Of a stretch of 64,000 bases of DNA, positions 1-64,000 are shown piece after piece. Within the stretch, counting starts at the first letter, position 1. Each line of letters opens with the position of its first letter. Source of the DNA: Verrucomicrobiales bacterium (GTDB lineage: Bacteria; Verrucomicrobiota; Verrucomicrobiia; Verrucomicrobiales; DEV007); the NCBI GenBank assembly GCA_016795505.1, contig JAEUHH010000008.1, positions 1 through 64,000 on the forward strand, in the 5' to 3' direction. The notes below the pieces were generated by a model that saw nothing but the letters and a program-made list of their open reading frames with translations, had not been told where the DNA came from and did not search any database. The position numbers were made by a program, and so were the translations under genes.

Positions 1-402
1 GACGACCGGCACGATGGGCGGCAGTTTCGCCGGGGTGCGGCCGGCTTTCCGCCCAGCGGCGATGCGGTCATCCCAGATGCGCAGCATGTAGCGGAGCAAC
101 TGAAGCCCAGGAAAGCTGGGCAGGGAACTGAAATGCTCCAGGAGGAAGTAAAAGAGGCACCCGGGCTCGTCGCTTGCGCTGCTATAGCGGAAGGGAGCGG
201 AGAAGAGCAGGTCGCTCTCGCTGTTGCGGAACTGGGAATCGATAAAGGAGCCCGGCTCGAGCCGCAGGGCATCCCAGTCGACCGAATCGGCGAGAGCGGG
301 GGCAAGTCTCCAGCGGAGGAACGCGGCCGCATCGACCGGATGGGAAAAGCCGAGCTTGAAGAGCTTGTCGTGGCCGTGGTGGAGGGAATCTTCGGGAGTC
401 AT
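1..402 (-). CDS. Rpn/YhgA-like PD-(D/E)XK nuclease, partial
   Basis: The frame is open from an ATG at 402 to the window edge (134 codons), so the 3' end is missing. Near the start it reads HDKLFKLGF, later DLLFSAPF (Asp64), YFLLEH (Glu89-His90) and LLRYMLRIWDD. These match the N-terminal half of the Rpn recombination-promoting nuclease / transposase_31 (YhgA-like) family, whose PD-(D/E)XK core has an Asp in DLLY and an acidic residue before a conserved His. Family members cut DNA and raise recombination in E. coli; the role here is unknown. The gene lies directly behind a 22-bp repeat cluster (407-472). It has no signal peptide. Family assignment is fairly secure; function is inferred. Confidence 0.72.
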   Translation of the reverse strand, partial: MTPEDSLHHGHDKLFKLGFSHPVDAAAFLRWRLAPALADSVDWDALRLEPGSFIDSQFRNSESDLLFSAPFRYSSASDEPGCLFYFLLEHFSSLPSFPGLQLLRYMLRIWDDRIAAGRKAGRTPAKLPPIVPVV

Positions 403-406
403 TTCT

Positions 407-472
407 CGACTCAACCGGGTATCCTATCCGAGTCAACAGGGTATGATCGGAGAGTAGACAGGGTTTGATCGG
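407..472. repeat. 22-bp repeat cluster 1 (three direct units)
   Basis: Units at 407-428, 429-450 and 451-472. Each has CGAT (or a variant), two variable bases, a core like AACAGGGT, two variable bases and GATCGG. The core is on the + strand in all three. The first unit is the most diverged. The cluster lies between the 3' end of the last sulfatase gene and the start of the Rpn-like gene. Confidence 0.85.
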
Positions 473-527
473 AAATGTGCCCGGCCCAACGTGCCGGTTT
501 TCGGTTAAGACGGCGGCTGGCATGCCA

Positions 528-1961
528 TCACTTTGCCGGGCGCTTGCCAGCCGGCTGCCATTGGGGCTCCCAGGCGGGCAGGGGCGTCCTCGCAGTCTTC
601 AGATACTCTCCGATCCTGGCCGCGATGTCCGGATGCTGAGACGCGACATCGTTCTGCTCCGCGACTTCGCTCTTTTGGTCATACAACTTCACCGGAGCGT
701 CCGGACCGCCCTGGCGAATGCCTTTCCAGCGCCCCTGATAAAGCGAGGCCTGCTTGAAGCCGCCTTCGTGGAACTCCCAGTAGAGAAACTCGTGGGTCTT
801 CTGGTCGGCGGCGTTGCCGGTGAGGAGCGGGACGAGGCTGATGCCGTCGAGATTGCCGGGGATCTCCGCACCGGCCAACTCGGCTGCGGTGGGAAACCAG
901 TCGGGGAAGTAACCGACGTGATCAGAAACGCCCGGTTTCACGGTCCCGGGCCACCAGGCGATGAAGGGCACCCGAATGCCGCCATCGGTGAGGCTGCGTT
1001 TGATCCCGGTGTAGGGCCCGCTCGGGTTGAACCGGTCCAGGTTGTGCTTGCTCTCGTTGTGGGGGCCATTGTCGCTGGTGAAAATGACGAGAGTATTCTC
1101 GGCGAGGCCGAGGAGTCGGAGTTGGTCCAGCATTCGGCCGACATAGCTGTCGAGACGGGTGATCATGGCCGCCTGGCCCTTGTCCTGGTCGGGCCAGTCC
1201 ATTTTCGCATAGGGGCCGTAATCGGGCACATGGGCGCCGTCGCCGATCTCCCGGGTGCGCTCGTTGTTGGCGTGCGGAATGACGAGGCTCCAATAGAGGA
1301 AGAACGGCTGGGCCTGATTCTTGGAGACAAATTTGAGGGCCTCGTCGGTGAGCAGGTCATCCGCATACAGGACCGGGTCCTCTGAGTAGCCGCCTCCGCT
1401 ATCGCCGACCGGGGTGACATAGTTCGGCAGGGCGACCTTGGATTCATTCCGCCAGAGGTAATCAGGAAAGTGGTTGTGGGCATGATGCTGGTTCAGGTAA
1501 CCGAAGAAGGTGTCGAATCCGTGCAGGCGGGGCAGGCCGGTCTCGGCCGGACCGATGTCGCCGAGGCCCCATTTGCCGATGAGGGCGGTGCGATAGCCGG
1601 CTTTTTGGAGGACGGTGGCCACGGTGATGTCCCCCGGCTGGAGGGCCTGGGCGGCGGGATTGGTCCGGCCGGCATTGCCGCGCACGCGGGTGCGGCCATG
1701 GTGTTGCCCGGTCATGAGCACGCTACGCGAGGGGGCGCAGACGGTGGCTCCGGCGTAGTAGTGGGTGAAACGGAGGCCCTCGGCGGCCATCTGGTCGAGA
1801 CGGGGCGTGCGGATGACCTTTTGACCGTAGCTGCCGAGATCGCCCCAGCCAAGGTCGTCAGCCATGATCCAGATGAGATTGGGACGGGTGGGTTCTGCGG
1901 CGGAAAGCCGGAGACCGGAGGACAGGCCCAGCAGACAGAGAATGAAGAGAGTGGTTCGCAT
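528..1961 (-). CDS. S1-family sulfatase (1)
   Basis: Secreted or periplasmic sulfatase of 477 aa that should hydrolyse sulfate esters on an unidentified substrate. Residues 1-22 form a signal peptide (hydrophobic LFILCLLGLSSG, then SAAEP). The metal-binding ADD is at 34-36 and the maturation motif C75-A-P-S-R is followed by SVLMTG; Cys75 should become formylglycine. A downstream FTSDNG supplies further calcium ligands. I chose the ATG at 1961 because it directly precedes the signal peptide; a GTG at 2006 would add 15 residues and overlap the upstream gene. Last gene of the six-sulfatase run, 29 bp behind its neighbour. No formylglycine-generating enzyme or anSME gene is in the window. Confidence 0.92.
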   Translation of the reverse strand: MRTTLFILCLLGLSSGLRLSAAEPTRPNLIWIMADDLGWGDLGSYGQKVIRTPRLDQMAAEGLRFTHYYAGATVCAPSRSVLMTGQHHGRTRVRGNAGRTNPAAQALQPGDITVATVLQKAGYRTALIGKWGLGDIGPAETGLPRLHGFDTFFGYLNQHHAHNHFPDYLWRNESKVALPNYVTPVGDSGGGYSEDPVLYADDLLTDEALKFVSKNQAQPFFLYWSLVIPHANNERTREIGDGAHVPDYGPYAKMDWPDQDKGQAAMITRLDSYVGRMLDQLRLLGLAENTLVIFTSDNGPHNESKHNLDRFNPSGPYTGIKRSLTDGGIRVPFIAWWPGTVKPGVSDHVGYFPDWFPTAAELAGAEIPGNLDGISLVPLLTGNAADQKTHEFLYWEFHEGGFKQASLYQGRWKGIRQGGPDAPVKLYDQKSEVAEQNDVASQHPDIAARIGEYLKTARTPLPAWEPQWQPAGKRPAK

Positions 1962-1990
1962 GGTTTGGGAGATGGGAAAGTGGATAAAAA

Positions 1991-3343
1991 TCAGGGCTTT
2001 TGCCACGGCATGGTGCCTCCGCGCTGGATGTGACGAGCCAGAGCGGCGGAGAGTTCGCCGAAGACTTTCGGGGCTTTGGTGGCAAGATTCTCAGTTTCTT
2101 GGGGATCCTTCTCGAGGTGATACAGTTCGAGCGGGCTGTAGGGGTCGTTCTGGAGGATTTTCCACGGTCCGCGGATGAGGGCCTCGTAGCTCCGGCCGCC
2201 ATAGGCCCGGCCGCCTTCGCGGCGGACGAAATAGAGTTCCCGGTCCGCGGGCAGGGTTTTGCCCTCCAGCAGGGGAGACAGACTCACGGCGTCGAGCTGC
2301 GAGCGATCGGTGGTGGTTGAACCGGCGAGGTCCAGGAAAGTGGGAAAGAGGTCGAAGTTCAGGCCGGCATAGTCGCTCTTCGTGCCGGCAGCGATTCGTG
2401 CGGGCCAGCGCATCAGGAAGGGGACGCGCAATCCGCCATCGTAGTGGCTTTGTTTGCCGTCGCGCCAGGGTACGTTGCTTTGGCCATGGGGGATGGAGCC
2501 TCCATTGTCCGCGGTGAAGACGACGAGGGTGTCCTTCTCCAGTCCAGTCTCAGCGAGGGCGTCGAGGACCCGGCCAATGCCGTGGTCTAGGTGCTCGACG
2601 AAGGCGACGTTGGCGGCGCGCTTCTCATCCAATTCGGGCTGGCGTGCCCGGACCTTTGCCAGCCACTCGGCGGGTGGCTCAATGGGAAAGTGGGGCGCGT
2701 TATAGGCGAGATAGAGGAAGAATGGCTGCTTGTCCGGGGCGGCGGCCCGCTCGCGGAGGTAGGCGATCGACCAGTCGGTGAACAGGTCGGTGGCATGGCC
2801 CTGTGGCGTAATGACCTCATCGTTGCGACGGAGGTAGTTGTTCCCGTGGCGCAGGTGGTCGGTGTAGCTGTCCATCATGTCGCCGAGAAAGCCGTGGAAA
2901 AGGTCAAAGCCGCGCTCGTTGGGCGTGTTCGGTGACTCGAGGCCGAGGTGCCACTTGCCCACGATGGCGGTGTGGTAGCCGGCTTTGCCGAGTTCATCGG
3001 CCAGGGTGGGAATGCCGGGGGCAAAGTAGCCCCAGGAATTCTCCGGTTGGGTGCGGATCACCCCCGGCACGCCAACCCGGTCGGGATAGCGTCCGGTGAG
3101 CAGGGCGGCGCGCGATGGCGAGCAGACAGTGCAGTTGGCCCGCATGTTCGCGAAGATCATCCCTTCCTTTCCGATGCGGTCGATGTTCGGCGTGCGGACA
3201 TCGGTCGCGCCATAGGAGGAGACATCGCCGTAACCGTGATCGTCGGTGATGATGATCAAAAAATTGGGCTGGGCGGCAGCAAGTGTGCCGCACAGCGAGA
3301 GGCTGGCTAGAACGGCGATGGCCGTCGGGTGTAATGTGGTCAT
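1991..3343 (-). CDS. S1-family sulfatase (2)
   Basis: Exported sulfatase of 450 aa. A signal peptide ends near LAAAQP (about residue 25), followed by NFLIIITDDHGYGD with the metal-binding Asp pair. The formylglycine motif is C74-S-P-S-R, then AALLTGRYPDR. FTADNGG carries the second metal-site residues, and LYHLEKDPQETENL is the C-terminal strand motif typical of arylsulfatase A-like enzymes. The ATG at 3343 is preferred because it fits the signal peptide; the frame is open 14 codons further upstream. It sits 29 bp ahead of sulfatase (1) and 52 bp behind sulfatase (3). Substrate unknown. Confidence 0.92.
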   Translation of the reverse strand: MTTLHPTAIAVLASLSLCGTLAAAQPNFLIIITDDHGYGDVSSYGATDVRTPNIDRIGKEGMIFANMRANCTVCSPSRAALLTGRYPDRVGVPGVIRTQPENSWGYFAPGIPTLADELGKAGYHTAIVGKWHLGLESPNTPNERGFDLFHGFLGDMMDSYTDHLRHGNNYLRRNDEVITPQGHATDLFTDWSIAYLRERAAAPDKQPFFLYLAYNAPHFPIEPPAEWLAKVRARQPELDEKRAANVAFVEHLDHGIGRVLDALAETGLEKDTLVVFTADNGGSIPHGQSNVPWRDGKQSHYDGGLRVPFLMRWPARIAAGTKSDYAGLNFDLFPTFLDLAGSTTTDRSQLDAVSLSPLLEGKTLPADRELYFVRREGGRAYGGRSYEALIRGPWKILQNDPYSPLELYHLEKDPQETENLATKAPKVFGELSAALARHIQRGGTMPWQKP

Positions 3344-3395
3344 GGGAGGGCAGGTTGGCTGCGGGCCGTAGCGGGGCGAAGTCAAGTTGACGGAG

Positions 3396-5060
3396 TCATT
3401 CTGTCTTTCCCTTTTCCTTGGCTTTGCCGCCTTTGCCTTTGGGACCCTTCTGCTTCCAGAACTCCCGTTCGTCCTTCAGCGGACCGGCCATGGGAGGAGT
3501 TTCGAAGAACTTGCCGTCTTCGATCAGGCGCGGGTCACCGGTTTTGGTGAGGACATCCATGAGCTCTCTTTCGAGCTTGGCTTTCACCTCTGCGTAGGCC
3601 GGCTCGTCGGCGAGATTGGTGGTCTCGTGGGGGTCTTTTCTCAGGTCGTAAAGCTCGTACTTCGGCCGCTTCCCATAGACCCAGTCGAAGTGTTTTTTCC
3701 ACTCCGGGGTGTCGCGCACGCCGACGAGCCAGGCTTTCGTGGGGCCGGAGTCCTCGTCAGGCAGCGTGATGCGGGTCTCGTTTTCGAGATCCTCGACCGA
3801 TGGCGTGCCACTGCTGTCGAGCAGGTAGGGATCGCCCATTGGGTAGCGATCGGGACGGAAGTTCACGATCAGCACATGGTCCGCTGTGCGGATGGCCCGC
3901 TGTGGGTAGGGGGTGTAGTCGGAGCGCGCGATCTCGACATGGCGCTCACGGCCGGTGAATACGCGGGTGCGGGTTTCGTCGACGAGTCCGGCTTTCTCTG
4001 ATCGCAGGGTAGGCCAGAGGCTGCGCCCGGTCGTCTCTTCCGGGGCTTTCAGGCCGGCTGCTTCGAGAAAGGTCGGGGCGAGGTCGGTCAGCGAGGCAAA
4101 GTCATCGACGATGCGCCCTCCTTTGACGCCGGGACCAGTGATGGAAAGGCAGACATTGGTGCCGAAGCCGTAGAGGTTGCACTTTCCATGCGGAAAGCCC
4201 GGTGCGCCGTGATCGCCGCTGATGACGACGAGGGTATTGTCTTTCTCGCCGCGTTTCTCAAGTTCCGCGAGCAGGGCGCCGATGCCGGCATCCCACGCTT
4301 TGATCTCGCCGAAATAATCCGCGAGATCCTGTCGCACTTCCGGCACATCGGGGAGGAAGGGCGGCATCTTTCCCTTCAGCGCATCGGGATCGATGCCCCA
4401 GAGGGCCTTGCCGCTGCCCTTGATCCACTTGCGGTGCACGTTGGTGGGACCAAACCAATAGCACCAGGGACCTTCACCTTTTCTTGCGTCGAGGAAGTCG
4501 GCGAAATTGCCGCGGGACTCCTCAAGCAACTCGGCCTTGATGGTTTCGAACGGCGTGCCGTCTGCCACCGCTTTCGTGGCCACCTGAGAGAATTGGTTGA
4601 AGCGTCCGCCCCGCTTCGCGAAGGCTTGTTCCCTGGTGAAAGGCGAGTTCGCGGGCGTGCCCGGGCCCCAGACCTTGTGGGTATAGCCGATGTGGTAACC
4701 GGCTTCCTGCAGCAGCAGGGGGTAGCTCGGGATGGTGGCGTCCCAGACTGCGCCGCGCAGAATCGAGCCGGTGTTGGTGCGCCAGAAATGCTGACCTGTC
4801 AGCAGGGCGCTGCGACAGGGCGTGCAGGAGGGCGCGCTGACATGGGCATTGCGGAAAAAGACGCCCTCCCTCGCGATGCGATCGAAGTTTGGCGTCTCGA
4901 CGACATCGTTGATCGTGCCCGGTCCTTCGGATTCGCGGAGGATGGAGGCATAGCGGCCCCAGTCATCGGCGAAGAGGAACAGAATGTTAGGCTTGTTCTC
5001 CGCTGCCGCGGCGGGAAGGAGCAGCAGGGAGAGGAGACTGAGGAGGGTCAGGTGTTTCAT
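3396..5060 (-). CDS. S1-family sulfatase (3) with CTPCR motif
   Basis: Exported sulfatase of 554 aa, the longest of the six. The signal peptide is leucine-rich (residues 1-20, ending AAAAE). The metal-site ADD follows at about 31-33. The maturation motif is C79-T-P-C82-R, with a second Cys where Ser, Thr or Ala is more usual; it still fits the CXPXR consensus. The second metal site reads GDHG rather than DNG, as in N-sulfoglucosamine sulfohydrolase-like branches. The last 20 residues are rich in Lys and Gly, an unusual basic tail. Start ATG at 5060, 23 bp behind sulfatase (4). Confidence 0.92.
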
Positions 5061-5083
5061 GAGGATTGGGGAAATGGAAAGAG

Positions 5084-6442
5084 TCAGGGCTGGCGGGCTT
5101 TCTTTTTACCCTGCTTCTTACCGGAAGTTGCGCCGGGATTTGCTTCGCGAAAGGCTTGATCGAGTCTTTCTGGACGGGCGTCTCTGTATTGATCCAGAAC
5201 CGCTTTCAGTCGTGCTCGCTCCTCTGGTGCCACATGGGGCGCGAGGGGAGCGGACATTTCAAAGGGGTCCACGGCCAGATCGAAGAGCCGGCCGTCGCGA
5301 TAGAGCTTGTGGGTATGATCGAAGGCATACTCCTTTACCGTGAGATCGGGCTGTTGCCGCGGCGAATACCATAGGTAGAGCGATTCCCGGGGCGTCCCGG
5401 TTTCGCCCCTGAGCTGGGGCAGGAAGCTGATTCCATCTATACCCCGGGGTAGGGCGACGCCGGCGGCTTCGCAGAGTGTTGGTAAAAAGTCGACCGCTCC
5501 GATGAGATCCCGACAAACGCGTCCTTTTGCCATCACCGCCGGCCAGTTCGCGATCAGCGGCACATGGGTGCCCCGCGCCGTGGTGGTTCCCTTGCCGCCC
5601 CGGTAGTCCGATCCGCGGAAGCGGCTTGTCACGGAGGAATGAGTGCCATTGTCGCCAAGGAAAAGGAGTAGGGTATTCTGCCGGATGCCGAGTTCCCCCA
5701 GTTTCGCATCGAGACGGCCGATCAATTGGTCCATGTAGGTGGTCATGTCGGCAAAATGTTTCACGTCGCGGTTTACCCGCTCGCCTGTGGCGGCCGGGTC
5801 CCAGTCAGCGCTATCGGGCGTCGGCTGGAACGGATCGTGGGTGAGGATCATCGGGTAATAGAGAAAAAACGGGTTGCCTTGATGCCGCGTCATGAAGTCG
5901 AGAGCGAAGTCGTTGATCAGGGTCGGTCCGTATTCACCGGAGGAGAAATCCTGCTCCGAACCATTGCGCTCGAGCCCTGGATTGGCGTAGCGAGGCGGGC
6001 GGCGGGTGTGTTGCCAGAGGAATGACTCATCGAAGCCGAAATGCTGCGGTGAATCCGTCTCCTTGCCGAGCTGCCACTTGCCGCAGACTCCGGTGACGTA
6101 GCCGGCCGCTTTGAGGAGATGGGCAAAGGTCTGCTCATCGCGAGGCAGGGTGCCGAAATTGAGGTAGTTGCGGATGTTGTGCTTCCCGGTCATCAAGGCG
6201 ACCCGGGTCGGCGTGCAGAGCGGATAGGAATGGGCGTTCTCAAACCGCAATCCCGATGCGGCGAGCCGGTCGAGATGGGGTGTCCGGTAGGATTCGCCAC
6301 CGTTCGCCCCGACGCATTCGTAGCCGAAGTCATCGGCCATGATCAGGATAATGTTGGGCCGTTCTGCTCCCTGGACTGATTGCAGACCGAGCGCAACGAG
6401 GAGCGGCAAGATGGCAGAAATGGTTCGGAACAGGGGACTCAT
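5084..6442 (-). CDS. S1-family sulfatase (4)
   Basis: Exported sulfatase of 452 aa. The signal peptide covers about residues 1-26 (ending VQGAE). It is followed by [12 protein letters not shown] and the formylglycine motif C76-T-P-T-R in [24 protein letters not shown] gives the second metal site. The C-terminus is basic ([12 protein letters not shown]). Gaps of 23-24 bp to both neighbours suggest a shared transcript. Substrate specificity cannot be read from the sequence. Confidence 0.92.
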
Positions 6443-6466
6443 GGCGGCTGGCGGCGAGGCGATGGC

Positions 6467-7855
6467 TTACTCTTTGCGAATGACCTTGATGAGTTGGTCC
6501 TCGACGGGCTCGACCGATTGGCGGTGGCGATCGGCAAGATTGCGAAGATCGGACAGGACCTCGGGGTGCTGGGCGGCGATGTCGAATCGTTCCGAAGGAT
6601 CATTCTCGATCTGGTAGAGCAGGGGCGGATCCTGTGGGACGGGCTTTTGACCGACATACGAGGTGTAGGTAGTGAAATGGATTTTGAATGGACCCTTCCG
6701 CACCGCGTAAAGTTGAGCGCCCTGGTAAAAGAACATCTCCTGTCGCGGGCTCGGACCCGTCCCGAGCAGCACGGGGCTCAAGTCGTAGCCGTCGAAGACG
6801 CGGCCCTGGGGAAGCTGGCCTCCGGCGAGGGACAGGAACGTGGGCAACAAGTCGAGGGTGCCGCCCATCTCATGCACGATGCCGGGCGCGAGCTTGCCGG
6901 GCCAGGACATCACGGTTGGCACGCGCTGGCCTCCTTCCCAGGTGCTGCCCTTGCCATCACGCAGTAGACCGGCGGTTCCGCCATGGGTGCCGAAGGTCAG
7001 CCAGGGGCCATTGTCCGAGGTGAAAACCACCAAGGTGCGCCCTGCGATGCCGTTGTCCCGCAGAGATGCGGTGATCTGACCGATGGACCAGTCGATCTCT
7101 TCCACGACATCGCCGTAGATGCCGGCAGGCGAGCGATCCTTGAACTCGGGCGCCCGGAAGAGCGGTATGTGGGGCAGGCTGTGAGCGAGGTAGAGGAAAA
7201 AGGGGGCGTCCTTCATTTCCCGAATCCGCTTCACGGCTTCCTCCGTGTAGCGTCTGGTGATGGTGCGCTGATCGGCGGGGCGCTCGATCTCCTCCTCTCC
7301 GCGCATCAGCGGCACATCGTAGGCCTGAAATTTCTCCTGCTCGGCGAGGGCGATCTGGCTCGTCGCCCGGTCGATCCGGTTCATGTCGTTCGAGTAGGGA
7401 ATGCCGAAGTAGCTGTCAAATCCATGGCGGGTCGGGAGATGTTCCGGCAGATGGCCGAGGTGCCATTTGCCGATGCAGGCTGTCTGGTACCCGATCTCAT
7501 CCAATGCCTCGGCGATGGTAATTTCCGATGCCGGCAGGCCTCCGGCGGAGTCGGGGAAAAGCACCCGGCGCTCGTTTGATGCCATGCCGCTCCGGATGGG
7601 CAGTCGTCCGGTAAGCAGGCCGGCGCGGCTCGGAGTGCAGACATTGTCGGCGGCGTAGAAGCTGGTCCACTTTTGCCCCTCTGCGGCCAAGCGGTCGAGG
7701 TGCGGCGTGCGAATGGTCGGATGTCCGAAAGTCGAAAGGTCGCCATACCCGAGGTCGTCGCAGAAAATGACGACGAAGTTGGGCTTTTCGGCGGCGAGGA
7801 TTCCCGTGGGCTGAGAGTATGAGAGGAGCAGGAGGGCAAGGAGTACTCGATGCAT
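6467..7855 (-). CDS. S1-family sulfatase (5)
   Basis: Exported arylsulfatase A-like enzyme of 462 aa. A signal peptide (1-22, ending ILAAE) precedes NFVVIFCDDLGYGD. The maturation site is C73-T-P-S-R, followed by AGLLTGRLPIRSG. GKWHLGHLPEHLPTRHGFD and FTSDNGPWL match the lysine/histidine active-site strand and second metal site of mammalian-type arylsulfatases. The start ATG at 7855 is only 22 bp below a 22-bp repeat cluster (7877-7920) that separates this gene from sulfatase (6). Confidence 0.93.
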   Translation of the reverse strand: MHRVLLALLLLSYSQPTGILAAEKPNFVVIFCDDLGYGDLSTFGHPTIRTPHLDRLAAEGQKWTSFYAADNVCTPSRAGLLTGRLPIRSGMASNERRVLFPDSAGGLPASEITIAEALDEIGYQTACIGKWHLGHLPEHLPTRHGFDSYFGIPYSNDMNRIDRATSQIALAEQEKFQAYDVPLMRGEEEIERPADQRTITRRYTEEAVKRIREMKDAPFFLYLAHSLPHIPLFRAPEFKDRSPAGIYGDVVEEIDWSIGQITASLRDNGIAGRTLVVFTSDNGPWLTFGTHGGTAGLLRDGKGSTWEGGQRVPTVMSWPGKLAPGIVHEMGGTLDLLPTFLSLAGGQLPQGRVFDGYDLSPVLLGTGPSPRQEMFFYQGAQLYAVRKGPFKIHFTTYTSYVGQKPVPQDPPLLYQIENDPSERFDIAAQHPEVLSDLRNLADRHRQSVEPVEDQLIKVIRKE

Positions 7856-7876
7856 CTCGAAAATGGGCTTGGTTTC

Positions 7877-7920
7877 CGATGAAACAGGGTAGGATCGGCG
7901 ATCAAACAGGGTTGGATCGG
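7877..7920. repeat. 22-bp repeat cluster 2 (two direct units)
   Basis: Units at 7877-7898 and 7899-7920 are nearly perfect, with the core on the + strand, and are flanked by TTTC on the left and AAAA on the right. The cluster starts 13 bp behind the stop of sulfatase (6) and lies in the leader of sulfatase (5), so it may affect mRNA stability or relative expression of the two. Confidence 0.9.
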
Positions 7921-7933
7921 AAAATCGCCGCAG

Positions 7934-9487
7934 TCAGGGCAGCAAGGGTTTCAGCCGGGTTTGCGTGTCTTCCGCCACGGGATAGCGGGCGCCGTGCGCC
8001 TCGGTCTGAGAGAGGAGGCCCTCCATGAGCCGGCGCAGGTCCTGCGGATTCGACGGAGCGAGGTCGTTCTGCTCGAAGGGGTCGGCGGCCAGATTGAAGA
8101 GTTGGTAGCGCGCGCCTCCAGATTGGATCTGGTTACCATGGGTCGGAATGTTGGGGAGGTAGTGGTAGATCACTTTCCAGTCGCCATCCCGCCAGACGGT
8201 GAAGTAGTTGCTGCGATGTGGGGCATGCGGGTAGTGCATGAGAAACTGCTCGGGACGCGTAGTGTCGGCTTTGCCGGTGAGGAGCGTCTGGAGAGGGCGG
8301 CCATCGACGACATGGTTTGCTGGTGGCTTCACGCTGGCGATCTGGAGGAGGGTGGGAAAGATGTCGGTGACGTTGGCGACTTGTGACTGGATGGCGCCGG
8401 CTGGAATCGGGAGGGCTTTCTGATGCGGGTTGGCAGGATTCGGCCTGGCCCACGCGGCAATGAACGGAACGCGCATGCCACCTTCGTAATGGGCGCCTTT
8501 CTTCCCGCGGAGCGGCGCTGCACAGGCGACTTCGTGCTGGTCGCCCAAGGGGGCGTCGGAGCCATTATCCCCAAGGAAAATGACGAGGGTATCCTCGGCC
8601 ACGCCCAGTGACTCCAGTTGATCGAGGACATCGCCAAGGGATTTGTCCATGCCCTCGACGAGGGTGGCGAAGGCCTGCGCGGCGGGTGATTTGTCCGATC
8701 CGGCATAGTTGACGGCAAAGCGGGGGTCGGAATCGAAGGGGGCATGGACGGCGTACTGGGCGAAATAGAGAAAAAAGGGCTTGTCCGATCCGGCAGCCTC
8801 TTTCAGCGCGGCATTCGCTTCGAGAGTGAGCGCCTCGGTCAGAAAGGTGTCAGTGCCGTGGTATTTTTCGAGGCCGGGAACGGCATGCCGTTTCTGTTTT
8901 CCGATATGGCCGTAATTTTTTGCGCCGTAGTAGCTGCCGGGGGCGCCGAATGAGGCTCCGGCGATGTTCTGATCGAATCCGAGGGTGGAAGGATCGGCTC
9001 CGGGGAGTTCCCTCGGTGCAAAGTGACCTTTGCCGACGTGAATGGTGCGGTATCCGGCTTCGGCCAGGAGCGCCGGCAGGGTCACATCGCCGGGAGCGAG
9101 TCCCTGCCAGTCCCAGTCGGGAGCTCCCTGGGGACCGGCGTTGTTGTTGTCGGGATTGATCCAGTTGGTCGCTCCGTGGCGGGCGGCATTCTGCCCAGTC
9201 ATGATGGAAATGCGCGTGGGAGAGCAGACGCTCATGGCGTAAAATTGATTGAAGCGAATGCCCTGCGCGGCGAGCCGCTCCATGGACGGAGTCCGGTAGT
9301 AGTCGTTCAGCGGGTAGCGCTTCGGCTCGCCCGCCTCGTCGGTGAGGAAGGGGACGGAGGTGTCCATAATGCCCATGTCGTCGATGAGGAAAACGACAAT
9401 ATTGGGTCGGTCGGCGGCGGCGGCGGTCTGGAGAAGAAAGGCCAGCATGCCGATGCGGAGGGTAGAAAGAAGGGGGCTGCAATTCAT
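7934..9487 (-). CDS. S1-family sulfatase (6), first of the run
   Basis: Exported sulfatase of 517 aa. The ATG at 9487 is followed by a signal peptide (LRIGMLAFLLQTAAAA); the frame is open 32 codons further up, but that part does not look like protein and would bury the signal. VVFLIDDMGIMD holds the first metal-site residues, C88-S-P-T-R is the formylglycine motif (SVCSPTRISIMTG), and FLGDNGSDAP the second metal site. It is the first gene of the sulfatase run and diverges from the SMP-30 gene across 137 bp. That gap has a perfect -35-like TTGACA on the minus strand (9532 to 9527), but no good -10 at normal spacing. Confidence 0.93.
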   Translation of the reverse strand: MNCSPLLSTLRIGMLAFLLQTAAAADRPNIVVFLIDDMGIMDTSVPFLTDEAGEPKRYPLNDYYRTPSMERLAAQGIRFNQFYAMSVCSPTRISIMTGQNAARHGATNWINPDNNNAGPQGAPDWDWQGLAPGDVTLPALLAEAGYRTIHVGKGHFAPRELPGADPSTLGFDQNIAGASFGAPGSYYGAKNYGHIGKQKRHAVPGLEKYHGTDTFLTEALTLEANAALKEAAGSDKPFFLYFAQYAVHAPFDSDPRFAVNYAGSDKSPAAQAFATLVEGMDKSLGDVLDQLESLGVAEDTLVIFLGDNGSDAPLGDQHEVACAAPLRGKKGAHYEGGMRVPFIAAWARPNPANPHQKALPIPAGAIQSQVANVTDIFPTLLQIASVKPPANHVVDGRPLQTLLTGKADTTRPEQFLMHYPHAPHRSNYFTVWRDGDWKVIYHYLPNIPTHGNQIQSGGARYQLFNLAADPFEQNDLAPSNPQDLRRLMEGLLSQTEAHGARYPVAEDTQTRLKPLLP

Positions 9488-9624
9488 GGCTTTGATACCA
9501 TGTATCGGAACCTGAGCCGCGAGGAATGTCAAGACGGGTGAGATCCCGGCGGGGCCGCAATCCGGTGCTGGATACCTCAACACGCGCGAATTCGGGCTGG
9601 CGTGAAGGGCGTGGAATCTCTATC

Positions 9625-10806
9625 ATGCCGCCCATGAATCGATCGAAACTCCCCAAGTCGTCCGTAGCTCCTGAAGTCGCTGAAGCTCTCCTGCCAGAGC
9701 TGGATGCCTATGCCTCCGCATTCTCGAGCCGGCGCCGCTTTTTTACTCGTGCCGGAGCGGCGGTGATGGCCACGCTGGCGGCGCGGCAGGGATTGCTGGC
9801 CCAGCAGAAGGCCACGAAGGAGCGGGATTGGACGGGGACGCTCCCGACGCGCTACCCGGATCCCGACATCGTGGTGCTGGACGATCGATTCAAAAAATAT
9901 GCGATCGGAAACACTCCGATCCAGCGCCTGTATCACCATGCGAACATGCTGTGGGCCGAGGGGCCGGCCTGGAGCGGGGTGGGGCGCTATCTGCTGTGGT
10001 CGGATATTCCGAACGATGTGCAGTTGCGCTGGATCGAGGACGATAGTCGGGTGAGCCTTTTCCGGCATCCCGCTGGAAACAGCAATGGGAACACGTTCGA
10101 CTGGCGGGGGCGGCAGATCAGTTGCCAGCATGGCACCCGAAAGGTGGTCCGCTACGAGCCCGATGGGGCTGTGACTGTGCTGGCTGAGACATTTGAGGGA
10201 AAGCCTTTCAATGCCCCGAATGATGTGGTGGTCCATCCGGAGGACGAGGCGATCTGGTTTACCGATCCAGGATACGGCAGCATGATGAACTACGAGGGGA
10301 ACAAGGGGCCGCTGGAACTGAAGGAGGCGGTCTACCGGATCGACGCGAAAACCGGTGGCATCACGAAAGTGACCGACGAGATCAACAAGCCGAACGGACT
10401 GTGCTTTTCCCCGGACTACAAAAAGCTCTACGTGTCCGATACGGGGACGCCGAAGCCGGGAGGGCACAAGCCCATCCGGGTCTGGGACGTCACGGCCGAC
10501 GGCACGAAACTGGAAAACGGCCGGGATTTCTGCTCAATGCAACTGGGAGAGATGAGCGGCGGCGCCGACGGGATCCGGGCGGACAAGGACGGCAACATCT
10601 GGGCCAGTGCGGGATGGGTTGGCGACGGTTACGACGGGGTGCACGTGTTTGAGCCGGAAAAGGGCGAGCGGATTGGTCAGATCCTGCTGCCGGAGATCTG
10701 TTCGAACGTGTGTTTTGGCGGCAAAAAGCGGAACCGGCTGTTCATGACGGCGAGTTCTTCGCTTTATGCCGTGTATGTCGAGGCACAGGGTGCCCACATT
10801 TCCTGA
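9625..10806 (+). CDS. SMP-30/gluconolactonase-like protein, Tat-exported
   Basis: About 393 aa six-bladed propeller of the SMP-30/gluconolactonase/LRE family. These are metal-dependent hydrolases acting on sugar lactones or related esters. WAEGPAW carries the family's metal-binding Glu, NAPNDVVV the Asn, and the later PNGLCFSPD and LYVSDTG strands complete the site. SSRRRFFTRAG followed by a hydrophobic stretch and ending at LLAQQ is a twin-arginine signal, so the protein is probably exported folded. I chose the ATG at 9625; upstream codons to 9526 are not convincing. It diverges from the sulfatase run and lies 9 bp ahead of the GAF gene. A role in breakdown of sugars released from sulfated polysaccharides is possible but inferred. 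Confidence 0.88.
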   Translation: MPPMNRSKLPKSSVAPEVAEALLPELDAYASAFSSRRRFFTRAGAAVMATLAARQGLLAQQKATKERDWTGTLPTRYPDPDIVVLDDRFKKYAIGNTPIQRLYHHANMLWAEGPAWSGVGRYLLWSDIPNDVQLRWIEDDSRVSLFRHPAGNSNGNTFDWRGRQISCQHGTRKVVRYEPDGAVTVLAETFEGKPFNAPNDVVVHPEDEAIWFTDPGYGSMMNYEGNKGPLELKEAVYRIDAKTGGITKVTDEINKPNGLCFSPDYKKLYVSDTGTPKPGGHKPIRVWDVTADGTKLENGRDFCSMQLGEMSGGADGIRADKDGNIWASAGWVGDGYDGVHVFEPEKGERIGQILLPEICSNVCFGGKKRNRLFMTASSSLYAVYVEAQGAHIS

Positions 10807-10815
10807 TTCACGGCC

Positions 10816-11406
10816 ATGGAACTGCAAGACAACGGCATCATCCCGGATCCATCCCTGATAGCCCAGGGGGCGGCCATCGAAAAGGCGGTGGAGGATCGGG
10901 CGCGCCGTCTCGATGTGGCGCAGATCCAGAGCCTGATGGATGGAGTGGTCCGTGAGGCCGTGGCGCTGGCAACGGCTAAGATTGACGCCAATTCGACGAC
11001 CATCTGGGTGGTCGCACCCGGGCGTGAGTCACTGACCGTGGCCCATAGTTGGCCGGCGGCGGAATTGCTGGGATTCGAGCAGCCGATCGATGAGGGCTTC
11101 GTCAGTCTGGTGCTCGGTTCCGAGCAGGCGATCTGCGAGAATAGAGTTTATGAGCATGCTGCTCACTCGAAGAGGGTAGATCGCGAACTGGCCAAGGTGA
11201 CGTGTTCCATGATCGCCGCCCCTTTTTATGTGGGTGGGCTGATGCGCGGCGTTTTTTCCTGTGTGAAATGGAAGGACGGGCCGGAATCGCCTGACCCGCC
11301 GGAGTTTACAGCTTCGGACCTGAGCCGGGTGAAGCTGCTGTCCGCGGCAGTGGAGCGGCTGTTGAATTATCGCATCATGTCGGACCTGTTGGGGATTCAG
11401 CTATGA
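10816..11406 (+). CDS. GAF-domain protein
   Basis: Soluble protein of 196 aa. Residues about 25-180 resemble a GAF domain: an N-terminal helix (VEDRARRLDVAQIQSLMD), then TTIWVVAPG, LTVAHSWPAAELLGFEQPID, GFVSLVLGSEQAICEN, and MIAAPFYVGGLMRGVFSCV, the paired strands that line a ligand pocket. There is no DNA-binding or kinase domain, so it probably acts as a stand-alone sensor or partner protein. The stop codon overlaps the start of the subtilase gene by 4 bp (ATGA), which points to translational coupling and a joint role. Ligand unknown. Confidence 0.75.
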   Translation: MELQDNGIIPDPSLIAQGAAIEKAVEDRARRLDVAQIQSLMDGVVREAVALATAKIDANSTTIWVVAPGRESLTVAHSWPAAELLGFEQPIDEGFVSLVLGSEQAICENRVYEHAAHSKRVDRELAKVTCSMIAAPFYVGGLMRGVFSCVKWKDGPESPDPPEFTASDLSRVKLLSAAVERLLNYRIMSDLLGIQL

Positions 11407-12200
11407 TGGAAAGGGGAATGTCGCGTCCGTGGATGACTCCGGATGAGGCTCGCGCCGCTCTCAGGGACGGAGATGGCGCCGGTGTGCGCATCGCGGTGAT
11501 TGACTCGGGAATAGAAGACGGTCATCCGGATCTGGTTGGCATGATGTTGCGGGATAGCGTCGGCTTTGAAGAGCGGGATGGGCGGATTCAGACCATTGAG
11601 GGTGCTGGAGGTGACGTCTATGGTCATGGCACAGCAGTGGCGGGAATCGTGCATCAGACGGCTCCGGCGGCCGAGATCGGGAGCTTCCGGGTCATTGATG
11701 CCCGCAGCCTTTCCCGCACGGCATTGATCTGTGCCGGTGTCCGGGAGGCCATGAGGCGTGGCTATCACATTCTCAACTGCAGCTTTGGTTGCAAGGGGCT
11801 GGCGAAATATATTCTGCCACACAAGGCATGGGCGGATGAGGCCTGGCTGCGCGGCATCCACGTGGTGGCGGCGGCGGGCGGAATCGACGATGAAGAGCCG
11901 GAGTGGCCCTCCCATTTTACCGGAGTCCTCTCGGTCGGGCTGGCAAGAACCGGGACTGAGGCCATTTTCCATCGGCCGGGTTCGATGGTCGGCTTTGCAG
12001 CTCGCGGAGAGAACGTGGAGGTGTCGTGGATCGGCGGTGGTCGCCAGTGGAAGACCGGGACGAGCTTTGCCGCGCCCCGCGTGACTGGTCAGGTGGCACG
12101 CCTGCTCGGTGTTGCGCCCGGCCTTTCGCCAGCTTTGGTGTTGGATCTTTTGCCCCGGATCGTCGAGCCTTGGCAGGAGAGTCTCGGCTGCCAATGGTGA
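11403..12200 (+). CDS. Subtilisin-like (S8) protein, cytoplasmic, oxyanion Asn replaced
   Basis: 265 aa peptidase S8 domain with no signal peptide and no propeptide, so cytoplasmic. Catalytic residues are visible: Asp34 in AVIDSG, His75 in YGHGTAVAG and Ser221 in GTSFAAP. The strand that normally reads AAGN, where Asn stabilises the oxyanion, reads VVAAAGGIDD here: the Asn is replaced by Gly160. The enzyme could therefore be slow, very specific or purely a binding protein. Translation starts at ATGATG overlapping the end of the GAF gene; the L,D-transpeptidase gene follows after 51 bp. Stand-alone cytoplasmic subtilases occur in peptide-maturation and conflict systems, but no such partner is recognisable here. 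Confidence 0.85.
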   Translation: MMERGMSRPWMTPDEARAALRDGDGAGVRIAVIDSGIEDGHPDLVGMMLRDSVGFEERDGRIQTIEGAGGDVYGHGTAVAGIVHQTAPAAEIGSFRVIDARSLSRTALICAGVREAMRRGYHILNCSFGCKGLAKYILPHKAWADEAWLRGIHVVAAAGGIDDEEPEWPSHFTGVLSVGLARTGTEAIFHRPGSMVGFAARGENVEVSWIGGGRQWKTGTSFAAPRVTGQVARLLGVAPGLSPALVLDLLPRIVEPWQESLGCQW

Positions 12201-12251
12201 ATAGGGCCGATGGTCCAGTCGTCGATCTCTCCGAAATTGTCTTTTGTCACT

Positions 12252-13472
12252 ATGAACTCAAATTCCACACTGACCGTTTACGCTCCGATCGATCACCTGC
12301 CTGCGGAGGGCTATGAAGCACCCGACTTGCAGGGCGAAGCACCAGGTCGCGATACCTTGTTGCGCTTTTATGGCGACGCACTGGCTGAGAGCGGACTGGT
12401 TCTGGAAATTTCCGCCGGGAGTGATGCAGCGGCTGATGTGACGGGTATTTTTGGGAAGTTTTCCCTGGGATTCTCCCATTCGGGCGAATCTCCCGTGCCG
12501 ACCATGATTTCGGTGGAGGATGAGGTCTCTCTGCCTTTGGGAGAGGCTCTGGCTGTGGCCGATGTGTCGGATGCCGCCAGCGCCGAGGACTTGGTGCGTG
12601 CGTTTTTGGCTCGGCTTCAGCCGGCGATCGATGGCGCCTTTGGCGGAAATGCTGGTCGCCGGACTCCGCTGATCCGCTGGGAAGCCGGAGAGGGAGGTGA
12701 CAGCGCCCGGGTCCAGTTGCTGGGTATTTTGGAGTTGCCAGAGGATGAGTTCGAGGGATTCCTCGCTGAAAACGGTGACTTCGACCCGATTCTGGAGGAA
12801 GCCGAGGTCGAGGCCCATGGTTTGAGGGAGACGGCCGCGGCGTTGACGGTGCTCGGACTCTCGGTGCTTGCGTCTCCATCCGCAGAGGCTGGGCTCTTGA
12901 AGAATCTCTTTGGCAAGAAGGAGGGCCGTCCCGCTCCTGCCGCCCAAGTCCAGACCACCCAAAAGACCCAACAGGCCCGGCAGGGATGGGTGGATGTGCA
13001 CAAGGACGCCAAGATCGAGAAGAAGCTGTTGGAAAATTACGATGGCTCCGGCACGCGGATCATTGTCGACGTCAGCAGGCAGCGCGCGTTTGTACTGGTC
13101 AACGGACAGATCGCCATTGATACGGCTGTCTCGACCGCCCGGTCCGGAAAGTACACTCCGCGGGGTTCTTATCAGATCACCGAGCGGGTCCGGAGCGGCA
13201 AACATTCCACCATCTACGGCTGCGAGATGCCCTACTGGATGCGCCTGAACGATACCGCGATCGGCCTGCACATTGGTGACCTGCCCGGCTATCCGGCATC
13301 GGCGGGATGCGTCCGCTTGCCCTACAGTGTCGCTCCCTACATTTTTGACAGCGCCCGGAATGGCACTCAGGTCAAGATCGTCGATTCGTGGGATCTCGTC
13401 TCGAATCTCTGGGAGGCGGCTCCCACTGGTGAAGAGCCTGTTTTGGTGGCTTCGGCTGCGGTGGCGCCGTGA
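12252..13472 (+). CDS. L,D-transpeptidase with extra N-terminal domain and internal signal-like segment
   Basis: 406 aa. Residues about 245-400 are a YkuD domain: IIVDVSRQRAFVLVNGQI, then His340 in GLHIGDLPGYP and Cys353 in SAGCVRLP, the catalytic pair that cross-links or modifies peptidoglycan in the periplasm. The N-terminus is odd. Residues 1-188 form an acidic domain I do not recognise, and only then comes a signal-peptide-like stretch (about 193-213: a hydrophobic TAAALTVLGLSVLASP followed by SAEAG). A TTG at 12822 (codon 191) could start a conventional secreted enzyme, with the upstream part a separate or fused product. The ATG at 12252 fits the continuous frame. It is third in line behind the GAF and subtilase genes. 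Confidence 0.85.
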   Translation: MNSNSTLTVYAPIDHLPAEGYEAPDLQGEAPGRDTLLRFYGDALAESGLVLEISAGSDAAADVTGIFGKFSLGFSHSGESPVPTMISVEDEVSLPLGEALAVADVSDAASAEDLVRAFLARLQPAIDGAFGGNAGRRTPLIRWEAGEGGDSARVQLLGILELPEDEFEGFLAENGDFDPILEEAEVEAHGLRETAAALTVLGLSVLASPSAEAGLLKNLFGKKEGRPAPAAQVQTTQKTQQARQGWVDVHKDAKIEKKLLENYDGSGTRIIVDVSRQRAFVLVNGQIAIDTAVSTARSGKYTPRGSYQITERVRSGKHSTIYGCEMPYWMRLNDTAIGLHIGDLPGYPASAGCVRLPYSVAPYIFDSARNGTQVKIVDSWDLVSNLWEAAPTGEEPVLVASAAVAP

Positions 13473-13628
13473 ATTGGCAGGGAAGGGGAAGATCTTGGTT
13501 GCCGATCATCCCAGTGTGTGAAAAGCCGAAGGTAATTGAGCAAGCAAATGTCGGTTAATCCTCACGCTGTGAGAATGGTCGGATTTTCAGTTGCGCGAGC
13601 ATGTATTATCTGCGACTTGAAGGGTAGT

Positions 13629-14177
13629 ATGCTCTACCGAAAAGATCTATTGGCGATGGGGCTTGCATTATTCGTTGGCTCATGCGAGAAGCCGCCGACG
13701 GCACAGCAAACTCCTCTAGAAAAGCCCGCTGAATCAACACGGCTGGATTTTCCGGTCGATAAAACTCTCACGGACAACAAGGGGCGACGGATCGAAGCGT
13801 CCATTGTCGGACGCACCGAGGATCGGATTTACATAGTGCGGCGTCCGGACGGCTTGAAAAGCGAGTTCCCGATTGCCTCTTTGTCCGAATCGGATCAGGA
13901 GTATGTGCTAAGTTTCAGAATTCAGACGCCACCCGCTGGCTTTTTCAAGAAGACTGAAATCAGCAATTCCGCTTCCAAGAAGCAAGGTGGATACGTGCAG
14001 TCCCGCCTTGATGCCATCGAGAGGCTGGAGTTAGAAAACAGATTGTTGCTAGGAGAGATAGATGCCACGACTAACTCGATGTTGAGGCAAACTAAGTTAT
14101 CGAAGGTGAAAAGAAACACAGAGGAGATTGCACGGTTGAAGTCTGCTATTGACAATTACCGATTGGACAATCCTTGA
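13629..14177 (+). CDS. Lipoprotein with SHD1-like domain and coiled coil
   Basis: 182 aa. The ATG at 13629 starts a lipoprotein signal (ALFVGSC, with Cys at the lipidation site). Next comes a short domain: NKGRRIEASIVGRTEDRIYI, then RRPDGLKSEFPIASLSESDQEYV. This matches the SHD1-like domain common in planctomycetes and verrucomicrobia, where a small beta fold is followed by the signature F-x-(I/L)-x-x-L-S-x-x-D. Residues about 115-182 are a charged helical region likely to form a coiled coil. The gene and its leader are less GC-rich than the neighbours, which hints at a different history. The frame is open from 13536, but that start would bury the lipobox. Role unknown. Confidence 0.65.
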   Translation: MLYRKDLLAMGLALFVGSCEKPPTAQQTPLEKPAESTRLDFPVDKTLTDNKGRRIEASIVGRTEDRIYIVRRPDGLKSEFPIASLSESDQEYVLSFRIQTPPAGFFKKTEISNSASKKQGGYVQSRLDAIERLELENRLLLGEIDATTNSMLRQTKLSKVKRNTEEIARLKSAIDNYRLDNP

Positions 14178-14303
14178 TTCACGGAGCCTTGGATGACTTT
14201 TAAGCAAGGGCGGATTTCAGGTTCTATTGGTCTGTCGACTGGCGGACGCTATTTTCTGGCGAGCAGATCTTGATGATTCGAAGACGGAAGTAACTTATGG
14301 GGC

Positions 14304-15590
14304 ATGATTTCGCCGGATCTTAAAAAGCGATCACCCGTCTCCCGCGGCGGGGGGCTGATGGCTGGTGCTGCCTTGTCCGCCATTGGGGTGGGGGTCATCC
14401 TGGCTTCGGACGGCCCCGGTTGGACCGAATGGGGCCTGTTTTCGATCGCACTGATTGGACTTTTGGGGTTGGTCTTTTGGAAGGCGGATGATGACCCCAA
14501 GGTGACGGAGGATCGGCTCATCGAAGTGGCCCGCGAGGCCATCCATGCCGAAGCGGCGAGGCTGGACTCCAAGCGGGTGGACTTGGAGAAACGCCTGATG
14601 GCCTACGGTGAATGGATGGAGTTTCCGGACTTCGATGAACTGAGGCAGGGCGACTGGGCGTCGATGGGCCGGTCGAGTCGGGATGAAGAGGTCGCCCGTT
14701 TGTTGGCTTCGGAGTCCGACCAGGTCCTGGCCCGATTCTCCGACGGCACCTATTTCTCGGAAGGCCGCTTCCAGACCCGTCAGTTTCTTCTCGATCTCTT
14801 CGGGTTCGTCGAAAAGGTCGCCAAGATTCACCAACCCGAGTCGGAGCGACCGATTCTTGAGACCAATCTGGAAGCCTTGCTCAAAGCGGTGAACCGGGCA
14901 TCGCTCCAAGTCATCCTTTTGTTGGAGGAACTCCCGTTGATTGAAGCGAAGGACCTGAATCTGAGGAAAGTTTCCGAAAGTGTCAGGACGGCCAATCTTG
15001 TTTACCAGAAATACGAAGAGATTTCACCGTATCTGGAGCCGGTCCGCTATTTGTGGCAGGGGAGCAAGCTTCTGCTGATGTCAAATCCCCTCGTGGCAGC
15101 CGGTTGGATCGCCGGCTCGGAACTGTTGTGGAAAGGCGGCAAGCATCTGGGCAAGAGAGCCCTCGATGTCTACCTGTTGAGCCTCGTCAGGCAGTCCCTC
15201 GGCATCATCGCCTGGGAGACGTCCAGCATCTACGACCGGACCCATCGCTATCGCAATCCCGATTGGGTGTATGGAGTGGAATTGGCTCACCTGATCAGCC
15301 ATTTTTCCATGGATCGGGAGACCCTGCGGTCGGCATTGAAAGAATTTGGCAGCATTCCCCTGAAGAGTAGCTACGATCGTATCTTCCTCTATCGCTGTGT
15401 CGCCCAACAGGTCAGTCCCAGGCCGGAGAGATTCTGCCAGAATGAGTTGCTGAGTTCGGAAGTGAGGGAGCAGATCCTGAAACGACTGGAGTCCTTTCGC
15501 TCATCACATCTCAAGTCGGCAGGGGAAAAGGAGATTGCGAAATGGCGCCGGGGAGCGATCGCTCGGCTGGACCTGCCCGACCGGCAGTGA
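14304..15590 (+). CDS. Membrane protein of unknown function
   Basis: 428 aa. Residues about 15-60 contain two hydrophobic stretches (GGLMAGAALSAIGVGVILA and WGLFSIALIGLLGLVFW) that should form a membrane hairpin. The rest is mostly charged helix and soluble. Around residues 250-290 a third hydrophobic segment (LVAAGWIAGSELLW) is followed by a basic stretch. It continues with LAHLISHFSMDRETLRSALKEFG, resembling DnaJ- or TerB-like helical packing without the HPD motif. I do not recognise a family. It stands 127 bp behind the lipoprotein gene and ends 17 bp before the convergent M23 peptidase gene. Confidence 0.6.
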   Translation: MISPDLKKRSPVSRGGGLMAGAALSAIGVGVILASDGPGWTEWGLFSIALIGLLGLVFWKADDDPKVTEDRLIEVAREAIHAEAARLDSKRVDLEKRLMAYGEWMEFPDFDELRQGDWASMGRSSRDEEVARLLASESDQVLARFSDGTYFSEGRFQTRQFLLDLFGFVEKVAKIHQPESERPILETNLEALLKAVNRASLQVILLLEELPLIEAKDLNLRKVSESVRTANLVYQKYEEISPYLEPVRYLWQGSKLLLMSNPLVAAGWIAGSELLWKGGKHLGKRALDVYLLSLVRQSLGIIAWETSSIYDRTHRYRNPDWVYGVELAHLISHFSMDRETLRSALKEFGSIPLKSSYDRIFLYRCVAQQVSPRPERFCQNELLSSEVREQILKRLESFRSSHLKSAGEKEIAKWRRGAIARLDLPDRQ

Positions 15591-15607
15591 AGGGGGGGGC
15601 GTGGCAG

Positions 15608-16666
15608 TCAGAAGGCGCCAGTTGCCAGCTGAATGTAGCGGGAGCCGCTCGCCGAGATGATGGCCTGGCTGCCGGTGCCGCTGATCCGCCCGAGCGTGTT
15701 GAAAGCGTGATTCACCTTCGACTCACGCACCCAAGTCACAGCAGGCAGGGAAACACCGCGGGTGCTTGGGGCGATCGCTAGGGGGACGCCGACGTGATTG
15801 AAGGTGAACTCCCAACTGGCATTGCCTGAAGCCTTCTCCATGTCGCGCCCGAGCCAGGGATACCGCTTCAGCAGCTCCGGCGTCCCGCGGTTTGGAACGG
15901 CGACGCGGTAGTAGGGGACATCGCGGGCGAGATAGTCGGACAGCTTGATCTGGGGATTGTCGCGGTGGGAGTGGTACAATCCCGCCACATCGACTCCGAC
16001 GAGGTTGAAGCCGTTGTAATTGCCGTGCCAGTTCTGGGTCGTGAAATGAAGATCGTACCAGTTTTGAAACCGGGAACTCAGCATCAGGGCCACCTCCACG
16101 TGGACATGGGCGCGCTCGCGATTGATTCCTTCGCCGGTGTAGCCGAGACGGCCGATCCGCTGTCCCGCCTTCACCGGTTGGCCGGCTGAAACCATGGCCG
16201 ACTTCAGGTGGGCATAGAGAGAGTAAAAGGGGCCTTCGCCACGGTCGTGTTCGATCACAACATAATTGCCGTAGTTGGAGCGGTTCGGCGTGGTGCTGAC
16301 ATAGACGACATTTCCATCCGTGATGGCGAACACATCATCGAGAGGCTCGCCGGCGGCATCGCGACGGACCGGGCGGATGTCGATGCCCTCGTGGAACTTG
16401 GTGAAAATGATGCCGTGCTCGGTTCGCTTCTGGTCTCGGGTGAGGCCGTATCGGCCAGCGGACCAGGGCTTGGATCGGACCCCCTCGAAGTTCCGGTCGG
16501 TGTACATGTAGAATTTCGACGGGTCATCGGAGAAGATCGCGTCGTTCTCGGTAGGGAGCACCAGACCGAGAGGACCGGCATGAGCCGAGGAGCCGGTGAG
16601 GGCCAGAACGGCCGATGAAATGAGAGCAGCGTGGAAAAGCCGGGTCCGGAGGAGCGTCTGGGGCAT
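15608..16666 (-). CDS. Secreted M23 (LytM-type) peptidase
   Basis: 352 aa. The ATG at 16666 starts a signal peptide (LFHAALISSAVLALTGSSAHA, cleaved before GPLG). The metallopeptidase core has HEGIDI (zinc His and Asp), then GNYVVIEH, YSLYAHLKS, GQRIGRLGYTGEG and HVHVE, the paired His of the M23 zinc site. Such enzymes cut peptide cross-links in peptidoglycan or activate amidases in the periplasm. All zinc ligands are present. A longer frame upstream to 16897 overlaps the neighbouring gene and lacks protein-like character. The C-terminal 80 residues form an extra beta-rich part of unknown role. It lies 58 bp behind the gene at 16725-17255. Confidence 0.88.
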   Translation of the reverse strand: MPQTLLRTRLFHAALISSAVLALTGSSAHAGPLGLVLPTENDAIFSDDPSKFYMYTDRNFEGVRSKPWSAGRYGLTRDQKRTEHGIIFTKFHEGIDIRPVRRDAAGEPLDDVFAITDGNVVYVSTTPNRSNYGNYVVIEHDRGEGPFYSLYAHLKSAMVSAGQPVKAGQRIGRLGYTGEGINRERAHVHVEVALMLSSRFQNWYDLHFTTQNWHGNYNGFNLVGVDVAGLYHSHRDNPQIKLSDYLARDVPYYRVAVPNRGTPELLKRYPWLGRDMEKASGNASWEFTFNHVGVPLAIAPSTRGVSLPAVTWVRESKVNHAFNTLGRISGTGSQAIISASGSRYIQLATGAF

Positions 16667-16724
16667 TGAGCGTGGCGGTTGTGACTTTGGCTGTCGGACG
16701 GTTGAATTCTGCGATCGGCTCCGT

Positions 16725-17255
16725 TCACTCGGGCCGGTAAATTGACGTCGGATCGAGTTGCCGCTCCTTGACGAGTGGCTTTTCAGTCTGATCGGAATGC
16801 GGAAACCGCTTCTCAAAAGCCTTGAGATGGGACTTCGCCAAGCCCTGCCACACCACGATGATCCCGTCGTCCACGGGGCGGTCGATGAGCACGGCACTGT
16901 AGGGCGCGTTGGCGATCCGCACCCCGAGCAGTTTGCCCTGATGGGTCAGACACAGGCCCTTGAGCTGCTGGGCCGCGTTTGGAGTCAATTTGAAGGCCGC
17001 CCCGAACGTCTGGCCGTCTTGCGAAACAAAGGGATAAAACCACGCGATATCGTGGTCGGTGAATTCGGGCACTTTCTTGAAGTAGTACTGCCGCATCTCA
17101 TTGCCCAACTTGATCGGGGAGGCAAACTCCGGAGCCTCTTCCTCGACACCCTCGACATGAAAGGTGATCAGGAACGACTGCGCCTTCTTCCCCGCTCCGA
17201 AAGCGGGCGATAGGGTGGCGATGAGGAGGAGGACGATGGCGATGCGGCGGATCAT
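16725..17255 (-). CDS. Secreted protein of unknown function
   Basis: 176 aa. The ATG at 17255 precedes a signal peptide (IRRIAIVLLLIATLSPAFGAG). The mature part reads as an alternating beta/alpha fold: FLITFHVEGVEEE, FTDHDIAWFYPF, GAAFKLTPNAAQQLKG, SAVLIDRPVDDGIIVVWQGL. Similar small secreted proteins are common in verrucomicrobia; the AAQQLKG and IIVVWQGL stretches recall the P1 loop/strand pattern of SecD-type domains, but homology is not certain. It follows the glycerate kinase gene after 69 bp and precedes the M23 peptidase gene. Function unknown. Confidence 0.65.
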   Translation of the reverse strand: MIRRIAIVLLLIATLSPAFGAGKKAQSFLITFHVEGVEEEAPEFASPIKLGNEMRQYYFKKVPEFTDHDIAWFYPFVSQDGQTFGAAFKLTPNAAQQLKGLCLTHQGKLLGVRIANAPYSAVLIDRPVDDGIIVVWQGLAKSHLKAFEKRFPHSDQTEKPLVKERQLDPTSIYRPE

Positions 17256-17324
17256 GCGACCATAACTAGCATGCGGACGGCCTGACGCGCAACCTCCGAG
17301 GCTCTGTCCCCCCAATCCGGGCCG

Positions 17325-18470
17325 TCATCGAGCGAACGTAGCGACTTCTCCCGCCCAATTCGCGGCCGTGGCACGCAGGAGGGCTGCGGCTTGGGCCATG
17401 GCGGCCGGGGCCGGCAGGCCGCCGGCTTCGATGGGGATGATGTGGGCAAAAATACGCTCCAGATCGGGCCGAGCCGCGGGATCGACGACTCCGGCGAATG
17501 CCACCACTGGCTTCTCGAGGCGCCGCGCGAGTTCGGCGACTCCTGCGGGGCCTTTTCCGCTCAAGGTCTGGCGGTCCAGACTGCCTTCGCCCGTGATCAC
17601 CAGATCGGCCTCGGCCACGGCGGGCTCCAGCCCGAGAATTTCCGAAACCAGATCAAATCCAGGGCGCAGCCGGGCGCCGCAGAAAACCAGGCAGCCAAAT
17701 CCCAGGCCTCCTGCCGCGCCGGCTCCGGGCGTTTCGGCGGCGAGCCGGCCTGCCGAGCCGGTGAGGGACACCAAATGGGCCAGCCTCGATTCATGGCGGT
17801 CAAAGTCGGCGGCACTCAGCCCCTTTTGGGGCCCATAGACCCGGGTGCAGCCCGTTGGGCCGAGCAGGGGATTGGTCACATCACAGGCCACGACGACTTC
17901 CGGCAGAGCGATCCGGGCCGTGGTATCGATCCGGTGGACGCGATCCAGGTTCGTGGGCAGATCCGCCACCAAATCGCCAGAGGCATCGAGAAAGCGCACC
18001 CCGAGGGCAGCCGCCATGCCCGTGCCGCCATCGTTGGTTGCGCTGCCCCCGATGCCGAGCAACAGCCGCTGCGCTCCCACCTCGATGGCGTGACGCATCA
18101 GCTCACCCGTGCCGCGGGTGGAGGCGCGCCAGGGGTCACGCTCATCCGGGCTCACCCGCCACAGGCCCGATGGCTCTGCCATTTCGATCACCGCGGTCCG
18201 GCTGGAGTCGATCCAGCCGTAGCCGGCTTCCACCCGTCTGCCGAGCGGGTCGGTAACGTCCGTGGTGATCCATTGTCCGCCGGTTGCCAGAGTGATGGCC
18301 CGTGCCATGCCTTCGCCGCCGTCGGCAATCGGCAGTTCCCGGATCTTCACCGCCCTGGCGCCCAATCCATCCCGCAGGCCCGTCGCGATCGCCGAGCAGG
18401 CCTCGGGGCCAGTCAGGGAGCCCTTGAATTTATCCGTGGCCACCAGCAGCCGCAGCGGTCTATCGGCCAT
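17325..18470 (-). CDS. Glycerate kinase (GlxK/GarK family)
   Basis: 381 aa, the usual length for this family. It phosphorylates D-glycerate with ATP, giving 2-phosphoglycerate (in most GarK-type enzymes), and feeds glyoxylate-derived carbon into glycolysis in the cytoplasm. Visible motifs: ATDKFKGSLT at the N-terminus, LPIADGGEGM, GIGGSATNDGGTGMAAALG (substrate/phosphate loop), and ITGEGSLDRQTLSGKGPAGV near the C-terminus, all signatures of the family. Start ATG at 18470, 16 bp behind the TPR gene. Assignment is secure; the exact position phosphorylated is not shown by sequence. Confidence 0.93.
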   Translation of the reverse strand: MADRPLRLLVATDKFKGSLTGPEACSAIATGLRDGLGARAVKIRELPIADGGEGMARAITLATGGQWITTDVTDPLGRRVEAGYGWIDSSRTAVIEMAEPSGLWRVSPDERDPWRASTRGTGELMRHAIEVGAQRLLLGIGGSATNDGGTGMAAALGVRFLDASGDLVADLPTNLDRVHRIDTTARIALPEVVVACDVTNPLLGPTGCTRVYGPQKGLSAADFDRHESRLAHLVSLTGSAGRLAAETPGAGAAGGLGFGCLVFCGARLRPGFDLVSEILGLEPAVAEADLVITGEGSLDRQTLSGKGPAGVAELARRLEKPVVAFAGVVDPAARPDLERIFAHIIPIEAGGLPAPAAMAQAAALLRATAANWAGEVATFAR

Positions 18471-18486
18471 GGGATTGGGTCGGGAC

Positions 18487-18975
18487 TCAGAGGCTTTCCA
18501 GATGGGAACGGATCTCTTCCCACACCTCTTTCAGGTCGGGGTCGCGCCGGGCCTGACGGCGCAGGGCATCATCCATCTCAAAGGAACGCTTCAGCCAGTG
18601 ACAGGCCGAGTTCACATTGCCCAGCCGCGCGTCGTAGCAGCCGAGGTTGTAGAAGTAGATTGGCTCTTCCTTCAGCGTGTCCGGGCCTTCCATCAGCAAT
18701 TCACGCGCCTCTGCGGTCTTCCCCAGTTCGTGCAGGCAGTAGGCACCATGTATGTAGCCCGCGGCATCGTCGGGGCAGACATCGCAAAGCTGGCGGCACA
18801 CCGCGAGTCCGTCCTTCCACTCCCGGGCCGTGACATGGAGTTGGATGCGCAGTTTCAGGGTCGCAGGCCGGGCGCGCTCCTCCACGGACAGCTCCGCGAG
18901 GCGGGCCCAAGCCTCGTCCAGCATGCCGAGTTCGTAATAGCCTTGGGCGGCGATGAAAAGGTGGTTCGGTTCCAT
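18487..18975 (-). CDS. Small TPR-repeat protein
   Basis: 162 aa, soluble, no signal peptide. It is built from tetratricopeptide-like helix pairs: HLFIAAQGYYELGMLDEAWA, WKDGLAVCRQLCDVCPDDA, YCLHELGKTAEARELL, and YFYNLGCYDARLGNVNSA. About four repeats cover the whole chain, so it is probably an adaptor for protein contacts. It sits 16 bp upstream of the glycerate kinase gene and 127 bp downstream of the parvulin gene. Partner unknown. Confidence 0.75.
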   Translation of the reverse strand: MEPNHLFIAAQGYYELGMLDEAWARLAELSVEERARPATLKLRIQLHVTAREWKDGLAVCRQLCDVCPDDAAGYIHGAYCLHELGKTAEARELLMEGPDTLKEEPIYFYNLGCYDARLGNVNSACHWLKRSFEMDDALRRQARRDPDLKEVWEEIRSHLESL

Positions 18976-19102
18976 GGCGACAGGATGGCACGGCGGCGAC
19001 GGGGTATCGTCCGGGCCGAATGACAGCGGAAAAGATCGCTCATTCCGCGTCCCGCGGCAACCAAATCGAGCCTTTCTGGACCCTGACCCGAAATGGCCCG
19101 GA

Positions 19103-19978
19103 TCAATGCTCCTCCGACTCCGTTTCCTCGATCGTCGCCTTGGCCAGCAGTTGGTCGATCAGCCGATTGATGCCCGTTTCCCGACGCCGGGTCACATACT
19201 GCTGCTGCAGTTGATCGCGCAGGGTCTCGAACGGCACCGGCTCGGGTTCCTTGCGGTCGGTCACTTGGAACAGGTGAAAGCCGAAGTGGGTGGCGATGAT
19301 CGGGCTGATCTCGCCAGTTCGCAGGGAGAACGTAATCGACTCGATCTCCGGCATCGTCTCGCCCATTTTGAAAAAGCCGAGGTCGGTCTCGTCCTCGCCC
19401 TTGTCGCTGACCTCGCGGGCCACGGCGAAAAAGTCGGCCCCGTCGAGCAGTCGTTCCCGCGCCTCGCGGAGTTCGCGGTAGCAGCGTTTCGCGTCGGGAT
19501 GCGATTTGGGCTCCTTGAAAATCTGGGCCACCCGTACCTGCTCCTCCGTGAGGTAGTCCTTGATGTTCTCCTCGTAGAAACCCCGCAGATCCTCCTCCGT
19601 CGGGTCGGGATCAGGGCCGAGTTCCTGCTCCAGCACCTTGTCCACCGCGATGCTCATCGCGACGCGCTTGCGGATCCGGTCGAGGTCCTTTTCCCGGTAG
19701 CCGGTGTTCTGGAAAAACTGCTCCTCGCCCCCGTGATCCGCCTTCAGGCGTTCGATCATCTCCGCGATTTCTTCTTCCGACGGCTCGCCGTAACGCACCC
19801 GCGACTCCTGTACCAGCAGGGTGCGGTTCAGCACGTTCTCCCGCGCATAGCCGCGGAATTCCGTGTCCCGGTCGCAGCAGACGACCTCGCCGAGATTGAT
19901 GTAGTGTTCCTTGATCGCGTCGAATTCCTCTTCGAGGACGTCGTCGCCGATGGATTCGCCGTTGACGATGAGTGCCAT
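19103..19978 (-). CDS. Cytoplasmic parvulin-type peptidyl-prolyl isomerase
   Basis: 291 aa. The ATG at 19978 is chosen because MALIVNGESI is the normal beginning of a SurA/PrsA-like N-terminal chaperone domain; the frame extends only 19 codons further into a repeat. The chaperone helices (about 1-130) are followed by a rotamase domain of the PpiC family: VRVAQIFK, ADFFAVAREVSDKGEDETDLGFF, IESITFSLRTGEISPIIATHFGFHLFQV. Unlike SurA or PrsA it has no signal peptide or lipobox, so it should act in the cytoplasm. It is preceded by the 22-bp repeat cluster that also trails the pyruvate:ferredoxin oxidoreductase gene. Confidence 0.85.
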   Translation of the reverse strand: MALIVNGESIGDDVLEEEFDAIKEHYINLGEVVCCDRDTEFRGYARENVLNRTLLVQESRVRYGEPSEEEIAEMIERLKADHGGEEQFFQNTGYREKDLDRIRKRVAMSIAVDKVLEQELGPDPDPTEEDLRGFYEENIKDYLTEEQVRVAQIFKEPKSHPDAKRCYRELREARERLLDGADFFAVAREVSDKGEDETDLGFFKMGETMPEIESITFSLRTGEISPIIATHFGFHLFQVTDRKEPEPVPFETLRDQLQQQYVTRRRETGINRLIDQLLAKATIEETESEEH

Positions 19979-20043
19979 AATGCGCCCATCTTCGGCCGGG
20001 CAGGGATGGGTTGTCAACCGGGGTGAAACCGGCATCGCGTTTC

Positions 20044-20087
20044 CGATGCAACAGGGTCTGATCGGTGACCAGACCCTGTTCGATCGG
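20044..20087. repeat. 22-bp repeat cluster 3 (inverted pair, hairpin)
   Basis: Unit 20044-20065 has the core on the + strand; unit 20066-20087 has it reversed (ACCCTGTT). The pair forms a hairpin: CAGGGTCTG at 20052-20060 pairs perfectly with CAGACCCTG at 20070-20078 around a 9-nt loop. It begins 47 bp behind the stop of the large oxidoreductase gene, where it could act as a 3'-end stabiliser or pause signal. Confidence 0.88.
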
Positions 20088-20134
20088 AAAGCGGAAACCG
20101 TCAGGGATGCCGCACTGGCGGGGCGTGGGGGGCA

Positions 20135-23100
20135 TCAGCCCACCGCCGCCAGTTCCGCCGCGTACAGTTCGGCCGTCTTGGCCTTCAGGTCATCCAGAGA
20201 GATCTCGCCCTTGTCGTGCTTTGCGAGCAGGGCCTTTTGGGCGAGGTAGTCCTTGTTCACCTGGCCGGCCTTGCTCTGGAGCATGCGCCAGGCCTTGCGA
20301 CGCTCGACGCAGAACAACACGGTCTGCCGGGATACAGTGTAGTAGCGGAATTTGCCATTCACCTCGGTCTTGATGTAAACGCCAAAGTCCGGGACATAGC
20401 TCCGGTGCGCGGGATCGAAGACGCGGCGCTTGATCACGTCGTCCTGGGTGATGAGGGCGAGCATGTCGTCCAACGCGATGAATTCGCCGGTCTCCTCTGG
20501 CTTGATCGCCTTCAGGTGCTTGCGGAAGCGCGCCTCGGTGGTGGCCCAGTGGGCGACGGTGTAGCTGAACTTCGTCTTGTCGCTGTAGGCGGCCTGATAC
20601 CAGTCGCGATCCAGGCTGGGGTTGCCCTTCAGGTCAAAGCTCTCCTGGGAGGTCTCGCCGCCCTGGGGATTGAAGACGAACTCGGGCATGCCGCGGGAGT
20701 CGCGGGCCAGCTTGGCCTGGTGGGCGGACATGTCGTCGGCCACACCGTGCTCGGGCTGGCAGGTGGTATAGCATTGGAAGAAGGCCGTGCCGCGGTATTC
20801 GAGGCCCTCCAGCACGCTCTGGTAGAGCTTCGCCGCGTTGGCCATGGAGACCTGGGCAATGTAGGGGCTGCCATGGCCGCTGGTGAGGATCTCGGCGACG
20901 TTCTTTTTCTCATGCAGCTTGCCCTGGCTGGCCTTGCCGAACTGGTTCATGTCGTAGCCGCCGAGCATGTTCGAGCTGTCGGAGTTCTGCCCGCCGGTGT
21001 TGGAGTAGACCTGGGTGTCGAGCATGACGCCCTTCACGTTGGGGCGGTTCTGCAGGATGACCTTGGACAGATTCTGGAAGCCGATGTCGCCCAGCGCGCC
21101 GTCGCCACCGACGATCCACACCTTGGGCAGTTCCTTGATCTCCTGCTCCGTCATCTCAATGTCGGTCAGGTGGGTGAGATCCCAGTAGCCGCCTTCGTCG
21201 ATGACACCGGAGCCGCTGTCCGCGGCGCTCTGGTCGCCGAGCAGGGCCTTGGCGAGGCGCTCGGGGGCGACGGAGCGGCGGGCGTGCTGGAGCAGCAGGC
21301 TCTCGCCCAGCAGCCACGAGATGGTCGGGCCGTCCTGGAAGAGGCTGTTCATCCATGGGTAGGGATGCGGATTCGACGGCGGGGTGGAGCCGTAAACGGT
21401 GTTGCAGCCGGTCGAGGCGCCCATGAACATCACGCTCATGCCGTTGGCGAGACGGCCGTCGGTGCTCTGGAGCTGCTTGTGGTTGAAGGCATCGACCCGC
21501 AGCACGCTGGCGATGGCGGAGACGATGTCCTCGTCGGAGATGGGGCCGTTCGCGGCGATGCGCCGGCGCGTGTCGGCATCGTTCTCACCGCCGAGGCCCA
21601 TCAGGATGTGCGCCACGGCCTGCCGGAAGAGGTCATACTCCGCGGCGTCGCGGGCCTTCAGCTCGGCGAGACGGGCAGCGCCGTCGGCTTCGATGCGGTC
21701 GGCAAAAGCCAGCAGGCGCTCGGCTTTGCGGTGATAGACGGGCCGCATGTAGGCCTCGGTGACCGACGCGATGGCGCGCAGGATCGATTTCTCACCACAG
21801 CCGGCGCAGGCGCCGTCTCCGGAGACGAGGGCCTCGTAGTTGCGCCGCACCATGAGGTGGTTGCGCAGCGCCGCGGGGCGGGAATCCTCCGGCTTCTGGT
21901 CGTCGTAGAGGCCGAGATACTTCTGCGAGGTGTCGGGCAGGAGGCGGGAGAAAATCTGCGCGCTGGTGAGGCGGTAGTTCAGGTCCTCGGTATCGGGCAC
22001 CATGACGAGCGCGTTGTGATCGCCGCACTGTTCGACGCACTCGCCGCAGCCCTTGCACAGGTCACTAACGAAGATGGAGAACACGCCGCCCTGGCCGGGG
22101 CTCTTCTTCTCGATCGACCGGTAGATGGCCGGCACCTTGGCGTAGGCCACGGGCACGAGGTCGAGGATGGTGATGAACTCGTCCTTGGTCTGCTGGCTCA
22201 GGCCGCCGTTGAGCGCGGCCAACTCGGAGTCGATGATTTCCTTGAACGGCACCGATTCCTTGGCATCGATGGCGGCATTCATCCGGTCGCGGGCGCGGGT
22301 CTCCACCCCGGGCAGGGCGGCCAGCAGCAGGTCGCGCTGGGCGGGATCGTTCACGTAGTTCCGCGCCGCGGTGGCGAGGATGGTGGACAGGTCCTGCGCG
22401 GTGTTCGGCAGGGCGGTGTCGGGGCAGGCGCTGATGCACTCCATGCACTGGGTGCAATTCTCCGGGATGTAGAGCGGCGTCTCGCGGCGGGCGACGTACT
22501 TCGACGCCGTGGCGCCGGTGCCGGCGGCCATTACGCCCACCGAGGCCAGCGCGCCGGCCGGCTGGTGGTAGCCGAGGCCGTTGCGGAACTCGCCGTCGAA
22601 TTTCGCCAGCGTTTGGACCGGGTAACGTGCCGGCTGACCGGGAGCGATGCCCGGCGTGCCCAGGCCGGCGTAGCCGCAGCCCGCAGTCGGAAGGATGGTC
22701 TGCTCGCCCTGCGGCAGCACGGGGGTGAGGCGCATGCTGGAGCGGTCCTCGTCATCGATGTCGCCGTAGGGGATCTCGGTGACGCGGTTGTAGCCCTCCT
22801 GCATGACCTTCATGTTCGACTCCACCACGGCGGCGCCGAATCGGCCGAACTTCTTCTCGTACTGGGCGCGGACGACCTCGTCGAAGCGCGACTCGTCGAT
22901 GTCGAACACCTTGAAGAACGGCGACACGCGGAAAAACGCGCCGAGGAAGCTGTTTCCCTGCATGCGGAGCTGCAAGTCCGGCCGGTCGGTCGCGGCCTTG
23001 GCGATCTCGAAGCCGGGCAGGGTGAAGACGCGGATGCCATTTTCCCGGACAAAGTCGCGGTACTTCTTCGGGATGCGCTTCCACGCCATCTCGGGCGATT

Positions 23101-24859
23101 CGCTCGATTCCCAGACCAGCGCGCCGCCCTTCTTCAGGCCCGCGAGCGGATTGGTGTGGGTGAAGGCCTTCGGGTCGCAGCAGAGCACGATGTCCACGTG
23201 GTTCAGCTCGCAGTTCACCCGCACCGGAGCCGGGGCGGCGACGAGGTAGTAGTTCGTCGGGGCGCCCTTCTTCTCCGAGCCGTACTTCGGGTTGGCGTTG
23301 ACGAACAGGTTGGACTCGCCGCGCTCCTGCTCCAGCAGGTGGGCGAAATCGCCGATGATCTCGCCGAGGTTCTTGCCCGTGGTGATCATGCCCCAGCCGC
23401 CGATGGAGTGGAAGCGGGCCGCGATGGCTCCGTTGGGCAGCAGGGAGGGGGTGTCCTTGGAAATGACCGCGTAGGGATGGTCCACGCCGAGGACGAAGAA
23501 ATTCTCCCCGTCGGCCGCGGTGCGGCCATCCTTGCGCGCCGTGGCGCCGGTGGCGAACTCATAGGCGCCCAGGCTGTGCTCGGGCCGGAAATCGCGCGAG
23601 CCCACCCCGTAGGTGCCGTTGAAAATCCGGGGCATCTCGTCGGGAGCCAGCGCCGGGACCTTGCCCTTGCCGCCGTTCTGGTGCGCTTCGAGCCCTTTGG
23701 TCAGCGCGGTGCGGATGTCGCGGCCGATGGGATTGTCGCCGGCCATGCCCTCGTCGGTCCGCTCGATGATGATGACGTTCTTCTTGCCGCGCAGCGCCTC
23801 GATGATGGCCGCCTCGGGGAAGGGCCGGATCACATTGATGTGGATCGAGCCCACCTTCGCGTTGCGCTGCTCGCGGAGGTAGTCGCAGGCCGCCTCGATG
23901 TTTTCCGCCGCGCAGCCGAGGGAGACGAACACCGTGTCCGCATCCTCCGTCTGATAGCAGTCGATCAGCCCGTAGCGGCGGCCGGTCAGGTCGCCGAATT
24001 CCGCAAAGGCCGCCTGGAGGAAGCCCAGGATCGGCTCGTTCCAGTTGTTCCGGCGAGCCGCGATGCCGTTCATGTGGTGCTCCTGGTTCTGCACCGGGCC
24101 GAGCAGGATGGGATTCTTCAAGTCCATCATCGCCGGCACCCGGCGGCGGCGCGGGCCGAACAGCTCCCGTTGCGCCTCCGTGGGGCAGTCGATGACATCG
24201 TCCGGAGCCCCCAGGTATTCCCGGAGAAAGTCCGCCTCGGGCATCAGCCAGGCGCGCTCCGAGTGCGTCGTCAGCATCCCGTCCTGCACGTTCATGCCCG
24301 GATTCAGCGCGATCTCGCACACCTTGCGCAGGATGATGGCCTGGTCCGCCGCCTGTTGGGCGTCCTTGGCGAACAAGATCGTCCAGCCCGTGTCCAGCGC
24401 CGCGTAGATGTCGTCGTGGCCGCAGTGGACGTTCAGCGCGTGCTTCGTCAGCGCGCGGGCGCCGACCTCCAGCACCATGGTCGAGCCCTTGCCCGGCGCG
24501 TGATAGTACTGCTCCATGGCGTAGGCGAGGCCCTGGCCCGAGGTGAAATTCACCACCCGCCGGCCCGTCACCGCCAGCGCCGTGGCCCCGCCCTGGGCGG
24601 CGTGTTCGCCCTCCGTCTCGATGGCGATCTTCTGGTTGCCCCACACATCCAGCTCGCCCGACGCGAAGCTCTGCTGGTACAGTTCCCCGCCCTCCGTGGA
24701 CGGCGTGATGGGGTAGAACACCCCGCCCTCCGTGATCCGGGTCTCGACGTATTTCGCGACCAGCGTGTTGCCGTTGCAGGTGATGCGGATGCCCGGGTAT
24801 TTCGGCCCCTGCGACGAGGCCGGGCTTTCCTTGGGCGGATCGATGGTGGTCTGGGACAT
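20135..24859 (-). CDS. nifJ: Pyruvate:ferredoxin (flavodoxin) oxidoreductase, unusually long
   Basis: 1574 aa, against about 1170-1200 aa for typical NifJ/PFOR. It oxidises pyruvate to acetyl-CoA and CO2 and passes electrons to ferredoxin. Domain order is that of the single-chain enzyme. Residues about 25-290 are the pyrimidine-binding domain (PITPSTEGGE, NFTSGQGL). The CoA-binding and gamma domains follow (GGWGMITTGKNLGEI near 500). The ferredoxin domain has two 4Fe-4S motifs, CTQCMECISACP near 800 and CKGCGECVEQC near 933. The TPP domain has CAGCGEKS near 1016, GGDGALGDIG near 1250 and YSNTGGQNS near 1290. All cluster and TPP motifs are intact. The extra length is spread in the linkers, including one between the first TPP motif and GDG, and a C-terminal extension. 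Confidence 0.9.
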   Translation of the reverse strand: MSQTTIDPPKESPASSQGPKYPGIRITCNGNTLVAKYVETRITEGGVFYPITPSTEGGELYQQSFASGELDVWGNQKIAIETEGEHAAQGGATALAVTGRRVVNFTSGQGLAYAMEQYYHAPGKGSTMVLEVGARALTKHALNVHCGHDDIYAALDTGWTILFAKDAQQAADQAIILRKVCEIALNPGMNVQDGMLTTHSERAWLMPEADFLREYLGAPDDVIDCPTEAQRELFGPRRRRVPAMMDLKNPILLGPVQNQEHHMNGIAARRNNWNEPILGFLQAAFAEFGDLTGRRYGLIDCYQTEDADTVFVSLGCAAENIEAACDYLREQRNAKVGSIHINVIRPFPEAAIIEALRGKKNVIIIERTDEGMAGDNPIGRDIRTALTKGLEAHQNGGKGKVPALAPDEMPRIFNGTYGVGSRDFRPEHSLGAYEFATGATARKDGRTAADGENFFVLGVDHPYAVISKDTPSLLPNGAIAARFHSIGGWGMITTGKNLGEIIGDFAHLLEQERGESNLFVNANPKYGSEKKGAPTNYYLVAAPAPVRVNCELNHVDIVLCCDPKAFTHTNPLAGLKKGGALVWESSESPEMAWKRIPKKYRDFVRENGIRVFTLPGFEIAKAATDRPDLQLRMQGNSFLGAFFRVSPFFKVFDIDESRFDEVVRAQYEKKFGRFGAAVVESNMKVMQEGYNRVTEIPYGDIDDEDRSSMRLTPVLPQGEQTILPTAGCGYAGLGTPGIAPGQPARYPVQTLAKFDGEFRNGLGYHQPAGALASVGVMAAGTGATASKYVARRETPLYIPENCTQCMECISACPDTALPNTAQDLSTILATAARNYVNDPAQRDLLLAALPGVETRARDRMNAAIDAKESVPFKEIIDSELAALNGGLSQQTKDEFITILDLVPVAYAKVPAIYRSIEKKSPGQGGVFSIFVSDLCKGCGECVEQCGDHNALVMVPDTEDLNYRLTSAQIFSRLLPDTSQKYLGLYDDQKPEDSRPAALRNHLMVRRNYEALVSGDGACAGCGEKSILRAIASVTEAYMRPVYHRKAERLLAFADRIEADGAARLAELKARDAAEYDLFRQAVAHILMGLGGENDADTRRRIAANGPISDEDIVSAIASVLRVDAFNHKQLQSTDGRLANGMSVMFMGASTGCNTVYGSTPPSNPHPYPWMNSLFQDGPTISWLLGESLLLQHARRSVAPERLAKALLGDQSAADSGSGVIDEGGYWDLTHLTDIEMTEQEIKELPKVWIVGGDGALGDIGFQNLSKVILQNRPNVKGVMLDTQVYSNTGGQNSDSSNMLGGYDMNQFGKASQGKLHEKKNVAEILTSGHGSPYIAQVSMANAAKLYQSVLEGLEYRGTAFFQCYTTCQPEHGVADDMSAHQAKLARDSRGMPEFVFNPQGGETSQESFDLKGNPSLDRDWYQAAYSDKTKFSYTVAHWATTEARFRKHLKAIKPEETGEFIALDDMLALITQDDVIKRRVFDPAHRSYVPDFGVYIKTEVNGKFRYYTVSRQTVLFCVERRKAWRMLQSKAGQVNKDYLAQKALLAKHDKGEISLDDLKAKTAELYAAELAAVG

Positions 24860-25132
24860 GGCGTGACAGTCTGTGGGTTCGAATCGAGCTTCAGTTTCTG
24901 GAAAAAATCCTAGAGCAATCCCGTTGCCGGGTCACTCCCAAAAACGCTGGGGGCCAGGGACAGCGTCCCTTCCGGACAGGCGGGCCCCCACCGGGCGGAT
25001 GGAATAGCCTGTCTGCGCCATCTGCGCAATCCGAAAACCGCGCTGGCCCTGCCGCCCGCGCCGCCGCGCTGGGTGCAGTGGCATGCGGCGGGCGGCGCGA
25101 CTCCCCCCTGCGTCTCCCGGCCGCGGGAATGC

Positions 25133-25627
25133 CTATCCGAGATGAAAGTAGCGAGAGAGCGGCGCGTGCTCCAGCGAGTAGAGGCCGTTTTCGCCCTCTT
25201 GGTCGGCAAGCATCGCCCGGATCGCCGTTTGATCCTCATCTGGACAGGCCCGGATGGCGGCGAGCAGTTCGTCGTCGCTGCGGCTGCGCACCTCACTCAT
25301 ATCTTTCGGACAGGCGACCTCCAGAGCCACCAGTTTGGCGATCTGCTGGGCGCTCAGTTTGTCTGGAGCCGCGCTTTCCGCAAGGGGGCTCAGGGACGAC
25401 TCGTCCAGATACCCCATCGCCTTGGCCAGAAAGAGCCGGAAACGGAACAGATTCACGAATTGCTTCAGTTTTCGGGGGTTGTGATCCAACGACCTCGCGA
25501 CGAAGAAGGCGCAGGCGTGGGCGATCTGTCCATCCTGCAGGATTTCCTCCAGCCTCTCCAATCCCTCTTGGGCGGTCTCTGTCGGTGTCTCAGTCCCGCT
25601 CGTCGCAGTGACAGGAGAGGTGGACAA
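25133..25627 (-). pseudogene. C-terminal fragment resembling a KAP-type P-loop NTPase
   Basis: The frame encodes up to 164 residues. FFVARSLDHNPRKLKQFVNL followed by FRFRLFLAKAMGY and SAQQIAKLVALEVACP resembles the region just behind the ATPase core of KAP-family P-loop NTPases, where an NPR-x-(I/L)-K-(R/Q)-(F)-(V/L)-N motif is followed by helices. No Walker A or B motif exists upstream: the sequence there belongs to a different protein in another frame (see 25465-25953). This looks like the 3' end of a gene whose 5' part was deleted. It could still be translated from an internal ATG. The family call rests on a short motif, so it is moderate. Confidence 0.5.
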
Positions 25628-25953
25628 CTCCTGCGCTGTACCGCGCCGTCGATCTCCACCAGCACCGAGCTGCCGCCCAGTGCGGTGAGTTCCACCCCGG
25701 TCGGCACGCCCGACGTGGCGGGATCGGCCGGGCGGTTCAGGCCGAAGTCATACCAGCGCGGGTCCTCGGGCCCCAGCTTCTGGTCCAGCTCCTCGATCGC
25801 CTTGCGGTAGCGGGTGCGGAAGGCCTCCAGCGCCGTCTGGACGGCATGGCACAGCACCCAGACGAGATAGCGCTCGTCGATGGACCGCGACGGGTCGTGG
25901 GCCCATCGGGTGAAGGGGGCGGGGTGGCAAGGCGGATCGGTGGGGAGGCTCAT
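25465..25953 (-). pseudogene. N-terminal fragment of an FN3-type protein, truncated
   Basis: From an ATG at 25953 the frame reads RSIDERYLVWVLCHAVQTAL, then ELDQKLGPEDPRWYDFGLN, PADPATSGVPTGVELTALGG and SVLVEIDGA. I know this layout from verrucomicrobial and planctomycete proteins in which a helical head is followed by DPRWYxFGLNxPxDP and a fibronectin type III-like domain. After about 25640 the frame stops looking like protein, and the adjacent frame instead continues as the KAP-like fragment. The simplest reading is a deletion or frameshift that joined two genes. The scar lies 58 bp in front of repeat cluster 4. Confidence 0.5.
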
Positions 25954-26010
25954 GGCGGAGACAGGTCCGAGCGTTTTACCAAAACCCGGATCAACTGGGC
26001 AAGGAAATTC

Positions 26011-26076
26011 CCATCGAACCGGGTATGATCGCCGATGCAACCGGGTAGGATCGGCGATGAAACAGGGTTGGATCGG
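26011..26076. repeat. 22-bp repeat cluster 4 (three direct units)
   Basis: Units at 26011-26032, 26033-26054 and 26055-26076, cores on the + strand. The first two carry AACCGGGT instead of AACAGGGT. A decayed fourth unit may lie just upstream (about 25989-26010). The cluster sits in the 5' region of the truncated gene at 25465-25953. Confidence 0.88.
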
Positions 26077-26151
26077 AGCCGGCTGGCCTCAGCCGCGTGC
26101 CGGGTGGGCCTGGCGAAAGGCAGCCGGGGCTGGAGCAAGTCAAAGTGATTC

Positions 26152-26327
26152 GTAGCCGCGCTCGCCAGAGCGTGGAAGTCTGTCCGGCCTTGCCTCCAGT
26201 CCGGCGCACCACCGTCTGGCGACGGCGGCTACGGGAAGAAATCGACAGGCGGCTGATTTCCATCGGTAGCCGCGCTCGCCAGAGCGTGGACCAGTGCATC
26301 GGGCCACCGTCTGGCGACGGCGGCTAC
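26152..26327. repeat. Two copies of an imperfect inverted repeat element
   Basis: Copy 1 is 26152-26232 and copy 2 is 26266-26327. Each starts with GTAGCCGCGCTCGCCAGAGC and ends with the near-reverse complement CACCGTCTGGCGACGGCGGC followed by TAC; only the middle differs. Where the arms differ from each other, each arm still folds on itself: CGCTC pairs with GAGCG around GCCA on the left, and CCGTC with GACGG around TGGC on the right. This looks like a mobile REP/MITE-type element, with no coding capacity. Confidence 0.8.
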
Positions 26328-26360
26328 GCTTTTGGCGAGGGGGCTTGGTCGCGGGGGCAG

Positions 26361-26382
26361 AGCTTGGGCTGAAGCCCAAACT
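26361..26382. repeat. Short palindrome of the 'gggctgaagccc' type
   Basis: A 22-bp near-perfect inverted repeat centred on GGGCTGAAGCCC, followed by TACTTTTTG. It resembles small dispersed palindromes common between genes in verrucomicrobia and planctomycetes. It might act as a weak terminator for transcription on the + strand. The stretch 26077-26443 holds only these repeats and no supported gene. Confidence 0.55.
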
Positions 26383-26443
26383 ACTTTTTGCCCGGGCATC
26401 GGGCTCGAAGGTTGCTGGGGCCGTGAACGGCCGGCCCCCCCCC

Positions 26444-27289
26444 TCACAGCCCGACGCGGCGGAACAACTCGTCCAGCGGCACCTGGAGGCCGATGTAGAA
26501 GTCGCCGAATTCGCCGTAGAGGGCGCTGGCTTTGTCGAAGCGCATCTCGTAGACGATTTCCTTAATATCCTGCGAATTGTGGGCAAAGAGGGTCACGCCC
26601 CACTCGGCCTCGTCGAGGCCGGTGGAGCCGGTGATGAGCTGGCGCACACGGCCGGCAAAGGTGCGGCCGACTTTCGCATGGCCCAGCATGAGCTCGCGCC
26701 GGGTCTCGAAGTCGAGGTCGAACCAGTTGTTCCCGTCGTTGCGGCGCTTGGACATGTTGTAGAAGCAGAAGACCGGCCAGTCGGGCATGTTCGGGTAGAG
26801 GCGGTCGCTGTTGTATTTCTTCATCCGGGCGCGGAACTCCTCGATGCGGGTGGTGAGCTCCTCGCTGCCGTCGGTGAGGCCGTCCTTGGCTTTCAGCTCC
26901 TCGACGTACTGCTCCTCGGTGGTGGTGTACTCGCTGAGTTCCGTCATGGAGAGGTAGCTGTAGACGGGGCTCAGGATGTCGGGCCCGAGGGACATGGTGA
27001 GGCGCTTCTCGAAGCGGTTCGCCTGGTGCAGGTCGGCGGTGAGGAGCATGAAGGCGATGTCGGCCTTGGGCGTCACCATGCTGAAGGCGAGGAGCTGGGT
27101 GGCCTCGGTGGAGCGGATCTCCTGGATCAGGGCGGTGAGGTCGGTCTTGGCCTGGAGCTGCTCCTCGTCGGAGTAGAGCGCCCAATTCGCGCGGTCGATC
27201 TGGTAGAAGAGGTGGATGACATGCCAGCCTTCGCGGGGGATGACGCGGTCGGGATCGGTGTGGGCGGGGATCTGGGTCGGATGGCTCAT
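26444..27289 (-). CDS. chdC: Coproheme decarboxylase (HemQ/ChdC), chlorite dismutase family
   Basis: 281 aa cytoplasmic enzyme that turns Fe-coproporphyrin III into protoheme by two oxidative decarboxylations with hydrogen peroxide, the last step of the coproporphyrin-dependent heme route. GWHVIHLFYQID starts the first ferredoxin-like barrel. In the second, FYNMSKRR holds the catalytic Tyr177, LGHAKVGR the axial heme ligand His204, and LITGSTGLDEAEWGVTLFA the family's signature loop. The ATG at 27289 is preferred over a TTG at 27307. The next gene on the plus strand is a ferredoxin, divergent across 241 bp that hold nothing I recognise. No other heme gene is nearby. Confidence 0.92.
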   Translation of the reverse strand: MSHPTQIPAHTDPDRVIPREGWHVIHLFYQIDRANWALYSDEEQLQAKTDLTALIQEIRSTEATQLLAFSMVTPKADIAFMLLTADLHQANRFEKRLTMSLGPDILSPVYSYLSMTELSEYTTTEEQYVEELKAKDGLTDGSEELTTRIEEFRARMKKYNSDRLYPNMPDWPVFCFYNMSKRRNDGNNWFDLDFETRRELMLGHAKVGRTFAGRVRQLITGSTGLDEAEWGVTLFAHNSQDIKEIVYEMRFDKASALYGEFGDFYIGLQVPLDELFRRVGL

Positions 27290-27530
27290 GGGATGGGGTG
27301 GGGTCAATGGGAGGGGAGCGACCGGGTGGGTGGCAGGGGTGGGGAGCTGGGCAAGGCGGGAGGCGAGGGGTCGCCGGGCTCAATCAAGAACCGTCGGCGC
27401 CCCCGCGCCAGCGAAAACTTGGCTCGGGCGGGGTGGTCTGGAATCTGCTAAAAACGGGTTGCAAGGCAGTCGATTCCTCCTATTTTCCGCACCTTAGCAA
27501 GATCCAGCTCCTTCCAATCCATCCAAAACC

Positions 27531-27764
27531 ATGGCCGATTTCGAAAACCGCTATTCCGACAACGTTTCCGGTGCGTTTTACGTCGACGATCAATGCATCG
27601 ACTGTGACCTGTGCCGCGAGACGGCGCCCGACAATTTCACCCGCAACGACGACGGCGGTCATTCTTTCGTCTTCAAGCAGCCCGAGACCGACGACGAGCG
27701 CGCTCTCTGCGAGGAGGCCATGGAAGGCTGCCCGGTCGAGGCCATCGGCAACGACGGCCAGTGA
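27531..27764 (+). CDS. Small ferredoxin, single [4Fe-4S] type
   Basis: 77 aa. One ferredoxin motif, C22-x-x-C25-x-x-C28 in QCIDCDLCRETAP, with the fourth ligand Cys67 in EGCPVEAI, as in one-cluster ferredoxins; an extra Cys60 could form a disulfide. The fold is acidic and short. It could accept electrons from the pyruvate:ferredoxin oxidoreductase encoded 2.7 kb away, which is an inference from function, not from operon structure. A clear hairpin terminator lies 42 bp behind the stop, so it is probably transcribed alone. Confidence 0.92.
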   Translation: MADFENRYSDNVSGAFYVDDQCIDCDLCRETAPDNFTRNDDGGHSFVFKQPETDDERALCEEAMEGCPVEAIGNDGQ

Positions 27765-27806
27765 TCGAGGGCTGACGCCGAGCAACGGCAGTCATTTTTC
27801 CGCAAG

Positions 27807-27840
27807 AAGCCGCTTTCCCGATGGGGGAGGCGGCTTTTTT
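27807..27840 (+). terminator. Rho-independent terminator of the ferredoxin gene
   Basis: AAGCCGCTTTCCC pairs with the following GGGGGAGGCGGCTT (a few internal mismatches), and the stem runs directly into TTTTTT. This is a textbook intrinsic terminator placed 42 bp behind the ferredoxin stop codon. Confidence 0.85.
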
Positions 27841-27937
27841 CGTGGGCAGCGAGACCGGTGCGGGCGCTGCGGTGCGGGGCAGGGGCGTGAGAAAGTCCTG
27901 TGCAATCGGTCCGGTCCGTGGTTCTCTGGGGACAGTC

Positions 27938-28348
27938 ATGCCGCCGCGCGCCGATGATTTTTGGAATGAGAAGAAACCGCGATACCGGAAGTATCGGGGC
28001 ATCCGTGATCGTGCGCTGGCGGATTTCCGCGGCTTTTGGGAGCCCGATGACACGGAGGCCTTTGCCCACGATGAGATCGGGGACGTGGTGGCCTCGACGC
28101 TGAAGCGTCTGGGGCTGAAACAGCGGTTCGACGAGGATCAGGTGAAGGCGGCGTGGCACGAGGTGGTCGGCGACTTCGTGTCGCGGAACTCCCAGCCCAT
28201 CGGGGTGCAGCGCAAGGTCCTGCTGGTGCAGGTGCTCCAGCCGGCGGTCCACTACACGCTGGAGCGGATGAAGGCCCAGATCCTGGAGCGGATGCAGGCG
28301 CGGTTCGGCAAGGAACACATCCGCGAGGTGCGTTTCCGGATCGGCTGA
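27938..28348 (+). CDS. DciA-like (DUF721) protein
   Basis: 136 aa from the ATG at 27938. The C-terminal two thirds match DUF721, the family of DciA, a loader or partner of the replicative helicase DnaB in bacteria that lack DnaC: LGLKQRFDEDQVKAAWHEVV, then GDFVSRNSQPIGVQRKVLLV, and TLERMKAQILERMQARFG, a KH-like fold. The N-terminal 45 residues are basic and aromatic (KKPRYRKYRGIRDRAL) and may bind DNA. The frame is open further upstream to 27821, but that part overlaps the terminator behind the ferredoxin gene. A repeat cluster follows 36 bp behind the stop. Helicase loading is known for DciA, not shown for this protein. Confidence 0.75.
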   Translation: MPPRADDFWNEKKPRYRKYRGIRDRALADFRGFWEPDDTEAFAHDEIGDVVASTLKRLGLKQRFDEDQVKAAWHEVVGDFVSRNSQPIGVQRKVLLVQVLQPAVHYTLERMKAQILERMQARFGKEHIREVRFRIG

Positions 28349-28383
28349 GCCGCGGGGATGGCTTTTGAGGATCGGCGGTGGGT

Positions 28384-28427
28384 CGATGAGGCCGGGTCTG
28401 TTCGCCGATGCAACTGGGTCTGATCGG
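28384..28427. repeat. 22-bp repeat cluster 5 (two direct units)
   Basis: Units at 28384-28405 (diverged) and 28406-28427, cores on the + strand (GGCCGGGT and AACTGGGT variants). The cluster starts 36 bp behind the DciA-like gene, in a convergent gap. Confidence 0.8.
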
Positions 28428-28470
28428 AATGCCGGGGGATCACAGCGGTGGCTCGGTCGTCCAGCGGGTC

Positions 28471-28700
28471 GGATGCCGGAGGCATCTCAGCCGGTAGCCG
28501 GTGGTTGAGCGCAGCGATACCACCGGTCTTTCCGGCCAAAGTCGAGCATCCCGGCGGGATGCCAGCCGGTCGCCATTCCGCGCGCCGCATCGCACGCTGG
28601 CATCCCTCCGGGATGCCCGGTTTCATTGCCATTCTATCCGGTGGTGTCGTCGCTGCGCTCCTCAACCACCGGCTAATGGCTGTGATGCCTGCGGCATCTT
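28471..28700. repeat. 230-bp nested palindromic element
   Basis: The left half and right half are imperfect reverse complements. ATGCCGGAGGCATC at the left end matches GATGCCTGCGGCATC at the right. GCCGGTGGTTGAGCGCAGCG matches CGCTGCGCTCCTCAACCACC. GCATCCCGGCGGGATGCCAG pairs with CTGGCATCCCTCCGGGATGC in the centre. Several arms are also small palindromes on their own. There is no open frame of note; this resembles a composite REP/MITE-type element. Confidence 0.8.
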
Positions 28701-28726
28701 TTCGCTTCGAATCGCTCATTCGTGTT

Positions 28727-28893
28727 TGGGTTCAACGCAGAGGAGCAGAGGAGCAGAGGAGCAGAGGAGCAGAGGAGCAGAGGAGCAGAGGGCTGCTGAG
28801 ATTCTCGTTCCCGCCAATCGGCCCCAATAAACTAGGGAGATTTCCACCATCTCCGCGGCCCTCGGCACCTTTGCGCCTCTGCGGTGAAACTCC
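28727..28893. repeat. Inverted-repeat element with an expanded 8-bp microsatellite
   Basis: The left end reads TTCAACGCAGAGGAGCAGAG and the right end CCTTTGCGCCTCTGCGGTGA, which is its approximate reverse complement; similar element ends are widespread in verrucomicrobia and some other phyla. Inside the left arm the 8-mer AGGAGCAG is repeated six times without error (28741-28788), presumably by slipped replication. The stretch 28428-28912 holds only repeats. Confidence 0.8.
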
Positions 28894-28912
28894 CCGGGCC
28901 GGCGAGGGCCGC

Positions 28913-31900
28913 TCAGTGACCGGTGGTGGCGGCGGGGGCCTCGTCGGCTTTGCCGATCCAGACATCTTTGATCCAGCGCCAGGTGCGGCTGGTGAGGCTC
29001 TGGGCGTCGGAGAGGGCGATGTAGGTCAGCGGCACGAGGAACAGGGTGATGACGGTGGCAAACAGGGAGCCGTAGCCCATCGCGACGGAGACGGGGGTGA
29101 GGAACTGGGCGTGGGTGCTCTGGGCGCCGGTGCTGAAGAAGAAGGGGGCGAGGTCGGCGAGCCAGGTGCCGCTGAAGATGAGGGGGACGAGGCCGAAGAA
29201 GGTGGTGATCTGGGTGAGGAAGATGGCGCGGAAGCGGTGGACGCCGCCTTTCTGCACGGCCTCGCGCAGGGGCATGCCGCTGGCGCGGAGGTCGTTGATC
29301 TCGTCGACGAGGACGAGGGTGTCATTGACCACCACGCCGCAGACGCCGAGGATGCCGAACAGGGACATGATGCTGAGAGGCAGGTCATGGGCGAGGTGGC
29401 CGAGCACGGCGCCGACGATGCCGAAGGGCACGACCAGGAGCACCACGAAGGGCTGGGAGTAGCTTTTGAAGGGCACAGCCATGAGGGCATACATGCCGGC
29501 GAGCACGATGAGCAGGGACAGGAGCATCTGGGAGCCGCTCTCGGCCTGCCGGCGGGCCTCGCCCTCGAAGGTCCAGCGGATGTGGCCGTGGCTGGCGAGG
29601 AGTTGGTCGATGTGGGTTTTGATCTGGGCGCGGAGGGCCTCCAGGTCAGTGGTTTTCTTGTCGGCATCGGCGGTGATGTTCATGGCGCGGCGGCGGTCGA
29701 CGCGCTTGATGCTGGTGAAGCTCTTCACGACAGAAGCCTCGGCGACGGTGCCGAAGGGAATCTCCAGCCCGTCGGCGGTGCGCACCCGCATGGTCTCCAG
29801 GGTGGCGAGATTGCGGCGCTCGTCGCGGGGCAGGCGCAGCATGACTTTCACTTCGTTGCGGCCCCGCTGGATGCGCTGGACTTCGTCGCCGTAGAAGGCC
29901 TGGCGGACCTGGCTGGCGAGGTCGTTGACGGTGACGCCGAACTGGCGGGCCTCGGGCTTGAGGCGGAGCTGGATCTCATTGCGCCCGGAGTCGAGGGTGT
30001 CATTGATGTCGAACAGGGCGGGGTAGGTGGAGAGATGTTCCTTGATCTTGGCGGAGATCTCGAGCAGCTCCCGCGGGTCGGTGCCGGTGAGCTGGATGTC
30101 GATGGGATCGCCGCTGCGCATGATCTCGGCCCGGAAGGTGATCTCCTCGGCACCGACGATGGGGCCGATGCGGCGGCGCCACTCGGAGGCCATATCGACG
30201 GTGTTCACGTCGAGGCTGCGCTCCTCGGGGCCGTAGGTCTCCATGACGACGCCCCCGATGTGGGAGCCGGGGCTGTTCGAGGTGCCGCGGCCGGTCGAGA
30301 CGGTGGTGCCGGTGGAGGCGACGATGTGTTTGATGACGCTCTGGCCGTCGGGGCCGACGTACTCGTCGCGCATCTGCTCGGCGATCTCGTAGATGCGCTG
30401 GATCTGGGCGTCGGTGGTCTCAAAGGGCGTGCCGTCGAGCATGGTGAGGCGGCAGTCGATCCGCTCGCTGGGCACGCGGGGGAAATAGGTGGTCTGGATG
30501 CGGCCGCCGGCATAGAGGCCGATGAGCACGGTGAGCCCGCCGAACATCAGGGCCAGCACGGTGTAGGTGTGGGCCACGCAGTAGCGGATGGAGGGCCGGT
30601 AGACGCGGTCGATGAACCATTGCAGGCCGGCGCCGGAGAGGCGGTGCACCGGTGCGAGCAGATCTCCGGCCCGGCCGAGGAAAGGGGTGGCGAGGTGGCT
30701 GGGGAGGATGAGCTTGGTCTCCAGCAGGGCGATGAGCATGACCGTGATGAACACGATGGCGATGGGCTTGAACATGCTGCCCCAGTCCGAGGAGTCGAAG
30801 GCCATCGGGATGAAGGCCATCACGGTGGTGAGGACGCCGAAGGTGATCGGCACGGCCATGCGCCGGGTGCCCTGAATCGCCGCCTCGAGAGGTGGCAGGC
30901 CGCGCTGTCGGTAGCTGTCGCAGCTCTCGCTGATGACGATGGCGTCATCGACCACGATGCCGAGGACGAGGATGAAACCCATCAGGGAGGACAGATTGAT
31001 GGTAATGCCGAGGTAGGGCATGAGGGCGAAGGCCCCGAGGAAGCTCATCACCATGCCGACGCCGACCCAGATGACGGCCTCGAGCCGGAGGAACAGGCCG
31101 ACGCAGAGGAAGACGAGGATGAGGCTGCTCTGGGCATTCTGGCGGAGCAGGTCGATGCGCCCTTTGACGATCTTGGAGCGATCGTTCCAGAAATCAAGTC
31201 TCACCCCATCGGGCAGGGTGTTGTTGGCGGAGTCGATGTATTCCTTGACCCGCTCGCCGATGGTGATGGCGTTCTGTTTGCCCTCGCGCATCACGGTGAT
31301 CATGACGCAGGGGCGGCCGTTCAGTTTGACGATGAGGGGATTTTCCGTAAAGCCGTCGATGATCTTTGCGATCTCGCCGAGGGTGAGCTTGCTGCCGTCA
31401 GGGCGGGTGAGCACCGGGACGCGGGCGTAGTCGTCGCCCGTGTAGGCCCGGCCGCGGGTGCGGATGGAGACATCGCCGGAGTCGGTCTGCACGACGCCGG
31501 CCGGGAGGTCGATCGCGCTCTCGCGGATGGCACGGCTGATGGAGGCGAGGCTGAGGTTGTACTTTTTCAGCGTGGCCTCGGGGATCTCGATGGCGATCTC
31601 CTCTTTCCGCACGCCGGCGATCTCGGCGTGGGAGATGCCGGGGAGGGCGGCGAGTTCGTCGCGGGTCTGTTCGGCGAGGCGTTTCAGGTCGCGCTCGGCC
31701 ATCTCGGCGCTCAGGATGACGGTGATGACCGAGTGGAAGGAGTCGTCGAGCTGGATGATGGGCTTTTCGGCGAGGGTCGGGAAGTTCGGGATCGAATCGA
31801 GGCGGATTTTCACGTCCTCCATGACGGTGCGCGGGTCCTCGTCTTCGTTGACCTCGATGAGGACGGTGCCGCCGCTGCTGCTGGCGGTGGAATTGATGTG

Positions 31901-32134
31901 CTTGATCCCGCCAACGGGCTGGAGGGCCTCCTCGATCTTGAGGACGATGTTTTCCTCGGTCTCGTCCGGTGAGGAGGCCGGGTAGGGGACGTTGACCGAG
32001 ATATACCGCGAGGGCATGTCCTGGAAAACCTCCAGCGGGATCTTGTCCATCCAGAGCGTCCAGATGCCGGTGGCCATGACGGCCAGCATCAGCAGGTTCG
32101 CGGCGACGCCGTTTCTGGCAAACCACTCGATCAC
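28913..32134 (-). CDS. RND-family efflux transporter (AcrB/HAE1-like)
   Basis: 1073 aa inner-membrane proton antiporter, of normal length for the family. The first membrane helix lies at residues 10-28 (VAANLLMLAVMATGIWTL). A large periplasmic porter domain follows, then helices 2-6 with GIVVDDAIVISE, where the two Asp residues carry protons. A second porter domain (from about 560) and the last six helices with GVVVNDTLVLVDEIN repeat the pattern. The gene starts 8 bp behind the adaptor gene, so the two are one operon; no outer-membrane channel gene is adjacent. Substrate unknown. Confidence 0.93.
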   Translation of the reverse strand: MIEWFARNGVAANLLMLAVMATGIWTLWMDKIPLEVFQDMPSRYISVNVPYPASSPDETEENIVLKIEEALQPVGGIKHINSTASSSGGTVLIEVNEDEDPRTVMEDVKIRLDSIPNFPTLAEKPIIQLDDSFHSVITVILSAEMAERDLKRLAEQTRDELAALPGISHAEIAGVRKEEIAIEIPEATLKKYNLSLASISRAIRESAIDLPAGVVQTDSGDVSIRTRGRAYTGDDYARVPVLTRPDGSKLTLGEIAKIIDGFTENPLIVKLNGRPCVMITVMREGKQNAITIGERVKEYIDSANNTLPDGVRLDFWNDRSKIVKGRIDLLRQNAQSSLILVFLCVGLFLRLEAVIWVGVGMVMSFLGAFALMPYLGITINLSSLMGFILVLGIVVDDAIVISESCDSYRQRGLPPLEAAIQGTRRMAVPITFGVLTTVMAFIPMAFDSSDWGSMFKPIAIVFITVMLIALLETKLILPSHLATPFLGRAGDLLAPVHRLSGAGLQWFIDRVYRPSIRYCVAHTYTVLALMFGGLTVLIGLYAGGRIQTTYFPRVPSERIDCRLTMLDGTPFETTDAQIQRIYEIAEQMRDEYVGPDGQSVIKHIVASTGTTVSTGRGTSNSPGSHIGGVVMETYGPEERSLDVNTVDMASEWRRRIGPIVGAEEITFRAEIMRSGDPIDIQLTGTDPRELLEISAKIKEHLSTYPALFDINDTLDSGRNEIQLRLKPEARQFGVTVNDLASQVRQAFYGDEVQRIQRGRNEVKVMLRLPRDERRNLATLETMRVRTADGLEIPFGTVAEASVVKSFTSIKRVDRRRAMNITADADKKTTDLEALRAQIKTHIDQLLASHGHIRWTFEGEARRQAESGSQMLLSLLIVLAGMYALMAVPFKSYSQPFVVLLVVPFGIVGAVLGHLAHDLPLSIMSLFGILGVCGVVVNDTLVLVDEINDLRASGMPLREAVQKGGVHRFRAIFLTQITTFFGLVPLIFSGTWLADLAPFFFSTGAQSTHAQFLTPVSVAMGYGSLFATVITLFLVPLTYIALSDAQSLTSRTWRWIKDVWIGKADEAPAATTGH

Positions 32135-32141
32135 CGGAGCG

Positions 32142-33404
32142 TCAGGAGGAGGTGCGGTCGCTCTTTTCGGCCGGTGGCCGGCTGGCTCCGTCCTGCCGGG
32201 GGGAGGCGATCTCGGGCGACTCGGTGGCGCCGTCTATGGTGGGCAATACCGAGGCGCCTTCCGCGGCGAAGGGGATCGGGGTCAGGCAGAGGATTTCTCC
32301 AGGGGCGGGCGATTTGCCGGGGCGCGTGCCGATGACGATCTGCTGGGCGTCGCTGTAGAGGGGATCAACGGTGACGCGGCGCAGCTTGTTTTCCGCCGTG
32401 ATGAGGATGATTTCATTTCCCGCCCGGACGGCGCGCCGGGGAATGACGAAGACATCGGTGAGCACGGAGCCCTGGATCTCGGCTTCGACGAATTGGCCGA
32501 TCTTCAGCGGCGGGCCGACGTTGCGTTTGCGGCCATAGGGGTCGTTGATCTGGGCAACGGCGGTGATTTGCCGGGTCGCCTCGTCGATGGCGCTCTCGAC
32601 CCGGACGATGGCACCCTCCCACGTGGCGGGCTTGCCTCCGATCCGGGAATGCAGCTTCACGGGTGCCGAGGTGCCGGATGCGTCGCCATCGCGGAAGTGC
32701 TCCGGCAGATCGAGGAATCGCATGTCGCGCTCCGGCAGGGGCAGGCGGATCTCCACGTAATCCACGGCAAAAACGGTGCCCAGGGGAGTGCCTTGCGAGA
32801 CGAACTGGCCGAGGTCGGCCGACTGTTCGAGGACCTGGCCATCGTAAGGGGCGCGGATCACGGTCCGTTCGAGGTCCCGCTCGGCTTTGGCGATGCGGGC
32901 CTTGGCGGATGCGACGTCGGCTTCGGCTTTGGCGACTTGAGGGAGGCGCAGGGCGAGTGGGCTTGGCTCGCCGGATTTGCCGAGCGCCCGCCAGTTCTCG
33001 CGGGCCTGGTCGGCTTTGGCTTTTTCCTCCACCAGTATTACCTCTGCCTGAGCCAGCTCAGCCTTGGCCACGACGATCGCGGTCTCGTAGTCGACGGGGT
33101 CGAGCTTCAGCAGGACATCGCCGGCGGAAAAAAAGCCGCCCGGCCGGAAGGACGGGCTCACCTCGATGATGCGGGCGGATACCTCCGGGAGCAGGGCGCT
33201 GCGGGTGCGGGGCTGGACGGTGCCCTGGGAGCGGACGTGGACGGGGAAGCTGGTCGGCTGAAAGCGGGTGGCTTCGACCCGCATCAGCACCGGAGGCGCT
33301 TCGATCGTCTCGGGCTGGGGGCGGTTTTCGATGAACCACCACGCCCAGTAGCCACAGGCTCCGAGGATCACGAGAGGGAGGACGGCTCGGAAAAAACGAT
33401 TCAT
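32142..33404 (-). CDS. RND efflux membrane-fusion (adaptor) protein
   Basis: About 420 aa periplasmic adaptor of the HlyD/AcrA family that should link the RND pump encoded behind it to an outer-membrane channel. A membrane anchor covers residues 7-25 (VLPLVILGACGYWAWW). A lipoyl half-motif (VHVRSQGTVQPRTRSALLPE) is followed by a long helical hairpin (about 110-180, AKAELAQAEVILVEEKAKAD), then the second half TVIRAPYDGQVLEQSADLGQ and beta-barrel domains. The ATG at 33404 is preferred; the open frame extends 28 codons further without a signal. Confidence 0.92.
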   Translation of the reverse strand: MNRFFRAVLPLVILGACGYWAWWFIENRPQPETIEAPPVLMRVEATRFQPTSFPVHVRSQGTVQPRTRSALLPEVSARIIEVSPSFRPGGFFSAGDVLLKLDPVDYETAIVVAKAELAQAEVILVEEKAKADQARENWRALGKSGEPSPLALRLPQVAKAEADVASAKARIAKAERDLERTVIRAPYDGQVLEQSADLGQFVSQGTPLGTVFAVDYVEIRLPLPERDMRFLDLPEHFRDGDASGTSAPVKLHSRIGGKPATWEGAIVRVESAIDEATRQITAVAQINDPYGRKRNVGPPLKIGQFVEAEIQGSVLTDVFVIPRRAVRAGNEIILITAENKLRRVTVDPLYSDAQQIVIGTRPGKSPAPGEILCLTPIPFAAEGASVLPTIDGATESPEIASPRQDGASRPPAEKSDRTSS

Positions 33405-33596
33405 CGGCTGGGGGAAATCGCGGAACGGGGCGAAAAGACTGAGACCGAAACCGTCATGTGTGATTTCTCCGAACGCAAGCGCCTGCATCGCCCGAGATGC
33501 GCCTGCGACCCGCGGGACATGAGGCGGCGCGGTGGAGGGAAGGGAACGCTGTCGAGCCGTCCGTCGGATGCGGGCCGGCTGCGGAGTGCGGAAAGA

Positions 33597-33671
33597 TGGT
33601 GCACGAGGACGGGATCGAACCGCCGACCAACTGGGTGTAAACCAGCCGCTCTACCGCTGAGCTACCCGTGC
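33597..33671 (-). tRNA. tRNA-Val (anticodon TAC)
   Basis: 75 nt including an encoded CCA end. Acceptor arms GCACGGG and CTCGTGC pair with one G-T pair. The D-arm reads GCTCAGCGGTAGAGC, the anticodon loop has TTTACAC with anticodon TAC, and the T-arm GGTTCGATCC. It reads GTA and, by wobble, other valine codons. Confidence 0.96.
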
Positions 33672-33784
33672 ATCGCCTGGTCGCGAAACCGGACGCGGAT
33701 TGTCGTCCGGAAAGGTGGTGGGAAGTGTCCTTGGAACGGGCTCAGGATCAAGCGAAATCGGTTGGAATTCCGGCGACGCAAAAG

Positions 33785-33808
33785 ACTTTGTGAAAAATTT
33801 CACAAAGT
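33785..33808. promoter_or_regulatory. Rex-like operator in front of the ATP synthase operon
   Basis: A perfect inverted repeat with 11-bp arms around two bases. Its inner 18 bp (33788-33805), TTGTGAAAAATTTCACAA, match the known binding pattern of the redox repressor Rex, TTGTGAA-(N)-TTCACAA. Rex senses the NADH/NAD+ ratio; in Streptomyces it is reported to bind in front of ATP synthase and respiratory operons. The site is 111 bp upstream of the atpB start and next to a possible promoter. No rex gene is in the window. Confidence 0.65.
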
Positions 33809-33810
33809 TC

Positions 33811-33837
33811 TTGCGATGACTGGGGGGACGGTATAGA
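33811..33837 (+). promoter_or_regulatory. Candidate promoter of the ATP synthase operon
   Basis: A -10-like TATAGA lies at 33832-33837. TTGCGA at 33811-33816 could be the -35, but the spacing is only 15 bp; TTCTTG at 33808 gives 18 bp. The Rex-like palindrome lies directly upstream, overlapping or touching the -35, where a bound repressor would block polymerase. Weak match, placed by context. Confidence 0.35.
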
Positions 33838-33918
33838 AACAGCGTGCCCGGAGCCAGGGCTGACCCCGGCCGGCTTGGGTGTCCCTCTCTTTCAACCTGA
33901 CAATCGCGAGTCCGATTC

Positions 33919-34788
33919 ATGGTTCCGACCGTTTCAACCCTGTTCACCGTCCCGCCGATGCTGGCTGCCGTTCCGCTGAATGCGGAGAGCCTGTTCGGCT
34001 TCGTGACCAACTCGATGTTCGTCGCAGTGATTGTGACGACAGTGATCCTGCTCTTTACCCGCATGGCCACCCGGCGGATGGAGACCATTCCCGGCAAGAA
34101 GCAGAATCTGGTCGAGTTCGTCGTCGAATTCGTCCTGACGGAGTTGGAGGGCATTCTCGGTCGCAAAATCGCGCTGAAGGTGTTTCCCCTGCTTGCGACC
34201 ATTTTTGTCTTTATCCTGGTGTCGAACTGGTTCGGCTTGCTGCCGGGTGTTGGCTCCATCGGATATGGTGAGCAGACCGGTCCGCTGACGCTCGATGCGT
34301 CAAAGCACTACACGCCCTATCTGCGGCCGGCGACGGCTGACTTGAACATGAACCTCGGCATGGCGGCCGTGTTCATGATTGTCTGGCTCTATATTTCGAT
34401 TCAGGAGGTCGGGCTCGGCGGATTCCTCAAGCACATCTTCGGTGCCAAGGGTGGCATGACTGGCTTGTTGGGTCTGTTGATGGCGGTCATTTTCTTCATT
34501 GTGGGCATCATTGAGGTGATCTCGATCCTGTTCCGTCCGGTGTCCCTGTCTCTCCGGTTGTTCGGTAATATTTTCGCGGGCGAGACGCTCCTGCACACCA
34601 TGGCGGAGTTGGGTGAGAAGATGGGATGGCCGGATGCGCTGGCCTTCGTGGGCCGGGTGGTGCTGCCGATTCCGTTCTATTTCATGGAACTGCTGGTGGG
34701 TCTGGTGCAGGCGATCGTGTTCACGCTGCTGTGCGCCGTCTATGTCCAGCTTTCCACGGCTCACGATGAGGAGGAACATCATCACTGA
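33919..34788 (+). CDS. atpB: ATP synthase Fo subunit a
   Basis: 289 aa inner-membrane stator subunit that forms the two proton half-channels next to the c-ring. Five to six hydrophobic helices are visible. The essential arginine is Arg213 in PVSLSLRLFGNIFAGE, and the last helix region contains LLVGLVQAIVFTLLCAVY with the usual Gln. The C-terminus ends HDEEEHHH, a histidine-rich tail. First gene of the atpBEFHAGDC operon; no atpI or atpZ gene precedes it. The Rex-like site and candidate promoter lie just upstream. Confidence 0.97.
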   Translation: MVPTVSTLFTVPPMLAAVPLNAESLFGFVTNSMFVAVIVTTVILLFTRMATRRMETIPGKKQNLVEFVVEFVLTELEGILGRKIALKVFPLLATIFVFILVSNWFGLLPGVGSIGYGEQTGPLTLDASKHYTPYLRPATADLNMNLGMAAVFMIVWLYISIQEVGLGGFLKHIFGAKGGMTGLLGLLMAVIFFIVGIIEVISILFRPVSLSLRLFGNIFAGETLLHTMAELGEKMGWPDALAFVGRVVLPIPFYFMELLVGLVQAIVFTLLCAVYVQLSTAHDEEEHHH

Positions 34789-34921
34789 GTGAGTCGGGCC
34801 GCGACCGGGGCGATGTATGGCTCCGGGCGGCTGAGAGAATCTCGCTGTCGGGACCATGCGCAAGGTGTGGGCGGCGGTGAAACAGAAAACAAAAACAACG
34901 TAACCTGAAAGGGAAATAAAC

Positions 34922-35173
34922 ATGATCGAAATCCTTCCACTCCTCGCTGCGGCGGCTCCGGCTGCTGCTGAAAGCGGTGCTCCGCTCGCTCTGGGTATCG
35001 CCGGTGCCGGTGCCGCCATCGGCGTCGGTCTCGTCGGCATGGCTGCCGCCCAAGCGGTGGGCCGCAATCCCACGGCCTCGGGCAAGATCCTGACCATCGG
35101 CATTCTGGGCATGGCGTTCGCCGAAGCTATCGCGATTTACGCGCTGGTGGCGGCCTTCGCTCTCGGCAAGTAA
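34922..35173 (+). CDS. atpE: ATP synthase Fo subunit c
   Basis: 83 aa, two-helix hairpin of the rotor ring. The polar loop is R48-N-P and the ion-carrying carboxylate is Glu68 in GMAFAEAIAIYALV. The residue after the Glu is Ala, not the Ser/Thr of sodium-type rings, which suggests proton coupling. The N-terminus is Ala-rich (LLAAAAPAAAES) and could be a short cleaved or unusual first helix. It is the second gene of the operon, 133 bp behind atpB, a wide enough gap for an mRNA processing or enhancer element to raise translation of this high-copy subunit. Confidence 0.97.
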   Translation: MIEILPLLAAAAPAAAESGAPLALGIAGAGAAIGVGLVGMAAAQAVGRNPTASGKILTIGILGMAFAEAIAIYALVAAFALGK

Positions 35174-35279
35174 TGCTTGAAGATTTTCCCGGCTTCGCGG
35201 ATCGGACGGGCTGTCCGGTCCGCGAAAGCCCGGAAACCGACTCAACGACCGGAAACATTTTCACACCTTTCAGCAAGTC

Positions 35280-35777
35280 ATGGATGTCCTCACCAAATTT
35301 GGCGTCAACTGGCCGGCCTTCATCGCCCAGGTCCTGATTGTGCTGGTCGTTTACACGGTCCTCAAGAAATATGCCTTCGGACCGGTGCTGGCCATGCTCG
35401 AGCAGCGCCGTAGCCGGATCGAGGAAGGCGAAAAAGAGCTGGTCAAAATCCGCGAGCAACTGGAGCAGGCGGATTACCGTGTGAAGGCCATGCTCGACGA
35501 GGCGAATGCCAAAGCTGAGCGCCTGATCGGCGAGGCTCGCGAGAGTGCCTCCGCTCTTCGTGAGCAAAAGACTCAGGAAGCCATTTCCGAGGCGGAGAAA
35601 ATCGTCGCCAAGGCCAAGGAGGCTTCCAAGCTGGAGCACGAGCGTCTGCTGGGCGAGCTGAAGCGCGACTTCGGGCGTCTGGTGGTCGAGACCACTGGCA
35701 AGGTGACCGGCAAGGTGCTCGACGAGAAAGATCAGAGCCGCATCAATCAGGAAGCCGTTGGCCAGTTGGCCATCTGA
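35280..35777 (+). CDS. atpF: ATP synthase Fo subunit b
   Basis: 165 aa peripheral stalk subunit. One N-terminal membrane helix (WPAFIAQVLIVLVVYTVLKK, about 10-30) is followed by a long charged helix to the C-terminus, as expected for the dimeric b stalk (VLAMLEQRRSRIEEGEKEL onwards). A single atpF gene is present, with no b' copy. It lies 106 bp behind atpE and 62 bp ahead of atpH. Confidence 0.95.
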   Translation: MDVLTKFGVNWPAFIAQVLIVLVVYTVLKKYAFGPVLAMLEQRRSRIEEGEKELVKIREQLEQADYRVKAMLDEANAKAERLIGEARESASALREQKTQEAISEAEKIVAKAKEASKLEHERLLGELKRDFGRLVVETTGKVTGKVLDEKDQSRINQEAVGQLAI

Positions 35778-35839
35778 TCGTCCGAAATCGCCTCGCGACC
35801 CATCGATTTCCCCATTTCCGATCTCCCGACCGTCCCGCC

Positions 35840-36235
35840 ATGAAGATCAGCAAAGAATCCCGTCGCGTGGCCCGGCAACTGATGAAGTTGACGGTGAAGG
35901 ACGGTCAGGTCGATCCGATCATCGTCCGCCGGGTGGTGGATGGTTTGAAGCGCGACAAATCCCGCGGCTACATCGGCAAGATTGCCGCCTACGCCCGTCT
36001 GGTGCGTCTGGAGCTGGATCGCCGACATGCCGTGGTGGAAAGCGCCGAGGCGCTGGATGCCGCCACTCAGGCGAGCGTGACGACCGCTCTTCAGAAAAAA
36101 TATGGAGCCGGCGTGACTTTGGAATTTTCAGTGAATCCTGCCCTGCTCGGCGGCATGCGCGTGCGTGTCGGCAGCGATGTGTGGGATGGCAGTGTGAAGG
36201 GGCGGTTGGACCGTCTCCGCGACCGCATCGGATGA
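35840..36235 (+). CDS. atpH: ATP synthase F1 subunit delta, short form
   Basis: 131 aa, shorter than the usual 175-185 aa of bacterial delta (OSCP). The N-terminal helical bundle that binds the top of F1 is reduced to about 60 residues, while the C-terminal part that contacts subunit b is intact: [20 protein letters not shown] with the conserved GG and D, then [11 protein letters not shown]. Position between atpF and atpA supports the call. The ATG at 35840 is the first in frame after the atpF stop. Short delta subunits are plausible in this lineage, but I cannot compare relatives here. Confidence 0.88.
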
Positions 36236-36290
36236 TGCGATATTCGAAATAACCTTTTTTAAAGACCAACGATTCAACGGACGAAGAGCC

Positions 36291-37826
<1,536 letters not shown>

Positions 37827-37872
37827 TCGTCCACTCCGCGACCCGGAAACCCAGAACCGACGCCCCCCACCG

Positions 37873-40249
<2,377 letters not shown>

Positions 40250-40300
40250 GGAATTCGTCGACAGGATTCAATTTTCAGAACCTACGCCCCTCTCGCCATC

Positions 40301-40708
40301 ATGCCGATGCGTCTTGAAATCGTCACTCCGGAAAAGCGCACCTTTTCCGATCTCGTCGATCTGGTCGTGATCCCCGGGGTGGAAGGTGAGATGGGCGTGC
40401 TGGAGAACCACGCCGCCCTCGTCACGACGCTGGCCCCCGGAGAACTCCGCTACGCCAAAGGCGGCGAGGAGCACGAACTGGCGGTGGGCGAAGGCATCGT
40501 CGAGATCACCGGGACCAGTGTCTCGGTGCTCACCGACCTCGCCATCGCCGAAGCTGACATCGACGAAGCCGCCGTGGCGGCCGCTCTGGAACGGGCGGAG
40601 AAGGCGCTGCAGGAAAAACTCGGCGACGAGGAGATCGCCACGGTGCAGGCCGCCATCCAAAAATCGATGGCCCAGCTCCATCTGAAGCGGAAGCGCCGTC
40701 GCGTCTGA
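40301..40708 (+). CDS. atpC: ATP synthase F1 subunit epsilon
   Basis: 135 aa. An N-terminal beta-sandwich (MRLEIVTPEKRTFSDLVDLV, then PGVEGEMGVLENHAAL, matching the conserved G-E-x-G-x-L-x-x-H-A) is followed by the two-helix C-terminal domain (IDEAAVAAALERAEKAL) that can extend to inhibit ATP hydrolysis. Last gene of the operon. Behind it lie a GC-rich palindrome (CCGGCGGCCGCCGG at 40724-40737) and repeat cluster 6; no classic U-tract terminator is visible. Confidence 0.95.
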   Translation: MPMRLEIVTPEKRTFSDLVDLVVIPGVEGEMGVLENHAALVTTLAPGELRYAKGGEEHELAVGEGIVEITGTSVSVLTDLAIAEADIDEAAVAAALERAEKALQEKLGDEEIATVQAAIQKSMAQLHLKRKRRRV

Positions 40709-40769
40709 GGCGATTTGCGATTTCCGGCGGCCGCCGGTTGGTTTGCCAAGGTTTTTATGCCGACGGTCG

Positions 40770-40835
40770 CGATGAGACCCTTTTTCATCGGCGATGGAAC
40801 CCTGTTGGATCGGCGATGATACCCTGTTGGATCGG
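40770..40835. repeat. 22-bp repeat cluster 6 (three units, reversed cores)
   Basis: Units at 40770-40791, 40792-40813 and 40814-40835. All three carry the core in reverse (ACCCTGTT; the first is altered to ACCCTTTT) within the same CGAT/ATCGG frame. The cluster sits in the convergent gap between atpC and the LPS gene, 62 bp and 18 bp from the two stop codons. Confidence 0.9.
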
Positions 40836-40852
40836 AAATCCGTGGTGGTGGG

Positions 40853-42820
40853 TCAGGCCGGTTGGTGGGTGAGCAGGGCGATGGCGCCTTGAGCGACGAC
40901 TTCGGGGTCCACGCCGAGCATGCAGCGGAAATCGCGGGGACATTCGCGCAAAAAGCAGGGGCTGCATTCCACGTGCCGCCGATAGACACGGTGTCCGGAG
41001 CCGAGTGGCCGGGTCCAGGCGGGCTCGGTGGAGCCGAAGACAGCCACGGTGGGCACGCCGAGCAGGGCGGCAAGATGCATGGTGCCGGTGTCGTTGGTGA
41101 TGATCAGGTCGCAGCCGCTGACGGCTTCGATGAGTTCGTCGAGAGTGGTCGAGCCGACGCGGTTGTCGCAGCCGTCGCCGATGAGGGCGGCCAGCTTCTC
41201 GCCGATGGGGCGCTCGGCCGGGCTGCCGAACAAGATCAGCCCGCAGCCGGTGGCGTCGCGCAGGCGGCGGGCGACGGTGGCGAAGCGGTCCTCGGGCCAG
41301 CGTTTGGCAGCGCCATACTCTGCGCCGGGGCAGATGCCGACTAGCAGAGGCTGGCCATCTGGACGGGCGCCGGCTTTGGTCGGCAGCGGCGGTGTCTCGA
41401 TCGCCTGGCTTTCCTCCGCAATGTCGGCTCCGGCATGGGCGGCGAGATGCAGATAGCTGTGGGCGTGGTGGCGCGGTGGGCCGGGCGGCGGGGGCGGGAC
41501 GACTTGATCGAGCAACCAGTGGCGGTGGTGGCCGCGAAAGCCGGCGATGCGGGGGATGCCGGCCAGCCAGGCCTCCAGTGCCGCGCGCAGCGATCCGGGA
41601 AAGAGCAGCGCGGCGTCATAGCATCCGGTCTGGCGCAGGCGACGGGCGACATGGCGTGGCTTTTCCCGGCGCTGCAGGGTGACGATCTCATCGATGCCGG
41701 GAACGCGCCGCCAGACCGGGGCGAGCGAGTCGCGGCACAGGATGGTGAGATGGAGATCGGGCCGGGTCGCCCGGATGGCCCGGATGGCAGGCACTGCCAT
41801 GCAGGCGTCGCCGAGGGGGTTCGGCGAACGCAGGAGGAGCCGGAAGGGCTTCAGTTGGTGGTCATCGCCTTCGGGGAGATGGTAGCCTCGCTTGTTCTGA
41901 CCGAGCAGAAAGGCCGGCTTCGGGGTTTTCCACCGGTCGTGCAGCCAGAACCACTCCTCGGGTGCCTCGCGGATGGCGTATTCCAGTTCACGATTGAGCG
42001 CGTGGGTGAGGCGGGCGGCTTCGGCGGCAAAGTCGGCCGGCTTTTCGTCGGGTGGAAAATGGGGCGGCTGATAGACGACCCGCCAGCGGCCGGGGCCGTC
42101 GGGCAACAGGGAGGTGGTGACGATGGGGGCGCCGGTGCGGAGGCTGAGCAGGGCGGGTAGGTTGGTGGTCGAGGCGAGTCGGCCGAAAAACGGACTCCAG
42201 ATCCCGAGATCGCCGGCGTGCTGGTCGATGAGGATGCCGATGCCGCCTCCTTCGCGGAGGTGTTTCAGGGGGCCGTAGACGCCGGTGGTCTTGTCAAAGA
42301 GGGCGACTCCGATGCGCCCCCTTTGTTCGACTACGTGGCGGTTGATGAACGGGTTCTCCAGCGCCCGATACATGGTGGCGGGGGCGACGCCGGGGCCGAG
42401 CGAGGGCAATTGGGAATACAGCTCCCAGGGACCGAGGTGCGAGATGGCAGCGATGAGGCCTTTTCCACGGGCGGCGGCGGCCTCAATGTGTTCGCGGCCC
42501 ACGTAGGTAACAAGCTCCTCGGCTTTTCCGGGCGGCTGGGCGGAAAGCTTGAGACTGACGAGGAAATTGCGACCGATGGCCTCGAACTGCCGGCGATTGA
42601 CGGTCGCGAGCCTGCGGGAATCGTGCTCGTCGGAGAGGGCAATGCGCAGATTCCGGGCGACGAGCCGGCGGTAGGGCAGGGCAAAGGCCCAAATAATCCG
42701 GCCGCTCCATTTTCCGACCCACAGGCACGCGCCGAGGGGAAGAAAGGCGGCAGTGGCAACGATCGAACGGTAGCCGAGGTAGGCGAGATACTGCAGGCTG
42801 GTCTTGGCCGCTCCCTTCAC
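40853..42820 (-). CDS. Fusion of lipid A acyltransferase (LpxL-like) and heptosyltransferase (GT9)
   Basis: 655 aa. Residues 1-310 match the LpxL/HtrB family of late lipid A acyltransferases: an N-terminal membrane anchor, then H128-L-G-P-W-E133 in AISHLGPWELY (the HX4(D/E) catalytic motif), IGILIDQHAGDLGIWSPFFG, and WFWLHDRWK. Residues about 325-650 are a GT9 ADP-heptose:LPS heptosyltransferase: RLLLRSPNPLGDACMAVPAI, ICPGAEYGAAKRWP and ITNDTGTMHLAALLGVPTVA. The two halves normally come from separate genes of LPS assembly. Both motifs are intact, so the protein should acylate lipid A and add a core heptose at the inner membrane. The frame is continuous; this is not a misread of two genes. Confidence 0.92.
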   Translation of the reverse strand: MKGAAKTSLQYLAYLGYRSIVATAAFLPLGACLWVGKWSGRIIWAFALPYRRLVARNLRIALSDEHDSRRLATVNRRQFEAIGRNFLVSLKLSAQPPGKAEELVTYVGREHIEAAAARGKGLIAAISHLGPWELYSQLPSLGPGVAPATMYRALENPFINRHVVEQRGRIGVALFDKTTGVYGPLKHLREGGGIGILIDQHAGDLGIWSPFFGRLASTTNLPALLSLRTGAPIVTTSLLPDGPGRWRVVYQPPHFPPDEKPADFAAEAARLTHALNRELEYAIREAPEEWFWLHDRWKTPKPAFLLGQNKRGYHLPEGDDHQLKPFRLLLRSPNPLGDACMAVPAIRAIRATRPDLHLTILCRDSLAPVWRRVPGIDEIVTLQRREKPRHVARRLRQTGCYDAALLFPGSLRAALEAWLAGIPRIAGFRGHHRHWLLDQVVPPPPPGPPRHHAHSYLHLAAHAGADIAEESQAIETPPLPTKAGARPDGQPLLVGICPGAEYGAAKRWPEDRFATVARRLRDATGCGLILFGSPAERPIGEKLAALIGDGCDNRVGSTTLDELIEAVSGCDLIITNDTGTMHLAALLGVPTVAVFGSTEPAWTRPLGSGHRVYRRHVECSPCFLRECPRDFRCMLGVDPEVVAQGAIALLTHQPA

Positions 42821-42892
42821 GAGACAGGCAGGTGGTGAGGGATGGGCTGCTCCAGCCGGGTCAGCAGCGAGGCGAGCCTGCGGCCAAAGCCA

Positions 42893-43501
42893 TCACTTGG
42901 GCGCTGCCGGCGGCGGTGTGCCTGATGGAGGCGCCGCCGGGGCGGGGGCATCGGCTTTCTTCGGGGCTTCGGCCGGAGCGGCCGGAGCCGGAGAGGGCGA
43001 AGCTGCCGGGGCCGGAGTGGGCGTTGGCGTCGCTGCCGGTGCCGGAGTTGCGGGAGCCGGAGTTGCGGGAGCCGGAGTTGCGGGAGCCGGAGTGGCAGGA
43101 GCCGGAGCTGCGGGAGCCGGAGTGGCAGGAGCCGGAGTGGCAGGATCAGCTGCCTTTTCCACTTCCGGCATCGGGAGATTGGAGATCGAGGGCGGCTCGG
43201 TGGGAAAAGCTGTCTCGGCCGGAGGCGTCGGAAGGAGTTCGCCGGGGTCGCTGGCTTTGAGTTCGCGGGTCTTCAATACGGCCAGCAACACGGCGGACGA
43301 GAGGAAGATGGTGGCGAGCCAGACAGTGCCTTTTTGCAGAACGTCAGTGGTGTGGGCACCCGCGAGGGAATCCATCATACCGCCGCCGAAGGCCGCACCG
43401 AGGCCTTCCTGCTTGGGACGCTGCATCAGGACGATGAGAATGAGTAGAATACTCACGATCACCATCACGACCATTAAAATACCAATAAAAATTGAGAGCA
43501 T
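42893..43501 (-). CDS. secG: Preprotein translocase subunit SecG with long Pro/Ala tail
   Basis: About 202 aa, against 75-110 aa for most SecG. The ATG at 43501 gives a normal SecG start: helix 1 (LSIFIGILMVVMVIVSILL), then the conserved loop VLMQRPKQEGLGAAFGGG and helix 2 (WLATIFLSSAVLLAVLK). SecG aids export through SecYEG. After residue 80 comes a low-complexity tail of about 115 residues, largely Pro, Ala and Thr, encoded by a 15-bp tandem repeat (43041-43145). The open frame extends upstream to 43666 but adds nothing SecG-like. Confidence 0.9.
   Translation of the reverse strand: MLSIFIGILMVVMVIVSILLILIVLMQRPKQEGLGAAFGGGMMDSLAGAHTTDVLQKGTVWLATIFLSSAVLLAVLKTRELKASDPGELLPTPPAETAFPTEPPSISNLPMPEVEKAADPATPAPATPAPAAPAPATPAPATPAPATPAPATPAPAATPTPTPAPAASPSPAPAAPAEAPKKADAPAPAAPPSGTPPPAAPK
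43041..43145. repeat. 15-bp tandem repeats encoding a Pro-Ala-rich SecG tail
   Basis: About seven copies of a 15-bp unit close to GCCGGAGTTGCGGGA (with AGTGGCAGGA and AGCTGCGGGA variants). On the minus strand each encodes five residues of the P-A-T-P-A type, so copy changes keep the frame. Confidence 0.85.
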
Positions 43502-43585
43502 GGGGCGGGAATATGCGTCACCCTCAAGCCATTGTAAAGTCAGACGGCAATTCGGTGGCAAGGCCGGTTGCGACGCCCTTTTTCC

Positions 43586-45790
43586 ATGCCTGAATCCGCT
43601 CCTAACCGGGAACATGATCGGCCTGTCCGTGAGTTGAGCGGAGAGGTGGAATCGGTCGTGTTCCACAACGAGGAAAACGGCTACACGGTGATGAGGATGC
43701 GGGTGGCGGGGCGCGACGATGGACCGGTCACGGTCGTCGGGAATCTGCCGGCCATCACGGCAGGGGAGCGGGTGCGGGCGAAGGGTGTGTGGATCGACGA
43801 CCGGCAGTATGGCCAGCAGTTCCGGGCGGAAAAGCTGGAGGCCGAGGCGCCGGTCAGCCTGAAGGGGATAGAGCGCTTCCTAGGCAGCGGCTTGATCGAG
43901 GGGATCGGCAAGGAATATGCGCACCGCATCGTGGAAAAGTTCGGCGCGGGGGTGTTTGACGTGATCGATCAGGCATCGCAGCGGCTGGAGGAGATCGACG
44001 GCATCGGCCCGAAGCGCCGGAGGCAAATCAAGGAGTCATGGAAACGCCAGAGGGCCGTCCGGGGCATCATGGTCTTTCTGCACAGCCAGGGAATCAGCGC
44101 GGCGCGGGCTCTGCGGATCTATAAGACGTATGGGGAGGAGGCGGTGGATGTCCTGCGCAGCAATCCCTACCGGCTGGCCGAAGAGATCCCCGGGATCGGG
44201 TTCAAGACGGCGGATGAGATCGCCAGCCGCATGGGGCAGGCGCCGGACGCGCCGGCCCGCCTCGAGGCCGGGGTCGGCTATGTGTTGAAACAGGCCGCGG
44301 GGAGCGCCGGACACTGTGCCCTGCCTTGGGATGAGTTGAGTCGTCAGGCTACGGAGATACTCGGGGTGGACGCACCGCAGATCGAGCGGGTGATGGCTCG
44401 CCTGGTGGCGGCGGAGGTGCTGATCGAGGATGCAATCGCCGGAGAGAAGCTCGTTTATCTGCCGGAATACCACGCCGCCGAGCACCACATCGCGGAGCGG
44501 GTGAGGAATCTGGTTTCCCGGCCGGCTGATTTTCCCCCGATCGATGCGACACGGGCGATCGAGTGGAGCGAGCGAGAGTCGAAGCTGCAACTGGGCGCGG
44601 AGCAGCGGCGAGCGGTGATGGCGGCGCTGGGAAGCCGGTTCCTCATCATCACCGGGGGCCCCGGGGTGGGCAAAACCACGATCCTGCGCACGGTCCTCGC
44701 GATTCTGGAGCGCAAAGGGGTGGCGCCGGTTTTGTGCGCCCCGACCGGTCGGGCCGCCCGTCGCCTGGCGGAGAGCACGGGCATGGAAGCAGGGACGATT
44801 CATCGTCTTTTGGAGTACCAGTCCGACGGACGGTTCGGAAGGGGGCGGGCGAAACCTCTGGATGGCGATCTCTTCGTCGTCGATGAGGCATCGATGATCG
44901 ACGTGGTGTTGATGCGGCAGTTCCTCGACGCCGTCCCGGATGCCGGTCATGTGTTGCTGGTGGGCGATGTGGACCAGTTGCCGTCGGTGGGGCCCGGCCG
45001 GGTGCTCGGGGATCTGATCGACAGCGGCGTGGTACCGACGATGCGGTTGACGGAGATTTTCCGTCAGGCTGCAGCCAGCCGGATCGTCACGGAGGCCCAC
45101 CGGATCAATCAGGGGCAGATGCCTGATCTGGCCGCGGGCGGGGCGGACACGGATTTCTTTTTCATCGAGCGCACCGATCCCGAGGCACTGGCCGCCACGC
45201 TGGTCGAGGTGGTCGCCCGGAGGCTGCCTGCCCGTTACGGCTGCGATCCGACCCGGGACATCCAGGTGCTGTCGCCGATGAATCGCCACAGCCTGGGCAC
45301 GCGCCAGCTCAATGCCCGACTCCAGGCGGCGCTGAATCCCGCCGAGGGCTGGAAATTCGAGGTCGAGCGCTTCGGGGTCGTTTTCCGAGCCGGGGACAAG
45401 GTGATCCAGATGCGGAACAACTATGAGAAGGATGTCTTCAACGGTGACATCGGCATCATCCGGGAGATCACCACCGATCCCGCCCGCATCGAGGTGGTCT
45501 TCGACGGAGATCGGACGGTGGACTATGAGCCTGGTGAACTCGACGAGTTGCAACTCGCCTACGCGATCACCATTCACAAGTCACAGGGCAGTGAGTTTCC
45601 CATCGTGGTCATTCCCGTGAGCACGCAGCACTATGTGATGCTGCAGCGGAACCTCCTCTACACCGGTATCACACGGGGCAAGCGACGCGTCGTCCTGATC
45701 GGCGACCCGAAGGCGCTGGCGATCGCGGTGGGCAACCGGGAGTCGATGAAGCGCTGGACCGGTCTGCGGGAAAGGCTGGTGGCCCGGTGA
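43586..45790 (+). CDS. recD2: RecD2-type DNA helicase
   Basis: 734 aa SF1B 5'-3' helicase, the stand-alone RecD2 found outside RecBCD. An N-terminal OB-like domain (ELSGEVESVVFHNEENGYTV) and helix-hairpin-helix region (EIDGIGPKRRRQIKESW, EEIPGIGFKTADEIASRMG) precede the motor. Walker A is GGPGVGKTT at about residues 356-364, followed by APTGRAARRL, VVDEASMID (Walker B), GDVDQLPSVGPG, and, in the C-terminal 2A domain, YAITIHKSQGSEFP and LYTGITRGKR. It probably works in repair or replication restart. I use the ATG at 43586 rather than a TTG at 43568. It diverges from secG. Confidence 0.95.
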   Translation: MPESAPNREHDRPVRELSGEVESVVFHNEENGYTVMRMRVAGRDDGPVTVVGNLPAITAGERVRAKGVWIDDRQYGQQFRAEKLEAEAPVSLKGIERFLGSGLIEGIGKEYAHRIVEKFGAGVFDVIDQASQRLEEIDGIGPKRRRQIKESWKRQRAVRGIMVFLHSQGISAARALRIYKTYGEEAVDVLRSNPYRLAEEIPGIGFKTADEIASRMGQAPDAPARLEAGVGYVLKQAAGSAGHCALPWDELSRQATEILGVDAPQIERVMARLVAAEVLIEDAIAGEKLVYLPEYHAAEHHIAERVRNLVSRPADFPPIDATRAIEWSERESKLQLGAEQRRAVMAALGSRFLIITGGPGVGKTTILRTVLAILERKGVAPVLCAPTGRAARRLAESTGMEAGTIHRLLEYQSDGRFGRGRAKPLDGDLFVVDEASMIDVVLMRQFLDAVPDAGHVLLVGDVDQLPSVGPGRVLGDLIDSGVVPTMRLTEIFRQAAASRIVTEAHRINQGQMPDLAAGGADTDFFFIERTDPEALAATLVEVVARRLPARYGCDPTRDIQVLSPMNRHSLGTRQLNARLQAALNPAEGWKFEVERFGVVFRAGDKVIQMRNNYEKDVFNGDIGIIREITTDPARIEVVFDGDRTVDYEPGELDELQLAYAITIHKSQGSEFPIVVIPVSTQHYVMLQRNLLYTGITRGKRRVVLIGDPKALAIAVGNRESMKRWTGLRERLVAR

Positions 45791-45854
45791 CGGTGGCCTT
45801 TCGCGGGGCATTCCGACCCAGATGGGTGGATGATCGAAAGAAAATCGACGATGC

Positions 45855-45884
45855 TTGCGGGATTTGAATTGTGGAAATTATAGG
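45855..45884 (+). promoter_or_regulatory. Candidate promoter of the GT2 gene
   Basis: TTGCGG (45855-45860) and TATAGG (45879-45884) are separated by 18 bp in an AT-rich dip between recD2 and the glycosyltransferase gene. Both hexamers are partial matches to the sigma70 type. About 110 bp of leader would precede the GT2 start. Confidence 0.35.
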
Positions 45885-45994
45885 AATCTGCTATCAACAG
45901 AATGCCGGGAGCGGCGTTCCTTTCTTTTTCCTGAAGCGGCACCAAGCCGCAAGCCACGGGATCGGAGGGCGGTGCCCGCGTCGGCGGTGACCCC

Positions 45995-47200
45995 ATGACT
46001 GTTGTTTTCTGGCTTTGCTTGTTTCTGGTGGGATACACCTACGCCGGGTATCCACTGTTGTTGCGCGGTTTGGCCGGGTGGTGCCGATGGCGAGAGGCGC
46101 GGCGGCGGGCCCAGGAGGACAGGCGTCTGGCTCGGGCCAGGCGTCGTGCTCCCGCGGTGGCCGTTCCGATGCCGGAGCCGTCGACGCCGCCCGGTTTGAT
46201 TTCGATCGTGATCGTCGTCTACAACGAAGCGAACCGCATCGCCGGCCGTTTGGAGAATCTGGGCCAGTGCGAGCGGCCGTGGGACACTGAGGTCATCCTC
46301 GTCTGCGATGGCTGCACCGACGACACGGCGGCAATCGCGCGGACCTGCCCGGGTGGACTCACCGTGAAGGTGGTCGAGCAGGAGACCCGGCAGGGCAAAG
46401 CCAGCGGGCTCAATCGCGGCATCGCCGAGGCACGGGGCGAAATCGTGGTTTTCGCCGATGCCAGGCAGCGCTTTAATCGTTATGCCCTCGTCCGGTTGGT
46501 GGCTCCCTTCGCCGACCCCGCGGTGGCGGCTGTGAGCGGGAATCTCGACATCGCCGCCTCGGGACAGGGCGCCGGCGCCGGCATTGATGCCTACTGGAAA
46601 CTGGAGCGACTGATCCGCCGGCTGGAGTCCGAGATTGACTCGGCCATCGGCTGCACGGGAGCCATCTACGCCCTGCGGCGCGAGGCCTACGAGCCTCTGC
46701 CGGCGGATACCATCCTTGACGATGTCGTCATCCCGATGCGTGCCCTGGTCGCGGGCGGTCGGGTGTTGTTCGAAAGCGAAGCCATGGCTTTCGATCCGCA
46801 GGAACTGGCCCCCGACCACGAAAAACGTCGCAAGATCCGCACCCTGGCGGGGAATTACCAGATGCTCTTCCGCCATCCCGGCTGGCTGCTGCCGTGGCGG
46901 AACCGGGCGTGGTGGCAACTCATTTCGCACAAATACCTCCGGCTTGCCGGACCGTTCCTGCTGGCGGTCTGCCTCGTCAGCTCGGTCTGGCTGGCGCGAG
47001 AGAGCGTATTTTTCCGCATCGCCTTGGTTGGTCAATTGATTTGTTATGGCGTCGCGCTGTGTGGTCTGGCTTTTCGAGCGATTCGCTCGCCGCTGTTCAC
47101 CGCTCCGGCCGGCTTTCTCTTTCTTCAATGGCAGGGATTGCGCGCCTTTTTCCACTACCTGCGCCTGCGCCGGACCGCCCGCGGCGGAGTCTGGTCGTGA
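45995..47200 (+). CDS. Membrane glycosyltransferase, family 2
   Basis: 401 aa. An N-terminal helix (TVVFWLCLFLVGYTYAGYPL) and two to three C-terminal helices flank a GT2 domain. LISIVIVVYNEANRIAGRLENL starts the fold. VCDGCTDDTA binds the nucleotide sugar, VVFADARQRF stands in the DXD position, GCTGAIYALRREAY follows, and ILDDVVIPM with QELAPDHEKRRKIRTLAGNY carries the catalytic D and the QXXRK-type end. The layout is that of processive synthases such as PgaC or hyaluronan synthase, without PilZ. It is followed by a deacetylase-like gene, fitting a secreted polysaccharide. Sugar unknown. Confidence 0.9.
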   Translation: MTVVFWLCLFLVGYTYAGYPLLLRGLAGWCRWREARRRAQEDRRLARARRRAPAVAVPMPEPSTPPGLISIVIVVYNEANRIAGRLENLGQCERPWDTEVILVCDGCTDDTAAIARTCPGGLTVKVVEQETRQGKASGLNRGIAEARGEIVVFADARQRFNRYALVRLVAPFADPAVAAVSGNLDIAASGQGAGAGIDAYWKLERLIRRLESEIDSAIGCTGAIYALRREAYEPLPADTILDDVVIPMRALVAGGRVLFESEAMAFDPQELAPDHEKRRKIRTLAGNYQMLFRHPGWLLPWRNRAWWQLISHKYLRLAGPFLLAVCLVSSVWLARESVFFRIALVGQLICYGVALCGLAFRAIRSPLFTAPAGFLFLQWQGLRAFFHYLRLRRTARGGVWS

Positions 47201-47253
47201 ATGGCCGCTTGTCAGGGGCGACATTCGCGTCCAATTAGGCTCCTGCACTGACG

Positions 47254-48336
47254 ATGCTTCGCGCCTTCGACAAATGGCTGCTCCCCTGGCTGCTACGCCG
47301 CCGGCCCCGCGCCGGGGGTGGGCCGCGACACGTGATGCTGGCGGTCTGCGATCACTTCGAGCCACTGCATGGCTCCGATCGCGAGGGAGCGCTGCGTCGC
47401 TTGGAGATCTGGCGCCGGGAGTTTCCCCGTTTTGCCGCCGACTTCCGCGATGCCGATGGCCAGCCACCGCGACACACTTTTTTTTATCCCATCGAGCAGT
47501 ACGACCCCGGCTTGCTCGCGCCGCTGGCCGAGCTGTGTCACCAGACCGGCTCCGAGGTGGAGATCCATCTTCATCACGACCGCGACACTCCCGAGGGTCT
47601 CACCGCCGCATTGGAGCAGGGGAAGCGCGATCTGGCTGCCCACGGTCTGCTGGCCCGCGATGCCTCCGGCTCGGTACGCTACGGCTTTATCCACGGAAAC
47701 TGGGCGCTCAACCACTCCCACCCTGACGGACTCGGCTGTGGTGTCGAGCGAGAGATTCCCATCCTGCGACAGACGGGATGCTACGCCGATTTCACCATGC
47801 CCTCCGCGCCGTCGCCGACCCAGGCCCGCGTGGTCAATACCATCGGTTACCTGCCCGACCTGCCTGGCCGCCGCGCGATCGATGGACTGGAGCCGGCTGC
47901 GGTCGGGCGGACCGTCGCTTGGCGGGACGATCCCCGGCGCCTTCTCGCCATCCAGGGACCGCTGGCTCTCAACACCGGCCGCCGGAAATGGGGTCTCATC
48001 CCCCGTGTCGAGAATGGCGATCTCACCGGGGCCAATCCCGCCACCCTCCAGAGGCTTGGCGTCGCGATCGCCGAGGCCATCCATGTGGAGGGCCAGCCGG
48101 AGTGGGTTTTTGTGAAATACCACACCCATGGTGGCATCGAGTCCAATTTCCACATGCTGCTCGGCGATGCCATGCGCCGCTTTCACAACGATCTCGCCAG
48201 TCTCGACCGGTTCGGGTGTCGGCTTCACTACGTCAGTGCCCGCGAGATGGCGAATCTCGTGCATGCCGCCGAGGATGGTGCCACCGGCGATCCCGGCGCG
48301 CATCGCGACCACGTTTTCATCAGATCCAGCCCCTGA
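47254..48336 (+). CDS. Polysaccharide deacetylase-like protein
   Basis: 360 aa, no signal peptide. The chain resembles the NodB/deacetylase barrel seen in exopolysaccharide clusters: MLAVCDHFEPLHG at the first metal-site strand, EVEIHLHHDRDTPEGL with three His, YGFIHGNWALNHSHPDG, and KYHTHGG near the C-terminus. The many His and Asp suggest a metal site, though the classical T-F-D-D motif is not plain. It follows the GT2 gene by 53 bp, which supports a role in trimming acetyl groups or in a related hydrolytic step. Its last 17 bp overlap the 3' end of the convergent gene at 48320. Confidence 0.7.
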   Translation: MLRAFDKWLLPWLLRRRPRAGGGPRHVMLAVCDHFEPLHGSDREGALRRLEIWRREFPRFAADFRDADGQPPRHTFFYPIEQYDPGLLAPLAELCHQTGSEVEIHLHHDRDTPEGLTAALEQGKRDLAAHGLLARDASGSVRYGFIHGNWALNHSHPDGLGCGVEREIPILRQTGCYADFTMPSAPSPTQARVVNTIGYLPDLPGRRAIDGLEPAAVGRTVAWRDDPRRLLAIQGPLALNTGRRKWGLIPRVENGDLTGANPATLQRLGVAIAEAIHVEGQPEWVFVKYHTHGGIESNFHMLLGDAMRRFHNDLASLDRFGCRLHYVSAREMANLVHAAEDGATGDPGAHRDHVFIRSSP

Positions 48337-49108
48337 GGCGATAGACCACCAGTCCCAGCCACTCCCGGCAGACCGGTCCCCACGACAGGACCGTGCCGGG
48401 GCTCGGCAGGATTGTATTTCCGACCGTCCAGCGGCGTCCCGCATGGTCGCGGCCGGTGCGATGATCGGTGGGAAACAGCGTCACTTCCAGACCCTGGCCG
48501 GCAAACGCCGCCATCGACCGCCTCGCATGAAAAGCCGAGGTCACCATCAGCAGTCGTTGCGGCCGGGGATCGGCTTGACTGTCGAGGTAGTCCCGGTACT
48601 CCGCCGCATTTTCATGGGTGTTGCGGCTCGTGTTCAGCGCCACGATCGCCCCGCGGGGTACGCCCAGGCGTTCCGCCGTGCGGGCGGCGAGATCGGCCTC
48701 GGCCATCGGAGGCTCTGTATCCGTCATGCCGCCGCTCACGAAAATCAGCCGGCCTACCCGACCCAGATGATACAGTTCCACCGCGTGGAGAAAGCGGTTG
48801 CCGTCCCCGTTGAGATGCAGCCGGTCTGTCGGCATGGCCCAGAGCCGGGTGAAGCCGCCGAGCACGATCGCCTCATCCCAAGGCTCACCAGCCAGAGCTT
48901 CGATGGCCAGTGGCGCCGGTTCCCACCACTGCATCGCCCGGTGGTAGAGCCAGGGATTGGAAAACACCACAGCCAGGATGGCCAGAGCCCATCGCGCCAC
49001 CGTCCGCCAACGACCCGGTCGCAGCCACAGGGACAGAGCTGCCAGCGTCACCAGCCAGACCGCTGGTTGGACGAAAAATGACGCGATGGCCGAGAGCAGT
49101 GAATACAC
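48320..49108 (-). CDS. ElyC/SanA/YdcF-like (DUF218) membrane protein
   Basis: 262 aa. Two N-terminal membrane helices (residues 8-28 and 38-55) precede a DUF218 domain: AIVLGGFTR, DGNRFLHAVELYHLGRVGRL, IFVSGGMT, and TRNTHENA-like SRNTHENAAEYRDYL, then LMVTSAFHARRSMAAF. In E. coli, ElyC with this layout is needed for undecaprenyl-carrier or peptidoglycan precursor supply. It lies on the opposite strand inside the polysaccharide cluster, with its 3' end overlapping the deacetylase-like gene. Confidence 0.87.
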   Translation of the reverse strand: MYSLLSAIASFFVQPAVWLVTLAALSLWLRPGRWRTVARWALAILAVVFSNPWLYHRAMQWWEPAPLAIEALAGEPWDEAIVLGGFTRLWAMPTDRLHLNGDGNRFLHAVELYHLGRVGRLIFVSGGMTDTEPPMAEADLAARTAERLGVPRGAIVALNTSRNTHENAAEYRDYLDSQADPRPQRLLMVTSAFHARRSMAAFAGQGLEVTLFPTDHRTGRDHAGRRWTVGNTILPSPGTVLSWGPVCREWLGLVVYRLRGWI

Positions 49109-49300
49109 CAGTCGGGGAGGGAAAAAAGGGCCTGATACCAGAGCGAATCAGCCGGCCGACGGGTTCGCCGAGGCAGGCAGCTCCCAGATTAGCCCAGGCT
49201 CCCGCAAAATGCCAACGCCGCCACCATCAGCCAAACCACCAGTGGCATCCCGCCGTCCCAGCGGTTACAGTCTGCGCTTTTTCCCGACAGACTCAGGACC

Positions 49301-50257
49301 ATGTCTTCACCGCCAGCCGACCCCAGCCCGCGCCCCGGACGCGCTGCTCCCGATGCCCGACTCGTCGGCGCCGGTCTGCTGGTGCTGTTGCTCGTGCCCT
49401 TGTTCCTGCCCCGCCTGCGTCCCCCGCATGGTCGCGTGTGGGAGGCCGGTTGGGACGCCCTGCATTTTCCCGGCTTTATCCTGATCACGTGGACCTTCGC
49501 CCTGCTCCTCCGGCCGTGGGCCCGCAGTGCCACCAGTCAGATTGCCGCCGGGGCCTGTCTCGCCACTCTGGTCGCGATCCTCAGCGAGTTGTCCCACGAT
49601 GCTCTCGGACGTTCCTCCTCTTGGAAAGACTTCGGCGTCGACATCCTCGGCATCACCTGCGGCGTGATCGGCTGGCAGTTGCTGCGACGCGGTGGCGCCG
49701 CCGGACGCGTCGTCTTCGGCCTCCTGGTGGCCGGATTGCTCGGCGTGCTCATCATGCCAGCCGTGCTCGGTCATCGCGCGGTGCGGGAGATACGGGCGCG
49801 CTTTCCTGATCTGGGCGCCTTCAGCCACCCCGGCAGCTCCCGAGTCTGGCGTCCGCAGGGGAATGCCATCCTGCATTTTGAAACTCAGCCCGCCCCAGGC
49901 TCCCTGCGGGTCCACGTGGGCCCCGGGCTGTACAGCGGCGTCACTTGTCTACCTGCCCAGGGAGACTGGACCCGCCATCAGGCTCTGCACCTCGACATCC
50001 GGAATCCCGGCGACCCATTTGACCTCGGTATCCGCATTGATGACGACCGCAGCGCCTCCAGCGATCACGACTCCCGCTACAATGGCCAGCAGCACATCCC
50101 GCCCGGCCGTGTCGCCCTGCGACTGCCCCTTGCCGAGATCCAGACCGGTCCCTCTGGCCGGCCCCTCGATCTGGGGCGCATCCACCGTCTCGCCCTGTTC
50201 ACCGGTGCCGAGACCGGCGACCGGGAGTTTGTGATCGACGCCGCCTACCTCGACTGA
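49301..50257 (+). CDS. VanZ-like membrane protein with C-terminal carbohydrate-binding-like domain
   Basis: 318 aa. Residues about 20-175 are a VanZ-like four-helix membrane domain: LVGAGLLVLLLVPLF, HFPGFILITWTFALLL, ILSELSHDALGRSSSWKDFG, and DILGITCGVIGW. The conserved E-x-x-Q/H and R-x-x-x-x-x-D pattern is visible. Residues about 190-318 form a beta-rich module (LHFETQPAPGSLRVHVG, LHLDIRNPGDPFDLGIRIDD, RVALRLPLAEI, ALFTGAETGDREFVIDAAYL) that resembles galactose-binding (CBM-like) jelly-roll domains. The gene lies between GT2-type and sugar-nucleotide genes, so a polysaccharide anchoring or sensing role is likely. Confidence 0.8.
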   Translation: MSSPPADPSPRPGRAAPDARLVGAGLLVLLLVPLFLPRLRPPHGRVWEAGWDALHFPGFILITWTFALLLRPWARSATSQIAAGACLATLVAILSELSHDALGRSSSWKDFGVDILGITCGVIGWQLLRRGGAAGRVVFGLLVAGLLGVLIMPAVLGHRAVREIRARFPDLGAFSHPGSSRVWRPQGNAILHFETQPAPGSLRVHVGPGLYSGVTCLPAQGDWTRHQALHLDIRNPGDPFDLGIRIDDDRSASSDHDSRYNGQQHIPPGRVALRLPLAEIQTGPSGRPLDLGRIHRLALFTGAETGDREFVIDAAYLD

Positions 50258-50314
50258 TGGGCTCCCGCCCTGTTTGACACCCACTATTCCAGCCCCAGCC
50301 CCACCATCACCACC

Positions 50315-51631
50315 GTGGAAAACCTACCCTCTGTCAGCATCTTCGGCCTCGGATACGTCGGCAGCGTCACCGCCGCCTGTCTCGCCGAGCGCGGCTGCCG
50401 CGTCATCGGCTGCGACGTCCAGCCCGCCAAAGTCGACCACATCAATGCCGGTGAAGCCCCCATCGGCGAGCCCGGTCTGGAGCCCCTCATCCGCGTCCAG
50501 CTCGAGGCCGGCCGGCTGCGCGCCACCACCGATCCCATCGCAGCCGTGCGCGACAGCGACATCTCCCTCATCTGCGTCGGCACACCATCCGCCGCCTCCG
50601 GCGCCCTCGACCTGCGCTATGTCGAGTCCGTTACCGCCCAGATCGCCGACGCCATCCGGCAAAAAGGCGCCGCTCACCACGCCATTGTCTTCCGCAGCAC
50701 CATGCTGCCCGGCTCCAGCCGCCGCCTCGCCGCCGACCACCTCGGCGACCTGCTGGCCGGCGGTCGCGTCAGTGTCTATTTCTATCCGGAATTCCTGCGC
50801 CAGGGCAGCGCCCTCGCCGACTTCCGCGATCCCAGCCTCAGTGCCATCGGCCTGTATCAATCCGGCGATCGCACCGACCCCATCGCCGGCATCCTTGATG
50901 CCACCACCGAGCCCATGGAGTTGGAGGCCGCCGAGTTGCTCAAGTATGCCTGCAATGCCTTCCACGCCACCAAGGTCGCGTTTGCCAATGAGATCGGCCG
51001 CGTCGGAAAAGCACTTGGCATCGATGCCACCCGCGTGATGGGCCAGCTCTGCCGCGACCAGCGGCTCAATATCTCCACCTACTACCTGCGGCCCGGTACC
51101 CCCTACGGCGGCAGTTGCCTGCCCAAGGATGTCAGCGCCCTCACCCTCCAGGCGCGTGCGTTGAATGTCGCCGCCCCCCTGCTCGACAGCTTGGAGGAGA
51201 GCAATGCCCGGCACCTCGATGCCCTCATCGAGCGGGTCGAAGCCGCCGGCTCCCGGCAGGTGCTGCTGCTCGGCCTCGCCTTCAAAGCCGGCACCGATGA
51301 CCTGCGCGGCAGTGCCATGCTGGAGCTGGCCGCCCGCCTCCTGATGCGCGACTACACCGTGCAGATCCACGATCCCGATGTCGCCCCGCGCAATCTCATC
51401 GGCGCCAACCAGCGATTCGCCGCCGCCCGTCTGCCTGCGCTGGAGACGCTTTTGGTCGACGACCTGCGCTCCGTCCTGATCGATGGTCGGCAAACCGTTG
51501 TTGCTTCCAAAGCCTGCGCCGATCTCGACCTCCTGCGCGATTCCCTGGGCCCGTGTCATCACGTCATCGATGTGAATGGCTGGCCCGGCCTCGCCGATGT
51601 CGCACAGAGCTACGAGGGCTTGTGCTGGTGA
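50315..51631 (+). CDS. UDP-glucose/GDP-mannose 6-dehydrogenase
   Basis: 438 aa. It oxidises a sugar nucleotide twice with NAD+ to the uronate, making UDP-glucuronate or GDP-mannuronate for acidic polysaccharides. FGLGYVGSVTAACLAERG binds NAD. LICVGTPSAASGALDL, FRSTMLPGSSR and ELLKYACNAFHATKVAFANE line the active site, with the catalytic Cys268 in GGSCLPKDVSAL. LLGLAFKAGTDDLRGS is the second-domain signature. The tail and sequence lean toward AlgD-like enzymes, but substrate cannot be settled. Start is GTG at 50315. Confidence 0.93.
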   Translation: MENLPSVSIFGLGYVGSVTAACLAERGCRVIGCDVQPAKVDHINAGEAPIGEPGLEPLIRVQLEAGRLRATTDPIAAVRDSDISLICVGTPSAASGALDLRYVESVTAQIADAIRQKGAAHHAIVFRSTMLPGSSRRLAADHLGDLLAGGRVSVYFYPEFLRQGSALADFRDPSLSAIGLYQSGDRTDPIAGILDATTEPMELEAAELLKYACNAFHATKVAFANEIGRVGKALGIDATRVMGQLCRDQRLNISTYYLRPGTPYGGSCLPKDVSALTLQARALNVAAPLLDSLEESNARHLDALIERVEAAGSRQVLLLGLAFKAGTDDLRGSAMLELAARLLMRDYTVQIHDPDVAPRNLIGANQRFAAARLPALETLLVDDLRSVLIDGRQTVVASKACADLDLLRDSLGPCHHVIDVNGWPGLADVAQSYEGLCW

Positions 51632-51970
51632 GGCACTGTCTCACCGGACTTCACTTGTTGAGCCCTCATGTCGGCCCGGATTGACTTGGCGGTCCGCGAC
51701 AGAGTTCCGCCACTTCCACAGTGGCAGCGATGAGGGCGCCGAGACCGACGTGGCTGGCTCTTTGACAGGCCGGGCCTCATGAGAATATCCTGTTCCGGGG
51801 GTATTCGGACCGGAACGAAGCAGGGACGGGTCGCAGACCGTCGCAGCAGTCGGGGTATGAGAAGTGCAGGTTAGGTATCCGGTAGGTCACCGCATTCACC
51901 GGTTGCCCGTTTGACGTTTTTGGCCGGAAGGCCGAAGATCGCGGGGTCCACCCGCCGTTCGACGCCGATC
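51632..51970. other. 339-bp intergenic region, no gene seen
   Basis: Between the dehydrogenase stop and the DUF374 start. It holds a candidate promoter with an adjacent inverted repeat (see 51762-51816) but no tRNA, repeat cluster or convincing open frame. The DUF374 frame itself stays open from 51911. Confidence 0.6.
51762..51816 (+). promoter_or_regulatory. Candidate promoter and operator of the DUF374-folD pair
   Basis: A perfect -35 hexamer TTGACA (51762-51767) and TATCCT (51786-51791, 4 of 6 matches) are 18 bp apart. Right behind, GTTCCGG (51792-51798) and CCGGAAC (51810-51816) form a 7-bp inverted repeat around the expected start of transcription, a typical position for a repressor site or a 5' mRNA hairpin. 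Confidence 0.45.
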
Positions 51971-52645
51971 ATGCCCACTCTGCCGCGCCCGGAAAGCCAG
52001 ATGCCGCTCCCGTTCAAGGCGCGGGTCATCGGGCGGTTTGCGGCTGCGCTGATCGGGCTTTTCGGGCTCACCTACCGCATCCGGGTGGAGGATCGTTCCG
52101 GGGTGTTGCAGGCGCGTCCCGATCACCCCATCCTGTGGGCCTTCTGGCACAACCGCATCTTTGCCATGCCGGCCATCTATCGCCGTCACCTGCGCGAGCG
52201 GCAGGGGGCCGTCCTCACCAGTCCCAGCCGGGACGGAGCGCTGATCGCGGCTACGATGCGCTGCTTTGGCGTGGCGTCGGTCCGCGGATCCAGCAACAAG
52301 CGCGGCCCGGCGGCCATGCTGGAGATGGTGGAGTGGATCCAGTCCGGCTACGACATCGTCGTCACGCCGGACGGTCCGCGGGGGCCGCGCTACCGCCTTG
52401 CGCCGGGCCTGATCCGGCTCTCGCAGAGGACCGGGGCGCCGATCCTGCCCATCCGGATCGAGTACGAGTCCGCGTGGGTTTTCCACAAAAGCTGGGACCG
52501 GTTCCGTCTCCCGAAGCCATTCAGTCGCGTCCGCGTGGTCCTCGAGCCGTATCAATCGATTGACCCGGCGGCGGATGGCGACACGTTTGAGGCCGAGCGC
52601 CAGCGCATCGAACGCATTCTGAATCCCGACCATGAAACTGATTGA
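51971..52645 (+). CDS. DUF374 lysophospholipid acyltransferase-like protein
   Basis: 224 aa from the ATG at 51971 (ATG at 52001 is possible; the frame is open from 51911). It belongs to the DUF374 branch of the LPLAT superfamily: [14 protein letters not shown] (the His-containing motif I), [25 protein letters not shown], and [18 protein letters not shown], which matches the family's D-G-P-R-G-P signature. Such proteins probably acylate lipids of the outer membrane; the substrate is unknown. A hydrophobic helix ([14 protein letters not shown]) near the start anchors it. The stop codon overlaps the folD start by 14 bp. Confidence 0.88.
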
Positions 52646-53513
52646 AGGAAAGCCCATCGCCGAAGCCGTCTATGCCGAGTGCCGGACCGAACTCGCCCAG
52701 TTGCAGGCCGCCGGCCATCTGCCCGGCCTGGCTGTCGTGCTCGTCGGCGACGATCCCGCATCGAAGGCTTATGTCGCGTCGAAAGATGACAAGTGCCGCG
52801 AGCTGGGCTTTCACTCGCTCAAGATCGAGAGGCCGGCCGGTATCTCCCGCGGAGAACTGCTGGAGACCATCGCGGAGCTGAATGCCGATCCCGCCATCCA
52901 CGGCATCCTCGTGCAGATGCCGCTGCCGGGCCATCTCGACGAGGACGAGGTGATCCTGGCCATCGATCCGGCCAAGGACGTGGATGGGTTGCATCCCATC
53001 AATTTGGGAAAAATCGCGATGGAAGATCCGACCGGTTTTGCCCCCTGCACGCCGTCCGGCTGCCAGCGGATGCTCGTCGAAAGCGGCATCGAAACCGCCG
53101 GTCGGCACGTGGTCGTCGTAGGTCGCAGCCTGCTGGTCGGGAAGTCGCTGGCTTTGCTCATGATGGGCAAGGGCCCGGGCGCCAATGCCACCGTCACCGT
53201 GGCCCACTCCCGGACACGCGACCTGCCATCGATCACCCGGCAGGCCGACATCCTCGTGGCTGCGATCGGCCGCCCGCGGTTCATCGGAGCCGATCATGTC
53301 CGCGACGGAGCCGTGGTCATCGACGTGGGGATCAATCGCATCGACGATCCTTCCGCGCGGCGGGGCTACCGGCTGGTCGGGGATGTCGATTTCGATGCCG
53401 TGGCGCCAAAGTGCGACGCCATCACCCCGGTGCCCGGCGGGGTGGGGGTCATGACCATTGCCATGTTGATGCGCAACACCATCCGCGCCTGTCAGATGGC
53501 GACCGGTGCCTGA
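52632..53513 (+). CDS. folD: Methylenetetrahydrofolate dehydrogenase/cyclohydrolase
   Basis: 293 aa bifunctional enzyme interconverting 5,10-methylene-THF and 10-formyl-THF with NADP. The catalytic pair is Tyr47-x-x-x-Lys51 in [38 protein letters not shown], and [13 protein letters not shown] line the folate site. [17 protein letters not shown] binds the nucleotide, with Lys-Ser in place of the usual Pro after VG. The C-terminus has [16 protein letters not shown]. It overlaps the upstream DUF374 gene and is translated from the ATG at 52632, so the pair is one transcript. Confidence 0.96.
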
Positions 53514-53614
53514 GCGACCGGCGGAAATTTTTGGCTCGCTGCCAGTTGCGCTTTGGGGAAATTGCGGGAGAGTAGCGGTCCCCGGTCGGCTTTGCCGGCG
53601 GGCAAAAATGGTTC

Positions 53615-53691
53615 CGGGATGTAGCGCAGTTTGGTAGCGCGCCACAATGGGGTTGTGGAGGCCGCTGGTTCGAATCCAGTCATCCCGACCA
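53615..53691 (+). tRNA. tRNA-Pro (anticodon GGG)
   Basis: 77 nt with encoded CCA. Acceptor arms CGGGATG and CATCCCG pair perfectly. The D-arm is GCGCAGTTTGGTAGCGC, the anticodon stem CCACA/TGTGG holds the loop ATGGGGT with anticodon GGG, and the T-arm is CTGGTTCGAATCCAG. Confidence 0.96.
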
Positions 53692-53734
53692 TTTTTCCTT
53701 TTTCGACAACGAGCAGTCAGTATTCGACCGATTC

Positions 53735-54793
53735 ATGCCCGAGGGGATGATCAGCACCGCGGTGGTGGGCGCGAGCGGCTATTCCGGCCAGGAATTGCTT
53801 CGCCTGCTCATTCAGCATCCCCGCGTCGCTCTCGCCGCCGTCACTTCGCGCCAGGAGGCCGGCAAATCGCTGGAATCGGTGTTTCCCCGCTTCCGGGGAG
53901 CGTCCAAAATCGCCGGCCTGTCATTCATCGAGCCAGATGTCGAGGCCATCGTCGCCACCGGAGCGCGCTGTGCGTTTCTCGCCCTGCCGCATGGCGTGGC
54001 CGCGGAATTCGCCGGGCCGCTGGTGGCGCGGGGACTGCGGGTCATCGATCTCAGCGCCGATTTCCGGCTCAACGATCCCGACGTGTATGCCGAATTCTAC
54101 GGTGCCGGTCATCCCGAGCCGGAATTGATGCGCGAGGCGGTTTACGGCCTGCCGGAATGGCGTGCCGACGAGATACGCGGCGCCCGTCTCGTGGCTTCGC
54201 CCGGATGTTACCCGACCTCGATCCTCATCCCTCTGTTGCCTCTGGTCCGCCGCGGCTTGATCGATCCCGGCTCCATCGCCGTGTCCAGCGTGAGCGGCGC
54301 CAGTGGTGCCGGGAAAAAGGCCGATGCCAGCCTGCTCTTTGCCGAGGTGAATGAGAGCGTCCGCGCCTATGGGGCGCCGAAGCACCGGCATCTTAGTGAG
54401 ATCGAGCAGGAGCTGTCTCTCGCCGCCGGAGCGAAGGTGACGATTTCGTTTGTGCCGCATCTCATGCCGGTCACTGCCGGCATCGCCAGCACCATCTTCT
54501 GCCAACCGGCGGGCGATATGGCGTTATTGTCGGATACCGTCGTCGCCGCCTATCAGGAAGCTTACGCAAATGCGCCATTCGTCCGCGTGCTCGGCGAGGG
54601 GAGTTTCCCCGATACCAAGCACGTCGTGGGCACGAACCACGTGGATGTGGGCTGGGTGGTGGACCGCCGGGCGGGACGACTCATCCTGTGCAGTGCGGAA
54701 GATAATCTGGGCAAGGGGGCATCCAGCCAGGCCGTCCAGAGTTTCAACCTCATGTTCGACTTGCCGGAAACGGAAGGTCTGCTCCATTACTGA
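53735..54793 (+). CDS. argC: N-acetyl-gamma-glutamyl-phosphate reductase
   Basis: 352 aa. It reduces N-acetyl-glutamyl-5-phosphate to the semialdehyde with NADPH, third step of arginine synthesis. The N-terminus has VVGASGYSGQELLRLL for the nucleotide. The catalytic Cys158 sits in VASPGCYPTS. SVSGASGAGKKA and HLSEIEQELS follow, and the C-terminal half has FVPHLMPVTAGI. Start ATG 53735; a later ATG at 53747 is possible. First of the arg genes, 44 bp behind tRNA-Pro. Confidence 0.96.
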   Translation: MPEGMISTAVVGASGYSGQELLRLLIQHPRVALAAVTSRQEAGKSLESVFPRFRGASKIAGLSFIEPDVEAIVATGARCAFLALPHGVAAEFAGPLVARGLRVIDLSADFRLNDPDVYAEFYGAGHPEPELMREAVYGLPEWRADEIRGARLVASPGCYPTSILIPLLPLVRRGLIDPGSIAVSSVSGASGAGKKADASLLFAEVNESVRAYGAPKHRHLSEIEQELSLAAGAKVTISFVPHLMPVTAGIASTIFCQPAGDMALLSDTVVAAYQEAYANAPFVRVLGEGSFPDTKHVVGTNHVDVGWVVDRRAGRLILCSAEDNLGKGASSQAVQSFNLMFDLPETEGLLHY

Positions 54794-54861
54794 CCCTCCT
54801 GCCGGGCGAACCGAAACCGCCGGCGGAGAGACGGGAATAGAGGGAGGAAGGATACAGACAG

Positions 54862-56148
54862 ATGACTACCGAGTTTGAAAAGATCGCGGGGGGCGTGTGC
54901 GCTCCGCAGGGTTTCCGCGCCGCCGGCATCACGTGTGGCATCAAGAAACCGGATTCGCCGAAAAAGGATCTCGCCCTCATCGTGTCCGACTTTCCCGCCG
55001 TCGGCGCCGGGGTGTTCACGGAGAACGAGGTCAAGGCCGCGCCCGTGCGACTCAGTGCTTCCTACCTGAAACAATGCGATCCCCGCGCCATTGTCGCCAA
55101 TAGCGGCAATGCCAACGCCTGCACCGGCGCCCTGGGCATGGAGCACGCCCGATGCATGGCCGATTCGGCTGCGAAAGCGCTGGGCCTGAAACGCCGCGAA
55201 GTGCTGGTCTGCTCCACCGGCATCATCGGCCTGCCGATGCCGATGGAGCGCATCGAGCCCCGCATGCCCGATCTGGTGGGGGCGCTCGGCTCCGACGAAG
55301 TCGCCGGCGCCGCCGCCGCGGAGGCCATCATGACCAGCGACACCCGGCCGAAGTCGTATGCGATCAAGTTCATGCTCGGTGGCAAGGAGGTGCGCATCGG
55401 CGCCATCGCCAAGGGAGCCGGCATGATCAATCCGAACATGGCCACCATGCTGTGCTTCATCACCACCGACGCGCGCATCACCAAGGCCGAGTTGCAGGAG
55501 GCCACCCAGGAGGCTGTCGATCGCTCCTTCAACCGCATCACCATCGACGGTGACATGAGCACCAACGACACCGTGCTCGTTTTGGCCAACGGCCAGGCCG
55601 GCAACCGGCTCATCACCAAGGACGGACCGGGCTGCCGCGTCTTCCGCGCCGCCTTGACCAAGGTGATGAAAAAGCTGGCCAAGAAGATCGTCGGTGACGG
55701 CGAGCGGGTCACCAAACTCGTCGAAGTCGTCGTCCATGGTGCACAAACCGACGCCGATGCGGAGAAAGTCGCCCGCGCCGTCGCCAACTCGAAGCTGGTG
55801 AAGTGCTCGTGGAATGGCAACGACCCGAACTGGGGCCGCGTCCTCCATGCCGTCGGCTATTCTGGAGCCAAGATCCGCGAGGAGATGGTCGACATCTACT
55901 TTGGAGGCCTCTGTGCGGCAAAGAACGGACTCGCCACCGACACCCCGCTGCTCGAACTGCTCAAGGTCATGGAGCGCCGCAAGATCAAGGTCTGCATCGA
56001 CCTGAATCTCGGGCCCGGCCAGTACAACATTTTCACCTCCGACCTGTCTCCGGAATACGTGGTCTTCAATCGCGCCGAGTATTCGCTTCCGGCGGCCAAG
56101 GCGGCCAAGGCGGCGCAGGAAGGTGATGGAGCAGGTGAGGAGGTGTGA
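54862..56148 (+). CDS. argJ: Bifunctional ornithine acetyltransferase/N-acetylglutamate synthase
   Basis: 428 aa precursor that cuts itself into alpha and beta chains. The motif KGAGMINPNMATML places the cleavage before Thr195, which then is the nucleophile that moves the acetyl group from acetylornithine to glutamate. This makes the cyclic arginine route and removes the need for argE and usually argA. TSDTRPKSYAI and FNRITIDGDMSTNDTVL are further signatures. A good ribosome-binding stretch (AGGGAGGAAGG) lies upstream of the ATG. The stop is followed by a toxin-antitoxin pair on the other strand. Confidence 0.96.
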   Translation: MTTEFEKIAGGVCAPQGFRAAGITCGIKKPDSPKKDLALIVSDFPAVGAGVFTENEVKAAPVRLSASYLKQCDPRAIVANSGNANACTGALGMEHARCMADSAAKALGLKRREVLVCSTGIIGLPMPMERIEPRMPDLVGALGSDEVAGAAAAEAIMTSDTRPKSYAIKFMLGGKEVRIGAIAKGAGMINPNMATMLCFITTDARITKAELQEATQEAVDRSFNRITIDGDMSTNDTVLVLANGQAGNRLITKDGPGCRVFRAALTKVMKKLAKKIVGDGERVTKLVEVVVHGAQTDADAEKVARAVANSKLVKCSWNGNDPNWGRVLHAVGYSGAKIREEMVDIYFGGLCAAKNGLATDTPLLELLKVMERRKIKVCIDLNLGPGQYNIFTSDLSPEYVVFNRAEYSLPAAKAAKAAQEGDGAGEEV

Positions 56149-56172
56149 AGGACCGCGCTGCGCCGCGTGTCA

Positions 56173-56604
56173 TCACCGAAGCGGCTCAAAGAACTGATGA
56201 AAGCCCTTCGCTCGGAGGCCTCGCTTTAGTTCATCGTCATCGGTCCAAAGGTCGGCATCCAGATGCAGAGCCAACGCGACAAAAGGGGTGTCCTTGATGT
56301 CGACATCGTGGCAGAGTTCTCTCGCCCGCATCCAGGTCCCGACAGAAATGGTCGATGACTCGATCAAGTGAAGCGACTCCATCAGTTCATTGAGCGCCTC
56401 AAGAACATTCTCTTCGGGTAACCTGGTTGCTTCGAGGATCCGAGCGCTGTGTTTGAACAGTTCGACAAAGAGAAAGCGGGGCGCGTAAAACACGATCTCT
56501 GATGGGATCAGGACTCGCATCGCGAGGTCCCCGCATCCGGAGGCGAGCATCGAGAAAACGATGTTTGTGTCCACGACCACCCGCATCGTTGATTCTCCGG
56601 CCAT
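56173..56604 (-). CDS. PIN-domain toxin-like ribonuclease
   Basis: 143 aa (137 aa from ATG 56586). The PIN core is present: RVVVDTNIVFSM (first Asp), LFVELFKHSARILEA (Glu), DIKDTPFVALALHLDADLW (Asp) and TDDDELKRGL (last Asp). PIN toxins cut RNA, often tRNA or mRNA. The gene starts 6 bp behind the stop of its neighbour at 56611-56991, the usual order of an antitoxin-toxin operon. The pair lies on the minus strand inside the arginine cluster. Confidence 0.85.
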   Translation of the reverse strand: MAGESTMRVVVDTNIVFSMLASGCGDLAMRVLIPSEIVFYAPRFLFVELFKHSARILEATRLPEENVLEALNELMESLHLIESSTISVGTWMRARELCHDVDIKDTPFVALALHLDADLWTDDDELKRGLRAKGFHQFFEPLR

Positions 56605-56610
56605 TTTTGC

Positions 56611-56991
56611 TCAACCACCGATCAATCTCAATTTCTCGAGCGTCCTTTGAACCCGGCTTCTTAGATCGGCTCTGTCGATGAGGGCATCTGGATAGCTGGA
56701 CTTCAGGTAGTTCTCCAAGCCTTCCACGACATCATCTGCGACGGAGGCGAGATTCGGTGATGGGTCGGTCTCCGGGAGCTTCGGGATACCCAGTTTTCCT
56801 TCGTTTCTCCGCCACCAATCTTCCTTGGAGTCCTCTGCCATTCGATACGCCTCGTCCCGGGTCAATTTGGTCCCGGACATGAGAGACTGAAAGCGGAGGG
56901 GGCGTATGATGGCTTCCACCTGCTCGTGGTCCATTTCCCCACGAGGAATCGTCACGTGGATCGCGTCATCGGTGGATTCGACGGTGATCAT
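56611..56991 (-). CDS. Antitoxin-like partner of the PIN protein
   Basis: 126 aa, acidic to neutral, no helix-turn-helix plainly visible. It starts MITVESTDDAIHVTIPRGEM, a beta-strand head like that of AbrB/Phd-type small antitoxins, followed by helices (RMAEDSKEDWWRRNEGKLGI) and a basic C-terminal helix (ADLRSRVQRTLEKLRLIG). It precedes the PIN gene by 6 bp on the same strand. The antitoxin role is inferred from position, and longer than usual for a simple antitoxin. The upstream gap to argB (57151) is 159 bp and shared with the argB leader. Confidence 0.65.
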   Translation of the reverse strand: MITVESTDDAIHVTIPRGEMDHEQVEAIIRPLRFQSLMSGTKLTRDEAYRMAEDSKEDWWRRNEGKLGIPKLPETDPSPNLASVADDVVEGLENYLKSSYPDALIDRADLRSRVQRTLEKLRLIGG

Positions 56992-57150
56992 GGTTCCCGG
57001 ACTCTAAGCGATCGAGCGGATGGGGCAACGTGAATTCCCCTGATCCGGAATCCGGCATGCAACCTTTCCCTTGCCGCGCCGGGGAACTCTGGCATTTTTT
57101 CCCTTTTTCCCCCGCGCCAAAACGCCCGAAAACCGTCGACGACGACCCCG

Positions 57151-58041
57151 ATGACGTCCGCCTTTCAACACCAGATCGAGAAAGCCGCCGTGCTGCTGGA
57201 GGCCCTGCCCTACCTGCAGCAATTTCGTGGCCAGACCTTTCTCATCAAGGTTGGCGGCAGCGCCATGGACGATCCTGGCCTGGTGCGCCGGTTGCTGCGC
57301 GACGTCGTGTTTCTCGAGGTCGCCGGGATCAATCCCGTGCTCGTCCACGGCGGCGGCAAGGCCATCTCGGCGGCGATGAAGGCGGCCGGCCTCGAGACCG
57401 AGTTCGTCGGCGGTCTCCGTGTCACTTCCGACGCGGCGATGGACCTCGTCGAGCGCACCCTGAGCCGGGAGATCAATCCCGGCCTCGTTCGTGGCATCGA
57501 GGAGTTTGGCGGACGCGCCCTCGGCGTGCCGGGTAATGACGCCTTCATCGGCGAGCGGATGAAGGCCTGGTCCGATCAGGAATCCCGCGAGGTCGAGCTG
57601 GGCCGCGTCGGTCGCGTGGTCGATGTCGAGCTTTCCAAGATTCAGGCCGCGATCTACTCCGAAATCGTGCCGGTGGTGTCGCCGATCGCATCCGAAGTCG
57701 GCACCAAGCTGGCTCTGAATGTCAACGCCGACCTCGCCGCCGCCGCCCTGGCCGCGAAACTGAAGGCCACCAAGCTGGTTTACCTCAGTGATGTGATCGG
57801 CCTGATGGAGGATCCCAAGAACGAGGACACCCTGATTCCTTCGGTCCGATCAGACAGGGTCGAATCGCTGATCGAACAGGGTATCATCGGAGGCGGCATG
57901 ATCCCGAAACTGCGCTCCGCCGTCGAGGCGCTCAATGCCGGCGTCGGCAAGATTCACCTCATCGACGGGCGTATTCCCCACTCGTTGCTGCTCGAGATTT
58001 TCACCGAGAGCGGCATCGGCACCGAAATCGTCAAAGCCTGA
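57151..58041 (+). CDS. argB: Acetylglutamate kinase
   Basis: 296 aa. It phosphorylates N-acetylglutamate, the second step of arginine synthesis, and is usually the feedback-controlled one. FLIKVGGSAMDD and VLVHGGGKAIS form the phosphate-binding loops, VSPIASEVGTKLALNVNADL the middle, and GGMIPKLRSAVEAL the C-terminal signature. The DNA for residues about 233-246, reading SDRVESLIEQG before that signature, contains two full units of the 22-bp repeat (57847-57890), yet the protein has the expected spacing of ArgB. The gene follows the inverted toxin-antitoxin pair and precedes argD by 6 bp. Confidence 0.95.
   Translation: MTSAFQHQIEKAAVLLEALPYLQQFRGQTFLIKVGGSAMDDPGLVRRLLRDVVFLEVAGINPVLVHGGGKAISAAMKAAGLETEFVGGLRVTSDAAMDLVERTLSREINPGLVRGIEEFGGRALGVPGNDAFIGERMKAWSDQESREVELGRVGRVVDVELSKIQAAIYSEIVPVVSPIASEVGTKLALNVNADLAAAALAAKLKATKLVYLSDVIGLMEDPKNEDTLIPSVRSDRVESLIEQGIIGGGMIPKLRSAVEALNAGVGKIHLIDGRIPHSLLLEIFTESGIGTEIVKA
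57847..57890. repeat. 22-bp repeat cluster 7 (two units inside argB)
   Basis: Units at 57847-57868 and 57869-57890 with cores GACAGGGT and AACAGGGT on the + strand, each with three or fewer mismatches to the repeat consensus. They are read in two different codon phases because 22 is not a multiple of three. Confidence 0.75.
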
Positions 58042-58047
58042 ACCGCC

Positions 58048-59370
58048 GTGAGCGACGCCACCCTTTCCCAGCCGGTCGGGCAAACGACCGGCGAACTGAT
58101 GAGCCGTTATGTGATGGGCAACTACGCCCGTTTTCCCATCGCTTTCACCCGCGGCGAGGGCACCTGGATCTGGGACGAAGCCGGACGCCGCTACCTCGAC
58201 TTTGGCGCCGGGATCGCGGTCTGCTCCATCGGGCACTGCCATCCCGCCATCCGTGCCGCGCTCCACGAGCAGGGCGGCACCCTGATCCATTGTTCGAATC
58301 TCTACCAGAACCGCATGCAGGCCGAGCTCGCGCGTTACATCGTCGAGACGGTGGTGCGGCGTCCCGGACGGGTGTTTTTCTGCAACAGCGGCGCCGAGGC
58401 GAACGATTCGCTGATCAAGCTGGCGCGCAAGTTCGGCCACGACACTGCGGCGGCGACCGGACGGGTGCGCTACGAGACGATCACCTGCACGAATTCCTTT
58501 CACGGCCGGACCCTCGGGGGCATCGCCGCGACGGGTCAGGAGAAGGTAAAGAAGGGCTTCGAGCCACTGTTGGAAGGCTTCCGCCACGTGCCGTTCAACG
58601 ATTGCGACGCGCTGCGGGCGGCCGTGGGTCCACAGACCGCGGCGATCCTGTTTGAGATCGTGCAGGGAGAGGGCGGCATTCATGTCGCCTCGCCGGAGTT
58701 CCTGCGGACGGCCACGGAACTGCGCGAGGAACACGGCATCCTGCTCATGCTCGACGAGGTGCAGTGCGGCTTCGGGCGCACCGGCGACTGGAATGGCTGG
58801 GAGACGGCCCTGCGCGGGGCCGGCTGGGACTACCAGCCTGACGCGGTGAGCTGGGCCAAAGGCATGGGCGGCGGTTTCGCCATTGGCGGGATCTGGGCCA
58901 GCGAGGAGCCGGCTCCGGGTGGTGCGGACTTCCGGGTCTGCGACATCCTCGGCCCCGGTACCCACGGATCGACTTTCGGTGGCACGCCACTGGCTTCGGC
59001 CGTCAGCCTCGCGGTTTTGGAGACGCTCGAAGCCGGTGGATACATTCCCCGGGCCGGCGTTCTGGGTGATCAAATTCGTCAGGCCGCCCTCGGATGGCGC
59101 CAGCCGTTGCTGCGGGATGTCCGTGGCCTCGGGTTGCTGATCGGATTCGTCCTCGACGAGGAGGCGATCGGCGCGGTGCCGGCTTTTGTCGAAAGCGGCC
59201 AGACGCCTGCCGTCTATGTGGTGAACCGGCTGATGGCGGCCGGACTGCTCACTGTGCCGGCCGGTCCCGGCGTGGTGCGCTGGCTGCCGCCGCTCACCGT
59301 CACGGACGAGGAAGTCGAGCAGGCGCTGTCGATCATGCGCCACACCCTCGACGCCATCGCTTCCGCGTGA
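58048..59370 (+). CDS. argD: Acetylornithine aminotransferase
   Basis: 440 aa PLP enzyme that aminates N-acetylglutamate semialdehyde with glutamate. RYLDFGAGIAVCSIGHCHPA starts the class III fold. FFCNSGAEANDSLIKLAR, SFHGRTLGGIAATGQ and LLMLDEVQCGFGRTG bind PLP, and the Schiff-base Lys is in SWAKGMGGGF. TFGGTPLASAV and the C-terminal PGVVRWLPPLTV follow. It starts at GTG 58048, 6 bp behind argB. A family member acting on another amino acid is possible, but context favours arginine. Confidence 0.94.
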   Translation: MSDATLSQPVGQTTGELMSRYVMGNYARFPIAFTRGEGTWIWDEAGRRYLDFGAGIAVCSIGHCHPAIRAALHEQGGTLIHCSNLYQNRMQAELARYIVETVVRRPGRVFFCNSGAEANDSLIKLARKFGHDTAAATGRVRYETITCTNSFHGRTLGGIAATGQEKVKKGFEPLLEGFRHVPFNDCDALRAAVGPQTAAILFEIVQGEGGIHVASPEFLRTATELREEHGILLMLDEVQCGFGRTGDWNGWETALRGAGWDYQPDAVSWAKGMGGGFAIGGIWASEEPAPGGADFRVCDILGPGTHGSTFGGTPLASAVSLAVLETLEAGGYIPRAGVLGDQIRQAALGWRQPLLRDVRGLGLLIGFVLDEEAIGAVPAFVESGQTPAVYVVNRLMAAGLLTVPAGPGVVRWLPPLTVTDEEVEQALSIMRHTLDAIASA

Positions 59371-59396
59371 ATTCTGTTGCCCCACCTTGCCCGACC

Positions 59397-60302
59397 ATGA
59401 AGCATCTGCTTTCCATCGAATCGCTCAGCGCCGCCGAGATCGGTGCCCTGATCGACAGTGCCGTCGCTCTCAAGGCTGAGCGCGGTCGTCATGCGAGCCT
59501 GCCGCTCACGGGGCAGTGCTGGGCGATGATTTTCACCAAATCCTCGACCCGGACGCGGGTGAGCTTCGAGGTGGGCGTGCGGGAGTTGGGTGGCTCGGTG
59601 ATGTTTCTCTCCCACCACGACATCCAGCTTGGCCGCGGCGAGCCGATCAAAGACACCGCCCGGGTACTCGGCCGCATGGTGCATGGGGCGATCATCCGCA
59701 CCTATGCCCAGGCCGATGTGGAGGAGTTCGCCGACTATGGCGGCATTCCCACCATCAATGCCCTCACCGACGAGGAGCATCCCTGCCAGATTCTGGCCGA
59801 CCTGCTGACCATCCGCGAGCGGCTGGGTGGCTGGGAGAGGAAAAAGGTGGTCTTTTTCGGCGACGGCGACTGCAATATGGGACGTTCCTGGGCCTGGGCG
59901 GCCACGCGGCTGGGATTTGAGCTGGTCATCGCCGCTCCGCCGGCCTACCAGCCGCCCGGCGAGTTTCTCAGCCGGCTCGGCAGCGGGGCGCCCGTCTCGG
60001 TGACGGACGATCCGCTCGCCGCCGCCCGCGGTGCCGACGTGCTCTACACCGACACCTGGGTCAGCATGGGCAAGGAAGCCGAGGCGGCTGAGCGGCTCGC
60101 CATTCTGGCTCCGTATCAGATCAATCAGGCCACCCTCGACGTGGCCCGGTCCGGAGCCATCGTGCAGCACTGTCTGCCGGCATACCGGGAAAAGGAAATC
60201 ACCGAGGCCGTGCTGGAGGCGCACGCCGACGCCATCTTCCAACAGGCCGAGAACCGGCTCCATGCGCAGAAGGCCGTGCTTCAGGCCATCGCGATGAAGT
60301 GA
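59397..60302 (+). CDS. argF: Ornithine carbamoyltransferase
   Basis: 301 aa. It joins carbamoyl phosphate and ornithine to citrulline. FTKSSTRTRVSFEVG binds carbamoyl phosphate, EEHPCQILADLLTI is the second motif, GDGDCNMGRSW the middle, and VQHCLPAYREKEIT the ornithine motif with Cys. The ATG at 59397 gives the normal N-terminus (MKHLLSIESLSAAEI); the frame is open back into argD. 26 bp behind argD. argG and argH are not in the window. Confidence 0.96.
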   Translation: MKHLLSIESLSAAEIGALIDSAVALKAERGRHASLPLTGQCWAMIFTKSSTRTRVSFEVGVRELGGSVMFLSHHDIQLGRGEPIKDTARVLGRMVHGAIIRTYAQADVEEFADYGGIPTINALTDEEHPCQILADLLTIRERLGGWERKKVVFFGDGDCNMGRSWAWAATRLGFELVIAAPPAYQPPGEFLSRLGSGAPVSVTDDPLAAARGADVLYTDTWVSMGKEAEAAERLAILAPYQINQATLDVARSGAIVQHCLPAYREKEITEAVLEAHADAIFQQAENRLHAQKAVLQAIAMK

Positions 60303-60312
60303 GCGGCGGCGC

Positions 60313-62142
60313 TCAGCTGTTCTGATTGCCGCCGGCGTGGGCGAGAATCCACGCTACGATCGGCGCGGGATCGTGGAGCGAGTGCGGGTGGTGATCGCAG
60401 GTGGCTTTCACCACCACTTCGACGTCGCCCCCGAGTTGGCGGTAGCGCTTTTCCAGGTGGGCGGTGTTGGCGGCAAAGGGGACCACGGCATCGGCTCCGC
60501 CGCAGACCGACAGGATGGGAATGCCGGCCTTGGCGACCGGCTCCAGGGTGTCGAGCGGGCCTTTCCACGAGTCCGCCGTCTCGGGCGTGAGTTGGTAGAC
60601 GGCCATGGCTTGCTTCCAGAGGTCAGGCGAGGTCTGCTTCGGCCAGGAGCGGATGTCGAGCACCGGCGCGTCGAGATAGATGGCGGCGACGCGGTCGGGA
60701 TGGCGGCTGGCCCAGTTCATCGCGTAGAGACCCCCGCGGCTGAACCCAGCCAGAACCGGCTTGGCGGCGAGCCCGCGTTCCTTCACCAGATGATCGTAAA
60801 ACGCGTCGAAGATGTCCAGCGCCACCGGGGCTCCGAAGGTCTCGCCGGTGTCGATGTGGACGACGTGCCAGCCCTGCGCCACGAGCGCGTCGTCGGCCTG
60901 GGCAAAGGCGCCGAGGAAGCGCGTCCGCCAGATCCAGGGCTTCCCGGGAGCGGCCTGGGCCGGCTTCACGATGCTGGCCTTGCGGCCCTGGAAATCGAAG
61001 TCCTCGCGGGATGGTTTGGCTGAGGCCTGTGGTTTGGCGCCGGGCAGACCGGTGACCTTGCGCACCTTGTGGGTCTCACTGTCGCCGATGTAGAGATCGC
61101 CCGTGATGGGATCGACGCCCACGCCGTGGGGCCGGGCCATGCGGCATTTCAGGGGATCGGGCGAGTCCGGTCCGTCACCTTTTTGCCCGTCTCCGGCGAC
61201 GACATCGAGCGTCGGCGGGTCATTGCGCAGGTCGATGGCGCGCACACTGTGGCTTTCCGTATCGCAGAGGTAGATCAGTTTGCCGTCGGGCGAGACCGCC
61301 ACGCCCTTCGGGCCGGACAGTTTGGCCGTCTTGGCAGGGCCGGACGGGTCGAAGCCTTTTTCACCCGAGCCGGCCACGTGATGCAGCGTACGGGCCTTCA
61401 TGTCGATGCGGAAGACCTGATTGCCCTCGCGCAAAGCGAGCCAGAAATCGCCGTTCGGATCGATGTCGAGGGCGCGGGGGCCTTTCAGCGGCGTCTCCGC
61501 CGAGACCGGCGAGCCATCGGGGGTGGCTTCCGCCTTGCCCGATCCACACCAGGTGTCGATGAGGCCCGTCTTCAGGTCCACCCGGCGGATGCGGTGGTTG
61601 CCGATGTCGCAGATATAGAGACCCTCGTAGGTGGCATCGAACTGGATGGAGTGCGGCTGTTTCATCTCGGCTGCCGTGCCCGGTCCGCCGTCTCCGGAAA
61701 AGCCGGCTTTGCCCGTGCCGGCGACGGTGTGCACCAGTCCGGTGCGGCCGTCGAGCCGGCGGACGATGTGGTTGCGCATTTCGACCCAGTAGAGATCGCC
61801 ATTCCGGTGAAAGCGCACCTCGTAGGGCTCGAAGCAGAGCGCCTCCGTGGCCGGGCCGCCGTCGCCGGCATAGCCGCTCTTGCCACCGGTGCCGGCCACC
61901 GTGGTGATGACGCCGGTCTTGCGCGAGATCTTGCGCACCGTGTGGTTGCCCGTGTCGGTGAAGTAGATGTCGCCATCCGGGCCGACGATGACGCCGAAGG
62001 GATTGTCCAGCTTTGCCGCCTTGCCGGGGCCGCCGTCACCGCCGAAGGCTTTTTCACCCGTGCCGGCGACGGTGGAGATTTCGGCAGCCGAGGCGGCTGC
62101 CAGCAGGCTCCAGGCGAGAATGAGGGAGAGATGGGTTTTCAT
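60313..62142 (-). CDS. NHL-repeat propeller fused to an alpha/beta hydrolase
   Basis: 609 aa, exported (signal peptide 1-19, ending AAASAAE). Residues about 20-370 are NHL-type blades, each with STVAGTGEKAFGGDGGPG or TVAGTGGKSGYAGDGGPA-like starts and GDIYFTDTGNHTVRKI ends; five or six repeats are visible. After a linker, residues about 390-609 form an alpha/beta hydrolase: the nucleophile Ser lies in LAGFSRGGLYAMNW and a late ATCDHHPHSL gives the catalytic His. The hydrolase half resembles prolyl-oligopeptidase-type esterases. Such fusions may hold a polymer on the propeller while the hydrolase cuts esters. Convergent with argF, 10 bp from its stop. Confidence 0.85.
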   Translation of the reverse strand: MKTHLSLILAWSLLAAASAAEISTVAGTGEKAFGGDGGPGKAAKLDNPFGVIVGPDGDIYFTDTGNHTVRKISRKTGVITTVAGTGGKSGYAGDGGPATEALCFEPYEVRFHRNGDLYWVEMRNHIVRRLDGRTGLVHTVAGTGKAGFSGDGGPGTAAEMKQPHSIQFDATYEGLYICDIGNHRIRRVDLKTGLIDTWCGSGKAEATPDGSPVSAETPLKGPRALDIDPNGDFWLALREGNQVFRIDMKARTLHHVAGSGEKGFDPSGPAKTAKLSGPKGVAVSPDGKLIYLCDTESHSVRAIDLRNDPPTLDVVAGDGQKGDGPDSPDPLKCRMARPHGVGVDPITGDLYIGDSETHKVRKVTGLPGAKPQASAKPSREDFDFQGRKASIVKPAQAAPGKPWIWRTRFLGAFAQADDALVAQGWHVVHIDTGETFGAPVALDIFDAFYDHLVKERGLAAKPVLAGFSRGGLYAMNWASRHPDRVAAIYLDAPVLDIRSWPKQTSPDLWKQAMAVYQLTPETADSWKGPLDTLEPVAKAGIPILSVCGGADAVVPFAANTAHLEKRYRQLGGDVEVVVKATCDHHPHSLHDPAPIVAWILAHAGGNQNS

Positions 62143-62193
62143 GGATGGGATCGATCGCGGGTGGGGGATGAAATCGGGTGGGTAGGTGGTTTC

Positions 62194-62237
62194 CGATCAA
62201 ACAGGGTTGGATCTCCGATCATACCCTGTTTGATCAG
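62194..62237. repeat. 22-bp repeat cluster 8 (inverted pair, hairpin)
   Basis: Unit 62194-62215 has the core forward and unit 62216-62237 reversed. CAAACAGGGT pairs perfectly with ACCCTGTTTG around a 15-nt loop. It lies 21 bp behind the stop of the PQQ-propeller gene and 51 bp in front of the hydrolase fusion start. Confidence 0.88.
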
Positions 62238-62258
62238 AAAAGGCCGATGCGGCGTGGC

Positions 62259-63476
62259 TCAGGGCTGGCCGCCGCCGATCTTCCACAGGGTGGCGTCGCT
62301 GCGGATGTAGATGGCGTCGTCCGAGAGGCTGGCGGTGCCGATGATGGCCTCGCCCAACTCGATCTCGCTGACGACCTTGCCTTCCGCTCCGGAGAGATCG
62401 ACACACTGGCCGATGCCCTGCTCGTTGAAGATGTAAAGGTGGCCGTTGTCGCCCGCGACCGGGGAGCCGGAGAAAGGGCCCTTGAGGCGGACCCGCCAGA
62501 GCCGCTCGCCGGTGGTGCGGCTGGCGGCGTTGAGCACGCCGGCATTGTTGATCACATAGACCTTGTCACCGATGATCAGCGGGCTGGCGGTGCCGGGGTT
62601 CTGCGCGCTTTCGTTCCACAGCGGCTTCACCTCGCCGCCATCCGCGCCCGGCTTGATGGCGGTGAGGCCGTTCGATGGAATGTAGAGCGTGTCGCCGGCG
62701 GCCGCGCCGGAGGGGATGGTGGCGGCGCCATTGGCGTAGTTGAACACGTCAGAGCCGGTCGAGGGCAGCACGCCCAGCACGCCCTTGCTGGATTGCAGGG
62801 CGACGACGAGTTGATCGCCGGATTTCAGCGCCACCGGCGAGGTCCAGTTGGCGGCCTTGGGGCGGTCGATCTTCCACTTGTTGGCGCCGGTGTCGAGGTC
62901 AAAGCCGGCGGCGAAGGACTCGGAGTCGTTTTCGATCTGGGCGACGAGGGTGTCGCCGACGACGATCGGCGAACTGGCCATGCCGAGGGAGTTGGACGCA
63001 TTCGGGTAGTCGAGCGTCAGCCCGCGCATCCAGACGAGATTGCCGTCGAGATCGAGGCAGATCAGATCGTTCGACGACCAGAGAGTGTAGAGGCGTTTGC
63101 CATCGCTGGCCGGGGTGGGGGCGGCGACGCTGGTCTTGCTATGGCACATGGTGCGGCCCGTGGCCCAGAAGGAGCGGCGCCACAGCTCCCTCCCGTCGGT
63201 GGCGGAAAAGCAGAGCACCTGGAGCTGATTCTGATCCGGTCCGCTGGAGGCGGAGACGAAGACGCGGTCACCGACGATGATCGGGCTGCCGAGGCCGCGT
63301 CCCGGCAGCGACGCCTTCCAGGTCACTGCATTGGGTCCCAACTGGGTGGGCAGCTTCGCATTGCCTTCGACGTAGCCGTTGCCGTTCGGCCCGCGGAACT
63401 GGAGCCAGTCCGCCCGTCCGGTCATCGGCAGAGCCAGGAGCGCGGCGAGGGTGAGGAGGTGGGGGAGGGAGCGCAT
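62259..63476 (-). CDS. Secreted PQQ-like beta-propeller protein
   Basis: 405 aa from the ATG at 63476, with a signal peptide (LLTLAALLALPMTGRA, cleaved before DWLQFRG). The mature chain is built of PQQ-like blades: DWLQFRGPNGNGYVEG, SPIIVGDRVFVSASSG, DGRELWRRSFW, SSPIVVGDTLVAQI, and SPLIIGDKVYVINNAGVLNA. Such WLQFRGPxGxG proteins are very common in planctomycetes and verrucomicrobia and may bind ligands or proteins outside the cell; no quinoprotein dehydrogenase residues are obvious. It is 81 bp behind the gene that runs off the window and upstream of cluster 8. Confidence 0.88.
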   Translation of the reverse strand: MRSLPHLLTLAALLALPMTGRADWLQFRGPNGNGYVEGNAKLPTQLGPNAVTWKASLPGRGLGSPIIVGDRVFVSASSGPDQNQLQVLCFSATDGRELWRRSFWATGRTMCHSKTSVAAPTPASDGKRLYTLWSSNDLICLDLDGNLVWMRGLTLDYPNASNSLGMASSPIVVGDTLVAQIENDSESFAAGFDLDTGANKWKIDRPKAANWTSPVALKSGDQLVVALQSSKGVLGVLPSTGSDVFNYANGAATIPSGAAAGDTLYIPSNGLTAIKPGADGGEVKPLWNESAQNPGTASPLIIGDKVYVINNAGVLNAASRTTGERLWRVRLKGPFSGSPVAGDNGHLYIFNEQGIGQCVDLSGAEGKVVSEIELGEAIIGTASLSDDAIYIRSDATLWKIGGGQP

Positions 63477-63557
63477 GGTCTTTCGTGACAAGTTTTCAGA
63501 ATTCAGTTCTCAGTTTTCAAGGATGGATGCGGTGGGGCACTTTTATCGCGTGACGCT

Positions 63558-64000
63558 TCACTTCTTGCTCTCCTCCGCTCCACCGCCGCGGCGCTTGGGC
63601 GCTTCCTTCTTCGGGGTCGCGGGGCGGTCGGTGGCGAGGAGGGCGGTGCCGGTGGCGTCGCAGACGCGGAGTTTGAATTCCCATTCCACGGTCCAGTCCT
63701 GGGTCTGCTCGTTCTGGCAGGCTTTGACGAGGAGGGTGTTCTTGCCGGCCTTCAGTTGCACAGGCAGCTTGTACTGGTCGATGCGCTGGCCGCGGTGGTA
63801 TTCGTCGCGTCCGAAGATGAGTTCGCCGTTGAACCAGATCTTCCACGCGTTCTTGCAGGCGAGCCGGAGTTCGGCAGGACGGGCTTCGGCGGCGGTGTAT
63901 TCGGTGTAGGCGTAGCCGGTGACTTCCTTCAGGGGGCCGAAGGGCTGATTGAAATCGATTTTCCCATATTCATCGGTCGAGGCGAGGGGTTGCCAGGTGA
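63558..64000 (-). CDS. C-terminal part of a large secreted-type protein, partial
   Basis: The frame is open from the window edge to a stop at 63558, so only about the last 147 residues are seen. Typical stretches: WQPLASTDEYGKIDFNQPFG, YAYTEYTAAEARPAELRL, AWKIWFNGELIFGRDEYHRG, VQLKAGKNTLLVKACQNEQT and WEFKLRVCDATGTALL. This WKIWFNGE/LKAGKNTLLVK pattern is a jelly-roll-like C-terminal module found behind propeller or HEAT domains in large planctomycete and verrucomicrobial proteins. The last residues are Lys- and Pro-rich. It probably heads the operon with the PQQ-propeller gene. Confidence 0.75.
   Translation of the reverse strand, partial: TWQPLASTDEYGKIDFNQPFGPLKEVTGYAYTEYTAAEARPAELRLACKNAWKIWFNGELIFGRDEYHRGQRIDQYKLPVQLKAGKNTLLVKACQNEQTQDWTVEWEFKLRVCDATGTALLATDRPATPKKEAPKRRGGGAEESKK

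Follow-up and report, generated by a model that had tools for sequence, protein, structure and literature searches.

The regulator Rex recognizes the consensus operator TTGTGAAN4TTCACAA (PMC5355995, PMC2883068, PMC5317091). In the actinobacterium Streptomyces avermitilis, Rex binds this sequence and represses atpI, nuoA1, and cydA1 until NADH relieves the repression, and its operators serve atpIBEFHAGDC, nuoA1-N1, cydA1B1CD, rex-hemAC1DB, and ndh2 (PMC5355995). The Rex sites of Staphylococcus aureus lie within the promoter or a few base pairs upstream or downstream of it (PMC2883068). As relayed in PMC5317091 and PMC13077300, Ravcheev et al. (2012) described broad Rex regulons whose generalised consensus, TTGTGAANNNNTTCACAA, holds across several phyla.

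The locus considered here lies in a contig of a Verrucomicrobiales bacterium, of which the window is the whole 64,000-nucleotide stretch that was analysed. On its + strand, atpB, encoding subunit a of the F-type ATP synthase (33919-34788), heads the atp operon, the rest of which spans 35280-40708 and includes, by Pfam, atpF (35280-35777), atpA (36291-37826), atpD (38840-40249), and atpC (40301-40708). Upstream of atpB, the putative Rex operator TTGTGAAAAATTTCACAA (33788-33805, + strand) matches TTGTGAAN4TTCACAA exactly, in agreement with a preliminary description of this DNA that had assigned it to the Rex pattern. That description also called the sequence a perfect palindrome; the inverted repeat, ACTTTGTGAAA-AA-TTTCACAAAGT (33785-33808), is real and has longer arms than stated, namely 11+2+11 with 11-bp arms, but the two bases of its centre, AA, are unpaired. 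The operator ends 113 bp, rather than the 111 bp given earlier, before the atpB ATG (33919). No match to the operator, even at three mismatches, appeared in 100 dinucleotide shuffles of the window. A putative −35 element, TTGCGA (33811-33816, + strand), follows 5 nt past the operator and occupies the same place in relatives (5 or 7 nt), and a putative −10 element, either TATAGA (spacer 15) or TAGAAA (spacer 17), is recognizable by conservation at 33832-33839 (+ strand). The candidate promoter proposed beside the palindrome is thus backed by conservation, though a strict sigma-70 consensus scan missed it. Across the operator from atpB lies a divergent tRNA-Val(tac) gene (33597-33671, − strand); we considered a tie between the two and dropped it, as a tRNA falls within the stretch in just one (L031) of 16 relatives' loci scanned.

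Judged by its AtpB relatives, the window belongs to Verrucomicrobia, one relative in a Verrucomicrobiia metagenome-assembled genome having 88% identity. Among the atpB loci retrieved by protein search, the exact operator precedes atpB in all 12 of Verrucomicrobiales type (L017-L022, L026, L027, L030, L031, L033, and L035), where its start lies 87-221 bp upstream of the atpB match and its core is fully kept while the flanks diverge. It is missing from the Chthoniobacter/Spartobacteria-type atpB loci (L023-L025, L028, L029, L032, and L034). L023, L024, L025, and L032 instead share another conserved stretch, GGTTTTTGTG..GTTTC, about 119 bp before atpB with no Rex site, which is possibly another promoter or the site of another regulator.

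The genome encodes a single Rex (G000:C82, locus L001, 1036-1656, − strand) of 206 amino acids. Members of the family combine an N-terminal winged helix (PF06971) with a C-terminal NAD(H)-binding domain in about 210 residues, and the protein matches PF06971 at 67.5 bits and NF003992 at 246.6 bits (cut-off 226), with other NCBIfam Rex models also above cut-off. Its best PDB matches are solved Rex proteins (5zz5 at E 3e-47). Alignment to PDB Rex proteins shows that residues named as touching DNA or NAD(H) in the Thermotoga maritima Rex-NAD+-DNA structure (PMC8836258) are kept, namely Arg12, Ser33, Lys43, Gln46, Arg48, Lys49, Arg60, Gly61, Tyr64, Asn92, Tyr100, Asp115, Lys120, and Asp191. The preliminary description had let its reading depend on a Rex homologue in the genome, here identified by NF003992 and 5zz5, and on retention of the palindrome upstream of atpB in close relatives; both are found. 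A cytochrome c assembly gene (PF01578) is found upstream of rex. No exact operator precedes rex and the best match there has three mismatches, so autoregulation is unsupported in this genome. An operator upstream of rex is common in such systems but not defining. Among relatives, G082 and G124 carry exact sites upstream of rex, and G129 close to it.

We scanned the genome (6.5 Mb in 120 contigs) for the operator, with the reversed pattern as control. TTGTGAAN4TTCACAA has four exact, no one-mismatch, and 11 two-mismatch occurrences, and the reversed control pattern has none in the whole genome. All four exact sites precede respiratory operons. Besides atpB, these are nuoD, with nuoH and nuoI in the same stretch (L003, L200); nuoB-nuoC (L004); and a multihaem cytochrome gene followed by a gene for a large protein with 4Fe-4S domains (L002, L198), which we name actA-actB of alternative complex III (ACIII) on the basis of gene order and domains. 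The Pfam matches of ActA and ActB are cytochrome c7/c3 and Fer4, and the nearest NCBIfam model is QrcA, below cut-off. All 11 two-mismatch sites lie within at least one open reading frame; for this reason they are probably background, and we dropped them as additional targets. Recurrence of the palindrome at other promoters, suggested earlier as a check, holds for nuo in this genome and for cyd and rex in relatives, but not for the genome's own rex, which has no exact site.

Across the class, 41 of 141 genomes encode a Rex above cut-off and 34 carry an exact site. The two occur together in 29 genomes, neither occurs in 95, and one alone in 17 (Fisher p = 1e-15, a value that overstates independence given that the genomes are related). 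Six rex-bearing genomes of the window's order hold 4-9 sites each, and both site and rex are missing in 18/18 sampled genomes of genus g2 of that order. The 12 genomes with rex and no exact site all contain one-mismatch sites (35 in total, versus 3 in the reversed control). Five genomes have a site and no rex. Three of them carry just one site each, in surroundings unrelated to respiration (L077, L080, and L094), and these sites are chance occurrences. In the other two, G104 and G135, an assembly gap is likely because their congeners carry rex and the targets are respiratory.

Altogether, 126 distinct sites were gathered, about 110 of them before respiratory-chain genes in the classes atp, nuo, ndh2, ACIII, cyd, cox/ctaA, and quinone synthesis. 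By first downstream gene, mostly named by eye or from resemblance to a single annotated member of the group, there are 31 sites at atpB, 14 at nuoB, 13 at actA, 10 at nuoD, 9 at a gene for a small uncharacterised exported protein, 8 at nuoG, 6 at a polyprenyl synthase gene, 5 each at nuoF and nuoH, 3 each at an ACIII-type cytochrome c gene and a type II NADH dehydrogenase gene, 2 each at mqnE and rex, and one each at cydA, coxB, nuoA, ctaA, and nuoI. A few sites are shared between two divergent genes, and a few precede rpsL or genes for a class V aminotransferase, a ferredoxin-type protein, or unknown products. The exported small protein is found behind a Rex site at 1531-2292 of L090 and also in L084, L086, L087, L092, L158, L166, L170, and L178. 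It has a weak carboxypeptidase-regulatory-like match, COX15/CtaA comes next in L086 and L092, the two loci checked, and the protein is possibly an undescribed cytochrome-oxidase-associated protein. Before rpsL, a Rex-type palindrome, TTGTGAAGTTTTTCACAA, occurs at about 1470-1550 of L131 and L134, from two genomes of one genus (G112 and G132), and hints that ribosomal genes may be tied to redox state. Another Rex-type palindrome lies between mqnE, which belongs to the futalosine pathway of menaquinone synthesis, and a divergent gene for an ECF-type sigma factor, at about 1501-1522 of L148 and L076, which belong to two different families.

The sequences thus supply the sites and their conservation, a rex gene that co-occurs with them and encodes the contact residues, the target genes, and the promoter spacing described below, and on these grounds the palindrome before atpB is almost certainly a Rex operator. 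We favor the hypothesis, with a probability of roughly 85%, that NAD+-bound Rex represses atp, nuo, and act and that NADH releases it. By analogy with studied Rex proteins, from which binding, NADH release, and the repressing direction are taken, a Rex dimer would sit on the operator at a low NADH/NAD+ ratio. Bound Rex would hinder RNA polymerase at the atp promoter, because the expected Rex footprint of 27-29 nt extends as far as the border of the −35 element. Once NADH accumulates and binds Rex, the protein would leave the operator and the atp operon would be transcribed, together with both complex I operons (nuoB-nuoC and nuoD...nuoH-nuoI) and the actA-actB operon of alternative complex III. 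The respiratory machinery would in this way be induced by NADH, the fuel that it consumes, and the size of the whole respiratory chain would appear to be set by the NADH level across these bacteria. The earlier proposal that ATP synthase is tied to the NADH/NAD+ ratio gains support from the rex gene and from the palindrome kept in relatives, with binding and the response to NADH presumed from other Rex proteins.

Like the S. avermitilis system (PMC5355995), that of the Verrucomicrobia uses the common motif and has atp, nuo, cyd, and ndh2 as core targets, but it adds alternative complex III, cox/ctaA, and quinone-synthesis genes. The two also differ in position: the S. avermitilis atpI and nuoA1 sites overlap the −35 element, with the atpI footprint extending from −50 to −22, whereas the verrucomicrobial operator ends 5-7 nt upstream. 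The operator is identical to that of S. aureus, TTGTGAAW4TTCACAA (PMC2883068), yet S. aureus Rex acts on genes for fermentation and nitrate respiration instead of those for complex I, ACIII, and ATP synthase.

Position relative to the promoter was analysed at 76 atp/nuo/cta-type sites after dereplication. In 68/76, a conserved −35 element lies 5-7 nt downstream of the operator (about 4 expected), its TTG starting at position 6 (25 sites), 7 (7 sites), or 8 (36 sites) after the operator, with about 1.4 expected per position. This TTG mostly has a C before and a C after it, so that the fourth base of the −35 element is off-consensus (TTGC, 81% C), and a TA-rich −10 element follows about 16-18 nt beyond the TTG. 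The operator centre therefore lies near −50 relative to the predicted start. Such strict spacing, centred near −50, is not required by simple occlusion and would also suit an activator. Furthermore, it recurs at the unrelated genes atpB, nuoB, D, F, G, H, and I, and ctaA, and therefore is not simply one inherited promoter. Outside the class, the composite pattern was found in two genomes only, one site each, in a phylum-wide sample. At the polyprenyl-synthase promoters and the act promoters of one family, the predicted −35 element lies about 42-46 nt before the operator centre, and the operator therefore covers the predicted start region.

One proposal built on this geometry places the whole oxidative-phosphorylation chain of Verrucomicrobiae under Rex as master regulator, acting through a spacing-locked module (operator, 5 or 7 nt, cTTGC, 16-18 nt, TAnnnT). 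Rex would have two modes: contact with RNA polymerase, possibly activating, at atp/nuo/cta and, at polyprenyl-synthase and some ACIII promoters, an ordinary block of the start site. We regard this proposal as unlikely. The related explanation that Rex is an activator or contact-dependent switch at atp/nuo/cta, and represses the polyprenyl-synthase and some act promoters from over the start, draws on the locked TTG positions, the off-consensus fourth base, the recurrence at unrelated genes, and the operators that lie downstream of their promoters. However, our literature search turned up no activator action of Rex, the S. aureus sites in or beside the promoter have been interpreted as repressing (PMC2883068), and repressing the entire chain when NADH is scarce is physiologically sensible; we hold this explanation to be rather improbable. 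For the spacing-locked promoters, we infer the direction of regulation, and their geometry poses the question of how Rex acts from just upstream of the −35 element.

The palindrome also resembles the Escherichia coli CRP consensus, TGTGA-N6-TCACA, in that its 16-mer TGTGAAAAATTTCACA satisfies TGTGAN6TCACA, and the genome has CRP-like HTH proteins. A CRP/FNR-family site is nevertheless very improbable, and we rejected it since the presence of the site does not track CRP/FNR-family genes: 116 of the 141 genomes encode CRP-type HTH domains, most of them lacking the site, and no match to these domains was reported in G066, G112, G111, G113, and G116, which have 8, 9, 4, 1, and 2 sites, respectively (the candidates of G066 and G112 having been partly scored). 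The site instead follows the occurrence of rex. Its outer bases fit the TT/AA and AA/TT positions of the Rex consensus, and some genomes have it in front of rex itself. That the hairpin is a transcription terminator, or is otherwise unrelated to atp regulation, is scarcely credible and was rejected on chance expectation and conservation pattern, as a terminator-like match on the − strand compares with about 0.7 expected by chance in the region, no − strand gene was seen that would be transcribed into it, all four genomic copies precede respiratory operons, and the core stays unchanged between diverging flanks.

Verrucomicrobia are common in soils, waters, and guts, and the regulation of their energy metabolism is little charted. 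The 2012 survey of Ravcheev and colleagues reportedly left them outside its coverage, and related work is said to describe atp targets of Rex in Desulfovibrio-type deltaproteobacteria. Our literature search, outside which that survey lay, found no description of Rex in Verrucomicrobia. This is a known regulator in an apparently undescribed phylum-level setting; Rex control of the atp operon is already known in an actinobacterium (PMC5355995), and what is new is the lineage and the breadth. We predict that complex I, type II NADH dehydrogenase, alternative complex III, oxidases, quinone synthesis, and ATP synthase are under the joint control of one NADH sensor, and that such control is missing from the small-genome genus g2 of the same order, which has no rex. 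The roughly 110 respiratory operators form a ready set for testing.

Two further features of the window deserve mention. A pyruvate:ferredoxin oxidoreductase had been noted, and the corresponding 1574-residue pyruvate:ferredoxin/flavodoxin oxidoreductase-like protein is confirmed at 20135-24859 (− strand) by POR_N, POR, and PFOR_II. Such oxidoreductases are usually roughly 1200 residues long, and the extra part has no Pfam match at the threshold used. Adjoining the atp operon, at 28913-33488 (− strand), are genes for an RND efflux pump of the AcrB family and a HlyD-type membrane fusion protein.
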